Below, one piece after another: positions 1-48,163 of a stretch of DNA of 48,163 bases. Origin of the DNA: Bacteroidota bacterium (GTDB lineage Bacteria; Bacteroidota; Bacteroidia; UKL13-3); contig JAIXSO010000053.1 in the NCBI GenBank assembly GCA_027484685.1, positions 1 through 48,163 of the forward strand, in the 5' to 3' direction. Below the pieces are notes generated by a model, which was not told the origin of the DNA, made no database searches, and saw only the letters and a list, made by a program, of their open reading frames with translations. A program made the translations under genes and the position numbers. Numbering within the stretch: the first letter of the stretch is position 1; each line of letters starts with the position of its first letter.

Positions 1-108
1 ATTACCACTTTGAAAATTTGTGCAACAGGAGAAAAACGAAGGTGGCTGGATGCTCTTTTTGATACGGTACCTAAAACAACTGCTCCTTATATCTTTTCTA
101 ATGCATAA
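1..108 (+). CDS. 3' end of an unidentified gene (truncated by window edge)
   Basis: The first frame is open from base 1 to a TAA at 106-108 and encodes 35 residues ending in TAPYIFSNA. The composition looks protein-like (KICATGEKRRWLDALFDTVP) rather than random AT-rich sequence. The start lies outside the window and I do not recognise the family. It runs toward, and converges with, the minus-strand dinB-like gene. The 242 bases that follow hold no gene I can support. Confidence 0.5.
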   Translation: MTTLKICATGEKRRWLDALFDTVPKTTAPYIFSNA

Positions 109-350
109 TTTGGGTTTATGATATGTAATAAAGACTTTATAAATCTAAAAAGTAATGAAGTATATAGCGTTCTGATACAAAGAAGAAGTCATTTTGATGA
201 TAAACCAAAGGAAAAAGAATTGATATTCTTCTTGAAACTGCAATAAATTAGTCCAAGCATTTTCAATAAAGAGGTTTTTATATTCACAATTCTTTTTATT
301 TATAAAATAGCATACAAGTAAATTTTGAGATTTTGGGTCGGTAATAGTTG

Positions 351-815
351 CTAAGCTAAAACCAATTTTTTTATCAAAGCTATTTGGCCTAAATGGTAAT
401 GAGTATGTTCAATAATTCCATGAATGTTTCGGTAATAAATGCCATATTTTTCGTCAGCTATATTTTGCCAAAGTTTTTCTTCGGGTAATTGTTCAATTAA
501 TAAAACAAACTCCTCAGCTTGGCTAAAAGCCTTATTTACTAGCGCTTGCCAATCTTCTTCAGTATTAATAGTTGGTGTATCGAAACTAAATTTATCATGG
601 GCATTTAGCGCTTCGCCATGCAATACTTTTATTACTGCATCTACATAATAATTGGTATGAAAAACCAATGTGGCTATGCTATTAAAACCATGTACTTGCT
701 TAATAGCTTGTTGCCAAGTTATACCCGCCAAGGTATCTTTTAAATTGGCTCCTGTCCAGTTGCCTCCAAAGTGTAATTCTTTAAAATGTTTGGCTATTTG
801 TTTTGATAAACTCAT
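351..815 (-). CDS. DinB-like (DinB/YfiT superfamily) putative metal-dependent protein
   Basis: A 154-residue four-helix-bundle protein of the DinB/YfiT type. His53 (VFHTNYY) and the C-terminal cluster HTHYHLGQ (residues 137-144) are in the expected places for the metal-binding histidines of this superfamily, whose members include thiol-dependent transferases and many proteins of unknown substrate. I chose the ATG at 815 over an in-frame TTG nine bases upstream. The start overlaps the stop of a 32-codon frame (812-910), and map lies just upstream on the same strand, so the three are probably co-transcribed. The substrate cannot be told from sequence. Family call fairly sure, function unknown. 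Confidence 0.8.
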   Translation of the reverse strand: MSLSKQIAKHFKELHFGGNWTGANLKDTLAGITWQQAIKQVHGFNSIATLVFHTNYYVDAVIKVLHGEALNAHDKFSFDTPTINTEEDWQALVNKAFSQAEEFVLLIEQLPEEKLWQNIADEKYGIYYRNIHGIIEHTHYHLGQIALIKKLVLA

Positions 816-910
816 ATTAAACAATCAATTTTAAAAGTTAAAGACTTATCCTTACCAAAGAAATGTTTGGCTTGTTTTACAATTTCAGCTTTCCTTTTTT
901 CAAGTGTCAT
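812..910 (-). CDS. Small ORF (32 aa) translationally overlapping the dinB-like gene
   Basis: ATG at 910 opens a 32-residue frame, basic at the start (MTLEKRKAEIVKQAKHFFGK) and ending FKIDCLI. Its TGA overlaps the ATG of the dinB-like gene (ATATGA), the usual arrangement for translational coupling in Bacteroidota. It lies 41 bases downstream of map on the same strand. It is either a real miniprotein or the surviving N-terminus of a larger gene cut short by deletion. I do not recognise it. Low confidence because 32 open codons can arise by chance. Confidence 0.35.
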   Translation of the reverse strand: MTLEKRKAEIVKQAKHFFGKDKSLTFKIDCLI

Positions 911-951
911 AAGTACTTTAATTTCTAGTAAGGTAAATAAATCACAGCGAT

Positions 952-1716
952 TTAATTCCAAATACCATTCATTTCAGTAAGTATAATTGGCTCATGATCA
1001 GTTACCACTATAGTGTGCTCATGTTGAGCCATATAGCCCCCTTTATTGCCCACCATAGTCCAACCATCTTGCAATGTTTCGGCATAGGTAGATGTAGTTG
1101 CTATAAATGTTTCAATAGCCACCACGCTGTTTTTTTTAAACCTAGTTAAGTTAAATCTGTCTTTGTAATTAGCTATTTCGTGTGGTTCTTCGTGCAAGCT
1201 GCGGCCTACTCCATGTCCGGTTAAGTTTTTTATTACTTTATAGCCTCGTTTTTTTGCTTCGGTTTCCATTACAAAACCAATATCTGCTATGCGTACGCCA
1301 CCTTTAATATTGTAAATGGCCTTATGTAAAATTTGTTTAGAGGCTTCTATCAATTTTTGATGTTGGTTAATATCTTGCCCAATTACAAACGAACCTCCGT
1401 TATCTGACCAAAATCCATTTAACTCAGCCGACACGTCAATATTAATTAAATCGCCTTCCTGCAATATTTTTTGGTGAGATGGAATGCCATGGCAAAACTC
1501 ATTATTAACGCTTATGCAGGTAAAACCCGGAAAACCATAAGTTACGTAAGGAGCCGATTTTGCTCCTAAATCGCTCAAAATTTGACCTCCAAAATCATCC
1601 AACTTTTTAGTAGAAATACCAGGTTTGGCATAATTGCGCATTTCTTTTAAAGCATAAGCCACAGCTTGGCTGGCCTTTTGCATTCCAATTAATTCGTACT
1701 CTTTGGTAATGGTCAT
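952..1716 (-). CDS. map: Type I methionine aminopeptidase
   Basis: Cytosolic enzyme that removes the initiator methionine from nascent proteins. At 254 residues it has the normal type I length. The five dinuclear-metal ligands are visible: Asp94 (INIDVS), Asp105 (FWSDNGG), His168 (LTGHGVG), Glu202 (AIETFIA) and Glu233 (QHEHTIV), with the substrate-site His76 in FCHGIPSH. The usual Pro after the fourth ligand's Glu (IEPF) is Thr here (IETF), a mild deviation. The minus-strand upstream region holds a perfect TAnnTTTG element (1750-1743) with a TTTG only 16 nt further up. That upstream region is the left copy of the 24-bp duplication bounding the RM cassette, so the insertion left this promoter DNA in place. 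Confidence 0.95.
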   Translation of the reverse strand: MTITKEYELIGMQKASQAVAYALKEMRNYAKPGISTKKLDDFGGQILSDLGAKSAPYVTYGFPGFTCISVNNEFCHGIPSHQKILQEGDLINIDVSAELNGFWSDNGGSFVIGQDINQHQKLIEASKQILHKAIYNIKGGVRIADIGFVMETEAKKRGYKVIKNLTGHGVGRSLHEEPHEIANYKDRFNLTRFKKNSVVAIETFIATTSTYAETLQDGWTMVGNKGGYMAQHEHTIVVTDHEPIILTEMNGIWN

Positions 1717-1749
1717 GTTTGGGGTTTGGGTTAATTGCTTTGCAAAAGT

Positions 1750-1773
1750 AAGTATTTACTGCTATTCAAAATA
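1750..1773 (+). repeat. Left copy of 24-bp direct repeat flanking the RM cassette
   Basis: Begins AAGTATTTACTGC and matches 4383-4406 at all 24 positions; the flanking bases differ (t1749/c4382 and t1774/a4407). It lies 34 bases upstream of the map start. The copies are 2633 bp apart and enclose the whole RM cassette. It looks like a target duplication made when the cassette inserted. Confidence 0.85.
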
Positions 1774-1875
1774 TTTGTCAATCTTAATTATATAAGCTGT
1801 AATGAATAAAAGCTGTATTTTTATTTCGTAATATATTTTAACAGACTTACATCTGTCAAAAAAAATAAAAAATGA

Positions 1876-1907
1876 TTTGCACTATAGAGATAAACATTGT
1901 AAATTTG
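1876..1907 (+). promoter_or_regulatory. Bacteroidota-type promoter of the methyltransferase gene
   Basis: TTTG at 1876-1879, a 20-nt spacer, then TAAATTTG at 1900-1907. This matches the Bacteroidota sigma-ABfr consensus (TTTG, 19-21 nt, TAnnTTTG) exactly. The expected transcription start falls about 1913-1916, only some ten bases before the ATG at 1925, so the leader would be very short. Confidence 0.75.
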
Positions 1908-1922
1908 CATACTATAATTAGC
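1908..1922 (+). promoter_or_regulatory. Putative controller-protein operator at the methyltransferase promoter
   Basis: CATACTATAATTAGC starts at the base after the TAAATTTG element, covers the expected transcription start and ends two bases before the methyltransferase ATG. The same 15 bases recur at 4259-4273 in front of the controller gene. A protein bound here would block transcription, so repression of the methyltransferase by the controller is the natural reading. A palindrome ATTAGCTAAT (1917-1926) overlaps its end. Confidence 0.6.
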
Positions 1923-1924
1923 TA

Positions 1925-3025
1925 ATGTTACATAAAGATTTACGTCATATTCAATTCAAAAATATTGAAAAATGTATTCAAAATGAAGAGTTCTTTTCAG
2001 TTGAAAAATCTATCGCATTACTTGGCGATTCATTAGAAAAGATAAAACTACTTCCAGACTCTTCAATCTCTTTGATTTTAACTGATCCTCCTTACCATAG
2101 TACTAAAAAGGACAATATTGCCAATGATAAAGCATTTAATACGGATGATGAATTTATTTTTTGGATGAAGGAGTATTTTATCGAATGGAAAAGAATATTA
2201 AAGCCCAATGGTTCAATTTTTATGTTTTGTTCTTCTGCAATGTCAGCAAAATTGGAAGTTGCAATGTCCGAAAATTTCAATGTACTTTCTCATATTGTTT
2301 GGTCTAAACCAAATGATCCAGGTTTTGACGGTTGGAAAGGAAAAATGAAAAAAGAATCTTTAAGGCAATGGTACCCACATTCTGAAAGAATATTGTTTGC
2401 CGAGCCAGCAACAAATGGTAATTTGAAAAGATCTTGGTTTGGTAACTTTTTAAAAGAAATGAGGACAAAAGCAGAAATATCTGGTCATCAGCTTACTGAG
2501 TTGACTGGTTCATATGGCAAAGTTAATCACGGTGGTGCAGTTTCTAACTGGGAAACTGGCAGAAATATTCCAAGTCGTGAGCAATATGACAAAATTTGTG
2601 AAGTTTTAATAGGCACTGGCAAAATTAAAGATTTACCTGACTATGAAGATGTAATAAGAAAATTTGAAGTTAGTGCTGATATTCAATTTACAGATGTTTG
2701 GGATTTCAACTCAGTAAGACCTTACAATGGTAAACATCCAGCGGAAAAACCACTTGAAATGCTGGAACATTGCATAAACGCAACAACATTTGAAGATGAT
2801 ATTATTTTAGATTGCTTTGGTGGATCGGGTAGCACTTCAATTGCCGCTTTGAACTTAAACAGATATTCAATTAGTATAGAATTAGAAAAAGAGTGGTACG
2901 AGGTTATTAAAGTGCGTTTAGAAAATTATAGAGAAGTTCCTTTGAAAAGTAATGGCTCTAAATCATCATTAATGAAGGCCACTAAACAAACAAATAATAA
3001 ACGTCAAGCTTCTTTATTTACTTAA
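1925..3025 (+). CDS. DNA methyltransferase of a type II RM system (N4-C/N6-A class)
   Basis: A 366-residue SAM-dependent DNA methyltransferase, expected to protect host sites from the adjacent nuclease. The catalytic motif TDPPY is at residues 53-57, and the SAM-binding motif DCFGGSGS is near the C-terminus (296-303), preceded by HPAEKP (271-276). This motif order (catalytic before SAM-binding) is that of beta-class amino-methyltransferases. DPPY leaves open whether adenine N6 or cytosine N4 is modified. Between the two halves, about residues 172-232, is an inserted segment that reads like an XRE-type helix-turn-helix (LKEMRTKAEISGHQL ... VSNWETGRNIPS), possibly for target recognition or self-regulation. 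The gene converges on the nuclease gene and the two stops overlap by four bases. It has its own promoter and a putative operator. Confidence 0.9.
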   Translation: MLHKDLRHIQFKNIEKCIQNEEFFSVEKSIALLGDSLEKIKLLPDSSISLILTDPPYHSTKKDNIANDKAFNTDDEFIFWMKEYFIEWKRILKPNGSIFMFCSSAMSAKLEVAMSENFNVLSHIVWSKPNDPGFDGWKGKMKKESLRQWYPHSERILFAEPATNGNLKRSWFGNFLKEMRTKAEISGHQLTELTGSYGKVNHGGAVSNWETGRNIPSREQYDKICEVLIGTGKIKDLPDYEDVIRKFEVSADIQFTDVWDFNSVRPYNGKHPAEKPLEMLEHCINATTFEDDIILDCFGGSGSTSIAALNLNRYSISIELEKEWYEVIKVRLENYREVPLKSNGSKSSLMKATKQTNNKRQASLFT

Positions 3026-4002
3026 AATTTTATTCCTTCTTTAAGGTTTTTATCTACAATTACTTTCATCCATTTTAAAGTGTCAATAATTCCAGAATCT
3101 TTACAAACAACATTACAGTGATGATGCCCCCAACCGAGATTATAAGGTTTATGATTAAAGAAACCTGTTCGCAGTTCTTTGATGTGAAACAGATTTATCT
3201 CAGTAACAGTTAAATCTGGCACAATTCTACCCTCTGCTTGTGCTAGTCTGCTTAAAAATCCAATACCTTTCAATTTTTCTAAACATAGTGGGCATACCGT
3301 ATTACCATCGTTGTCTATTATTCTATTTTCTTTAAGTAGAAAATGGTTTGCAAGTTTTCTATCTTTGCAAATACCTTCAATATGAGATTTCCTTAATTCA
3401 ATGCTTTCCAATGTCATTCCAGCCTCCAACGCTACCTGTTTAGAGTCAATACAAAGCCAAAAAAGATACTCAAGTTGATTTTGACAATCTTTCATTACTT
3501 CTTTACTTGCATATTCATAAACACGAATTCCAGCACCCTTTAATTTACTAATATTGAAGCCATAACTAATCTTTTTATCGCCAGAAGAAGTAGTGGAGGG
3601 AACTCTAGCAACAAAGCTTCCTCCAAGAGGTTGAGTTCTTTTAGTTGCAGGTTTCAGCTTTCGACTAATTGGGTTATAATCATTCCACTGGTGCCTGGTT
3701 TCATAAAATAGTAGAGCATTTTTACCCAGTTTCAATCCTTTAGAAAGCATTTCATTTTCAAAATTTTCTTTACTAAAATATTCTAAAGGATTTATTAATA
3801 CAATGAAGCCATTTTCAAATTTCCCTTTATTTCCAAGGGCTTCATTTATTGAAATATAGAAGTCGTAAGGAATTAAAACAGTGCTATTTCGATTAACTCT
3901 ATTCTGAAAAATTACATCATCATCTGCACCACGTGTTTGACCAGTTTTGTAAATTTTACTTTTCAATAATTGTGGTAAGCTCGGAATTCTTTTTTTACTC
4001 AT
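3022..4002 (-). CDS. HNH-type type II restriction endonuclease
   Basis: A 326-residue protein between the methyltransferase and controller genes, hence the restriction partner. The C-terminal third carries an HNH-like beta-beta-alpha metal domain: CPLC (237-240), LFHIKEL (271-277), then an Asn/His-rich turn ending GHHHCNVVC (292-300). The two Cys pairs (CPLC and HCNVVC) probably hold a structural zinc. The N-terminal about 230 residues begin SLPQLLKSKIYKTGQTRGAD, show no motif I can name and should hold target recognition. From memory the N-terminus resembles proteins annotated as BstXI-family nucleases; I could not check this. Its start overlaps the controller stop by eight bases, so the two are coupled. 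Confidence 0.8.
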   Translation of the reverse strand: MSKKRIPSLPQLLKSKIYKTGQTRGADDDVIFQNRVNRNSTVLIPYDFYISINEALGNKGKFENGFIVLINPLEYFSKENFENEMLSKGLKLGKNALLFYETRHQWNDYNPISRKLKPATKRTQPLGGSFVARVPSTTSSGDKKISYGFNISKLKGAGIRVYEYASKEVMKDCQNQLEYLFWLCIDSKQVALEAGMTLESIELRKSHIEGICKDRKLANHFLLKENRIIDNDGNTVCPLCLEKLKGIGFLSRLAQAEGRIVPDLTVTEINLFHIKELRTGFFNHKPYNLGWGHHHCNVVCKDSGIIDTLKWMKVIVDKNLKEGIKF

Positions 4003-4210
4003 TAAATAACTCTTTTATGTTTACATTGAGTGCATTAGCAATTTTTTCAATGTTAGCTAGAGTTATATTCTTTTCAGCTCTTTCTATCATACCAATATAT
4101 GTTCGGTGCAGGTCTGCTTTGAATGAAAGTTCTTCTTGAGAAAGTCCCTTGTCTTTTCTAAGTTCCCTAACTTTTTCTCCAAATACAATAAGAATTTTCT
4201 TTTTTGTCAT
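3995..4210 (-). CDS. RM controller (C) protein, XRE-family HTH regulator
   Basis: A 71-residue single-domain XRE helix-turn-helix protein: FGEKVRELRKDKGLSQEELS, then DLHRTYIGMIERAEKNITLA, typical of controller proteins that time restriction after methylation. I place the start at the ATG at 4210. The in-frame ATG at 4261 would add 17 residues, but it lies inside the operator and upstream of a good TAGCTTTG promoter element (4235-4228), so transcripts would not include it. The 71-residue length also matches the 70-80 residues usual for C proteins. It is the first gene of a C-R operon with an eight-base overlap into the nuclease gene. Confidence 0.85.
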   Translation of the reverse strand: MTKKKILIVFGEKVRELRKDKGLSQEELSFKADLHRTYIGMIERAEKNITLANIEKIANALNVNIKELFNE

Positions 4211-4227
4211 ACCTAACATTGAAAATG

Positions 4228-4260
4228 CAAAGCTATTTTTAGTATGCAATGCTTGCCACA
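4228..4260 (-). promoter_or_regulatory. Promoter of the controller-nuclease operon
   Basis: Reading the minus strand, TGTG at 4260-4257 (one mismatch to TTTG), a 21-nt spacer and a perfect TAGCTTTG at 4235-4228. It predicts transcription from about 4220, giving a short leader to the ATG at 4210. The inverted-repeat operator overlaps its upstream half. Confidence 0.6.
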
Positions 4261-4273
4261 TACTATAATTAGC
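4240..4273 (-). promoter_or_regulatory. Putative controller-protein operator at the C-R promoter
   Basis: TAGTATG (4240-4246) and its exact complement CATACTA (4259-4265) form a 7-bp inverted repeat with a 12-nt spacer, so the half-site centres are 19 bp apart, about two helical turns. The right half is the start of CATACTATAATTAGC (4259-4273), identical to the site at the methyltransferase promoter. The site covers the upstream promoter element and spacer, so autoregulation by the controller is likely. Confidence 0.6.
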
Positions 4274-4382
4274 ATTTTGTAATTTTAGAAATTAGTTTTG
4301 TTTGTAAAAGCCATTCACAAACATATCCATTCAATCAGCAAAAACAAGAAAGAATTTAACCACTTGTTAATTTTCAAAAAAC

Positions 4383-4406
4383 AAGTATTTACTGCTATTC
4401 AAAATA
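4383..4406 (+). repeat. Right copy of 24-bp direct repeat flanking the RM cassette
   Basis: Identical to 1750-1773. This copy lies 17 bases before the acyltransferase ATG at 4424, so in the uninterrupted ancestor it would have been part of the short map-acyltransferase spacer. Confidence 0.85.
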
Positions 4407-4423
4407 AATTCCTTTATTTGTAT

Positions 4424-5764
4424 ATGCTATATTTTATTATTCAAGCTTTGCTAAAGGGAACGGTAAAAGTGTTTTTTAAAAACATTCAGTTTCATAATAA
4501 AAAAGCCATTCCTACTAATGGGCCGCTTATTATTTTGGCTAATCACCCAAGTACTTTTATGGACCCCATAGTAATAGCTAGTTTGGTAAACCGCAAAGTA
4601 TATTTTTTAGGTAAAGGCGAGTTGTTTAAAGGCTTTTTGGCTAAATTTATTTTAAATAGTTTGCATGTAATACCTGTTTACCGTGCGCAAGACGACCCAA
4701 CTCAACTGAATAAAAATACCGATACTTTTAGAAAATGTTATGAGCATTTAGAACAAGGACATGCCATTATTATTTTTCCTGAAGGAGTAAGTGTAACTGA
4801 ACGAAAACTCAAACCAATAAAGGGCGGAGCGGCCCACATAGCCTTAGGCGCTGAAGGAAAAAACAATTTTACTTTAGGTGTAAAAATAGTAAACATAGGT
4901 TTGAATTACGAAAACCAACACCGCTTTAACCAAGATTTATTTATAAATACAGCTGATGCCATTGAGATAAAAGAATACCAAACTACTTACGAAACCGATA
5001 AACTAAAAGCCATTAAAACCTTAACTGACACTATCAAAAATCAGTTGGAAAGTTTGGTTATATCTATAAAAGATAGGCAAGCCGATGAGTTTGTTAAAAA
5101 CATTGAACAGCTTTATTTAAGTCAATTGGTTACCGAAAGCGAAGCGGAAACCACAGAAGCCGAAAAGGAATTTTTGTATACTAAAAACATAGCAAAAACA
5201 GTAAATTATTATGCTGAAACCAATCCTGAAGTATATAATAACATACGCATTAGGGTTCATAATTATTTGCAAAACATCAATCACCTTCAGCTTAACGATG
5301 ATGCCATTAAAAACAAACAAAGCACCAGTATTTTTGTGGCTTTGGTTAAATTAATCATTGGCTTTCCTATTTATATTTATGGACTAATAAACAATGTTTT
5401 GGCTTATGAAATTCCATCGTGGTTAGCTACCAAAATAGTTAAAAGCAAAGATTACAAGGGCGCCATAGGAATGGTACTGGGTATGTTTAGTTTTATAATA
5501 TTTTATTACTTCCAAATTTCGTTTTTTTATCAATTTACCCAACACCAACTTTACACTTTACTTTATGGCTTAAGCCTTCCATTTACTGGCTTTTTTGCGT
5601 ATTACTATTGGCAATATTTTATAAAAATAAAAGGCAATTGGCAGTATTTAAAATTAGCCAAAAACAAAAGTAAATTAATTGAAAATTTACAGTTAGAACG
5701 AGCAACCATTATGCTTGAATTTGAAAAAGCCAAAGCAGTTTTCTTTGAGCAATTTTCTGACTAA
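4424..5764 (+). CDS. PlsC-like lysophospholipid/glycerol-phosphate acyltransferase, membrane
   Basis: A 446-residue membrane-associated acyltransferase of phospholipid synthesis. The acyl-acceptor motif NHPSTFMDP (residues 40-48) is an HX4D-type block with five residues between His and Asp, and FPEGVS (118-123) is the phosphate-binding motif. Hydrophobic segments occur in the C-terminal third (around FPIYIYGLI and FSFIIFYYFQI), followed by a charged tail. The frame is open from a TTG at 4298, but those extra 42 codons run across the RM insertion junction and the 24-bp repeat. The ATG at 4424 gives the N-terminus normal for the family (MLYFIIQALLKGTVKVFF). The insertion probably replaced whatever lay upstream of its promoter. 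Substrate step (first or second acylation) not resolved. Confidence 0.85.
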   Translation: MLYFIIQALLKGTVKVFFKNIQFHNKKAIPTNGPLIILANHPSTFMDPIVIASLVNRKVYFLGKGELFKGFLAKFILNSLHVIPVYRAQDDPTQLNKNTDTFRKCYEHLEQGHAIIIFPEGVSVTERKLKPIKGGAAHIALGAEGKNNFTLGVKIVNIGLNYENQHRFNQDLFINTADAIEIKEYQTTYETDKLKAIKTLTDTIKNQLESLVISIKDRQADEFVKNIEQLYLSQLVTESEAETTEAEKEFLYTKNIAKTVNYYAETNPEVYNNIRIRVHNYLQNINHLQLNDDAIKNKQSTSIFVALVKLIIGFPIYIYGLINNVLAYEIPSWLATKIVKSKDYKGAIGMVLGMFSFIIFYYFQISFFYQFTQHQLYTLLYGLSLPFTGFFAYYYWQYFIKIKGNWQYLKLAKNKSKLIENLQLERATIMLEFEKAKAVFFEQFSD

Positions 5765-5875
5765 ATTATTGATAAATATGGTTTAACTCAAATAGAATTT
5801 ATACCTAAATTACCAAAAGAACATGAAAAGAAAACACACTACTATTTGATTTACTCTAAATTGACCAAAATGTAA
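5765..5875 (+). pseudogene. In-frame coding-like tail after the acyltransferase stop
   Basis: Directly after the TAA at 5762-5764 the same frame stays open for 36 codons to a TAA at 5873-5875, with protein-like content (KYGLTQIEFIPKLPKEHEKK ... YYLIYSKL). It may be the remaining 3' end of another gene whose body was deleted, or a former C-terminal extension. It has no start codon of its own. I do not recognise it. Confidence 0.25.
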
Positions 5876-5957
5876 TCTGGCTTACAAAACCAAATGCTTT
5901 TAAAATACGTTAGTATAAATAAGGTGCACATTTGCATACCTAAAATTAACTACCAAA

Positions 5958-6620
5958 ATGAAAACTTTAAAAACTATTTTTTACTTACAAACTTTATTAA
6001 TTTTGAGTATAACCAGTTGTGCTCAAAACAATAACAAACAAACTAAACAAACTCCCAAAAAAATGACGATAGAAAATAACGACACCCTTTCAACTGCCGT
6101 GTTTGGCGCAGGTTGCTTTTGGTGTGTAGAAGCTGTTTTCCAACAAGTTAATGGCGTTGAAAAAATAGAAAGCGGCTATAGCAATGGCGATGTAAAAAAC
6201 CCAACTTACCGCGAGGTATGTTATGGTAAAACCGGCCATGCCGAAGTATGCAAAATTTGGTTCGATTCTACCAAAGTAAGTTATGCTACTTTATTATCTA
6301 TTTTTTGGCAAACCCACGACCCAACAACATTAAACCAACAAGGAAACGATATAGGAACCCAATACCGTTCGGCAGTATTTTATAATTCAGATTATCAAAA
6401 AGAATTAGCCGAAAAGTATAAAAACGAGTTGGATAAATCTGGTGCATTTAGCAAGCCAATAGTTACTGAAATTACAGCCTTAAACAATTATTATACAGCC
6501 GAAGATTACCATCAAAACTATTACAACCAAAACTCACAACAGCCTTACTGCCAGTTTGTAATTGCTCCTAAATTGGAGAAATTTAAAAAAGTATTTGGCG
6601 ATAAGTTTAGTAAAAAATAA
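5958..6620 (+). CDS. msrA: Peptide-methionine (S)-S-oxide reductase, exported lipoprotein
   Basis: Repairs methionine-S-sulfoxide in proteins. The N-terminus is a lipoprotein signal (lipobox ITSC, lipidated Cys21), so this copy works in the envelope rather than the cytosol. The catalytic Cys53 sits in GCFWC, followed by the family signatures THDPTTLNQQGNDIGTQYRS and the C-terminal region around YHQNYYNQN. The 220 residues include a short Gln/Lys-rich linker after the signal. No MsrB domain is fused. An external thiol donor is needed and none is encoded nearby. A strong hairpin terminator follows immediately. Confidence 0.95.
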   Translation: MKTLKTIFYLQTLLILSITSCAQNNNKQTKQTPKKMTIENNDTLSTAVFGAGCFWCVEAVFQQVNGVEKIESGYSNGDVKNPTYREVCYGKTGHAEVCKIWFDSTKVSYATLLSIFWQTHDPTTLNQQGNDIGTQYRSAVFYNSDYQKELAEKYKNELDKSGAFSKPIVTEITALNNYYTAEDYHQNYYNQNSQQPYCQFVIAPKLEKFKKVFGDKFSKK

Positions 6621-6630
6621 TGCTTAAAAT

Positions 6631-6667
6631 AAAAGGGTAAACATTTAATAAATGTTTACCCTTTTTT
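6631..6667 (+). terminator. Rho-independent terminator after msrA
   Basis: A 12-bp perfect stem (GGGTAAACATTT, 6635-6646, with its complement to 6661), a three-base loop and a T run at 6662-6667. The A run before the stem means it could also work for the opposite strand. Confidence 0.9.
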
Positions 6668-6754
6668 ACGCTTTATCGACTTTATATAAAACTTATTTAA
6701 ACATCACATAAAGTATAGGTTTTAAAAAGTATTTTGATTATAATTAATTAGGTT

Positions 6755-7339
6755 ATGACAAAAAAAATTAAAACACTGAAGATAATTAATTATCTAAAAA
6801 TAAGCACATTAATTGCAATCATTCTATCACTACTACCGTGGGATGTTTGGTTTAATTTTGAAGCAAGATCAGAGTTTATTGCCTCAGTTTTTTCATACAG
6901 ACTAACAACAAACTTAATATCTTTCTTACTCATTTTATTCTTTGTAAGAACCATTTTGAATTGGAAAACATGGGAATCATTTATTTATCTTATACCAATT
7001 GTTTCGATATTTTATCTAAATTTACTCTTGGGAATGTTTGCCTTTCCTACAATTTGGGACGATGAGTATTTATATTCAAAAAATAATAGTTCAAAGGTAT
7101 TAATTATACAAAAATTCTCATTTGGAATTGCTGGAAATGGGATTCCAAGATTTAGATGTGTAATTACTAAGAGAGAATCTTTGCATAATAGTGTAAGATT
7201 CATAACAATAACAAGCAATTCTATCGTTCCAATTCTTTTGAACGAAAATTCATGGTTAGTATTAAAAGACTCACTACCTCAAAATATAATTTACCAAAAA
7301 GACACTTTCACTTTAGATAATCATTATTTAAACAGATAA
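6755..7339 (+). CDS. Hypothetical membrane protein (194 aa)
   Basis: Not recognised. Three hydrophobic segments are visible at about residues 13-30, 50-68 and 76-100, then a soluble C-terminal half of about 90 residues (KVLIIQKFSFGIAGNGIPRF ...) likely to face the periplasm. It has its own spacer after the msrA terminator and converges on the AarF-like kinase gene with an eight-base gap, so it is probably monocistronic. Codon use is AT-rich like its neighbours. Confidence 0.6.
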   Translation: MTKKIKTLKIINYLKISTLIAIILSLLPWDVWFNFEARSEFIASVFSYRLTTNLISFLLILFFVRTILNWKTWESFIYLIPIVSIFYLNLLLGMFAFPTIWDDEYLYSKNNSSKVLIIQKFSFGIAGNGIPRFRCVITKRESLHNSVRFITITSNSIVPILLNENSWLVLKDSLPQNIIYQKDTFTLDNHYLNR

Positions 7340-7347
7340 CAATTAAA

Positions 7348-8685
7348 TTAGTTATCAGCCTTTAAATGATAATCCATCAATGGTTGTTTCCAATTTCTTT
7401 GGCCTGTTTTTACTTTAGCACCTAGCACATTTAAAATACTATAAATACCAAAATAAGTACGGTTAATGTATAAGGCATGTTGCGAACCCCTACCCTCTTT
7501 GCTCTCGCGCAATTCTTTCATATTGGTAACTTCTTCGCCTAATGCGTAAATTTTATCAATATAATCGTTATTGCTAAAGTCAAATTCATCGGTAACAAAT
7601 GGTGTACTCAATAAAGTGGTCATTCTAATAAACGCATCTGTAATTACATCTTGTGTGCGTTTATCATCTTTTTCGCTTACAATTTGTTGTTGTAGCATAA
7701 TACGCTTAATACTTTCTTGACTCTTTAAAATTTCAGGAACCAATAAAGCAAAATAGTTATAATAAAAATCTTCTGGAATTTCCTTTACACAACCAAAGTC
7801 AATTACGCCCAAACTACCATCAGCTTGCATCAAAAAGTTACCGGGATGAGGATCGGCATGCACCGCTTTTTGTTCATGCACTTGCATATCGTAAAAATCC
7901 CACATGGCTTGACCAATTTGGTTTCTTATTTCTTGGCTAGGATTGGTTTTTAAAAACTCTTCTAAATGCAATCCTTCCAACCAATTCATCACCAATACTT
8001 TATTACTTGAGTATTCAGGATAATATTTGGTAAATTTAATATTCGGAATATTGGCACAAAGTCTCGAAATTTCTTGACTGCGCTGCAATTCTAAATCGTA
8101 ATTGGTTTCTTCCAACAGTTTGCTTTCTACTTCTATGATATATTTTTCAAACTCCTTTTCGCTTAAACCAATTAACCTAAAGGCAATAGGTTTTACCAAT
8201 TTCAAATCGCTTTTTATGCTTTCAGCAACTCCAGGATATTGGATTTTTACTGCCAATTTCTGACCATCTTTTGTTGCTTCGTGTACTTGACCAATACTGG
8301 CAGCACGCGTTGATTGCATGTTAAAGGTATCAAAAATTTGCTGTGGGGTTTTACCAAATTGTTTAACGAAAGTTTGTACAATAAGCGGACCCGAAAGCGG
8401 TGGAGCAGAATATTGCGCCAGTGCAAACTTATTAACATAAGCCCTTGGCAATACATTTTTTTCCATGCTTAACATTTGTGCCACCTTTAAAGCTGAACCT
8501 TTTAGCTCGCTTAAAGCATTGTACACATCTTCCGCATTATCCTCGTGCAATTGCTCTTTGGTCATGCTTGGATCAAGCATTTTTTTTGAATAATGTTTGA
8601 TATAGTTTCCACCAATTTGCGCACCTGTTTTTACAAAACGCATGGCACGCTCTACTTTGGTTGAAGGAATTGAATTTTGTTCCAT
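7348..8685 (-). CDS. ABC1/AarF/UbiB-family atypical kinase
   Basis: A 445-residue member of the ABC1 (UbiB/Coq8) family of atypical protein kinase-like ATPases. Visible motifs: the KxGQ-region LKGSALKVAQMLS (61-73), the alanine-rich loop AASIGQVH (128-135), Lys147 in AVKIQYPG, the catalytic loop HADPHPGN (276-283) and DFG (296-298). In the KxGQ motif the G is A here (KVAQ). Family members support isoprenoid-quinone or lipid metabolism, but no ubi/men genes are adjacent. The TetR-like gene upstream on the same strand, about 200 bases away, suggests a linked pair. The physiological substrate is unknown. Confidence 0.9.
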   Translation of the reverse strand: MEQNSIPSTKVERAMRFVKTGAQIGGNYIKHYSKKMLDPSMTKEQLHEDNAEDVYNALSELKGSALKVAQMLSMEKNVLPRAYVNKFALAQYSAPPLSGPLIVQTFVKQFGKTPQQIFDTFNMQSTRAASIGQVHEATKDGQKLAVKIQYPGVAESIKSDLKLVKPIAFRLIGLSEKEFEKYIIEVESKLLEETNYDLELQRSQEISRLCANIPNIKFTKYYPEYSSNKVLVMNWLEGLHLEEFLKTNPSQEIRNQIGQAMWDFYDMQVHEQKAVHADPHPGNFLMQADGSLGVIDFGCVKEIPEDFYYNYFALLVPEILKSQESIKRIMLQQQIVSEKDDKRTQDVITDAFIRMTTLLSTPFVTDEFDFSNNDYIDKIYALGEEVTNMKELRESKEGRGSQHALYINRTYFGIYSILNVLGAKVKTGQRNWKQPLMDYHLKADN

Positions 8686-8706
8686 ATATGATTTGAATGA
8701 TACTGG

Positions 8707-8882
8707 TTTGCCACAGATTTCACTGAATGATTGTTCTATGTTATCTGTTTAATCAGCGTGTATTATTTGCCACAGATTACGCTGATTTTTTATTTCTTGC
8801 TTACTGAACTTTTCTCTAATAAAGCGAAAGATTTTACTTAAAGTACTAAAAGATTTTTTGCGTAATCTGTGCAATCTGTGGC
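8707..8882. repeat. Inverted/direct short repeats around CCACAGATT
   Basis: TTTGCCACAGATT occurs at 8707-8719 and 8766-8778 (the second extended to TTTGCCACAGATTACGCTGAT), and the complement appears at 8860-8882 (GCGTAATCTGTG then CAATCTGTGGC). CACAGATTACGC at 8771-8782 pairs perfectly with 8860-8871, so the transcript could fold into a long hairpin between the TetR-like and AarF-like genes. It resembles short intergenic repeats dispersed in Bacteroidota genomes. Confidence 0.6.
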
Positions 8883-8888
8883 TATTTA

Positions 8889-9515
8889 CTACCTGTTTTG
8901 AAATAAGAATTTTCCAAAATCTAAGGCAGCATCTAAAGCCGATTTACCCATTAAATCGAACGCTAAATTAACCGAACGCTCTATTGATTCATCAGTTTTT
9001 TCAAAGCCCTTGCTGCTATCGTTTAACCAAAAAGTAATTACAAACAAAAAGTTAAGCCATAAACCGCTTACATATTTTTCGTCTAAGTACTTACGTTCTT
9101 GAATTTCGTTAGTTCCAACTGCTTCAGATAAAATAGGTTTCATGTTATCAACAAACACTTCGTGAAGTTCATTTAAATATTTAGGCCATCTTGGTAATTT
9201 TACCAAATCGCGGTTTTTTAAATACACTGCAAAACTGCGGTAGTTTTTAGCTTCTTCTATAAAGGCAAAAAACACTGCTAATACTTTTTCGCGAGCTGAA
9301 TATTGTTCCCAAGGCTCAGCATCAGCACAAGTTTTATAGGCATTTTCAAACCAAATTTTATAAATATCGGCTTCTAAACCTTCCAAACTAGAGTAATGGT
9401 TATAAAACTCTTTTTCTTCCATATTTATTGCCTTGGCAAATAAGTAAACACTTTCGGGTGTTTTGTTATGCTCTAAAGTGTGGTTAATATATTGTTTTAT
9501 TAAATCGTTGCTCAT
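8889..9515 (-). CDS. TetR-like transcriptional regulator
   Basis: A 208-residue all-helical protein. The N-terminal about 50 residues fit a TetR-type DNA-binding domain (TPESVYLFAKAINMEEKEFY, then NHYSSLEGLEADIY, similar to the FYNHFxSKEGL recognition-helix region of TetR proteins). The remainder is a helical ligand-type domain. It precedes the AarF-like kinase gene on the same strand with only a repeat-bearing spacer between, so the kinase or quinone/lipid status may be its target or cue. The HTH is somewhat degenerate, so it may act by protein contact rather than DNA binding. Confidence 0.65.
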   Translation of the reverse strand: MSNDLIKQYINHTLEHNKTPESVYLFAKAINMEEKEFYNHYSSLEGLEADIYKIWFENAYKTCADAEPWEQYSAREKVLAVFFAFIEEAKNYRSFAVYLKNRDLVKLPRWPKYLNELHEVFVDNMKPILSEAVGTNEIQERKYLDEKYVSGLWLNFLFVITFWLNDSSKGFEKTDESIERSVNLAFDLMGKSALDAALDFGKFLFQNR

Positions 9516-9627
9516 ACTATTTAAGACAAGTGTTGGTTAATATAGTTTTGAAAGCTAACAAAAGTTTGGTAATTACTTATTAATCAAACCATTTTAGCTT
9601 GTTGTTTTTGTGTTAAATTAAATAGGT

Positions 9628-10188
9628 TTAGTTTCCTTTTATTAAAGTATAAACGGCCATATCGTAAAAAGAGTCATTGAATAAAATTCTATCTTTAAAA
9701 TGAGCCTCTTTAACAAAACCTAATTTTTCCATTAAATAAATAGCACTTCTATTTTGAGGCGAAACTTTGGCTTCAATACTATGCAAATTCATGGTATTTA
9801 AGCCAAACTGAATAATGGCTTGAACAGCTTCAATAGCAATATTTTTACCCCAATATTCTGTAGCCATTTCTCCTCCAATTTCAGCTCTTAAATTATAGGT
9901 ATCTATCATATTAAAACCGCATGTTCCAATTATTTCTTGGTTTTCTCGCAAAATACCTGCCCAGCCTATAGCTTGCTTATTGTTATAAGCATTAATGGTA
10001 CGTTCGGCCAAGGCATTGGCATCTTCTTGGTTTTGCATATTTTGCCTTGCAATAAAAGTATTTACTCTTCCATTTGAACGCATATCAAAAATACGCTTGG
10101 CATCTGCTAACCTTATTTCCCTTAACGTGAGCCTATCGGTTTTAATTACCGGGAATGAACTAAAAACGTCATGATTAAATGTTTCCAT
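9628..10188 (-). CDS. GNAT-family N-acetyltransferase (RimJ/RimL type)
   Basis: A 186-residue acetyl-CoA-dependent acetyltransferase. The N-terminal TDRLTLREIRLADAKRIF is the hallmark opening of the RimJ/RimL subgroup. The Gly-containing acetyl-CoA loop region (EIGGEMATEYWGKNIAIEAV) and the C-terminal NRSAIYLMEKLGFVKE are also present. It may acetylate a protein N-terminus or a small amine; nothing in the sequence decides. It begins two bases after the stop of the NADH dehydrogenase gene, so the two form an operon with this gene second. Confidence 0.9.
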   Translation of the reverse strand: METFNHDVFSSFPVIKTDRLTLREIRLADAKRIFDMRSNGRVNTFIARQNMQNQEDANALAERTINAYNNKQAIGWAGILRENQEIIGTCGFNMIDTYNLRAEIGGEMATEYWGKNIAIEAVQAIIQFGLNTMNLHSIEAKVSPQNRSAIYLMEKLGFVKEAHFKDRILFNDSFYDMAVYTLIKGN

Positions 10189-10190
10189 AC

Positions 10191-11480
10191 TTATTGTTTA
10201 GGCACAAATGGTCTAGTTATAATTCTAATGGCACGTTGGTAACTCACATAATTCCACATCCAATTTAAGAAAACCACCAGCCTATTTCTAAAGCCAACCA
10301 ACAGCATTAAGTGAATAAACATCCAACCTAACCAAGCTATATAACCTTGCATTTTTATTCCAAATATTTCAAACACAGCTTTGTGCCTGCCAATAGTTGC
10401 CATGCTGCCAAGGTTAAAGTATTTATAAGGTTTGGGCTGTTGGTTATTTATTATTTTCAATAAATTATTTCCTAACAATTTGCCTTGCTGTTGCGCTACA
10501 GTTCCCACCATTGGATGTCCGTTTGGAAAAGCTTCATCTGAGGTCATATAAGCTATATCGCCAATGGCAAATACATTGTTTAAGGTTTCAATTCTATTAT
10601 ATGCATCTACTTTGTATCTATTGCCACGCACTACTAAATCGGCTGGAATACCCGGAATGGTTTTACCTTTAACACCTGCACTCCAAATTACCGTATCGGT
10701 TTTTAAAATTTGGCCATTGCTTAAAATTAAGTTTCCTGTTTTGGCATCGTAACTTTGCACTGCGGTATTGGTTTGCACATGCACGCCTAATTCTTCTAAA
10801 AACTGTTGTGCTTTTTTGGATGAAATTTCGCTCATGGCAGCTAACACCCTTGGGGCAGCTTCAATTAAATGCACTTGCATTTTATTGGCATCTATTTCTT
10901 TGTAATCAGCAGGAATTACATTCTTTTTTATTTCGGCCAATGAGCCCGCAGTTTCTACTCCTGTAGGACCACCGCCTACTACCACAAAGTTTAAAAACCT
11001 TTCAATATCGCCTGTTTTACTTTCGCTCAAAGCTTTTTCAAACTCTTGTAAAATATCGCTTCTTAAATCCAAAGCATCAGGAATTGATTTTAACTGCATG
11101 CAATGTTTTTCTAACTCGGTATTACCAAAAAAATTGGTTTGTGCTCCAGTAGCTATGCATAAATAATCGTAAGTAAAATTGCCAATATTGGTAATCACTT
11201 CATTTTGAGCAGTGCTTACTTCTTTTACTTCGGCCATTCTAAAGGCCACATTGGGCATACTGCCAATAATTTTGCGGAGTGGATATGCTATGGCATCAGG
11301 ACCTAAACCGCCCGAAGCCACTTGATACATTAAAGGTTGAAAATTGAAATAATTGTTTTTATCTAAAACGGTAATTTTTATGGGTTTGTTGTTTAACTTT
11401 TTAATCAGTTCTAACCCAGCAAAACCGCCACCTATTACTATTAAATGTGGGGCTTGTATGCTTTGATATTGATGCTTCAT
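10191..11480 (-). CDS. ndh: Type II NADH dehydrogenase (NDH-2), FAD-dependent
   Basis: Non-proton-pumping NADH:quinone oxidoreductase of the inner membrane. The first dinucleotide fold starts at LIVIGGGFAGLELI (residues 14-27 from the ATG), the second at FVVVGGGPTGVETAGSLAEI, and the FAD-contacting FAIGDIAY is near residue 310. The C-terminus has the amphipathic or membrane-anchoring part typical of NDH-2 (GYIAWLGWMFIHLMLLVGFR). Length is 429 residues from the ATG at 11480; a TTG four codons upstream is less likely as start. It leads a two-gene operon with the GNAT acetyltransferase. Confidence 0.9.
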   Translation of the reverse strand: MKHQYQSIQAPHLIVIGGGFAGLELIKKLNNKPIKITVLDKNNYFNFQPLMYQVASGGLGPDAIAYPLRKIIGSMPNVAFRMAEVKEVSTAQNEVITNIGNFTYDYLCIATGAQTNFFGNTELEKHCMQLKSIPDALDLRSDILQEFEKALSESKTGDIERFLNFVVVGGGPTGVETAGSLAEIKKNVIPADYKEIDANKMQVHLIEAAPRVLAAMSEISSKKAQQFLEELGVHVQTNTAVQSYDAKTGNLILSNGQILKTDTVIWSAGVKGKTIPGIPADLVVRGNRYKVDAYNRIETLNNVFAIGDIAYMTSDEAFPNGHPMVGTVAQQQGKLLGNNLLKIINNQQPKPYKYFNLGSMATIGRHKAVFEIFGIKMQGYIAWLGWMFIHLMLLVGFRNRLVVFLNWMWNYVSYQRAIRIITRPFVPKQ

Positions 11481-11582
11481 ATTGCTATGCAATAATTAAT
11501 TGTGCACTGCAAAGTATAGTAATAAAAATGACCTTACCTATCTAAATAAATTAATATTTATCAAGTAAAGTCAAAGCTGCTT

Positions 11583-12134
11583 TTAATCAATAATAATGGG
11601 GTATTTTAACAATAAACCCGACAAGCCTGAGGAAGCAAAACGTGCATTTTTCACCTTGTTTACTTCTAGGTCAATTCCGTAATTATAGGCTTTTCTAAAA
11701 TCTACTTTTTCTAAAGTACTTTGTTGGAAAACGGCCAATGTTAAATCGCATTCCACAAACCTAGATTCGGTTAAATCGGTCTCGTTAAAATCAACTTCTT
11801 TTATACTGCAATCTTTAAAAATGGTTTTCTTGATTTTCTTTTGATAAAACGAAGCAAAATCAAGGGTGCAGGTATCGAAATTAAACGATAATAAAAAGTC
11901 TTTACACCTACTAAAATCAATGCCTAACAACTTACAATTGATAAATTGCGCATTGTTAAATGCCGTATTATTTACCTTAACCAAACTCATATCGCAGGTT
12001 TTAAAAGTACAATCAATAAAGGCTACCCCCGATAAGTCGGCTTTGGAGAAATTACAATCAGCAAATAGCACCGAATCGTATTCCGCATTTGATAATTTGC
12101 CATTCGAAAAATCTTTTCCTTGTATTGTTTCCAT
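11583..12134 (-). CDS. Pentapeptide-repeat protein
   Basis: A 183-residue right-handed beta-helix protein built from A(D/N)LXX-type pentapeptides, for example SKADLSGVAFIDCTF and ETDLTESRFVECDLTLAVF, running through most of the length with a break around residues 85-100. It is the size of the Qnr/McbG-like pentapeptide proteins that mimic DNA, but no sequence feature fixes a link to gyrase or quinolone protection; many such proteins are of unknown function. It stands alone on the minus strand between ndh and an ABC operon. Confidence 0.85.
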   Translation of the reverse strand: METIQGKDFSNGKLSNAEYDSVLFADCNFSKADLSGVAFIDCTFKTCDMSLVKVNNTAFNNAQFINCKLLGIDFSRCKDFLLSFNFDTCTLDFASFYQKKIKKTIFKDCSIKEVDFNETDLTESRFVECDLTLAVFQQSTLEKVDFRKAYNYGIDLEVNKVKNARFASSGLSGLLLKYPIIID

Positions 12135-12342
12135 GTTTTTTTAAAAGTGTTTAAGTGTTGGGGTGTTGAAGTGTTTAAGTGTTAAAGTTTAATTCTTAGT
12201 TTTTAGTACTTAGTTCATAACATCATCCACAGGCTAAAGCCATATGGCAATTCATTCATAATTTGCAATTCATCATTCATGCTTCGGCTTCGCTCAGCAA
12301 CCATAATTCATCATTCAAAATCCAAAATTCATAATTCAAAAA

Positions 12343-13023
12343 TCATAATTTCACAATGCGTCCATCTTCCATTTCAATAATGCGGTCGGTGCTGTTGGCA
12401 AATTCGTTATCGTGGGTTACAATTAACAATGTTTGCTTAAACTCTTGTGCCAGTTCTTGAAAAATATCGAATACAATTTTACCATTTTTTTTGTCCAAAT
12501 TTCCTGTCGGTTCATCTCCCATAATTATCAGCGGATCATTAATCAAAGCGCGGGCTATGGCTACACGCTGTTTTTGTCCGCCCGAAAGTTGATTGGCCAT
12601 TTTGTGGGCTTCATTTTCAATGCCTAAAATTTTCAGTTTTTGCATAGCTCTGTGTTCTACTTCTTCTTCCGAGTATTTGCCTAATTTTAAACCCGGCAAC
12701 ATCACATTGCGCAGCACACTGAACTCATTTAACAAATAATGAAACTGAAATACAAAACCTATTTTTTCATTCCGCACCAAAGCCAATTGACCTTCTTTTT
12801 TATTCCTAGTGCTTTCGCCATCTATCAATAACTCGCCTTCAAAATCGGTATCCATGGTTGATAAAATATAAAGCAAGGTGGACTTGCCACAACCTGATTT
12901 TCCTATAACCGACACAAACTCGCCTTTGTTAACAGTAAAGTTGATGTCTTTTAAAATTTGAATGGTAATAGGGTCGTGAAAACTCTTATTAATTCCCTTT
13001 GCTTGTAATACTATTGGGCTCAT
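12343..13023 (-). CDS. ABC transporter ATP-binding protein (LolD/MacB type)
   Basis: A 226-residue ATPase subunit. Walker [10 protein letters not shown] (41-49), signature LSGGQKQR (146-153), Walker [14 protein letters not shown] (165-177) and switch His in [10 protein letters not shown] are all intact. The LDxxNG region after Walker B and the short size fit the LolD/MacB/FtsE branch, whose ATPases drive mechanotransmission rather than transmembrane-domain transport. It is the last gene of a three-gene operon with a one-base gap after the permease. The substrate is unknown: lipoproteins (Lol-like) or exported small molecules and peptides (MacB-like). Confidence 0.95.
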
Positions 13024-13024
13024 G

Positions 13025-14284
13025 TTATTTTCCTCTTATTATTACTACAGGGTCTATTTTACTGGCTTTGCGCGCAGGAAACAAACCAGCAAAGTAGGTG
13101 GTGATTAACGAAAAGGTAATACCTATGGTATAAAACTTAGGATTGTAATTAATAGGATAAGTTTTAATGGTAGGCAATGATGCTGTATTAAACGGAATTT
13201 GATCAATGACTGACGACAGCCCAAAACCAAACAAAAGCCCTACCAAACCACCAAAAAAACCAATGCTTAAAGCTATTACCACAAATATGGTATTTACATC
13301 TTTACCCGAAAAACCTGTGGCTTTTAAAATGGCAATAGAATCCATTTTTTCGTAAATCATCATGTTTAAAATATTGTAAATACCAAAACCGGCCACTATT
13401 AAAAGCGTTATTCCTACTGCATACGAAATCAATGTTCTAATTGAACTTCCGGTTTCAAACTGTGAGTTAGCTGTTTGAATATCTTCGGCATCTATTCCAA
13501 AAGTATTGGCATATTCTTTAGCCAATACAGGTGCGGTGGTCATATCGTTCAGTTTAATTTGAATATCGGTAATGTAATTACTCGACTTGCCTAATAATTT
13601 TTGGGTGGTAGCTAACGAGCAATAACTTTGTACTTTATCTAACTCAACTAATCCCGATTGGAAAAAGCCAACTACTTTCAATTGAATTCTATCGCCTTTA
13701 GGAGTAGTAATTTGTATTACATCGCCAATATTAGCCAACATTTTTTCGGCAGCTCCTTTACCTAAAATAATGCTATTGGGCACATTCAGTAAATCAATAT
13801 AATTGCCCGCAGTTACATAATCGTTAAAGAAAAATAACTTGTTTTCGGCTTCTACATCTATGCCATTTATAACACCTGTAATATCAATAGCACCCACATT
13901 GTAAAACACTTGCGCAATTATTTTAGGTGCAATGCCTTTTACCCTTTTATCGCTGTGCAATGCTTTTAAAATGGCGCCATTATTATAAATTTCTTGCCTG
14001 GCATTACTTGGTTTTATAGAATGTATAAAATGATAACTGCTTTTGAATTTATCCGATAAATCAATAGGTTGGTCTTTGGTGGCTTTTATTTCGTTAAACA
14101 ATTTGATATGAGCCGTTCGGTTTAAAATCAAACCATCCAATAAATCGTTAAGGCCGCTCATAAAACTAAGCAAAGTAATAAACATGGTGATGCTAAAAGT
14201 AACTCCAATGGCTGCTACCAATGTTTGTCGCCACCGCGCTAATAACAGCGATTTGGCTATGGTTAAAAGTAATTTGATGTTCAT
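13025..14284 (-). CDS. ABC transporter permease, MacB/LolC-FtsX type
   Basis: A 419-residue inner-membrane permease with the MacB/Lol layout: one N-terminal transmembrane helix (about 20-42), a large periplasmic domain (about 45-280) and three C-terminal helices (from SYAVGITLLIVAGFGIYNIL to FYTIGITFSLITTYFAGLFP), ending in the usual PARKASKIDPVVIIRGK tail. Its ATG shares one base with the stop of the adaptor gene. Together with the adaptor and ATPase it should form a tripartite envelope exporter that needs an outer-membrane partner encoded elsewhere. Confidence 0.9.
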   Translation of the reverse strand: MNIKLLLTIAKSLLLARWRQTLVAAIGVTFSITMFITLLSFMSGLNDLLDGLILNRTAHIKLFNEIKATKDQPIDLSDKFKSSYHFIHSIKPSNARQEIYNNGAILKALHSDKRVKGIAPKIIAQVFYNVGAIDITGVINGIDVEAENKLFFFNDYVTAGNYIDLLNVPNSIILGKGAAEKMLANIGDVIQITTPKGDRIQLKVVGFFQSGLVELDKVQSYCSLATTQKLLGKSSNYITDIQIKLNDMTTAPVLAKEYANTFGIDAEDIQTANSQFETGSSIRTLISYAVGITLLIVAGFGIYNILNMMIYEKMDSIAILKATGFSGKDVNTIFVVIALSIGFFGGLVGLLFGFGLSSVIDQIPFNTASLPTIKTYPINYNPKFYTIGITFSLITTYFAGLFPARKASKIDPVVIIRGK

Positions 14285-15366
14285 TATTTGGCAGGTACTA
14301 TTAATTCGTCAGCTACTGAAACACCACTTAAAATTTCCACCATTTTGTAATCTTTCAAACCAATTTTCACCGCTATTTTATCGCCTTTGGCATTGGTTAC
14401 AAAACCATCATCGCTTACTACATTGCGAGGCAGGGTAATTACATTTTTTTTAGTTTGAATTACAATATTGGCCTCGGCAGTAAGGTTTGGATATAGTGTT
14501 TGGGGCTTTTTGGTAAACTTAGCTTCTACTAAAAAAGTTTTGGTTCTTTCGTTCATAATGGGGTTAATTTTACTTACTGTAGCCTCATATACTTGGCCTT
14601 TGTAACTATCTAACGATATTAAAACCAATTGCCCTAATTGCACCTTTACTATGTCGTATTCATCTATTTGCAACTCCAATTTAAAATCGTTAGCCGAGCC
14701 AATAATGGCAATGGGTGTTTGGTTATTTACCATTTCGCCTTTTTCTTTTAAAATGCTATACACCTTACCTTCTATTTCGCTTTTAACCACAAAATCGTTC
14801 AATTGCTTTTGGGCAATGCTTAAGTTTTTTTGCGCCTGTTGCGATGTAAACTGTAACTGACGTTTTAAATCTTGGTACTTAATTAAAGCCGATAAATACA
14901 TGGTTTTGGAGTTTTGAAAAGCCAATTCGCGTTGGTCTAAATCGTTTTGAGAGCCTACTTGCTGTTTCCATAAATTTTGCTGACGCACATATAACGATGA
15001 ATCGGTTAAAAACTTAGCCTTGGTTAAATCAATGGTGTTTTTTAAATCGTTTAGCTTGCTTTGGTTAGCGCTAAAATCGTTAAAGCCTGCTGCAAGTTTG
15101 GCATTTTCTGAATTTAATCTAGAGGTTTCGTTTTGAACCGAAACCAAAGGCGTGTTTAGTTGTACCAAACTACCTTCAGTTACCATTATTTGGTTGATAA
15201 TGCCATTAACCGCAGCATAAACTTGGTATTGATTTTCGGCCTTAATGGTGCCCGATGCATAAACCGATTCTGTAATGTCTTGTTGAATTGGTTTAATCTT
15301 TTCAACCTTTTTTTTGCAAGCCGTAAAAACGGAAACTATAACTATTGCAAATACCCATTTTTTCAT
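14284..15366 (-). CDS. Periplasmic adaptor (membrane fusion) lipoprotein
   Basis: A 360-residue HlyD/MacA-type adaptor. A lipoprotein signal with lipobox FTAC (Cys17) anchors it in the inner-membrane outer leaflet. A biotinyl-lipoyl-like half motif (QVYAAVNGIINQIMVTEGSL) is followed by a long helical hairpin (about 79-195, rich in Lys/Gln/Asn), the second lipoyl half (IEGKVYSILKEKGEMV) and beta-barrel domains. It is the first gene of the operon with the MacB-like permease and ATPase. A TACATTTG element at 15378-15371 lies only about five bases before the ATG, too close to be a convincing promoter. Confidence 0.92.
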   Translation of the reverse strand: MKKWVFAIVIVSVFTACKKKVEKIKPIQQDITESVYASGTIKAENQYQVYAAVNGIINQIMVTEGSLVQLNTPLVSVQNETSRLNSENAKLAAGFNDFSANQSKLNDLKNTIDLTKAKFLTDSSLYVRQQNLWKQQVGSQNDLDQRELAFQNSKTMYLSALIKYQDLKRQLQFTSQQAQKNLSIAQKQLNDFVVKSEIEGKVYSILKEKGEMVNNQTPIAIIGSANDFKLELQIDEYDIVKVQLGQLVLISLDSYKGQVYEATVSKINPIMNERTKTFLVEAKFTKKPQTLYPNLTAEANIVIQTKKNVITLPRNVVSDDGFVTNAKGDKIAVKIGLKDYKMVEILSGVSVADELIVPAK

Positions 15367-15799
15367 AGTTCAAATGTATAGTTTAGTTTTATATAGCAGT
15401 ATGATGTGGGTCAGTAAAAAAGAGTATGTTGGTTTTTGAGTTACGGGTTGAAGAGTTGCGAGTTTTGTTTGATTGTTAATAGACCATGGACGATGGACCA
15501 TTGACGATGGTCAACGAAAATGGAATTAATTAACGGTCGCTGAGCATGTCGAAGGCTTTGCTTAATTGGTTAACTGATTAATTGTTGTCCCGATAAATCG
15601 GGGGTTGGAAGGCTTATTACTTTTTGCTTATTGCCCTTTGCCTATTGCTTATTCCCGCCCAGTCATGCCGAAGGCATCTTCCTTAACAAGGAATAATCAT
15701 TGCTTTCGCATTTAGTTTCCTGCCGTTGTTCGGTCGCTTAGCGAAGTCCGATAGCTATCGCGCCAACAACACTTTGATACTATAACATTCCTTCATTTA

Positions 15800-15832
15800 A
15801 CTGAATTCATATTCCGCATTCTACATTCCGAA
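15800..15832 (+). repeat. 33-bp direct repeat, copy 1 (around ACTGAATTCATATTCCG)
   Basis: Matches 15969-16001 with a single mismatch (C or T after ATTCCG). The two copies are 169 bp apart and bracket the hairpin cluster at 15856-15942. Confidence 0.7.
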
Positions 15833-15855
15833 ATCCACATTCCGTATCGGTAATT

Positions 15856-15942
15856 CAACTACTTCGTAGTTGCGTTTTTTGCTTGTTTCATTGTACCACG
15901 AATTTCATTCGTGGCTATTAATATTAAACCCTTTCAGGGTTT
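15856..15942. repeat. Cluster of three mini-hairpins with TTC loops
   Basis: CAACTAC-TTC-GTAGTTG (15856-15872), CCACGAAT-TTC-ATTCGTGG (15896-15914) and AAACCCT-TTC-AGGGTTT (15926-15942). All three are perfect palindromes around the same three-base loop although their stems are unrelated. Similar elements lie at 22121-22238 and 25484-25549. Confidence 0.75.
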
Positions 15943-15968
15943 TGACAACTTGTTTTTATTCATTTACA

Positions 15969-16001
15969 ACTGAATTCATATTCCGTATTCTACATTCCGA
16001 A
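15969..16001 (+). repeat. 33-bp direct repeat, copy 2
   Basis: Second copy of the sequence at 15800-15832, one mismatch. Confidence 0.7.
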
Positions 16002-16141
16002 CTCCGCATTACGTTTATTCTTTTTATTACCATAAAAGCCAAATTCCATTTAAAACCACGCAAGTGTGCTTAAATAAAAATTAAAATTAACTTGTTTTAA
16101 TGCGTGTAATAAATATGTTTGTATTTGAAAAAAGTCATTGT

Positions 16142-16182
16142 TATGAGACCTATCTGACCAAATAGAGGAGATAGGTCTTATA
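16142..16182. promoter_or_regulatory. Inverted repeat upstream of the HExxH gene
   Basis: AGACCTATCT (16146-16155) and AGATAGGTCT (16169-16178) pair perfectly, and four more positions extend the stem with one G-T pair. The loop is 13 nt. It lies 47 bases before the ATG at 16229. It could be an operator, an RNA hairpin, or the folded end of a cassette repeat. Confidence 0.45.
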
Positions 16183-16228
16183 AAATGAGACATATATATT
16201 AGTTAGCTGCAACCATAAAAAGGACACA

Positions 16229-17587
16229 ATGGAAACTATAGACAATCACTATTACAAGTCATTTGACCAACTTGGAAAAGCGTTTTACGATTGGGAAAGA
16301 CATTTAATAAACATAGGGTGTAGTACAACTGACTTTAACTTAAATCAAGGACAGAACTTAACAGAAAAGGGCAGCTTAGAAAGTTCAAAGTTTGTACACG
16401 AGTACATACACTTTTTGCAAAACTTTGCCACAAGCTGGGGAACACCAGTGTTTACTGACTTGACTTTAGCTGTTATGAAAATTGGTGCATCATCAGCTAC
16501 TTCAGACGAAAAACTGATACTACCAATTGACAAAAGTTTAGTAACCAATAGACTTTTACTTGACGGAATAGAACTCCGTGAAACTGTCATAAATAGAATA
16601 AACAAACACAATAATTGGAGCTTTAACGAAAACGACATATTGCCCATAAAAAATGTAACAGATTCAGACGATTGTATCAAGTTATCAAATAATCGAATAG
16701 TTACAGAATTAGGAATAAAACTCATAAGAGAGCATATGGCTCATCTCGGAACTCAACTATACTTGAAAAAATCTGATGAAGAAATACACTCTTACAACAA
16801 AAATATATTTACGAACAAAGACTCTATTTTTTCAAGAGACCCAGAATATTGGATTTTATTTGAGTATGTTTTTGAAACAGGAACATTCTCGAATATAGCC
16901 CGTGGTATTTTTCATTTGACGCAGAATAACCTTATAACTTTAAATCCAGAAAAAGCTCTTCTTAGGTTTATAAAGTGGTTTGAAGTAAATAAAACAACAT
17001 TCAAAAAAGGTATTGATTTTTATGACGTTGTTGAGTCTTGGTTAATGTCGAATGATGAAGGGAATTATCTTTACGTTGGACTTACAGAATCAATAAAACA
17101 TTGCGAAAAGATTTTGACAATGACACAAAAGCACCAATCCACAAATGATTTGTTTGCTTTCACCTCAAATATTACTGATTATGCATTAGCAAACATAAAG
17201 AAGAATAAAGGCGGTAGATTTTTGTTTAATAGAAATGACGATTTTACGAATGTGGAATTTTGGAAAGGGAAAGTACTTGAATATGGGACAGGAATTCTAA
17301 GGTATCTTGACAACGTAATTATTCAAGGTTCTGAAACACATATTAGTAAAATGAATGAAAGTTTCTATATGCTTCTATCAACCAGCCTTGTTCTAAAAAG
17401 AATTTTTGAAAATAGTAAAGGTAACTGTCCATTCTTAGATGAAATTCCTATTTGTGAAGCAGATATTAGGGAATCTGACAATTGCTTTAAAAATCCATAT
17501 TTAATGCTTATTCCAGAAAAAGAAAAACAATGCTTATTTGGTAATGGAGTTCTTTTGACAGGAATGGGGAAACGACTAAAGTTATGA
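16229..17587 (+). CDS. Hypothetical protein with HExxH (zincin-like) motif
   Basis: A 452-residue protein I do not recognise by name. Residues 55-65 read FVHEYIHFLQN. HEYIH (57-61) is a canonical HExxH metal-binding and catalytic motif inside a predicted helix, so a zinc metallopeptidase-like fold is plausible. A third ligand could be Glu in the later PEYWILFEYVFETG segment. No signal peptide or membrane segment is seen, so it is probably cytosolic. Unlike most genes here it has a clear Shine-Dalgarno-like AAAAGGA six bases before the ATG. The gene is bracketed by GTTAGCTGC (16202-16210) and the near-complementary GCAGCCAAC (17599-17607), as in a mobile cassette. Confidence 0.7.
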   Translation: METIDNHYYKSFDQLGKAFYDWERHLINIGCSTTDFNLNQGQNLTEKGSLESSKFVHEYIHFLQNFATSWGTPVFTDLTLAVMKIGASSATSDEKLILPIDKSLVTNRLLLDGIELRETVINRINKHNNWSFNENDILPIKNVTDSDDCIKLSNNRIVTELGIKLIREHMAHLGTQLYLKKSDEEIHSYNKNIFTNKDSIFSRDPEYWILFEYVFETGTFSNIARGIFHLTQNNLITLNPEKALLRFIKWFEVNKTTFKKGIDFYDVVESWLMSNDEGNYLYVGLTESIKHCEKILTMTQKHQSTNDLFAFTSNITDYALANIKKNKGGRFLFNRNDDFTNVEFWKGKVLEYGTGILRYLDNVIIQGSETHISKMNESFYMLLSTSLVLKRIFENSKGNCPFLDEIPICEADIRESDNCFKNPYLMLIPEKEKQCLFGNGVLLTGMGKRLKL

Positions 17588-17590
17588 AAA

Positions 17591-17735
17591 GAACGGCAGC
17601 AGCCAACAGCACCTACCCAAAAGTGGCGGCTCAGTGCTTAAATCAAGCTTTGTGCTTCGTATCAATTTCAGTGGTGGCAGACAGTTTAGTGCTCTATTTC
17701 CAAACACAGCCCAAAACTCGAAACCAATAAAAGCT
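17591..17735 (+). repeat. Cassette-like long imperfect palindromic repeat (possibly partial)
   Basis: A GC-richer, low-coding stretch directly after the HExxH gene, beginning CGGCAGCAGCCAACAGC and containing the words AAAGTGGCGGCTCAGTGCTT and TTGTGCTTCGTATCA, then AGTGGTGGCAGACAGTTTAGT. From memory, similar words occur in long repeats between hypothetical genes of many Bacteroidota, resembling cassette junctions. The matching end (GTTAGCTGC) lies before the gene at 16202-16210. No integrase is visible and canonical attC core consensus is not met. Confidence 0.45.
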
Positions 17736-17757
17736 ATTTTAAGGCACAATAACTACA

Positions 17758-18318
17758 ATGAAAAGACAAACAATTATATTGGCTTTGACCTTTTTGCTAT
17801 TAACATCTTTTAGTGAACAGCAAAAAGACGAATTATACTTAAATTATGTCGCAGCAATAAAAAACAATGGAACCTTTCAATACTTTTTAGTTGTCAAAGT
17901 AAAAAACCTAAACAATGGCATAACAAGAGAATACTGCTCAAAAGGTAATTTTCTACAAGGTGCAATACATAGAGAATATAAAATTGACTTTGACAAAAAG
18001 GGAATGTTAGAAATAGACTCTATTGCCATTGGAAACAAAGACAGATATTTTGAATTTAAAAATGACAGTGCCATTTGGAATATTGGTGGAGTTTGGACAT
18101 ATTCAGTGAACGACTTGGCTAAACTTGAAAAGAAAATTAACTTTGACATTCTTGCCGTTCAAATTCGTAAAAAAGGTAGATGGAGTAAAGAAATATTTGA
18201 TTCAAAGTTAATGAAAATGTACGCACACGCTTTGTTTAACAGAGGAATTCTGACTGGAGAGAACAATTGTTTTGGAGGAACACTAATTTACGTTGACAGA
18301 AATAAAAAAATGGAATAG
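17758..18318 (+). CDS. Hypothetical secreted protein (186 aa)
   Basis: An N-terminal signal peptide (TIILALTFLLLTSF, about residues 5-18) is followed by a soluble domain with alternating beta-like segments (YLNYVAAIKNNGTFQYFLVV). The C-terminal LFNRGILTGENNCFGGTLIY has a conspicuous Gly/Asn/Cys motif. There is no lipobox, so it is periplasmic or secreted. It is first in a row of small plus-strand genes with modest gaps (24 bases to the next), perhaps co-transcribed with it. Family not recognised. Confidence 0.6.
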   Translation: MKRQTIILALTFLLLTSFSEQQKDELYLNYVAAIKNNGTFQYFLVVKVKNLNNGITREYCSKGNFLQGAIHREYKIDFDKKGMLEIDSIAIGNKDRYFEFKNDSAIWNIGGVWTYSVNDLAKLEKKINFDILAVQIRKKGRWSKEIFDSKLMKMYAHALFNRGILTGENNCFGGTLIYVDRNKKME

Positions 18319-18342
18319 CTTATCATAAATACAATCATCCAA

Positions 18343-18993
18343 ATGAAAGAATTTAATTTTGAATATACCGACACCAAATATTTAATGAAACTATTTGGGA
18401 TTAGTTGGTTGGTATTTGTAGGAATGATAATAATAGTAGCTCAAAACAAAGAATCCATATCAATTATTTGGGCTATAATTTTGATACTTGGAATTCCATT
18501 TGCGATATATTTTTTTAACAAGAAAAAAATAACAAAATTAGGTACAGCTTGCATTACTGATGATTCTGTAACATTTCAACTAGCAGAGGTAACACAAACC
18601 ATAACCTTTGAACAGATTGCAACTTATCAAGTAGAACAATACAGCGGAACAAACTTAAGATTAAAACTAAAAGACGGCACCAAATTCAAAATTTTTGCAA
18701 GTTCTAATTTTTGCAATGCGGACCAATTTGATACATTTTGCCAAGAATTTGAACAAACAATTTTACAATTTAAAACAACCAACAATTCAGCAATAACAAG
18801 GAAGAAAACCATTTTTGAACAAGCATGGATGTTGCCTTTTTTAGTTGTACTTAGTGTTGGATTGGTTGGCATAAGTATATTTGCCATAGCTAACGATAAA
18901 AATATTCCAGCTTCATTTTTCACTGCTGCTGCTCTTCTTATCCCTATGTGGATTGCCTATTTTAATGCAAAAAGAAAAAAAGAGATGAATTAA
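18343..18993 (+). CDS. Hypothetical membrane protein with PH-like middle domain
   Basis: 216 residues: two N-terminal transmembrane segments (about 15-33 and 39-57), a soluble domain (about 65-145) with beta strands such as VTFQLAEVTQTITFEQIATY and LRLKLKDGTKFKIFASS, and two C-terminal transmembrane segments (about 163-182 and 189-205). The soluble part has the look of bacterial PH-like (YcxB/bPH) domains, in which a strand-rich region precedes a helix. This is inference from pattern, not a confirmed match. Function unknown. Confidence 0.6.
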   Translation: MKEFNFEYTDTKYLMKLFGISWLVFVGMIIIVAQNKESISIIWAIILILGIPFAIYFFNKKKITKLGTACITDDSVTFQLAEVTQTITFEQIATYQVEQYSGTNLRLKLKDGTKFKIFASSNFCNADQFDTFCQEFEQTILQFKTTNNSAITRKKTIFEQAWMLPFLVVLSVGLVGISIFAIANDKNIPASFFTAAALLIPMWIAYFNAKRKKEMN

Positions 18994-19066
18994 AGTATTA
19001 TTCAATATTGACAAGATAACTCAATACAAAACGAAGCATCAAACCCCGCTGTTATAAATAATTTAT

Positions 19067-19699
19067 ATGAGACCTTATTTGCTAATCTTGGTTTTATTAT
19101 TTTGGGTAAACAAAGTCCAATCGCAAACCAATAATATTTTCTTTTCTACCACGGGAGATACTGTATTATGCTTTAGGGGAGCCACAGCAAAATGTATGCA
19201 CATGGATACTTTAGACTGGAATATGTTAACGCTTGCAAAAAACGTAAACAAGCTTGATACCATTTCAGCTTTCAAAATACGAACGTATAACCAAAATTTG
19301 AAACCATTTTCTAAACTAAACAATGATACCATATCAAAATACAACTTAGCACCTGATGGTGTGCTAGTAAGTTGGGAAGATATTGAAACGGTATGCAAAA
19401 CCAATAATGTAAAAATGGTTGGTGTTACTACTAATAAGCACCTAAAATGTTACATGGCTAAACTAGCTATTAAAGTAAAGTATAAAACCAAAGTGATTGG
19501 AACATTACATACTTATATTTTATTTAAAGCTAAAAATAAAACAGATATTGACCTTGAAAATATTTGCAATACTTCCATTTGGAAAAAGGAAACGAAAGAC
19601 AAGTTTTTCGTTTATTTTAGAATCAAATCATTTAGTTGTAAGAACATTACTTTTGCCGAATGCTCTCCCTATGAGGAGCATATTATGATGCTTTATTAA
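19067..19699 (+). CDS. Hypothetical secreted protein (210 aa)
   Basis: Signal peptide at residues 1-19 (LLILVLLFWVNKVQSQ). The mature part has six or more Cys residues (for example FRGATAKCMHMD, VCKTN, LKCYMA, NICNTS, FSCKN, AECSPYEEH), unusual for this region and consistent with disulfides in the periplasm. No lipobox. Not recognised. Confidence 0.6.
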   Translation: MRPYLLILVLLFWVNKVQSQTNNIFFSTTGDTVLCFRGATAKCMHMDTLDWNMLTLAKNVNKLDTISAFKIRTYNQNLKPFSKLNNDTISKYNLAPDGVLVSWEDIETVCKTNNVKMVGVTTNKHLKCYMAKLAIKVKYKTKVIGTLHTYILFKAKNKTDIDLENICNTSIWKKETKDKFFVYFRIKSFSCKNITFAECSPYEEHIMMLY

Positions 19700-19804
19700 A
19701 TTAAACAATTATTTCCACTTTGTTTTTCTGGGTTTTATCAAGATGTTTACAGAAGTTTATTATCTCGCATTTTAAATTTTAACTAACCTTATAACACTTA
19801 AAAA

Positions 19805-20368
19805 ATGGAAACGGAAAAAACAGTCAAGGCACAAATTTTATCAAACAAGTTTGTCCCTTTAATTTTAATAGGATTCAATATTTACTTCTTCTTTTATCTA
19901 CTCCCTATTGATATTGCAGAAGCTTATTCTATTGTATTGGCTATAGTTGGTGGTGTGGTAACATTGGTTTTATCGTTTTGGATGGTTTTTACTTGGATAA
20001 AATCTGATGAATTACTAGACAAAATAGGTGTGCCATTTTATTTAGCGTCCATTGCTTCTCTTTTTGTTTTTGGGTATTTTTTCATTGTTAAAACATCCAA
20101 TTTTGCTTCTGATGAATTGGCCCAAAGTGGAGTTTATACCGAAGCTGTAATAACTGATAAAACCCAAATTTATGGAAAAAGAGGAAGAACTACACAAAAT
20201 ATAGATGTTCGATTTGTTACCCAAAATAATGAACAAGTTAATGCAAACATTTTGCTAGATGTAAGGTATTATGAATATTTAAACATAGGCATGACCATTC
20301 CAATTTTATATTCGTCAAAATATCCTAAAATAACAGCCATAGATTATAAAAAATTTAGACTTGAATAA
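19805..20368 (+). CDS. Membrane protein with DUF3592-like domain
   Basis: 187 residues. Transmembrane segments at about 16-34, 39-61 and 74-92 are followed by a beta-rich soluble domain (GVYTEAVITDKTQIYGKRG ... IDVRFVTQNNEQVNANILL ... IPILYSSKYPKITAIDYKK). The order VxAxVxD, a YxV-type strand, then P(I/V)xYxxxxP(K)xA is what DUF3592 proteins show, so I assign that family tentatively. Its ATG is 12 bases upstream of the spacing to the next small gene, suggesting co-transcription. Confidence 0.55.
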   Translation: METEKTVKAQILSNKFVPLILIGFNIYFFFYLLPIDIAEAYSIVLAIVGGVVTLVLSFWMVFTWIKSDELLDKIGVPFYLASIASLFVFGYFFIVKTSNFASDELAQSGVYTEAVITDKTQIYGKRGRTTQNIDVRFVTQNNEQVNANILLDVRYYEYLNIGMTIPILYSSKYPKITAIDYKKFRLE

Positions 20369-20380
20369 TGTAAAACAAAA

Positions 20381-20674
20381 ATGGGATTTGAATACAAACT
20401 AAAAGTAAAACTAACCACCAAGCAAACAGAAGAAATTCAAGATTTATTGATTAAAAACATTGCTTTTGAGAAAAAATATAACTTAGAAGGTAAGGCATAT
20501 TTTTATTTTAAAAAGGCTGAAAACAATAGTGAAATGCCTAATATTAATATCATGTTTGAGGAAGATGGAATTTATATTTGTCAATATAATTCGGCTAACT
20601 TATGGGCAGACATTAGCCTATTGAAAAATTATTTGGAAGGCAACAATATAAACTTTGAAATAATGGAGTATTAA
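20381..20674 (+). CDS. Small hypothetical cytosolic protein (97 aa)
   Basis: Starts 12 bases after the preceding stop, so it is likely the same transcript. No signal or membrane segment. It begins with a beta-strand pattern (FEYKLKVKLTTKQTEEIQ) and ends with an amphipathic helix and strand (LKNYLEGNNINFEIMEY). Similar small alpha/beta proteins are common as immunity or accessory partners, but nothing here shows that role. Not recognised. Confidence 0.5.
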   Translation: MGFEYKLKVKLTTKQTEEIQDLLIKNIAFEKKYNLEGKAYFYFKKAENNSEMPNINIMFEEDGIYICQYNSANLWADISLLKNYLEGNNINFEIMEY

Positions 20675-20779
20675 GCTATAGGTTTGTGAATAGCATACTG
20701 TATACATAGAATACTTCTTAAATAAATCTCAATAACGTAAATGAATGAAGCAAAAACATCAATTATAACAAATTAAATA

Positions 20780-21184
20780 ATGAGCAATAAAGAAAACATA
20801 ATAACTTCATTAAAAATTTGGTTTTTTACTTCCATTTTAGGGGGACTCATTATGGGTATTTTTTCAATTTTTATTGTTGGACCTATGGCTTTCGTTGTAT
20901 TCTTAATGATTAGTGTTTATGGGCTCATATTTTCTTTTACTTCCATACCACTTCTTTTTTTAACTTTTAAACTTATAAATAGGATTAGTAACAATAAAAA
21001 AGTTGTATTGATATTGGCAGCAGGAATAATAGCAATAACACATTTTGCTATATTTCAAAAGTTTATGAATAAAGATAGTAATTTAACAGAAGTAATGTTT
21101 GGCTATTCGGAAAACATAATGACACTTATAGTTTATATTATAACAGCAATAATTACAACAGTAGTATTAACAAGAAACCAATGA
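20780..21184 (+). CDS. Small polytopic membrane protein (134 aa)
   Basis: Four hydrophobic segments (about 13-30, 34-62, 73-91 and 108-130) with a short basic N-terminus. Its stop overlaps the ATG of the next gene by four bases (ATGA), so it is translationally coupled to the formylglycine-enzyme-like lipoprotein. Not recognised. Confidence 0.6.
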   Translation: MSNKENIITSLKIWFFTSILGGLIMGIFSIFIVGPMAFVVFLMISVYGLIFSFTSIPLLFLTFKLINRISNNKKVVLILAAGIIAITHFAIFQKFMNKDSNLTEVMFGYSENIMTLIVYIITAIITTVVLTRNQ

Positions 21185-22009
21185 ACCCCAAAACCTCCAT
21201 TATAAAACTAGTAATATCCTTTTTATTTTTATCTGTTTTGGCTTCGTGCACTACCATTCATTTTGCTACAAATTATAATTTGCCAAACGAAACAAACCCC
21301 AATTATATTAGCACTTACGAGGTTTCGATAAGAGATTGGATTACTTACCTGGCATCAACAAGTGTAGCCGAAAACGATCATGCTATTTTCTTAGGCGAAC
21401 ATTTGGAAAAAATCAATTCAAAATTACCTGACCTAGAAATGGACGGATGGTGCAGTTATACCTTAAAGGCGTTTTTGCGAAAAGATAAAAACATGACCGT
21501 TCAAAAAATTCTCGTTGCTTGACCTACCCATAGTTGGCATTACTTACGAGCAAGCCCTTCAATATTTGGCATATAAGCAAAACATTGCCAATGCTTGCAG
21601 CTTTTCTCCTAACAGTAACAAATACCGCTATGCCTGTTTTCTTCCTACACCTCAACAATTTGATTCCATTCAAACCGTTATTGACAGTATGAACATTAAA
21701 GGTTGCAATTTATTTAATTATAAAAATAGTATTTGCCCCGATTGTCCAAATGGAAAAACTTATAAAAACCACCCCGTACTAAGCAAAACCGGTAAGGAGC
21801 CAACTTATGTAAATGACTATTTTACAGACAATTTGAGCTTAATGAATTTTAAAGGTAATGTAGCCGAAATGACTTCCATTAAAGGCATAGCTAAAGGAGG
21901 TAGTTGTTGTCATTATGCATCAGAAGCATTTGGAGGCAAAAGCCAAACCTATCTAACACCAACTATATGGCTTGGGTTTAGGGTTTGGTATAAAGTATAT
22001 GCTCCATAA
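21181..22009 (+). pseudogene. Formylglycine-generating-enzyme-like lipoprotein gene, split by a frameshift
   Basis: The first part (21181-21522, 113 aa) has a lipoprotein signal with lipobox LASC and the opening of an FGE-sulfatase (SUMF1/GldK-like) domain (STYEVSIRDWITYLA). The second part, in another frame to 22009, continues it (LPIVGITYEQALQYLAYKQ ... FKGNVAEM ... GIAKGGS ... IWLGFRVWYK), which are the family's core motifs. The switch lies at an A6 run (21503-21508). Removing one A would join them as VQKFSLLDLPIVG. A TTG at 21515 could start the second half alone, but it would lack a signal peptide. It may be a recent mutation, a sequencing error in the homopolymer, or slippage at the A run. 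The catalytic Cys pair of true FGE is not evident, so this is probably a non-enzymatic relative. Confidence 0.75.
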
Positions 22010-22120
22010 TGAATTTAGGGAATTTTTCTCCTGTTGAGTAATGTAACAAAGTGCCACCAACAAGAACGAAAATGTAAACTTCGCATTCGCACCTGTGCAA
22101 TATTATTAAGTCAAGGAAAT

Positions 22121-22238
22121 GACTCCAACGGAGTCAAATGTTTATAGAAAATATTTGCCGTAAAACATACGACCCCATCGGGGTCGCACCCACCAATCAA
22201 TTTATGATTGCTATAAATATTTGACCTTTTCAAGGTCA
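22121..22238. repeat. Cluster of mini-hairpins with three-base loops
   Basis: GACTCC-AAC-GGAGTC (22121-22135), CGACCCC-ATC-GGGGTCG (22170-22186) and TGACCTT-TTC-AAGGTCA (22222-22238), plus a weaker CAATCA/TGATTG pair (22194-22210). The first two are joined by TTTATAGAAAATATTTG, and a variant of that word (CTATAAATATTTG) precedes the third. Same architecture as the clusters near 15.9 and 25.5 kb. Confidence 0.75.
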
Positions 22239-22329
22239 GAAATTCTTTAACTTAATGTCATTCACTCCCATCTTGCAAGTGAGCGTTTCAGTAAGCATCT
22301 GGCTTGTATAAATCTTAATCGTTTTAGCC

Positions 22330-22350
22330 AAAACCAAAACGGTTTTTTTT
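22330..22350 (+). terminator. Weak rho-independent terminator-like hairpin
   Basis: AAAACC (22330-22335), loop AAAAC, GGTTTT (22341-22346), T run to 22350. The stem is short and AT-rich, so activity is uncertain. It lies over 300 bases after the FGE-like gene. Confidence 0.4.
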
Positions 22351-22455
22351 ATGCAAAAAAGTAATTATTTTTACTTTGTTTTTTTAGGTATTATGTAGAT
22401 GTTACGACAAGTTTGTAATCACTATAAATAAAATTTTAAGCAAGAATTTAAAAGG

Positions 22456-23223
22456 ATGTTTTTCAAAAAAAAGAAACTAACAGAAACAGAATTTGCAAAA
22501 AAATTTGCAGATCAATTAACTGAATCAATAAGCGGTTTACAAATTATTTCAATTAACGAACTTGAGGTAAAAACCGAATTCAATGAGTCGGAAGAAATTA
22601 CCCATTACTTAGACAATTGTTACAGTGAATATGTAAATGACCCAAAAGATATAAAAGACATAATGAATAGGTATTTAAATGGTGCTAAGTCGCTTTATTT
22701 ACCTAAGGAACCAACAAATATTGACAGAATTGTACCTGTTATAAAAGACCATGAATTTGTACGCCAGTTAAAAGAATTAAATTCAGAATTTGATGACAAC
22801 CATGTTTATGAAAAATACAATTCTGAATTGTACCTATTTTATGCAGAAGATAAAGAACATAGTATAAGTTACATCACTCAAGACGATTTTAAAGCGCTTG
22901 GAGTATCTTATGAAAATTTGAAATTAAAGGCCATTGAAAATTTGGAAAATATGGTTTCAATAGAATGTCATGGAGAAGATGGTTATTATATGTTGGTAGC
23001 AGGCGGAAACTATGAAGCAAGTTTAATTTTATTAAACATTTGGGATAAAGATAATTTTGATGTGAAAGGTGAAATAATTATTGGCATTCCATCTCGCGAT
23101 TTATTAATTATTACTGGTAAAGATGATACTGAAAACTTGGAAAAACTGCAAAACATCATTACCGAAATTCACGAAACTGGAGACCATTTGGTATCGAAAG
23201 AAATATTTGAATACAAAAATTGA
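22456..23223 (+). CDS. DUF1444 (YtpQ-like) family protein
   Basis: A 255-residue cytosolic protein. The segments IDRIVPVIKDHEFVRQLKE, LYLFYAEDKEHSISYITQDD and FKALGVSYENLKLKAIENL match my memory of the DUF1444/YtpQ family, whose function is not established. The C-terminal strands (DVKGEIIIGIPSRDLLIITG) complete the domain. It has an AAAAGG ribosome-binding sequence just before its ATG. It stands alone between two repeat-rich gaps. Confidence 0.7.
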   Translation: MFFKKKKLTETEFAKKFADQLTESISGLQIISINELEVKTEFNESEEITHYLDNCYSEYVNDPKDIKDIMNRYLNGAKSLYLPKEPTNIDRIVPVIKDHEFVRQLKELNSEFDDNHVYEKYNSELYLFYAEDKEHSISYITQDDFKALGVSYENLKLKAIENLENMVSIECHGEDGYYMLVAGGNYEASLILLNIWDKDNFDVKGEIIIGIPSRDLLIITGKDDTENLEKLQNIITEIHETGDHLVSKEIFEYKN

Positions 23224-23423
23224 AAATTTGAAAAAGTATAAAAAATACTAGCATAAGTGTTAGCTTATGGTGCTCATGTTTGACAATAAATTTCAATAGC
23301 TATTACAGCATAAATGCTATCATTTATTTTTACTTTATTATTAGATTGAAATGCATACATTAGCGGTTAATTAATTGCAAAAGTTTAATATTCCGAACTG
23401 CGAAAAAATATTATTAAGCAACT

Positions 23424-23636
23424 ATGAAAAGAACAATTTCAAAATGGTTTATGGCGATAATTTTAATACTTTCATTATCGCAATGCACTAAGGATGGCTG
23501 CATTGAAAATAACAAGAATTGCAACTGCACCAAACAATATGATCCTGTTTGTGGTTGCAACGGCAAAACGTATGGCAATTCGTGCGAAGCTGAATGTAAA
23601 GGAATAACCAATTATACACAAGGAGCCTGCAAATAA
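23424..23636 (+). CDS. Kazal-type inhibitor-domain lipoprotein (70 aa)
   Basis: A short lipoprotein: signal to lipobox LSQC (Cys21), a linker with CxC Cys residues, then a Kazal domain (YDPVCGCNGKTYGNSCEAEC, residues 39-58) closing with NYTQGAC. Six to eight Cys give the disulfides of the fold. Kazal domains inhibit serine proteases, and a surface-anchored one would protect the cell envelope from host or predator proteases. Small Kazal lipoproteins are known in Bacteroidota; the specificity-determining residue (around the Asp-Pro before Val-Cys) does not point to one protease. Confidence 0.85.
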   Translation: MKRTISKWFMAIILILSLSQCTKDGCIENNKNCNCTKQYDPVCGCNGKTYGNSCEAECKGITNYTQGACK

Positions 23637-23745
23637 AAATATTTAACATATCAGTTCAATCCTAACTCGCTCACATCTTACAAGTTCGAACCTTTTCCTT
23701 TAATAACTCAATAAACAGATGCAGCCATTGATAACTAAAATTGGC

Positions 23746-24879
23746 ATGAAAAAATATTTCTCCTCCATTCAAATTTTTACTTTTTGTGCTTTATTGGTTT
23801 TTGTCATAGCTTGTAACGGACCAGTTAAAAAAAATCTGCATCAAGAAAATGAACATCCTAAATTGATAAAAACCATTGGTGACCCAAAATATGGCAGTGT
23901 TCAATGTATTTTGGAAGATAAAGCAGGTAACCTTTGGTTTGGCACTACCGAAAATGGACTTTATAAATTTGATGGAAAAATATTTAGTAGGTATTTAATG
24001 GATGATGGCCTTAACAGCAATAATATTTCGTATATGTTAGAGGATAAAGAAGGGAAAATTTGGATAGGTACACACGTAGGACTTTGTATTTACAATCCTT
24101 CTGCTTCCATAAAAAAAGGTGATAAACTATTTACTGAAATAAAGATCCCTTTACCCAAAGACCAGCCAATTAACAAGAATGAATTGTATCGCAACTCGCA
24201 TTGGGTATTTAATATGATGCAAGCAAAAAATGGAAAAATTTGGTTTGCAACCATAGATGGCGTTTTTATATACGATGGCAAAACTTTTATTCCATTTAAC
24301 ATTAGTAAAATATCAGGTGGCTTTTTGAGCAGTAATAACAATGCAGAACGCATACTGGAAGATAATGCAGGTAATATTTGGTTTGGTGGCCGAGGTACTG
24401 AAGGTGTATTTTGTTACGATGGTAAAACCATCACCAACTTTAAACTAGAAGCATTATTTCAAGATGGGCCAAAGCCAAAACCGAATACTTGGGCTTGGCC
24501 TCAATTACAAGATAAAAACGGTAATATTTGGTTTAGCAATTGGGGTGGTGTTTACCGCTATAATCCTTCGGTTTCAGTAAATAAAGATACTAAACCATTT
24601 ACCAGTTTTACTAAAAAAGATGGATTACGTGGTGGTGTTACCAAAATAATGGAAGACAAAAACGGAAACCTCTGGCTTGGTGGAGATGCTGGCTCTGGCC
24701 TTAGCCGTTTTGATGGAAAATCTTTTACTCAGTTTACTAAAAAAGAGGGTTTGCTTAATAACAGCATTTGGTCTATTTTGGAAGATAAAAGTGGAAATAT
24801 TTGGGTGGGTACAAGAGAAACAGGTTTATACCTTTTTGACGGAAAATCATTTATTACTTATTCGGAATATAAACAGTAA
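23746..24879 (+). CDS. Two-component-regulator propeller lipoprotein
   Basis: A beta-propeller lipoprotein of 377 residues from the ATG at 23746 (an ATG nine codons upstream is possible). The signal ends at lipobox VIAC. About seven blades carry the consensus EDKxGNLWFGTxxxGLxxFDGKxFxxY (for example near residues 55, 95, 155, 205, 260, 305 and 350), the 'Reg_prop' repeat seen in the sensor part of hybrid two-component proteins. Here it is free of a kinase, so it may be a surface ligand-binding protein. The long repeats are prone to recombination. No obvious operon partner. Confidence 0.88.
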   Translation: MKKYFSSIQIFTFCALLVFVIACNGPVKKNLHQENEHPKLIKTIGDPKYGSVQCILEDKAGNLWFGTTENGLYKFDGKIFSRYLMDDGLNSNNISYMLEDKEGKIWIGTHVGLCIYNPSASIKKGDKLFTEIKIPLPKDQPINKNELYRNSHWVFNMMQAKNGKIWFATIDGVFIYDGKTFIPFNISKISGGFLSSNNNAERILEDNAGNIWFGGRGTEGVFCYDGKTITNFKLEALFQDGPKPKPNTWAWPQLQDKNGNIWFSNWGGVYRYNPSVSVNKDTKPFTSFTKKDGLRGGVTKIMEDKNGNLWLGGDAGSGLSRFDGKSFTQFTKKEGLLNNSIWSILEDKSGNIWVGTRETGLYLFDGKSFITYSEYKQ

Positions 24880-24971
24880 GGATTGACAACTTAACTTTTA
24901 AGAAAAAAAATTCGAACTAACATATATTTAAAATTAACTTGTTGAACAAACAAACATTTAAATAAACAACT

Positions 24972-25367
24972 ATGAAATTCCCAGCAGCAAATGTTTCCAT
25001 AAGCAATTGGAACAAAAATGAAGACTATTTACTTTATGTTCTTGAAAATGAAATTATATATAACCCCGATAACGAATTATATCAAAAATATTTTTTAAAT
25101 AATTTATTTGTTGACTCAAATGGCGATATTTATAAACTAATTGATAGAAAATTACCTTCGAAAATTATTCAACTATTTAGTTTTATACCAAACTTATGTA
25201 AAGTGGAATTTATTTTTAATAAGACCGAAGAAAAAATGACTCTTGAACAAGTAAGACAACACATGCTTAACCAAATTGAGCAGTTAGCTGATGACCAAAA
25301 TAAAGTTGATTGGCTTAATACCATAAAAAATGCAACCACATTCAAAGAAGTAATTTTGGGTAAATAA
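24972..25367 (+). CDS. Hypothetical cytosolic protein (131 aa)
   Basis: No signal or membrane segment. The N-terminal part has aromatic-rich strands (NWNKNEDYLLYVLENEIIY), and the C-terminal 40 residues are helical and charged (TEEKMTLEQVRQHMLNQIEQ). Not recognised; the general look is of a small accessory or immunity-like protein, but nothing proves it. Confidence 0.55.
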   Translation: MKFPAANVSISNWNKNEDYLLYVLENEIIYNPDNELYQKYFLNNLFVDSNGDIYKLIDRKLPSKIIQLFSFIPNLCKVEFIFNKTEEKMTLEQVRQHMLNQIEQLADDQNKVDWLNTIKNATTFKEVILGK

Positions 25368-25483
25368 AACCCGTAAGACAGTTGCTAGGAAACTGAGTTC
25401 GGGTAATAAGCCAATAAGTTCAGTGATGATGAATTATGAAGTATAAAATTGTCAAAATTTAATGTGTACAAATTATCAAAATA

Positions 25484-25549
25484 GCCTCTTAGAGGCGAAC
25501 TTATGGTAGCTTCATAGACAACCAAGGCATATTAAAGTCCCATCGGGAC
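25484..25549. repeat. Pair of mini-hairpins with three-base loops
   Basis: GCCTC-TTA-GAGGC (25484-25496) and GTCCC-ATC-GGGAC (25537-25549), 40 bases apart with a TTCATAGACAACCAAGG-like linker. The linker resembles the one between the first two hairpins at 22121-22186, and the spacing (34 there) is similar. It lies in the gap between two convergent genes (25368-25650). Confidence 0.75.
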
Positions 25550-25650
25550 GAGCCAATTTGTTTGACCGTAAACAGGTTGAAGTTAGCTAAAGGGTAGCGT
25601 TTTTATTCGGAATTTAGGCAAGTCAACTGTATACAATAAAAGCCATTTTC

Positions 25651-26172
25651 TTAATTAAAGCCATTATCTATTTGCTTTATTCTTAACCATTCATTTTTAT
25701 CTATTTCATTGGTATCAATTGGAGTTGCATACCTAAAATAAGGCGTAAAATTATTTACTTTAAAAATACCTGGTTTTGAAGGACCGCTATCGGTAGCACC
25801 GCATCCAAAACTTCGTTTTTCAATTTTAATAGTTGATTGCTGTTTATGTTCAAACAAAACTTTATCGGTAGTCCAAGCACACATTCCTCCAAACAACATC
25901 ATAGTCATAATAACTAAAGAACCCAAACAAGCAAAAATGGTAAGGACTATTTTTGAAATTATCTCACCCCAAGATTCTTTCTTTTTTAAAGTTCCTGTTA
26001 AGGTAAAAATTATGGCAATTGGCACCCCATAAAACCTAATGGAATAATACGAATGTTCAACATTTTGCGAAGCAAATTCTAAAGGAACAAAATTGCTTAA
26101 TACTGCTACACCTAACCAAAATATTAGCATAAATAAGGCTGTTCTATAAATTACTTTTAACAATAGCTGCAT
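25651..26172 (-). CDS. Hypothetical membrane protein (173 aa)
   Basis: Three hydrophobic segments (about 5-30, 46-62 and 72-100), the last ending in FGGMCAW. The C-terminal 65 residues are soluble and contain FGCGATDSGPSKPGIFKV. It is the only minus-strand gene between 16 and 40 kb and is divergent from the lipoprotein gene at 26425. Not recognised. Confidence 0.6.
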   Translation of the reverse strand: MQLLLKVIYRTALFMLIFWLGVAVLSNFVPLEFASQNVEHSYYSIRFYGVPIAIIFTLTGTLKKKESWGEIISKIVLTIFACLGSLVIMTMMLFGGMCAWTTDKVLFEHKQQSTIKIEKRSFGCGATDSGPSKPGIFKVNNFTPYFRYATPIDTNEIDKNEWLRIKQIDNGFN

Positions 26173-26424
26173 GGGTTAATTTTAAAGGACTAAATACGCT
26201 ATTTCAAAAAAAGATTACCACAATAATCACTTTTTGTTTTGAACTCTTTTTTTCCTTTATATTTTGTTCAATAATAATAAAATTGGTTTTCATAAATCTA
26301 TACTATATATTAGAATTGATTTGATAAACCAAAAATATTAAGAAAATGATTGAATAAATTTATTTTTGTTTCACATGCATAAAAAATCATTTTATACAAA
26401 TTAGCTTTAAATAATAAAACACCA

Positions 26425-27027
26425 TTGAAACAAATAACCTACCTATTATTAAGCCTATTTTTTATTGCTTGTAATACAAGTAGAGAACATAAAGAACTCA
26501 CTATTGAACAAACACAAAAACTAAAGCTTAAACAGTTATTTATGGAATGGCTTAATAATGAGTTAGCCAAAGGAAATTTATGGGCTTCAGACAGTTGTAA
26601 CCTTGAATGGATTACCAAACACCGTTTCGATGGAATGATAGAAAATATGCGGGGTTTACCCGACAGTTCAGATTTAAACTTTTCGTATGCTGACATTAAC
26701 AGTGACGGACAATTAGACCAATTGGCAACTTTCACACCATCGCAATGTGACGGAGGTAATGCTTCTATGTGGGTTCAAATTGCGGTATTGACTATTTCAG
26801 AGAATGGAAAATATAAAACTACCACATCAATTGGTGACGGAATTTCATCTTCAATTAGCCAAGATACTAGCGGTTTTTATTGGTATGATAGTATTGGACC
26901 CAACATAATTTATGCTACATTTTATAATTTTAAATACAATGACGGACATTGTTGTCCTAGCATCAAAAAACCAGTCGCAATAATTTACGATTCAAAAAAA
27001 ATAGTATTTACCAAAGACAAACAATAA
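26425..27027 (+). CDS. Hypothetical lipoprotein (200 aa), TTG start
   Basis: The frame starts at TTG (26425) and immediately encodes a lipoprotein signal (KQITYLLLSLFFIAC, lipobox FIAC), so the TTG is almost certainly the real start; no in-frame ATG precedes it. The mature part has WASDSCNLEWITKHRFDGMI, then an EF-hand-like acidic stretch (ADINSDGQLDQLA), and ends with VIYDSKKIVFTKDKQ. The DINSDGQLD loop could bind calcium. Not recognised. Confidence 0.65.
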   Translation: MKQITYLLLSLFFIACNTSREHKELTIEQTQKLKLKQLFMEWLNNELAKGNLWASDSCNLEWITKHRFDGMIENMRGLPDSSDLNFSYADINSDGQLDQLATFTPSQCDGGNASMWVQIAVLTISENGKYKTTTSIGDGISSSISQDTSGFYWYDSIGPNIIYATFYNFKYNDGHCCPSIKKPVAIIYDSKKIVFTKDKQ

Positions 27028-27460
27028 TTCAATCAGTAAAATTATATACAATTTCCAGATTTTTTCGCATTAGTTATTTTAAAATTACAGAGTAAATATT
27101 ATTCTGCCTTTATCTAAAACAAAACCATTTCATTAAAACCTAACTATTTTTATTAATCAAAAACTCTTCCTGATATCACAATATAAAACAATTTCAATAT
27201 CAGCAATTCAACAATTTAACAATACAACCATTCAATCACGCCTTGCGTAACAACCATCCAATCACGCCTTGCGTGACATACTTCAACACATCGAACTTCC
27301 AAACATTAACACATCTAACATCAACATTTAAAACTTCGAACTTTAACATGCCAAAAACCATTAACAATTTGGTTAAACTATATTAATGTATTAGTTACTT
27401 ACTGTTAACCTTTCGGTTTTATTAAAACCCTCTTTTTGCAGTTCATAATTAACATAAAAT
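27028..27460. other. Gene-free stretch before the 1873-residue protein gene
   Basis: A 26-base unit (CAACCATYCAATCACGCCTT ...) is repeated in tandem at 27225-27250 and 27251-27276 with two differences. The second copy contains the palindrome TCACGC-CTT-GCGTGA (27262-27276), again with a three-base loop. The rest is AT-rich low-complexity sequence. Near 27410-27440 there is a promoter-like AT-rich segment, but no perfect TAnnTTTG. Confidence 0.55.
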
Positions 27461-30400
27461 ATGAACAAATCTATTTACAAATTATTGGGCTTAATGCTGT
27501 TTTCGTTATGCAGCATTTTAACCAAAGCGCAAATCAATGCGCAATTTTTAGGTCGCTATTCTATTGGAACATATAACTCCAATGGTGGTGTTGCCGAAAT
27601 CTCTGCTTACGATCCAAGTACAAAAAGAATGTATGTTGTCAATGGTCCTGATACTTCTTTCAGAATCGTTAACATGGCAAATCCTGCCAATCCTGTTTTA
27701 ATTTCTACCATTTCTGTTAAGCCTTATGGTATTGATGTTACATCAATCGCTACAAACAAAAAAGGTTTGGTAGCCATTGCTGTTATTGACTCAAATGGTA
27801 AAACCAATTCCAGCAGCATTGTTTTTTTAGATGCGAATGGTAATTTTATTAGCAAAGTAAAAGCTGGTGCAAATACTGATCACATCATTTTTACTCCTGA
27901 CGGAAAAAAATTATTATGTGCCAACGAAGGTGAACCAAATGTAGGTTACACTATTGATCCAGAAGGTTCTATTTCTATCATTGATGTATCAGGAGGTGCA
28001 AGTTCTTTAACACAAGCCAATGTTCAAACTGCTGGTTTCACGGCTTTTAATGCTCCAGCAAGCATTAATCCTAATATTAGAATAACAGGAAGAATACAAT
28101 CAGGCGGAACTTTTTTACGTAATTCAACCGTTGCGGAAGATATAGAACCTGAATACATTGCTGTTTCAGACGATAACACAACAGCTTGGGTTACTTGCCA
28201 AGAAAATAATGCCCTAGCCGTTGTTAATATTAATACTGCTACTGTAACTTCTTTATTACCTCTTGGGTTTAAAAACCACAACTTATCTGGAAATGGATTA
28301 GATGCGTCAGATAGACTTTCAAGCTCAATTCCTGGTGTTATTAATATTAGAAACTTGCCTGTTTTTGGTATGTACCAGCCTGATGGAATATCTAGTTACC
28401 GTGTGGGTGGTCAAACTTATTTGGTTACCGCAAATGAAGGTGATGCCAGGGCAGATTGGGGAGCAGCTAATAACGAAGAAGTAAGGGTTAATAATGCTGC
28501 TTTTATTTTAGATACGGTTAAGTTTGGCGGAGCTGCAAATGTAGCTTTACTTAAATCTGATAGTATTTTAGGTAGGTTAAATGTAAGTAACCGTTGGGGT
28601 GATTTTAACAATGATGGTAAATTTGATAGTATATTCACTTTTGGAGCACGTTCATTCTCTATTTGGAATGGTGCAACAGGTGCTTTGGTTTGGGATAGCA
28701 AAGACGATTTTGAACAACGCACTGCGGCCCTATTCCCAAGCAATTTTAATGCAGGTCATACCACTAATGCATTGGATGATAGAAGTGATAACAAAGGCCC
28801 AGAGCCAGAAAGTGTAACCATTGGAAAAATATTAGATAGTACTTATGCATTTGTAGGGCTTGAGCGTATTGGAGGTTTTTTTGTTTATAACATAACTAAC
28901 CCAAATGCTCCTTACTTTGTACAATATATAAATACCCGTAATTTTAGTGTAACTCCTAGTCAAGCTAATTTATCCGCAGTTGGCGATTTAGGCCCAGAAG
29001 GAATTGTATTCATTCCAAGAAACGAAAGTCCAAATGGCAAAGATTTAATCTTATTATCAAACGAAGTTTCGGGCACAGTTGCCATTTTCCAAATCAACTC
29101 ACGCAGTGCATTCCAAATGCAAGTGTTACATTCATCAGATATGGAAAGTGGATTAGCTGCTGTTACAGATGCGCCTAATTTTGCTGCAGTTGTTGATGAG
29201 TTAGAAGAACGCCATGTTAATACATTGATTTTATCATCGGGTGATAACGTTCTTCCTGGGCCATTTATGTCATCAGGTGAAGATGCTTCATTGCAAACGC
29301 CTTTGCGCAATACTGCTTCAAGCTATTATACCGGAACACAGGCTTTAAGAGCAGCTATTGGTCGTCCAGATATTGCAATCATGAACATTATTGGTTACAA
29401 TGCCTCTGCTATGGGTAACCATGAGTTTGATTTAGGAACATCAGAATTGAACAGCCAAATTGGTGTGGACATTAGAAGTAATGGTGCAGATAAACGTTGG
29501 ATTGGAGCTCAGTTTCCTTTTGTATCATGCAATTTAAACTTTAGTAACGATATAAATTTAAACTATCTTTATACAAACCAAATATTACGTGATACTGCTT
29601 TCCGCACTCCTGTTGCTATTACTACCAATTCTCAAAAAAGAGGAATTGCACCATCTGTAATTATTGAACGCAGTGGCGAACTTATTGGTATTGTTGGTGC
29701 TACTACTCAAGTACTAGCTGCTATTTCGTCTCCTGGAGCTACATCGGTAACTGGCGGTTCTGTTGATAATATGCCTTTGCTTGCAAGTATCATTCAACCT
29801 GTGGTTGATTCACTAAGAGCTTTAGGTATTAACAAAATTGTTTTGCTTTCACACTTACAACAATTAGCAAATGAAAAAGCATTGGCACCACTTTTACGTC
29901 ATGTTGATATTATCATATCTGGAGGTAACCATGCATTTACTGCTGATGGAAACGACAGATTAACTCCTGGCCATGTTGCTACGGAAAAATATCCAATTAT
30001 GACAACAAATAATAATGGTCAACCTTTGGCTATCTTAAATACTACAAGCGAATGGAAATATGTAGGTCGTTTTGTATGCGATTTCGATACAGCTGGAGTA
30101 TTGTTACCAAACTTATTAGATTCTGTTGTTAATGGTGCTTATGTTTCAGATACAGCAATGGTAACATCGCTTTGGGGAACATACTCAGCTGCATTTGCTC
30201 CTGGAACTAAAGGCGCAAATGTAAGAACATTAGCCTCTGCAATTGGTGGTGTTATTATTGCAAAAGATGGAAATAAATTTGGTAAATCAAATGTGTTTTT
30301 AGAAGGAAGAAGAAACTTAGTAAGAACAGAAGAAACTAATTTTGGAAACTTAACTGCAGATGCCAATTTATGGTATGCCCGTCAATACGACAACCAAGTG

Positions 30401-33082
30401 CGTATCTCAATTAAAAATGGCGGTGGTATTCGCTCAGCCATTGGATTTGTAAATGCAGTAGGATCGAATGTGATTTTAGAACAAACTCAAGCCAACCCAA
30501 GCGCAGGCAAAGTGCGTGGCGATATTTCACAATTAGATATAGAAAACTCTTTACGTTTTAACAATGGTTTAGTTATTGGAACAGTAAATGCTGCTGGTTT
30601 GAAAAGAATAATGGAACATGGTATTTCAGCTACAGTTCCTGGTGCTACTCCTGGTCAATTCCCACAAGTAGGTGGTATGCAGTTTAGTTATGATACCACA
30701 AGAGCAAGAGGTAACGAAATTTTATCATTAGTAATTACTGATTCTGCTTTAAATCGTATTGATACCATTGTAAGAAATGGATTATTAGTTGGTGATACTA
30801 GCAGGACATTTAAATTGGTTACTTTAAATTTCTTGTTCACTGGTGGTGATAGCTATCCGTTCCCTGCTAATGCCACTAACCGTGTAAATCTTGACACCGC
30901 TGTTAAGAACACAGGTATTGCAACATTTGCAGCAATTGGTAGCGAGCAAGATGCTTTTGCAGAATACATGGGAACTTTCCACAATATAAACCCATACAAT
31001 ACAAGAGATACTTCAATATTAGGCGATAGAAGAATTCAGTTAAGAAACGCCCGTCTTGAAAACATATTCCCTGAAACAAACCCAGCCATCACCATTACGC
31101 AGGCAAGGGCTGTAGCTGCTCCAAATTTGGTTAGGACAAGAGGTATTGTAACCCGCGCATGGGGCAGGTTTATCTATATTCAGGATGGCAATGCAGGAAT
31201 TGGAGTTCGCCAATCATCGGGAGCTATGGTAGATGCTATCACTTCTGGCGCATTAAAAGAAGGAGATAGTGTAGAGGTAATAGCACCGCGTAACGACTTT
31301 AACAACTACCAACAAATTCAATTAGCTACTGGAAATTATACCAATACTAACACGGTAATTGTATTAGCTTCTAATAAAAATATTACACCTATAACACTAA
31401 CTGTTAAACAAATAAACCAAAATGGCGAACAGTTTGAAAGCCGTTTGGTACGTATAGTAGGTTTAAGAACCAATGCAACTGCTGCCACTTTCCCTTCAAG
31501 TAGTAATAATACGGTTTGGGATGGACCAAATGCTGGAGATACAACTATATTAAGAATCATTGCTAGCCAAGATACTGAAATAGAAGATGTACCGGCATTA
31601 GCTATTCCAAAAGGCGAATTTATTTTTGAGGGAATTTTAGCACAATTCTGTTCATCGCCAGCTAGCGGATGTACTAATGGTTACCAAATATATGGTGTGC
31701 GCAAAAAAGACATAACTGAAATGCCTTTAACAGCTTTCAGTTTATTAAATCCTGCTACCAATGCTAAGGTAACAACTGATAGTTTAAGTACAGTCCCTAT
31801 TCAAATTAATTGGACTAAATCTGCCAATGCTATAACTTACAAATGGATGCTAACTACTGAATCTGGTAATTTTACTACTCCATTATTAACTTTATTATCG
31901 AATAATGCTGGAGTTGATACAATACTAACTTTAACAAGCGGTGGAGTTGATGCTATTTTAGCTAGTTTAAATATTGCCAAAGGCGATTCAGTTAAAACCA
32001 AATGGACAGTTTTTGCTTACAAAGGTGTATCTGATTCATTACAAGCTTCGCAAGTATTTAACTTAACCTTGGCCAGAAACAAACCAGCTGTAATTACTTT
32101 AGGCACATTTAATTTAAATGCGCCTGCTAATAATGCTAGAGTAGAAGTTATAGAAGCAAGCAATGCTTTGGTTAACGTAAATTGGACTAAATCAACCAAT
32201 GCAACTACTTACAGATGGTTTGCTACAACTGTTTCAGGTAGCTTTACCACTCCACTGTTAAGAGTAAATTCAAACAATGCTGGTGTAGATACAGTTTTAA
32301 CTTTAACTAGTGGTGGAATTGATGCTATTTTAAATTCGTTGAATATAAAACGTACAGATTCTGTTACATTAAAATGGACTGTTTATGCTTATTTAGGTAG
32401 TGATTCATTAAAAGCAACGCAAGATTGGAATGTTAAATTAGTTCGTAAACGTATTTTAGGTGCATTCAATTTATCGAACCCAATTAACAATGCACGATTG
32501 GTAGTAACACCTAACAGCACCTCTCCTATTATTATTAATTGGATAGCAGCAGCTAATGCAGTTACTTATAGATGGAAAGCAGCTACAATAACAGGTAATT
32601 TTACCAATCCTTTATTAAACTTAGCTTCAGATAATGCTGGTGTTGATGCAAAATTAACTTTAACCCACAATGCATTAGATGCAGTTTTAGCTAGCAATGG
32701 TATTGCCAAAGGTGATTCAATTAATTTACAATGGACAGTGTACGCTTTTGAAACAACTGATTCATTAAAAGCGAACGAAACATTTAACATTACCTTGGTT
32801 CGTGGCGCAGGTGTTGGTGTAAATAATATTGATTTTAAAAATAATTTCAATGTATATCCAAATCCAGCACAAACTGAATTAAATATTCAAAGCAATGAAT
32901 TAACTGGCAATTTGAGTATTAAGTTGTATTCAATTACCGGTAAATTATTAATTGATGAAAACATGGATGCATCAATCAATAACAAAATAAATGTTGGTAA
33001 TTTACATGATGGAGTTTATATGTTATCAATTGAAGGCAATAATGGTAAAACCGCTACTATTAAAGTAGTTGTGGCTCACTAA
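27461..33082 (+). CDS. Giant secreted choice-of-anchor I / 5'-nucleotidase-family protein with T9SS sorting domain
   Basis: 1873 residues: signal peptide (1-23); choice-of-anchor I beta-propeller-like domain (about 30-548); calcineurin-like 5'-nucleotidase metallophosphatase domain (about 552-880) with metal motifs LHSSDMES (Asp560), SSGDN (593-597), GNHEF (652-656), SHLQ (797-800) and GGNHAF (821-826); 5'-nucleotidase C-terminal domain (about 935-1165, NGGGIRSAIG); an OB-like domain (about 1205-1420); three SusE-like repeats of about 110 residues (about 1425-1775, each with YKW/YRW and NNAGVD); and a C-terminal T9SS sorting domain (YPNPAQTELNIQSN ...). The first metal motif lacks the usual second His (S-D-M-E rather than D-x-H). 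It should be cell-surface bound or released, freeing phosphate from nucleotides. A terminator follows. Confidence 0.9.
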   Translation: MNKSIYKLLGLMLFSLCSILTKAQINAQFLGRYSIGTYNSNGGVAEISAYDPSTKRMYVVNGPDTSFRIVNMANPANPVLISTISVKPYGIDVTSIATNKKGLVAIAVIDSNGKTNSSSIVFLDANGNFISKVKAGANTDHIIFTPDGKKLLCANEGEPNVGYTIDPEGSISIIDVSGGASSLTQANVQTAGFTAFNAPASINPNIRITGRIQSGGTFLRNSTVAEDIEPEYIAVSDDNTTAWVTCQENNALAVVNINTATVTSLLPLGFKNHNLSGNGLDASDRLSSSIPGVINIRNLPVFGMYQPDGISSYRVGGQTYLVTANEGDARADWGAANNEEVRVNNAAFILDTVKFGGAANVALLKSDSILGRLNVSNRWGDFNNDGKFDSIFTFGARSFSIWNGATGALVWDSKDDFEQRTAALFPSNFNAGHTTNALDDRSDNKGPEPESVTIGKILDSTYAFVGLERIGGFFVYNITNPNAPYFVQYINTRNFSVTPSQANLSAVGDLGPEGIVFIPRNESPNGKDLILLSNEVSGTVAIFQINSRSAFQMQVLHSSDMESGLAAVTDAPNFAAVVDELEERHVNTLILSSGDNVLPGPFMSSGEDASLQTPLRNTASSYYTGTQALRAAIGRPDIAIMNIIGYNASAMGNHEFDLGTSELNSQIGVDIRSNGADKRWIGAQFPFVSCNLNFSNDINLNYLYTNQILRDTAFRTPVAITTNSQKRGIAPSVIIERSGELIGIVGATTQVLAAISSPGATSVTGGSVDNMPLLASIIQPVVDSLRALGINKIVLLSHLQQLANEKALAPLLRHVDIIISGGNHAFTADGNDRLTPGHVATEKYPIMTTNNNGQPLAILNTTSEWKYVGRFVCDFDTAGVLLPNLLDSVVNGAYVSDTAMVTSLWGTYSAAFAPGTKGANVRTLASAIGGVIIAKDGNKFGKSNVFLEGRRNLVRTEETNFGNLTADANLWYARQYDNQVRISIKNGGGIRSAIGFVNAVGSNVILEQTQANPSAGKVRGDISQLDIENSLRFNNGLVIGTVNAAGLKRIMEHGISATVPGATPGQFPQVGGMQFSYDTTRARGNEILSLVITDSALNRIDTIVRNGLLVGDTSRTFKLVTLNFLFTGGDSYPFPANATNRVNLDTAVKNTGIATFAAIGSEQDAFAEYMGTFHNINPYNTRDTSILGDRRIQLRNARLENIFPETNPAITITQARAVAAPNLVRTRGIVTRAWGRFIYIQDGNAGIGVRQSSGAMVDAITSGALKEGDSVEVIAPRNDFNNYQQIQLATGNYTNTNTVIVLASNKNITPITLTVKQINQNGEQFESRLVRIVGLRTNATAATFPSSSNNTVWDGPNAGDTTILRIIASQDTEIEDVPALAIPKGEFIFEGILAQFCSSPASGCTNGYQIYGVRKKDITEMPLTAFSLLNPATNAKVTTDSLSTVPIQINWTKSANAITYKWMLTTESGNFTTPLLTLLSNNAGVDTILTLTSGGVDAILASLNIAKGDSVKTKWTVFAYKGVSDSLQASQVFNLTLARNKPAVITLGTFNLNAPANNARVEVIEASNALVNVNWTKSTNATTYRWFATTVSGSFTTPLLRVNSNNAGVDTVLTLTSGGIDAILNSLNIKRTDSVTLKWTVYAYLGSDSLKATQDWNVKLVRKRILGAFNLSNPINNARLVVTPNSTSPIIINWIAAANAVTYRWKAATITGNFTNPLLNLASDNAGVDAKLTLTHNALDAVLASNGIAKGDSINLQWTVYAFETTDSLKANETFNITLVRGAGVGVNNIDFKNNFNVYPNPAQTELNIQSNELTGNLSIKLYSITGKLLIDENMDASINNKINVGNLHDGVYMLSIEGNNGKTATIKVVVAH

Positions 33083-33103
33083 AACTTGTACAATAAACCA
33101 ATT

Positions 33104-33141
33104 AAAACGGGTAGGTATTTTAAATACCTATCCGTTTTTTT
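33104..33141 (+). terminator. Rho-independent terminator after the giant gene
   Basis: ACGGGTAGGTATTT pairs with AAATACCTATCCGT (one G-T position) around a two-base loop, followed by a run of Ts at 33135-33141. Confidence 0.9.
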
Positions 33142-33224
33142 ATTTAACAATTATACAATATTGTTATTTTTATAAAATTAGATAATATTTTTAATATTGT
33201 GTACCATCAATCCCAACAGTTTAA

Positions 33225-34382
33225 ATGTTCAACTTGAAATTTATATTATTAATTATGTTTATTTTAACTGGAGTAATTTTAAAAGCTCAAAACGTGGTGA
33301 TTAGTGAGTATTTTAATGAAGCTGATACTAGAGATGAATGGACTGAGTTATTAGTTATAGCTGATTATACAGATTTAAGAGGTTACAAATTAAGAGATAA
33401 CAACACCAATCAAGATAATTGGCAAACAGAAATTACTTTTGCAAATGTTTCACTTTGGAACAATTTGCGGGCAGGCACAATTATTATTATTTGGCACAGA
33501 AAACGCTCCTCAACAGTTTCTTCAGATAGAATTGTTGATACCATAAATTCGGATGGTTACATAGAAGTTCATGCACAATTAAATGGATATTTTTCAGGAG
33601 GTAATTTTGGTACATCACCTAGTTGGGCAGGAAGTTCGCTAGCAATTGGAGGTAATGGAGAAATTATTCAATTATTAGATGCCAATAATAATCACATTTA
33701 CGCTTTAGGTCATAAAAGTTCGGTTGGCTCTGATTTCACCTCTATATCCGGAACGAATAAACTAAATCATGCAGCTGGAATAACTGGTGGAGACAATGTT
33801 TATGTTTGTCCAGGAGCAAGTTTAAGCGACTTTAACCAAGGTGTGTCGGGCACTACATATACCAGTAAAGGCAATTCAAATATTACACAAGGTTTGCCAA
33901 ATAGTTGCTTAGCATCCACTACAGCCAATCAAAACTACTGGAGAAGCTTAAGGCAACCAACTTACACCAATCCAACTCTTAATACCATAACTTCCAATAG
34001 CAATGGTACGCAATTTTATTTAAGTTGGTCAAGCAGCACCGACCCCAACCCAATCGATTCAACCACTGGATATTTAATATTAAGAAATACCACCAATTCA
34101 TTTACCGACCCAACCGACAACGTCATTTATAATAATGGCAATACCATTGGCACAGCCACTGTTGTTACGCATATTAATTTTTCATCAACTCTTGCATTTA
34201 CAGATAATTATAATTTAAATTGCGGAGATACATTGTATTATAAAATATATGCATTTAGGTATAAAGCAGATAATAACAATGTAAGCAACTTGGCACGAGG
34301 AAGAGCCTATAACGAAACAGGAACCAATGTTCAAAGTTTTTTTAAAAGCCAACCATTGAGCCAAAATATTTCAGCTAATTAA
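33225..34382 (+). CDS. Secreted protein with lamin-tail-like N-terminal domain
   Basis: 385 residues: signal peptide (1-21, LIMFILTGVILKAQ), then a lamin-tail-domain-like region (VVISEYFNEADTRDEWTELL ... DLRGYKLRDNN), the usual opening of LTD proteins. A Cys-containing middle (VYVCPGASL, NSCLAST) is followed by an Fn3-like segment (SWSSSTDPNPIDSTTGYLIL). It lacks the YPNP-type T9SS C-terminal domain, ending SQNISAN. It is the first gene of a three-gene operon (gaps of 11 and 20 bases). Probably exported to the surface, perhaps for carbohydrate or DNA contact. Confidence 0.75.
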   Translation: MFNLKFILLIMFILTGVILKAQNVVISEYFNEADTRDEWTELLVIADYTDLRGYKLRDNNTNQDNWQTEITFANVSLWNNLRAGTIIIIWHRKRSSTVSSDRIVDTINSDGYIEVHAQLNGYFSGGNFGTSPSWAGSSLAIGGNGEIIQLLDANNNHIYALGHKSSVGSDFTSISGTNKLNHAAGITGGDNVYVCPGASLSDFNQGVSGTTYTSKGNSNITQGLPNSCLASTTANQNYWRSLRQPTYTNPTLNTITSNSNGTQFYLSWSSSTDPNPIDSTTGYLILRNTTNSFTDPTDNVIYNNGNTIGTATVVTHINFSSTLAFTDNYNLNCGDTLYYKIYAFRYKADNNNVSNLARGRAYNETGTNVQSFFKSQPLSQNISAN

Positions 34383-34393
34383 TTAATAAACAT

Positions 34394-35158
34394 ATGAATA
34401 TTTTTACAAAATTAAACTTCAAAATTATTGCACTAGTAGTAGGTTTTACTGCCTTTGGCAATGTATTATTTGCTCAAAACCAAAAAGCATGGTCGGGTAA
34501 TACCAATGGTTTTAGAATTGACACAACAGTAAATTCAGGCTCGCAAGTAACCTGGAATTTAACATTAGGCTCAGGTAGTACCAGTAGTAAAGTAGATGGC
34601 GGTGGACGTAAGGGATTAACTACAGTTACTTGGGGAAATACTACTGCGGCTATGGTTAGAGATACCATTAAAGCTTTTGAAACATTAAATGGATGTACCA
34701 GTGGAATTGTAAATAAACCAATTGATGTTTATCCAAAACCTGTAGTTTCGGTTAGCATAAATGATACTTTGTGTATTGGAGCAAGTTTAGGAACCAAAAC
34801 CTTAACAGTTAGCAATTATGCAGCCATTGGTGGAGCAAGTAATTTAGGTGAGTTCAATATTACTTTTGAATTACGCAGCGGCTCAACTTCAGGACCAAAC
34901 GCACTTGGTATTCCTATTACATTACCAACTGTAGGCGGAAGCATTTCTATTTCATCAATTCCGGCAGCTAGTTTACCAGCAGGAACTTATTATTTAGTAA
35001 TTACAGGCTTTGCATCAAATATTACAGCTACTGCATCAAACCCTGCACCTGGAAGTTATGCAGGTGGAAATGCTGCTGCAACTTTGGCGGCCATTCCAAC
35101 AAATTACGCTATTCATATTCGTCCTGCTATTACTACACCTGCTATTCAAGCTTACTAA
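34394..35158 (+). CDS. Secreted PKD-like protein (254 aa)
   Basis: Signal peptide (1-27, ending GNVLFAQ), then a PKD-like or immunoglobulin-like region (NSGSQVTWNLTLGSG ... GGRKGLTTVTWGN ... CTSGIVNKPIDVYPKP) and a second domain with ASLPAGTYYLVITG. It ends TTPAIQAY. The only Cys residues are two in conserved domain positions (NGCTSG, DTLCIG). No T9SS C-terminal domain. Second gene of the operon; its short tail resembles that of the next gene. Confidence 0.7.
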   Translation: MNIFTKLNFKIIALVVGFTAFGNVLFAQNQKAWSGNTNGFRIDTTVNSGSQVTWNLTLGSGSTSSKVDGGGRKGLTTVTWGNTTAAMVRDTIKAFETLNGCTSGIVNKPIDVYPKPVVSVSINDTLCIGASLGTKTLTVSNYAAIGGASNLGEFNITFELRSGSTSGPNALGIPITLPTVGGSISISSIPAASLPAGTYYLVITGFASNITATASNPAPGSYAGGNAAATLAAIPTNYAIHIRPAITTPAIQAY

Positions 35159-35178
35159 TTTTTAAAAATCAATACTAT

Positions 35179-35796
35179 ATGAAAAAAATATTTAATTTAA
35201 TTGTTGGTCTTATTTTATTAGGAACAACCAATGTTTTTGCACAATCGGATACAGTTTGTGCTGGTGCTAATAATAAAATTTACGATGTAAATCCATCGGC
35301 TGGTTCTACTTATAATTGGTCGTTTAAAAGTGGCTTAGGTACCATTAATACAGTGGCTGGCCGAAGTGATAGTATAAGAATTAATTATGGAACCACACCA
35401 GGAATTGACACATTACGTTTGGTTGAAATTGGCCCAGGTGGTTGTTTTGGCGATACTGTTAAAATGCGCATTGTAATTTTGCCAACAGTAAATGCTGTTA
35501 TTAGCGGAACCGATTCAATTTGTGTAAACAACGCCAGTATTGGTAAACTAAATATAACTTTTACAGGTACTAGTCCGTGGAATGTAACCTATACCGATGG
35601 CACCACACCAGTAACTGTAAATGGTATTACAACTAGCCCTTACACATTTAACTCGCCAACTTATGGCACTGCTGGAATAAAAACATTTACCATAACCTCA
35701 GCCACTGGACTTGGAAGTTGCCCTGCCAATGCAAGCGGAAGTGCAAACATTACTGTGTTTCCAAAACCTGGAGCACTTACTATTTTAAAATATTAA
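35179..35796 (+). CDS. Secreted PKD-like protein (205 aa)
   Basis: Signal peptide (1-21, LGTTNVFAQ), then a PKD-like domain of the type in T9SS adhesins (AGANNKIYDVNPSAGSTYNW ... GGCFGDTVKM) and a second one with DSICVNNASIG and the closing TSATGLGSCPANASGSANITV-like stretch. It ends PKPGALTILKY. It has no T9SS C-terminal domain. It is the last gene of the operon and is followed by a terminator. It could be a subunit of a surface fibre built with the preceding two proteins. Confidence 0.7.
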   Translation: MKKIFNLIVGLILLGTTNVFAQSDTVCAGANNKIYDVNPSAGSTYNWSFKSGLGTINTVAGRSDSIRINYGTTPGIDTLRLVEIGPGGCFGDTVKMRIVILPTVNAVISGTDSICVNNASIGKLNITFTGTSPWNVTYTDGTTPVTVNGITTSPYTFNSPTYGTAGIKTFTITSATGLGSCPANASGSANITVFPKPGALTILKY

Positions 35797-35816
35797 TTTA
35801 AACCTCAACCCCTAGT

Positions 35817-35849
35817 AAAGCCTGCATTTTTTAAATGTGGGCTTTTTTT
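35817..35849 (+). terminator. Rho-independent terminator after the PKD-like operon
   Basis: AAAGCC...CATTT pairs with AAATG...GGCTTT (two internal mismatches), followed by T7. An ATG at 35835 with an open frame lies inside this hairpin and is not used as a start. Confidence 0.85.
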
Positions 35850-35861
35850 ATAAAAAAAATA

Positions 35862-35892
35862 CTTGACAAATTGAATTTTAAAATTAGCTTTG
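35862..35892 (+). promoter_or_regulatory. Bacteroidota-type promoter of the membrane-protein/regulator operon
   Basis: CTTG (35862-35865, one mismatch to TTTG), 19-nt spacer, perfect TAGCTTTG (35885-35892). Start of the downstream gene is 21 bases further (ATG 35913). Confidence 0.65.
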
Positions 35893-35912
35893 CATTACAA
35901 AGTACTTTTAAT

Positions 35913-36557
35913 ATGAGTAATTCAAACCACAATTTAAACGACCTAGCACATATCCGTCAGTTAATGGAACGCAGCACCAAGTTTGTTTCGTTAAGCGGCC
36001 TTTCGGGAGTTTTTGCAGGAACATATGCGCTTATAGGAGCATTTGGAGTTTGGTTTTTTATCAATAAAATAGGTATCTCTAGCAGCAATTATCAAAATGA
36101 AGTTGGTAATCAATTATTTGGTTTAAACTTTCAAGAGTTTTGTTTTGTAGATGCCTTATTGGTACTTTTTTTATCGTTAAGCACCAGTTTTTGGTTAAGT
36201 TACAAAAAAGCAAAGAAATCAGGAGATAGCATTTGGAACAGCTTAACCAAACGTGTTTTTATAAACATGATGGTTCCTTTGGCTACTGGCGGTATTTTTT
36301 GTTTGTTATTAATTTACCATGGACAAAGTATTTTTATTGCGCCAGCTACTTTAATTTTTTATGGTTTGGCTTTGGTAAACGTAAGTAAATATACCTATAA
36401 CGATATTTTTCAATTGGGCATTATTGAAATACTTATTGGTTTATTAGCCATGTTTTTCTTGGCCAACGGACTCCTTTTTTGGACCATTGGTTTTGGCTTA
36501 ATGCACATTATTTATGGCATTGGCATGTACTTTAAATACGAACGTAAACAAGCTTAA
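35913..36557 (+). CDS. Hypothetical membrane protein (214 aa), partner of the winged-helix regulator
   Basis: Start chosen at the ATG at 35913 because an upstream in-frame ATG (35835) is inside a terminator and before the promoter. The short N-terminal helix (HNLNDLAHIRQLMERSTKFV) is followed by at least five transmembrane segments. The LAHIRQLMERSTKFxSLSGLSG start is a pattern I have seen in Bacteroidota membrane proteins paired with small winged-helix regulators. The regulator gene begins 29 bases downstream. Function unknown, perhaps a signal-sensing partner of it. Confidence 0.7.
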   Translation: MSNSNHNLNDLAHIRQLMERSTKFVSLSGLSGVFAGTYALIGAFGVWFFINKIGISSSNYQNEVGNQLFGLNFQEFCFVDALLVLFLSLSTSFWLSYKKAKKSGDSIWNSLTKRVFINMMVPLATGGIFCLLLIYHGQSIFIAPATLIFYGLALVNVSKYTYNDIFQLGIIEILIGLLAMFFLANGLLFWTIGFGLMHIIYGIGMYFKYERKQA

Positions 36558-36586
36558 TTAGTCAATTTTTATAACCCAACCATAGT

Positions 36587-36880
36587 ATGAAAATTGATAT
36601 TGACAATTTAAACAAAGCTTTTGAAAACCGAATACGCTTAGGCATTATGAGCGTGTTAATGGTAAACGACAAAGTAGATTTTAACACCATGAAAGAATTA
36701 CTGAACTTAACTGATGGCAACCTAGCAAGCCATATAACTGGCCTTGAAAAACAAGGTTATATAGCCATCAATAAACAATTTGTAGGCAAAAAACCCAATA
36801 CCACTTTTGAGGCAACTTTAGGTGGAAAAACTGCGTTTAAAGCTCATTTAGATGCACTTGAAAAATTAATAAAAGGATAA
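36587..36880 (+). CDS. Winged-helix transcriptional regulator (97 aa)
   Basis: A single-domain winged helix. FENRIRLGIMSVLMVNDKVD (about 12-31) forms the first helices, FNTMKELLNLTDGNLASHIT (32-51) the recognition helix-turn-helix, and QFVGKKPNTTFEATLGGKTA (64-83) the wing. This is the ArsR/MarR-like 'transcriptional regulator' type (winged-helix DNA-binding). It is co-transcribed with the membrane protein before it and followed by four more membrane or accessory genes, so the cluster is probably its regulon. No Cys metal site is visible, so it is not a metal-sensing ArsR. Confidence 0.88.
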   Translation: MKIDIDNLNKAFENRIRLGIMSVLMVNDKVDFNTMKELLNLTDGNLASHITGLEKQGYIAINKQFVGKKPNTTFEATLGGKTAFKAHLDALEKLIKG

Positions 36881-36942
36881 ACTATATTTTTTTGCTTATT
36901 CACTTTGAATTTAAAAGTACTTTTAAAAAATAAAATAATTAA

Positions 36943-37638
36943 ATGATACTAGCCATACCATTCTTATTAATTCAACCAATATTCATTATTTGGTTATTCT
37001 ACAAATTAATCAGATCAATTGTTACCGATTTAAAATCAAATGACTCATTATTTTTGAAAAATAATAATTGGTTATTGCTGCTTGTAGCAACAGCGGTTGT
37101 TGCGCCACTCTTAGGTTTTAATCTTCATGCCAGTGAAAATTACCAAAGTGCAGAATCGTGGGGCGGAGATGATATATTTAGGTTATTTGCTCCTAAATAT
37201 TTAGCAGATATCGCTATTTTCTATTTTACCACATTTGGTATTGTGGTAATTTGTTCTCATTTTTCTAAAAACCAACTATTTATTGAGTTATTAAGAAACG
37301 GTTTAGTAATCAGTTTAATTATTTTAAGTATAATTAGTTCTATTCAACTTGGGCCAATCGGGCTATTACTAACAGCCATTCCTTTTATAGGTTTCCTACT
37401 TATTGCCCCAATCATCAATATATTCTTGTTTACTGCAATACTTATGTATTATTTAAAAAACACACCAAATAAATTCATAAGTATCAAATCAACTTTGCTG
37501 CTAAGTATTTTTATAGCTTTGGTTTATGTTATTCTTTTTCAGTTTGCACTTTCCTTTTTCAAGGCCGAAAACTATAGCTTAATCAAAGCTTTTACCGAAT
37601 CTCACAATGGATTTATTCCTAAATTAATTAAAAACTAA
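36943..37638 (+). CDS. Hypothetical polytopic membrane protein (231 aa)
   Basis: Six or so hydrophobic segments spread over the whole length, a basic loop (LKNTPNKFISIKS) and a C-terminal FTESHNGFIPKLIKN. No enzyme motif. It lies 62 bases after the regulator, probably the same transcript or a nearby one. Not recognised. Confidence 0.6.
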   Translation: MILAIPFLLIQPIFIIWLFYKLIRSIVTDLKSNDSLFLKNNNWLLLLVATAVVAPLLGFNLHASENYQSAESWGGDDIFRLFAPKYLADIAIFYFTTFGIVVICSHFSKNQLFIELLRNGLVISLIILSIISSIQLGPIGLLLTAIPFIGFLLIAPIINIFLFTAILMYYLKNTPNKFISIKSTLLLSIFIALVYVILFQFALSFFKAENYSLIKAFTESHNGFIPKLIKN

Positions 37639-37661
37639 AACATTAACATATAAACCATAAC

Positions 37662-37717
37662 ACATCATGAAAAACGGATTTATTATTTTCATTTCGTCAA
37701 TTGTTTACACCTATTTA
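37662..37717 (+). repeat. 56-bp direct repeat, copy 1 (start region of the DUF4173 gene)
   Basis: Identical at all 56 positions to 38390-38445. It begins four bases before an ATG (37667) and encodes the same N-terminus as the DUF4173 protein (MKNGFIIFISSIVYTYL). Outside it the two loci diverge. The copies are 728 bp apart and enclose the Coq4-like gene. Confidence 0.95.
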
Positions 37718-37789
37718 TTAAACCAATATGGAATTAGTAAATATATTACTTCTCAACTTGGTATTATCACTGAGTTTGCTACCATTTAA
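37667..37789 (+). pseudogene. Truncated N-terminal duplicate of the DUF4173 gene
   Basis: A 40-residue frame: the first 17 residues equal those of the DUF4173 protein (MKNGFIIFISSIVYTYL), then an unrelated LNQYGISKYITSQLGIITEF and a stop at 37787-37789. In another frame the downstream bases read like a diverged version of the DUF4173 continuation (NILLLNLVL ... YLK versus NVLLLNLIL ... YLK). It is a leftover of the duplication and is not expected to be functional. Confidence 0.75.
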
Positions 37790-37824
37790 AACTCATTATT
37801 TAAAAATTCAAATAAATAAAATTT

Positions 37825-38367
37825 ATGAAACCAGTAATAATTCGATTCAAAAGAGAGCATTCCATAAGAGAGAAAATTCTGTTGTGGTTGTTGGGTGAAA
37901 TAATACCAATTCACGCCAAATTTTATACTAAAAGAAAACCTTGGGGATTAAGGACTCAAAATTTACTTTCTTATCCTGAAAACACATTGGGAAAAGAATT
38001 AGGTAAATTTTTACAAAGTGAAAAGCTACAACCTATTCCAAGAGTGGAACGTCACGATGCCTTTCATATTTTGTTAGATTTTGACACGCATGTGAATAAC
38101 GAAGCTGCGATGCAATTTTTTTTAATTGGAAATGGGAAAATTTCACCATTCACATTGGGAACAGCTGCTTTTGCAGGATTAATACTACCAGAACAATGGA
38201 ATAATTTTAGAATACAATACAATCGAGGTAAAAAAGCGAGAAACATTGCAAAATGGGATTTCCAAGAATTACTCACTGAAAATTTTGAGGATTTGAAAAA
38301 GATAATTTTTCATTTACCAATACGCAATGGTAAACTTCTTGAAAAGATAGCTGCTTTCGAAAACTAA
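37825..38367 (+). CDS. Coq4-like protein with HDxxHx11E motif
   Basis: A 180-residue protein. The motif HDAFH (residues about 72-76), eleven residues, then Glu88 (HDAFHILLDFDTHVNNEA) matches the HDxxHx11E zinc-binding signature that defines the Coq4 family. The following Gly-rich stretch (GNGKISPFTLGTAAFAGLIL), then the basic NRGKKARNIAKWDF, fits the rest of Coq4. In other organisms Coq4 organises or catalyses a step of ubiquinone synthesis. No quinone genes are nearby, and the bacterial homologue's role is unclear. The gene sits inside the 56-bp duplication and is a likely recent arrival. There is no signal or membrane segment. Confidence 0.7.
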   Translation: MKPVIIRFKREHSIREKILLWLLGEIIPIHAKFYTKRKPWGLRTQNLLSYPENTLGKELGKFLQSEKLQPIPRVERHDAFHILLDFDTHVNNEAAMQFFLIGNGKISPFTLGTAAFAGLILPEQWNNFRIQYNRGKKARNIAKWDFQELLTENFEDLKKIIFHLPIRNGKLLEKIAAFEN

Positions 38368-38389
38368 TTTTAACACAATAAAAAAATCA

Positions 38390-38445
38390 ACATCATGAAA
38401 AACGGATTTATTATTTTCATTTCGTCAATTGTTTACACCTATTTA
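38390..38445 (+). repeat. 56-bp direct repeat, copy 2 (within the intact DUF4173 gene)
   Basis: Identical to 37662-37717. This copy belongs to the intact gene and overlaps its first 51 coding bases. Confidence 0.95.
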
Positions 38446-39942
38446 CTCTATATGCAAGGCATTGGTGCAAACGTGCTCCTTCTTAACCTTATTCTTATCA
38501 CAGGTTTGTTTATTTCAAACCCTAATTATTTAAAAAACAAATTATCGTTGCTGTTTACTGCTGGAGCCATTTTAAGCTCAGTATTTGCTTTTGTGAACGG
38601 ACATGTATTAACTGTAATTGCCAATATTTTGTCGCTTACGCTTTTATCCATTTCAGTAAGTTTAAAACAGCAATCCGTATTAACTAGTTTATTGCATATT
38701 TTTTACTCTTACATAACATCCATAGCGCAAATAGTACGCAGGTTTAAACAAAAGTATTTTTCCGAAAATGAACAAAATGGAAACTTACGCAAACGCATAA
38801 TTATCTACTTAAGTAGCACTTTGGTATTTGTATTGTTTGTAATTTTATACCAAGCTTCTAACGCTGCTTTCAGTAGTTTTATCCAACAGTTTAGCTTAAA
38901 ATTTTTAACGGCTAGGTTAATATTTTTTTATGCTACATCTTTTATAGTAATGTATGCCTTTTTCCGTCCGCGTATTTTAGCAGTATTGGCCATTTACGAA
39001 AAAATGATTCCTTTAAACATAACCTCCGATGGTTACCAAAGTTACTCGTTTTTAGGTAATGATGTGGAGGAGGAAACCGAGTTTAGAACAGGTGTAGTAA
39101 TGCTCAGTTTATTAAATGGATTATTACTTTTAGTAAATGTAATTGACCTACAGTTTATGTTTGGGGGCGCGCTTTTACCAGCCAATATATCGTATGCCGA
39201 TTATGTGCATCAAGGTATTTTTAGCTTAATACTTTCCATAGTAATTGCTATTGCCATTATACTTTGGTATTTTAGAGGAAGCCAAAATTTTGCACAGCAA
39301 AAAACCCTTAAAACATTGGCTTATTTATGGATTGCGCAAAACTTAATCATGTTATTGAGCGCAGCTTACAAAAATAATTTATACATCAACGAGTTTTCAC
39401 TAACCTACAAACGCATTGGTGTTTACGCCTTTTTGCTTTGTACTATAGCGGGCTTAATTCTTACTTTTATAAAAATAGTAAACAAGCGAAGCAATTTTTA
39501 TTTGGTAAAAGCCAATTCATTGGTTTGGTATGCAATTTTAGTAATGGCAGTGCCAATTGGTTGGGATAAAATGATAGCTGAATTTAACATTTATCAAGCC
39601 GAAAGCAAAGGCAAAGAACCCGATATAAATTACTTATCAAGCCTTTCGTATCAAGCTTTGCCAGTGTTGTTAAAATACCAATTAACCAAACAACCTGATA
39701 CGTTTACCAATCCAGCAATAACTTATTATAACAACGGAACTTTTTCGCAGCAAAAGTTATTTAACAAACTGGTTGATTTTAGTATCAATGAAAACAGTTA
39801 CAGTTGGCAATCATACAACGTGGCTCGTTGTAAAACCTATGACGAAATAGTGCCTTTACTTGACCAATACAGTCATTTATTGCAAATACACCCCATCAGC
39901 AATTTAAAAATTTATGCCAAATACAGAAACTTAAACTTTTAA
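38395..39942 (+). CDS. DUF4173 (DUF4153-like) membrane protein
   Basis: A 515-residue polytopic membrane protein with about ten to twelve hydrophobic segments, interrupted by a charged loop (EEETEFRTGVVML). The region ADYVHQGIFSLILSIVIAI ... AYLWIAQNLIMLLSAAYKNN ... LTYKRIGVYAFLL and the C-terminal ISNLKIYAKYRNLN match my memory of DUF4173/DUF4153 proteins. Their molecular role is not established. The last 120 residues are soluble. Its 5' end is duplicated upstream with the Coq4-like gene between. Probably co-transcribed with the next gene (six-base gap). Confidence 0.85.
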   Translation: MKNGFIIFISSIVYTYLLYMQGIGANVLLLNLILITGLFISNPNYLKNKLSLLFTAGAILSSVFAFVNGHVLTVIANILSLTLLSISVSLKQQSVLTSLLHIFYSYITSIAQIVRRFKQKYFSENEQNGNLRKRIIIYLSSTLVFVLFVILYQASNAAFSSFIQQFSLKFLTARLIFFYATSFIVMYAFFRPRILAVLAIYEKMIPLNITSDGYQSYSFLGNDVEEETEFRTGVVMLSLLNGLLLLVNVIDLQFMFGGALLPANISYADYVHQGIFSLILSIVIAIAIILWYFRGSQNFAQQKTLKTLAYLWIAQNLIMLLSAAYKNNLYINEFSLTYKRIGVYAFLLCTIAGLILTFIKIVNKRSNFYLVKANSLVWYAILVMAVPIGWDKMIAEFNIYQAESKGKEPDINYLSSLSYQALPVLLKYQLTKQPDTFTNPAITYYNNGTFSQQKLFNKLVDFSINENSYSWQSYNVARCKTYDEIVPLLDQYSHLLQIHPISNLKIYAKYRNLNF

Positions 39943-39948
39943 TAAAAC

Positions 39949-40671
39949 ATGAATAACAACCATCAAACCAACATGACCAAAACTATAGTTTGGCTTACAG
40001 CCTTTAGCATTGCCATGGGCTTTTTAGAAAGTGCGGTAGTAATTTATATCCGCGAAATGTATTACCCGGCAGGATTCAATTTTCCTTTGGTTGATATAAA
40101 ACGAAATATTGTAGTTGTTGAACTTTGGCGCGAATTGGCCACCATTATTATGCTTGCAGCAATTGGCTATTTAACAGGAAAAACCAAAGCACAACGATTT
40201 GTATTTTTCTTATTTAGCTTTGGCGTTTGGGATATTTTTTACTACGTATTTTTAAAAATATTTTTAAACTGGCCAGCAAGTGTTTTCACTTGGGATATTT
40301 TATTTTTACTACCTGTGCCTTGGATTGGTCCAGTATTGGCGCCTTGTTTGGTATCGCTTAGCATGATAGCTTTAACATTTTTAGTACTATGGCTCGAAAG
40401 TAAAAACTATGAAGTACGCTTTAAAGTAAAACACCATTTAGTATTAGCCGGAGGTTGCCTCATTATAATTGGCACTTTTGTAATTGATTATTTGCAACTA
40501 TTATTTTTAGGTAAAAACAATTTAGCACCTGAAAAAATGTTGGTAGTATTTAAACATTACGAACCCACACACTACAACTGGAGTTTTTTTTTAATTGGTT
40601 TTATAACCATAACATATGGAGGCTTTTTGCTTTGGAAGGATCATTTAAAAAAAGAAAAATTTAAAAGTTAA
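39949..40671 (+). CDS. Hypothetical multi-pass membrane protein (240 aa)
   Basis: Starts six bases after the DUF4173 stop (MNNNHQTNMTK; a second ATG eight codons in is possible). Six or so transmembrane segments, with conserved-looking ESAVVIYIREMYYPAGFNFP and PWIGPVLAPCLVSLSMIAL. It forms an operon with the DUF4173 gene. I know of similar proteins in Bacteroidota but not their function. Confidence 0.7.
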   Translation: MNNNHQTNMTKTIVWLTAFSIAMGFLESAVVIYIREMYYPAGFNFPLVDIKRNIVVVELWRELATIIMLAAIGYLTGKTKAQRFVFFLFSFGVWDIFYYVFLKIFLNWPASVFTWDILFLLPVPWIGPVLAPCLVSLSMIALTFLVLWLESKNYEVRFKVKHHLVLAGGCLIIIGTFVIDYLQLLFLGKNNLAPEKMLVVFKHYEPTHYNWSFFLIGFITITYGGFLLWKDHLKKEKFKS

Positions 40672-40672
40672 C

Positions 40673-41752
40673 CTATTTTCTGAACGAATAAACCACTCTA
40701 AAATCAATAAAATTGGCAACTTGGGCATGGGCTAATAAATTTACACCCATGTTCAGGTTGCTTTTTGTTTTGTACAATAAACCCCATCGGTGGTATATAT
40801 TACTAAAATAAGCAGACTCGTTAAAGGCATAATAACCCAATTGTTGCGAAAAAATAAAATTACCCAATAAAAATTCGTGCCCAAAGGTTAATCCATATCG
40901 TATATTGCTTTTATTGGAACCATCACGCCTCAGATTTTCTTTCAATGCATTATCAATGATAAGTTCATTACCCAAGGTTAATGCATTAATACGACCAATT
41001 TGATGACTATAATTTGCATTTACACCATAAATTAAAAACCGTTCTTTTTCGCCAATTGCAATGGTTTTAGAACTAACAAAAGTGCCAATATCCAGTCTTT
41101 TTTGTTTTAAGTAACTCGCATTCTTTTTAGTAAAATTGGGTAACTCATTATTAGTTGGATTATAAGTTAACCTAATATTTGCAGTTGGCCAATTAATGCC
41201 TTTGTTTGGGTCTTTAATTCCGCCATTTGAAATATGCAAGTAGTTACCAATTAGTGATAACTGAAATTGTTTGGTTAAAGCATATTGTACTCCAACCCCC
41301 AAACCAACGTAAATACTCACTGGCAAACTATAACTTCTATTGCTTGGATTTGAGTTAGCATTATAAGGATTACTTAAAAATGAAAGGCCTCCATAGGCAT
41401 CAAAAAGTAATTTAGATTTTTTAGTAAGTTTAAATTGTGGTTCAAAATTGTAAAATACAGAAGCTGCTTTACCAAGAACAGCATTATCAAAATTAAAGTA
41501 ATTAACTCCAAAACCAGTATTTAAAAAGCAATTGCAATTTTGCCAGGCTTTTTCAGTTAAATTTTGCGTAGTATAAATTAACTCTACCCCAAAAGGATTG
41601 GCACCTGCTGTATTTTGAACATCTTCGCTATGCGCAAAAATAAAACCATAATGTGAACCAAGCGTAAAACCTTTTAGTTCAAGCGGCTTATCTAACTGAG
41701 CAAATAGATTAAATACAGTTAGTAGAAATACAAATAAAATTTTCCATTTCAT
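40673..41752 (-). CDS. Outer-membrane acyloxyacyl hydrolase (PagL-like) protein
   Basis: 359 residues: signal peptide (1-18, LTVFNLFAQ), then a beta-barrel-like sequence of alternating strands. The PagL catalytic signature HxSNGG appears as YLHISNGGIKDPNKGIN (His173, Ser175, Asn176). PagL enzymes remove a 3-O acyl chain from lipid A in the outer membrane. The size is larger than classical PagL (about 150-190 residues), with a second strand-rich half (DIGTFVSSKTIAIGEKER) typical of the Bacteroidota 'acyloxyacyl hydrolase' type. It converges with the plus-strand operon, with the two stops adjacent. Confidence 0.85.
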   Translation of the reverse strand: MKWKILFVFLLTVFNLFAQLDKPLELKGFTLGSHYGFIFAHSEDVQNTAGANPFGVELIYTTQNLTEKAWQNCNCFLNTGFGVNYFNFDNAVLGKAASVFYNFEPQFKLTKKSKLLFDAYGGLSFLSNPYNANSNPSNRSYSLPVSIYVGLGVGVQYALTKQFQLSLIGNYLHISNGGIKDPNKGINWPTANIRLTYNPTNNELPNFTKKNASYLKQKRLDIGTFVSSKTIAIGEKERFLIYGVNANYSHQIGRINALTLGNELIIDNALKENLRRDGSNKSNIRYGLTFGHEFLLGNFIFSQQLGYYAFNESAYFSNIYHRWGLLYKTKSNLNMGVNLLAHAQVANFIDFRVVYSFRK

Positions 41753-41772
41753 TCACCTTAAAACACCTATCA

Positions 41773-42186
41773 TCAATTTTTGTTTTTTGGAGTTATTGTA
41801 ATCATTTCTAATAAAGTAACTGACAGAATGCCTAAAGCATAAGCCAATAAATCGCTCCAAAGAAAGCCAGAACCTAATACCAAAGCACCTAGGGTAGTGT
41901 TTCTAATGTCATTAATCCAAGGTGCTTGGTATAGTTGGCTTAACTCAATTGCATAGCAAAATAACAAACTAAAAACTGCTATTTGTTTTGGTAATTTATG
42001 GGCAAATACAAATGCCATCATTACATAAATCATAGTGGCCCAAATAGCATCGCCCAAGTAAGTATTTATAATTTCAGGTAATAAGTAACTAAACTTTCGC
42101 GATAGTATGCCTAAACCCATTACAAAGGGAATTAAAAGTAAATATATCTTTCTATTGCGTTGCATAAACATCAAATGGTTTTGCAT
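41773..42186 (-). CDS. DUF2809 membrane protein
   Basis: A 137-residue four-helix membrane protein. GLGILSRKFSYLLPEIINTYLGDAIWATMIY is the DUF2809 opening (G(L)xSR, LP, YxGDxxWA). An internal ATG (42165) is an alternative start. It lies 20 bases upstream of the PagL-like gene on the same strand, so it could be an operon with it. Function unknown. Confidence 0.85.
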   Translation of the reverse strand: MQNHLMFMQRNRKIYLLLIPFVMGLGILSRKFSYLLPEIINTYLGDAIWATMIYVMMAFVFAHKLPKQIAVFSLLFCYAIELSQLYQAPWINDIRNTTLGALVLGSGFLWSDLLAYALGILSVTLLEMITITPKNKN

Positions 42187-42187
42187 A

Positions 42188-42219
42188 AAAAAACGAGCTA
42201 AGGTTTCTTAGCTCGTTTT
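42188..42219 (-). terminator. Terminator after the DUF4397/T9SS gene
   Basis: A 12-bp perfect stem AAACGAGCTAAG (42191-42202) with CTTAGCTCGTTT (42207-42218), a four-base loop and, on the minus strand, a T run from 42193. It may work in both directions. Confidence 0.92.
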
Positions 42220-42240
42220 AAATTATTTTGAAATGATTAA

Positions 42241-44763
42241 TTATTCAATCACTAATTTTTTAGTACTTGTTCCTTCGTTTGAAGTTACTTGAACAAAGTA
42301 CATTCCTTTAGGTAAATCGGCAACCGAAAGTTCCATTACGTTTAGTCCAGAAACCAATTTATTATCCATTGATTTAACAATAGCGCCTTTAATATCAATA
42401 ATATTTACTTGAGCATTATTGCTGCTTGTAGCATTTACCATTACCGAAACTTTGTCGCTTGCAGGATTTGGATAAACAACCATATTATTTGCTAATAAAG
42501 CTTTGGTTTCATTAACACTTAAAACTCTATCTCTTGTAAAGGCATCAATTTGACCATTGCTCCAAGCAATAAAGAAACCTAAATTTAAGTTGCTATCAGC
42601 AGCATATAATATAGAATCTTGTTTATTTACAGCAGTTTTAACGGTTTCTGTTCTTAATATTGAATCATTTCCAACTTTTTCATAATACTGTTTTTGAGTG
42701 AAAATTACACCTAAATTTAAATTAACACCCGAAGCAAATAACACACCACCTAAACCACTTTTTCCAACTAAATTAATTGAAAAATTAAATGCAGTTTTAT
42801 TAGTAAGTGCATCGTACACAAAGTATGAAGCACCAGCATTTCCTTTTGTTGGCATGTATTTATAAACCGAACCATAAGAGTTATTTTTAGCTACAAATAT
42901 TGGCTCTTGATCACCTTGCATATTGATTTTACCAACGTTAGCTGCACCATGGAAGAAAATAACCTCGTTAGTTGGGTTTGGAAATGATGAAGATAATTTA
43001 GCAGGGCTAATTACTTTTACATCAAAGGCAGTTGAAATAGACTCAGGATTTGCTCTGTAAGCAGCACCAGTGTATCCATGAGCAATTGCTACATTGAAGT
43101 TTGAATCTGGTAACAAGGTAGCCGACCAAATTGAATTAATTGTATCTAAAGCATCGCTGCGTGTTATATTAATTCTAACAGGAACATAAGCATCGCTAGA
43201 TGAAATACCAGTACTTTTTCTAAAAGCCAAATCATCAACAATTTTAGTACCATTGGCATAAATATCAACTTTACGAATAGTGGTATCAGGCGAGTTATGA
43301 ATAACTTGTAATCTATTTGTTAAACGTTGCAATGTTAAAACAGTTCCATTATTTAAAGCTACCATTACTCTAAAACTAGCTGCATTACTTGGATTGCCAT
43401 TAGCACTAAAGAAACCTGAAGTAAACACAACACCACTTTGATTTAAATATGATGCAACGTTTAATAAATAAGCACCATTGAACTTTGATTTATCGGTACT
43501 ACCAACATTAAATACTACATTCGAATTGTTTGTTCTTAAGGGAGTTAATTCGCCATACGATAAATCAACACCCACAACTGATTGATTTGTTACATTATTG
43601 AAGTTTAACGCTGGTGCATCGGGATTACCATTTGCTACCACGTATTGGAAAGCATTGTTTACCAACGAGCCTTCTGGCATACTATCGTAGCCAATAATAT
43701 TAAACATTCTGCTTAACCCTTCAGGATTAGTTGCAAAACCTGTAGTATCTTTTAAACCTAAAGCCATGGCAAGATATGATTTGCCTGAAACCAAGCTGAT
43801 ACTTGGTATAAAAATTAAAGTATCGTTTTGATTGGCCGAACTCACTAAAACATCAAACACACCAGCATTTGACGTTAAAAATGGTGAAGCAGCTCTAAAT
43901 GCCAAATTACTTACTACTTTATTTTGATTGAAATAAATATCTACATTACGTAAAGCAGAATCAGGAGCGTTATGTATAAATTGTATTCTGGTTGCCTCTG
44001 GCAATTCTATTACTGTTCCATTGGTATCTACCGCAAATAATCCAAAAGCTTTTCCATTTTGGTTAGCGCTAGGAGTAACAAAACCCGAAGCAAACACGGT
44101 AATCAATTGTTGATTAAACAAAGCTAAGTTTGCATTATAAGCTCTGATTACCGAACGAGTTCCAGTTAAACGAGCTTCTAAGTAAGTAGCATTACTATTA
44201 AAAAATAATGCTTGGGTACCTCCATTAGCCTCTCCAAAACGCAAATTAGTAGGTAAAGTACCTGTTGCAATATTTGGACGTGAAACAACATCAATTCCAG
44301 GTGCATCTGTTACACCATGAAAAATATTTGCCTGAACTCTATTAGCTGAAGCGGCCCAAGTGGTAATGGTTTTAGTAACCAATTTTACACCCGTATTTAA
44401 TGCGTTTGGATTAACAGCAAAATTAGCAGCATTAGCCACACCTGTTACCATCATTACCGTATTAGAATTAGCTGCCACATTTTGGCTAAAACGAACCAAA
44501 ACTAAATCGCTACTGTCTATACTATTTTTATCGTTAATATTAATTTTTACCGATGATGAAGCAGCTGTAATAATACCTGTTGCTTGTCTAAAAGCTACGT
44601 TATCTAGCTTATTTCCATCAATATAAATATCTACTGTATCCAAAATAGGATCAGCAGCATTATGAATTAATTGAAAGCGTGCCGTTTGAGCATTGGCAGA
44701 ATAAAAAACTGCACTTGCCATCACAGCAAATAATGATTTCTTGATTATGTTAAAGTGTTTCAT
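42241..44763 (-). CDS. Secreted DUF4397-repeat protein with T9SS sorting domain
   Basis: 840 residues: signal peptide (1-25, FAVMASAVFYSANAQ), then DUF4397 domains with the recognisable openings ARFQLIHNAADPILDTVDIY (about 28), TRIQFIHNAPDSALRNVDIY (about 258) and NRLQVIHNSPDTTIRKVDIY (about 483), plus a weaker copy near residue 143 (VQANIFHGVTDAPGIDV). It ends in a type A T9SS sorting domain (VVYPNPASDKVSVMVNATSS ... KLVIE). It is therefore exported across the outer membrane and probably anchored to the surface. DUF4397 domains are beta-sandwich-like and their ligand is unknown. A promoter with a perfect TATATTTG lies 64 bases upstream. Confidence 0.9.
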   Translation of the reverse strand: MKHFNIIKKSLFAVMASAVFYSANAQTARFQLIHNAADPILDTVDIYIDGNKLDNVAFRQATGIITAASSSVKININDKNSIDSSDLVLVRFSQNVAANSNTVMMVTGVANAANFAVNPNALNTGVKLVTKTITTWAASANRVQANIFHGVTDAPGIDVVSRPNIATGTLPTNLRFGEANGGTQALFFNSNATYLEARLTGTRSVIRAYNANLALFNQQLITVFASGFVTPSANQNGKAFGLFAVDTNGTVIELPEATRIQFIHNAPDSALRNVDIYFNQNKVVSNLAFRAASPFLTSNAGVFDVLVSSANQNDTLIFIPSISLVSGKSYLAMALGLKDTTGFATNPEGLSRMFNIIGYDSMPEGSLVNNAFQYVVANGNPDAPALNFNNVTNQSVVGVDLSYGELTPLRTNNSNVVFNVGSTDKSKFNGAYLLNVASYLNQSGVVFTSGFFSANGNPSNAASFRVMVALNNGTVLTLQRLTNRLQVIHNSPDTTIRKVDIYANGTKIVDDLAFRKSTGISSSDAYVPVRINITRSDALDTINSIWSATLLPDSNFNVAIAHGYTGAAYRANPESISTAFDVKVISPAKLSSSFPNPTNEVIFFHGAANVGKINMQGDQEPIFVAKNNSYGSVYKYMPTKGNAGASYFVYDALTNKTAFNFSINLVGKSGLGGVLFASGVNLNLGVIFTQKQYYEKVGNDSILRTETVKTAVNKQDSILYAADSNLNLGFFIAWSNGQIDAFTRDRVLSVNETKALLANNMVVYPNPASDKVSVMVNATSSNNAQVNIIDIKGAIVKSMDNKLVSGLNVMELSVADLPKGMYFVQVTSNEGTSTKKLVIE

Positions 44764-44826
44764 CTATTATATTTTAGTATTTATTTTTAAAATTACTTAT
44801 TTATTAAAAATAAGGTTAGATATTGG

Positions 44827-44856
44827 CAAATATAACCTTTGCCTGAATAATTCAAA
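44827..44856 (-). promoter_or_regulatory. Bacteroidota-type promoter of the DUF4397/T9SS gene
   Basis: On the minus strand, TTTG (44856-44853), an 18-nt spacer, then TATATTTG (44834-44827). The spacer is one base short of the usual range. It gives a leader of about 60 nt. Confidence 0.5.
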
Positions 44857-44980
44857 TAGTAATATTTAATTGCAAAAAGGTTGCTTTCAGTACTTTATTT
44901 TTTTTCTAAAAATTGACCACTGATTTAAACCTCAAATATTTATGTATTTAAATCTAAATTCAAAAAATTAAACTCAAAAA

Positions 44981-45010
44981 AAAACCTCGACCCAAAAGGC
45001 CAAGGTTTTT
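44981..45010 (-). terminator. Terminator after the acyl-CoA dehydrogenase gene
   Basis: On the minus strand, a GC-rich imperfect hairpin (AACCTTGGCC / GGTCGAGGTT, two mismatches) 17 bases after the stop, followed by a run of Ts. Shape and position are right for a terminator. Confidence 0.8.
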
Positions 45011-45026
45011 ATATATGTTTCAAAAA

Positions 45027-46166
45027 TTATTTTAAAATTTCTCTCGAAATTACAATTTTTTGAACCTCGCTTGTTCCTTCGTAAATTTGGGTAATTTTAG
45101 CATCACGCATTAAACGCTCTACATGGTATTCTTTAACAAAACCATAACCACCATGAATTTGAACTGCTTCTACAGTAGTTTCCATAGCTACTTGCGATGC
45201 ATATAATTTAGCCATTGAACTAACCAAAGCATAATCGCCATGGGTATCTTTTAAATAAGCCGCTTTTAAGCAAAGTAAACGAGCAGCTTCAATATTGGTA
45301 GCCATATCAGCTAATTTAAACTGAATAGCTTGGTGGTTCATAATTTCAGTACCAAATGCTTTGCGTTGTTTTGAATAAGCTAAAGCTAACTCATAAGCAC
45401 CGCTTGCTATACCTAAAGCTTGCGCAGCTATACCAATACGTCCACCAGCTAATGTTTTCATGGCAAACTTAAATCCAAAACCATCTTCACCAATTCTGTT
45501 TTCTTTTGGCACTTTTACATCGGTAAACATAATAGAGTGTGTATCGCTACCTCTAATACCCATTTTATCTTCTTTTTTACCAACTGTTACACCAGGCCAG
45601 TTTTTTTCAACTATAAATGCATTGATACCTTTGTGTTTTTTCTCTACATCGGTTTGAGCAATTACCAAGTAATACTCAGCGGTGCTACCATTGGTAATCC
45701 AGTTTTTAGTACCATTTAATAAATAATAATCACCTTTATCTTCAGCAGTAGTTCTTTGGCTTGTAGCATCGCTACCTGCTTCTGGCTCCGAAAGTAAAAA
45801 AGCGCCCCAGCATTTTCCGCTAGCCATTGGTACTAAATATTTTTGTTTTTGTTCTTCGTTAGCAAAAGTTTCTAATCCCCAGCATACCAATGAATTATTT
45901 ACTGAAACCACAACCGAGGCCGAAGCATCCACTTTCGAAAATTCTTCCATTGCCAATACGTAGCTAATGGTATCCATTCCGCTTCCACCGTATTTTGGGT
46001 CAACCATCATACCTAAAAATCCAAGTTCACCCAATTTTTTAACTTGTTCCATTGGGAATTTTTGGTGCTCATCGCGCTCAATTACGCCTGGTAATAATTC
46101 TGTTTGAGCAAAATCGCGAGCTGCTTGTTGCACATTTAAGTGTTCTTCGGTAAATTGAAAATTCAT
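45027..46166 (-). CDS. Acyl-CoA dehydrogenase (short/medium-chain type)
   Basis: 379-residue FAD enzyme that starts the beta-oxidation cycle by oxidising acyl-CoA to enoyl-CoA, passing electrons to ETF. The flavin and substrate motifs are present: LSEPEAGSD (about 124), NWITNGSTAEYYLV, and the C-terminal QAIQFKLADMA and VQIHGGYGFVKEYHVERLMR. The catalytic Glu is in QIYEGTSE (Glu363). The gene stands alone here (no ETF or thiolase adjacent), which is common in Bacteroidota. A terminator follows. Confidence 0.95.
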   Translation of the reverse strand: MNFQFTEEHLNVQQAARDFAQTELLPGVIERDEHQKFPMEQVKKLGELGFLGMMVDPKYGGSGMDTISYVLAMEEFSKVDASASVVVSVNNSLVCWGLETFANEEQKQKYLVPMASGKCWGAFLLSEPEAGSDATSQRTTAEDKGDYYLLNGTKNWITNGSTAEYYLVIAQTDVEKKHKGINAFIVEKNWPGVTVGKKEDKMGIRGSDTHSIMFTDVKVPKENRIGEDGFGFKFAMKTLAGGRIGIAAQALGIASGAYELALAYSKQRKAFGTEIMNHQAIQFKLADMATNIEAARLLCLKAAYLKDTHGDYALVSSMAKLYASQVAMETTVEAVQIHGGYGFVKEYHVERLMRDAKITQIYEGTSEVQKIVISREILK

Positions 46167-46485
46167 ATATGTATTTTAGTTTTTGCGAATATATAATTTT
46201 AAGAGATACTATTATAAACTCAAATAAAAATCAATTGTTTTGGATAACAAAAAGTTAATAAAGTTAATGAGGTTAATTAAGTTGATAATGGAAATTAAGT
46301 GATTGGAGATAGGTTGAGTTGTTAATTTGATAAATTGCTTAATTGTTAATTGTTAGTTTGCTTATTGCTTATTATCAATTGCCTATTTCTCATTGCTCAT
46401 TGCATATTGTCCATTGCCAATTGCCTATTAATCAACTCCCATCTCCCATCTCTCATTTCTCAACTCCCATCTCTCATTTCCCATC
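46167..46485. other. Gene-free low-complexity stretch
   Basis: No coding sequence is supported across 319 bases. From about 46330 it is made of near-repeats of CATTGC/CCATTG, then tandem CCCATCTC-type words. This type of drift-repeat is common in Bacteroidota intergenic DNA. I see no promoter I would call. Confidence 0.7.
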
Positions 46486-46857
46486 TCACATCTCACTTTT
46501 CACATTAAAAATAAACCAAGCCCAACCTATCAATACAAACTGAAATGGTAAGCGAATATATGCTACTAACTTACTGCCTACCACAGGATTTTCTTTAAAA
46601 ACATCAATTACATGAAGTGGCAAAAACACCAACATTAAAATAAAAATACCTAAAGTGCCAAACCTGCTGTAACGAGGAATTAAAGTGCATAAACCAACCA
46701 AAATTTCTATTATTCCACTACCATAAATGATTGCTTCTTGAGGCCACTGATTTGGGAAGAATGGCAAATACACAGCTGGACTAATAAAATGCATAACTCC
46801 CGCTATAATCATGATTATACCAAAAACTAGGGTTAATATTTTCTTTGAATTTTTCAT
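46486..46857 (-). CDS. DoxX-like membrane protein
   Basis: A 123-residue four-helix membrane protein of the DoxX superfamily. LTLVFGIIMIIAGVMHFISP is the family opening, then IIYGSGIIEILVGL, LGIFILMLVFLPLHVIDVFK and FQFVLIGWAWF. The exact role is not known; DoxX-like proteins are linked to oxidative stress and quinone or thiosulfate metabolism in some bacteria. It stands alone; a perfect ATTGCAAT palindrome lies about 50 bases upstream. Confidence 0.8.
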   Translation of the reverse strand: MKNSKKILTLVFGIIMIIAGVMHFISPAVYLPFFPNQWPQEAIIYGSGIIEILVGLCTLIPRYSRFGTLGIFILMLVFLPLHVIDVFKENPVVGSKLVAYIRLPFQFVLIGWAWFIFNVKSEM

Positions 46858-46948
46858 TTTTAAAGGTATTTAAAAGTATTTTCAATCACAATTTATATAT
46901 TGCAATATAAATAAACTAACCATTTCTATTTGATTGTTTGTAAAAATG

Positions 46949-46985
46949 TTGTTGGTGATGCTTTGCTAAAACAACAACGGCAAGA
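46949..46985 (+). repeat. AACAACGGC-ended palindromic repeat, copy 1
   Basis: TTGTTGGTGATGCTTTGCTA followed by AAACAACAACGGCAAG. TTGTTG pairs with CAACAA. It lies 28 bases before the ATG of the 32-residue frame. Related copies at 47358-47394 and 47401-47433 share GCTTT(G/A)CTAAA and AACAACGGC. Confidence 0.6.
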
Positions 46986-47012
46986 ATAAAATAACGTAAC
47001 AAGAAATTTAAA

Positions 47013-47111
47013 ATGAAAAAGAAATTTTATCAAACAACCACATTTAATTTTATAGCTGGACTTTTAACCGGCATATTGATATACCAAATAGTTAAACGGA
47101 TATTCTTTTAG
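47013..47111 (+). CDS. Possible small membrane protein (32 aa)
   Basis: Reads MKKKFYQTTT then FNFIAGLLTGILIYQIVKRIFF: a basic start, a single hydrophobic helix with a GxxxxG core and a basic end. This is a typical single-pass miniprotein layout. It lies just after a palindromic repeat. It may be a real small protein or chance. Confidence 0.4.
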   Translation: MKKKFYQTTTFNFIAGLLTGILIYQIVKRIFF

Positions 47112-47172
47112 TTAATTTTTGCGTCATTGCGAGGCACGAAGCAATCTCATTGTTGTTATGGAGATTGCCGCT

Positions 47173-47343
47173 CACTACTATCCGTAGTCTGAAGCAAAGC
47201 CAAAGCAGAGGGTCCGAAAGCTTTCGGACTGGGGATTTAAAATGAAAAAAGAGTTTCCTAACTCGTTTGTAAAAGCCCGTGTCGGAGACACTACAATTCA
47301 TTTAAAATCCGTAGAGCGCTGCGCTAACTCTACGGATAGTTAA
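47173..47343 (+). repeat. Repeat element R1 (171 bp)
   Basis: Starts CACTACTATCCGTAGTCTGA and ends ACTCTACGGATAGTTAA. The ends ACTATCCGTAG and CTACGGATAGT are inverted copies. Contains GTCCGAAAG-CTTTCGGAC (a perfect 18-base palindrome, 47212-47229) that R2 lacks, and a 33-codon open frame (47242-47343, MKKEFPNSFVKARVGD ...). Mostly identical to R2 elsewhere. Confidence 0.8.
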
Positions 47344-47357
47344 GTTACAAATTATAT

Positions 47358-47394
47358 TGTTAGAATCGCTTTACTAAACACCAACAACGGCAAA
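47358..47394 (+). repeat. AACAACGGC-ended palindromic repeat, copy 2
   Basis: TTGTTAGAATCGCTTTACTA followed by AACACCAACAACGGCAAAA, 15 bases after R1. Related to copies 1 and 3. Confidence 0.55.
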
Positions 47395-47400
47395 AAGTTA

Positions 47401-47433
47401 TTGATGTCGCTTTGCTAAAATACGAACAACGGC
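47401..47433 (+). repeat. AACAACGGC-ended palindromic repeat, copy 3
   Basis: TTGATGTCGCTTTGCTAAAA followed by TACGAACAACGGC. It lies 43 bases before the ATG at 47476. Confidence 0.55.
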
Positions 47434-47475
47434 TAGAACAATTTTTTTTCAGGATTTTAGAAATCAATTTTAATA

Positions 47476-47799
47476 ATGAGTAAGTATAAATTTTACATAA
47501 TTCTTTTTTCTATTTATTTAAATATATTTTTTACATCTGATTATATTGTAAAATTGTTAGATTATAGTTATAGGCAGAGTGTAAGCGAATTTAAAATATT
47601 ATTATTAATACTAATATTTTTGATTTTAAACGGACTACTCAGTTTATCAATTTATAAATTTAGAGTAAGGCTAAATAAAGAGTTTGGAATAATATTCTAC
47701 ATATCAAATTTTATTCATTGGATAATAACCTCATTAATAATTATAGTATTCACGTTGAGTTTAATTGTACAGGTGGTTTCTATGGAAATTAAATTATAA
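47476..47799 (+). CDS. Hypothetical membrane protein (107 aa)
   Basis: Three hydrophobic segments (about 5-25, 38-58 and 74-105) separated by charged turns (DYSYRQSVSEFK, KFRVRLNKEFG). It is flanked by R1 on the left and R2 on the right. Not recognised. Confidence 0.55.
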   Translation: MSKYKFYIILFSIYLNIFFTSDYIVKLLDYSYRQSVSEFKILLLILIFLILNGLLSLSIYKFRVRLNKEFGIIFYISNFIHWIITSLIIIVFTLSLIVQVVSMEIKL

Positions 47800-48163
47800 A
47801 ATATATCAAAAATAATACTCGAATCGTTTTTCACCCATTTTAGTGTTTAAGCGAAGCAACAAGCAACTTTGACTTACTATCCAATAATGGCGTTCTGTTA
47901 AATTTTTAAAAGTGTAAAAATATTATTCCAATTACACTACTATCCTTAGTCTGAAGCAAAGCCAAAGCAGAGGGACTACGGATTTAAAATGAAAAAAGAG
48001 TTTCCTAACTCGTTTGTAAAAGCCCGTGTTGGAGACACTACAATTCATTTAGAATCCTTAGAGCGCTTCGCTAATGCTACGGATAGTTAAATATTTTGCC
48101 TTGATAATTTAAAATTGCATGTTTGGAATTGGTGAATTTTTATTAGTTATTAGCCACCTAACA
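47800..48163. other. Repeat-bearing end of the window
   Basis: No gene is supported in the 364 bases outside R2. There is a GTTTAAGCGAAGCAACAA-containing stretch near 47848. The window stops shortly after R2, so any following gene is out of view. Confidence 0.6.
47935..48090 (+). repeat. Repeat element R2 (156 bp)
   Basis: Direct copy of R1 with a few substitutions and without the 18-base palindrome (GACTACG is present instead of about 22 bases). The same frame is open for 33 codons (47989-48090), ending at the same place. The left end is CCTTAG instead of CCGTAG, so its terminal inverted repeat is one mismatch weaker. Confidence 0.8.

Follow-up and report, generated by a model that had tools for sequence, protein, structure and literature searches.

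The stretch of DNA analysed here (the window) comprises 48,163 nucleotides of a contig from a Bacteroidota bacterium and contains a Coq4-like gene lying between two exact copies of the start of a DUF4153 gene. This arrangement raises the question of how the Coq4-like gene came to be placed inside a resident operon.

The repeat, the insert and the empty sites

The direct repeat consists of 56 bp, with forward-strand copies at positions 37662-37717 and 38390-38445 that are identical at 56/56 positions with a spacing of 728. The longest common word in 300 random pairs of 500-bp stretches from the same contig was 13, which rules out a chance origin of the repeat. The insert between the copies (37718-38389, 672 bp) contains a single complete gene, a forward-strand frame of 180 aa at 37825-38367 that encodes the Coq4-like protein. 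Its own genome (G000) gave one match to the insert in a DNA search. The perfect duplication and the one-gene insert had both been noted in a preliminary description of the window, which named the target as DUF4173; profile search assigns it to DUF4153 (PF13687, 179.7 bits).

The right copy leads into the intact DUF4153 gene (38395-39942, forward strand, 515 aa), whose leader is the right flank of the insert (38368-38389, forward strand). This leader is non-native and nearer to that of the DUF4153 gene in the congener G009. The left copy is composed of 5 nt of leader and 17 DUF4153 codons, and it opens a truncated 40-aa frame (37667-37789, forward strand), MKNGFIIFISSIVYTYLLNQYGISKYITSQLGIITEFATI, in which the 17 repeat-encoded N-terminal residues are followed by 23 residues from a diverged part and then by a stop. 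The possibility that these 23 residues are the end of a donor gene, for example the MarR-like gene beside the nearest Coq4 relative (L036), was considered and rejected, as no match was seen on inspection.

The surrounding operon, all on the forward strand, contains genes for a 240-aa protein with a weak DUF308 match below the cut-off (35835-36557), an HTH_34 winged-helix regulator (36587-36880) and a 231-aa membrane-type protein (36943-37638) upstream of the repeat, and a 240-aa membrane-type protein (39949-40671) downstream of DUF4153. A defence origin of the insert was dropped because PADLOC gave no match for the Coq4-like protein or for three operon proteins (the 231-aa, DUF4153 and downstream 240-aa proteins).

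A close DUF4153 gene was found in three of the nine other genomes of the genus (G003, 97% identity; G006, 96%; G009, 71-74%), and among the remaining six only G005 gave a DUF4153 match (27%). The single DUF4153 start of G003 and G006 comes immediately after the 231-aa gene, with one copy of the 56-bp sequence (56/56 in G003, 55/56 in G006) and no insert, which is the empty site that the preliminary description had predicted. The leader of these two genomes closely matches the sequence preceding the left copy in the window. The insert is also absent from G009, where the leader is different. No match to the Coq4-like protein was found in any of the nine genomes, some of which are incomplete (G007 is 65% complete). 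The insert is absent and the target single-copy in G003 and G006, and both repeats consist of target sequence, as in a target duplication.

The left copy does not end cleanly at 37717. The following region (37718-37824, forward strand) continues the DUF4153 5' end in a diverged form with a broken frame, aligned from about 37724 to 37815, and then gives way to a spacer before the Coq4-like gene. The continuation is collinear with DUF4153, with 69 of 101 alignment columns identical and 13 gap columns, so that 19 of 88 aligned bases differ from the genome's own gene. Its score against that gene (75.5) was reached by none of 1000 dinucleotide shuffles and by none of 1901 windows from other parts of the 48 kb, of which the best scored 67.0; an earlier draw, from which the locus itself had not been excluded, gave 3 of 2000 windows at or above the score. 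Shuffles reached the score against relatives in 0/1000 cases for G003 and G009 and in 1/1000 for G006, and under a stricter alignment scheme in 1/1000 for the own gene, 19/1000 for G003 and 10/1000 for G009. The scores against congeners (G003, 67.5; G009, 67.0; G006, 60.5) are hardly or no better than those of unrelated windows, as the best of the 1901 reached 67.0. Fourteen other DUF4153 loci, comprising paralogues and orthologues outside the closest congeners, score 14-48. The remnant is closest to the genome's own DUF4153 and not to a foreign one. Overall, the left copy appears to extend over a further 90 bp or so of decayed DUF4153 sequence, a conclusion that is well supported but statistical. 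The upstream copy had been described as a truncated N-terminus with a stop; the 40-aa frame bears this out, but the DUF4153 match extends well past the repeat in diverged form.

The age of the event was originally read from the perfect identity of the copies, which was taken to indicate a recent insertion. This reading does not hold, because the 56 bp are identical in G003 and carry one difference in G006 despite synonymous distances over DUF4153 of 0.25-0.27, so that their identity is no clock, and because the adjoining stretch has diverged. The distance of the extension from the own gene (0.25) is about the interspecies synonymous distance and is too old for an event whose fresh trace is the 56 bp. 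These alignments suggest that a longer and older piece was duplicated, of which the 56 bp are the part that is identical. The right leader was compared with four leaders by mononucleotide shuffling of a 22-bp, AT-rich stretch; the score against the G009 leader was reached by 9 of 2000 shuffles, whereas the scores against the native leaders were reached by 1484 (own), 462 (G003) and 1794 (G006) of 2000.

The Coq4-like protein and its neighbourhood in other lineages

Bacteroidota generally use menaquinone. The inserted gene encodes a protein that matches the Pfam Coq4 family (PF05019) at 35.7 bits against a cut-off of 22.9. The HDxxH-x11-E metal motif is intact in the protein and is present in 35 of 36 aligned rows, L063 being the one without it; the motif residues H, D, H and E are invariant in an alignment of the window protein with seven close relatives. 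A predicted model (mean pLDDT 82.9) gave only three matches at E ≤ 0.001, all of them chains of Coq4 homologues with solved structures (6E12 or 3MSQ), including 6e12_B (E 1.4e-5, probability 1.00, TM 0.57) and 3msq_A (E 7.5e-5, TM 0.55), with superpositions at an rmsd of 6.0-8.7 Å. A search by sequence only retrieved 3msq_A at E 0.029. The protein thus resembles the Coq4 family, including Alr8543 (PDB 6E12), in profile score, motif and predicted fold; it differs from the family structures in being a 180-aa protein of 17-18% identity, placed in the family here by sequence and model. Between the gene and its nearest relative, L036, dN is 0.26 and dS is saturated. The intact motif, the matched fold and this dN indicate that the gene looks intact and constrained. 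The HDxxH-x11-E motif, together with lipid-tail and metal binding, is described for the Coq4 homologue Alr8543 in PMC9774615. From its family and context, the window protein probably is helical, binds metal and lipid tails, and acts together with the DUF4153 membrane operon.

The nearest Coq4 relatives are L036 (68% identity) and L037-L042 (48-57%). No gene of this operon was found within about 6 kb on either side of them (for L041, about 200 bp upstream only), and no donor with the arrangement of remnant, Coq4 and DUF4153 was found. In a search of the insert DNA against 64 family genomes, 14 genomes, the own included, gave matches at E 0.001; outside the own genome, the highest-ranking match fell in the Coq4 region of G075 (70% over 141 bp), and the remaining ones covered at most about 66 bp. 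The window protein groups with L036-L042 in a tree, apart from most operon-linked Coq4 proteins, a placing that is only a lead because of long branches. The tree omits L070, the second record of G312, as L048 already supplies both G312 Coq4 rows.

Coq4-like genes recur beside relatives of this operon's genes (L024, L025, L048, L053-L057, L062-L066, L068, L070, L078 and L079). Among the 63 other family genomes, two have a Coq4-like match (G074, 44%; G075, 43%), and in both the Coq4-like gene is followed by one small frame and then by a gene of the DUF4153 family (27-28% identity). Among 395 evenly sampled genomes of the class, 25 (the own included) have a Coq4-like match at E 1e-8. In 14 of the other 24 the Coq4-like gene lies within 1.5 kb of relatives of the HTH_34, DUF308-like, DUF4153 or 240-aa genes, and DUF4153 itself is beside it in eight of these 14 genomes. 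The 14 genomes span seven families and are not independent cases, since five belong to one genus (g33) and three to one family (f38). Each of the eight genomes searched has only one or two HTH_34 matches above 90 bits, and because strong HTH_34 genes are so few, the adjacency is far above chance by our own comparison. The slot taken by the insert is therefore not arbitrary. No published description of a Coq4, HTH_34 and DUF4153 gene group was found among the listed matches to literature searches on DUF4153, with Bacteroidetes or Coq4.

The neighbourhood does not depend on the duplication. For ten loci with Coq4 and DUF4153, the first 200 bp of DUF4153 and the 40 bp before it were compared with the 400 bp before Coq4; the exact words shared were only 7-11 bp, and none of the ten loci (0/10) had a flanking exact repeat longer than 11 bp. 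The local alignment score was slightly above shuffles at one of the ten (L078, 88.0 against a shuffled maximum of 81.0). The groups in the 14 class genomes and in G074 and G075 are thus like the window in that Coq4 adjoins relatives of the operon genes, and unlike it in that their Coq4 proteins are 25-44% identical to that of the window and direct repeats above 11 bp are lacking at the ten loci. The preliminary description had held that relatives with the Coq4-like gene but no duplication would speak against an insertion. Such relatives do occur, in other genera and families; at 25-44% identity they are distant, and they do not refute an insertion at this locus.

Origin of the insert

The explanation preferred here, given about an even chance of being correct, is lateral gain of the Coq4-like gene on DNA that already carried DUF4153-derived ends and that recombined into the 5' end of DUF4153. 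The gene would have been acquired laterally and placed directly upstream of DUF4153 in the regulator and membrane-protein operon. The incoming DNA would have come from a related lineage, with Coq4 preceded by a decayed 5' piece of DUF4153 and followed by a leader of DUF4153 type, and homologous recombination with the 5' end of the resident DUF4153 would have brought it in. The left crossover would lie about 51 nt into DUF4153 and the right crossover at its start codon; with these positions the resident 5' end would now stand on both sides of the insert. DUF4153 would keep its full frame with a new leader, and the left copy would remain as the 40-aa stump.

The 231-aa gene upstream of the insert suggests exchange of DNA between lineages. 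It is a mosaic of G003-like and G006-like sequence. Its dS is 0.074 to G003 and 0.35 to G006, and its third-position differences per 50 codons are 4, 6, 0, 2 and 0 against G003 and 0, 10, 13, 16 and 6 against G006, so that the first 50 codons are identical to G006 at third positions and the remainder is nearer to G003. The dS of DUF4153 is 0.27 to G003 and 0.26 to G006. The shift in dS at the insert is not a clean breakpoint, because dS to G003 also differs between other genes of the operon (HTH_34, 0.19; 240-aa gene, 0.14). Comparison with relatives found no local patch of foreign sequence in the DUF4153 gene, which places a right-hand crossover, if any, at or very near the start codon.

The second explanation in order of preference is a one-step insertion across a staggered break, with the 56 bp of target copied on both sides and the similarity of the extension due to chance or to foreign DNA. 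It is considered a possible but rather unlikely account. As it would predict, each 56-bp copy is identical to the empty site of G003, and a clean case of the same kind is present in the window. This is a restriction-modification (RM) pair at 1925-4002, comprising a DNA methylase gene (1925-3025, forward strand) and a BstXI-type endonuclease gene (3022-4002, reverse strand), with copies of a 24-bp target duplication at 1750-1773 and 4383-4406. The locus (1739-4406) is empty in G003, where the whole 24 bp occur once (24/24), and in G006, where the last 20 bp occur once; the resemblance between the Coq4 and RM arrangements that had been pointed out earlier was thus upheld. RM insertions with long, variable target duplications are described in PMC1643837 and PMC3031569. 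A single staggered joining would, in our own wording of it, leave the rest of the insert unrelated to the target, but here 37724-37815 is DUF4153-like, although less markedly under the stricter alignment scheme, and matches DUF4153 better than 1901 windows and 1000 shuffles, and the right leader looks DUF4153-like, if weakly, and nearer to that of G009. With an old, diverged left extension and a non-native right leader, single staggered insertion does not explain everything.

Eleven junctions between the contig and G003 were hand-picked as collinear; they were not all simple insertions, and one was of only 28 bp. A flanking repeat clearly above the null maximum of 13 was found at two of the 11, RM and Coq4. 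The junction at a 107-aa frame gave a 15-bp repeat within a narrow window, and longer repeats lie outside it. About 170 bp are repeated there at 91-98% identity (47173-47343 and 47935-48090), bounding the 107-aa frame (47476-47799), with one matching copy in G003 shortly after the gene at 46486-46857 and short matches only in G006; this locus may represent either a third duplication-associated insertion or a dispersed repeat between genes. Elsewhere in the window, at 815-1624, most of an M24 peptidase gene region is without a counterpart at the corresponding position in G003, which has about 50 bp there. In the same genome as the window (G000:C58), a 48-bp exact direct repeat that includes an inverted repeat occurs at 106681-106728 and 108157-108204 (L074, L075), 1.5 kb apart, and three very similar tandem copies about 670 bp apart lie at about 55500-57500 (L072).

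The third explanation is that the duplication and Coq4 predate the split from G003 and G006 and were lost there by recombination between the repeats, with the 56 bp retained, or homogenised later through gene conversion or exchange with a relative that has the empty site. This is judged improbable. In its favour, the remnant is about as distant (0.25) as the species are from each other and has its nearest match in the own gene. Recombination across the repeats would restore exactly the empty site, and the mosaic of the 231-aa gene is compatible with exchange. Two losses would be needed unless G003 and G006 are sisters, however, and the dS of DUF4153 is nearly equal among the three; the nine other genomes of the genus, moreover, give no Coq4-like match.

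An assembly artefact or chimaera is very improbable: the locus is known from one assembly only, but the insert is interior to a 122,807-bp contig and is found once in the genome, both junctions fall in the same gene start, the Coq4-like gene looks constrained, and reads are usually longer than a repeat of 56 bp. Delivery by a mobile element (transposon, phage or integron cassette) is the least credible of all; direct repeats do flank the insert, but 56 bp is far above usual transposon target duplications, the insert has no second frame of at least 60 aa on the coding strand (one antisense frame of 70 aa overlaps Coq4) and no frame of transposase size, no Rfam match was found in the window, a window-wide scan found no inverted repeat of at least 20 nt at the insert ends, and one scan of viral contigs found no Coq4 relative and another no exact match to the left junction.

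Known insertions and the meaning of the locus

The closest known system is insertion with long target duplication (Nobusato et al. 2000, Gene 259:99, as related in PMC1643837 and PMC3031569), which has been reported for the RM genes of Helicobacter pylori. The Coq4 locus shares with these insertions, as they are presented there, an insert in one of two close genomes with a single-copy empty site in the other, and long, variable direct repeats of target sequence (56 and 24 bp here). It differs in that the insert carries Coq4 and no RM gene, which in this window belongs to the separate RM insert, in the Bacteroidota-type host, in the left repeat that continues as an old diverged copy and in the non-native right leader. 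A likeness also exists to homology-facilitated illegitimate recombination in natural transformation, in which, according to PMC6382021, foreign DNA anchored by homology is joined at a short shared sequence; for the Coq4 locus such a mechanism would be putative. The type of event is known; the Coq4 insertion is a variant of it, unusual in its recurrence at the level of the operon.

A wider process can be proposed only tentatively. In it, this lineage would acquire single genes or pairs without a transposase; these would land at the 5' ends of resident genes or close to them and duplicate the target, which would be kept intact, and a gene could in this way be routed into a functional operon. The 48 kb would hold at least two products of this doubtful process, Coq4 with 56 bp and the RM pair with 24 bp, and perhaps a third at the 107-aa frame.

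Target-duplicating insertions are discussed for RM genes in the literature cited above, and at this locus the gene gained in a similar way is of a metabolic type. The slot that it took is the place where other lineages keep a homologous gene. The repeat itself seems to record a history, with an old, decayed part and a conserved part. The locus thus joins gene gain, operon building and homologous exchange, and it points to a recurrent group of Coq4, HTH_34 and DUF4153 genes.
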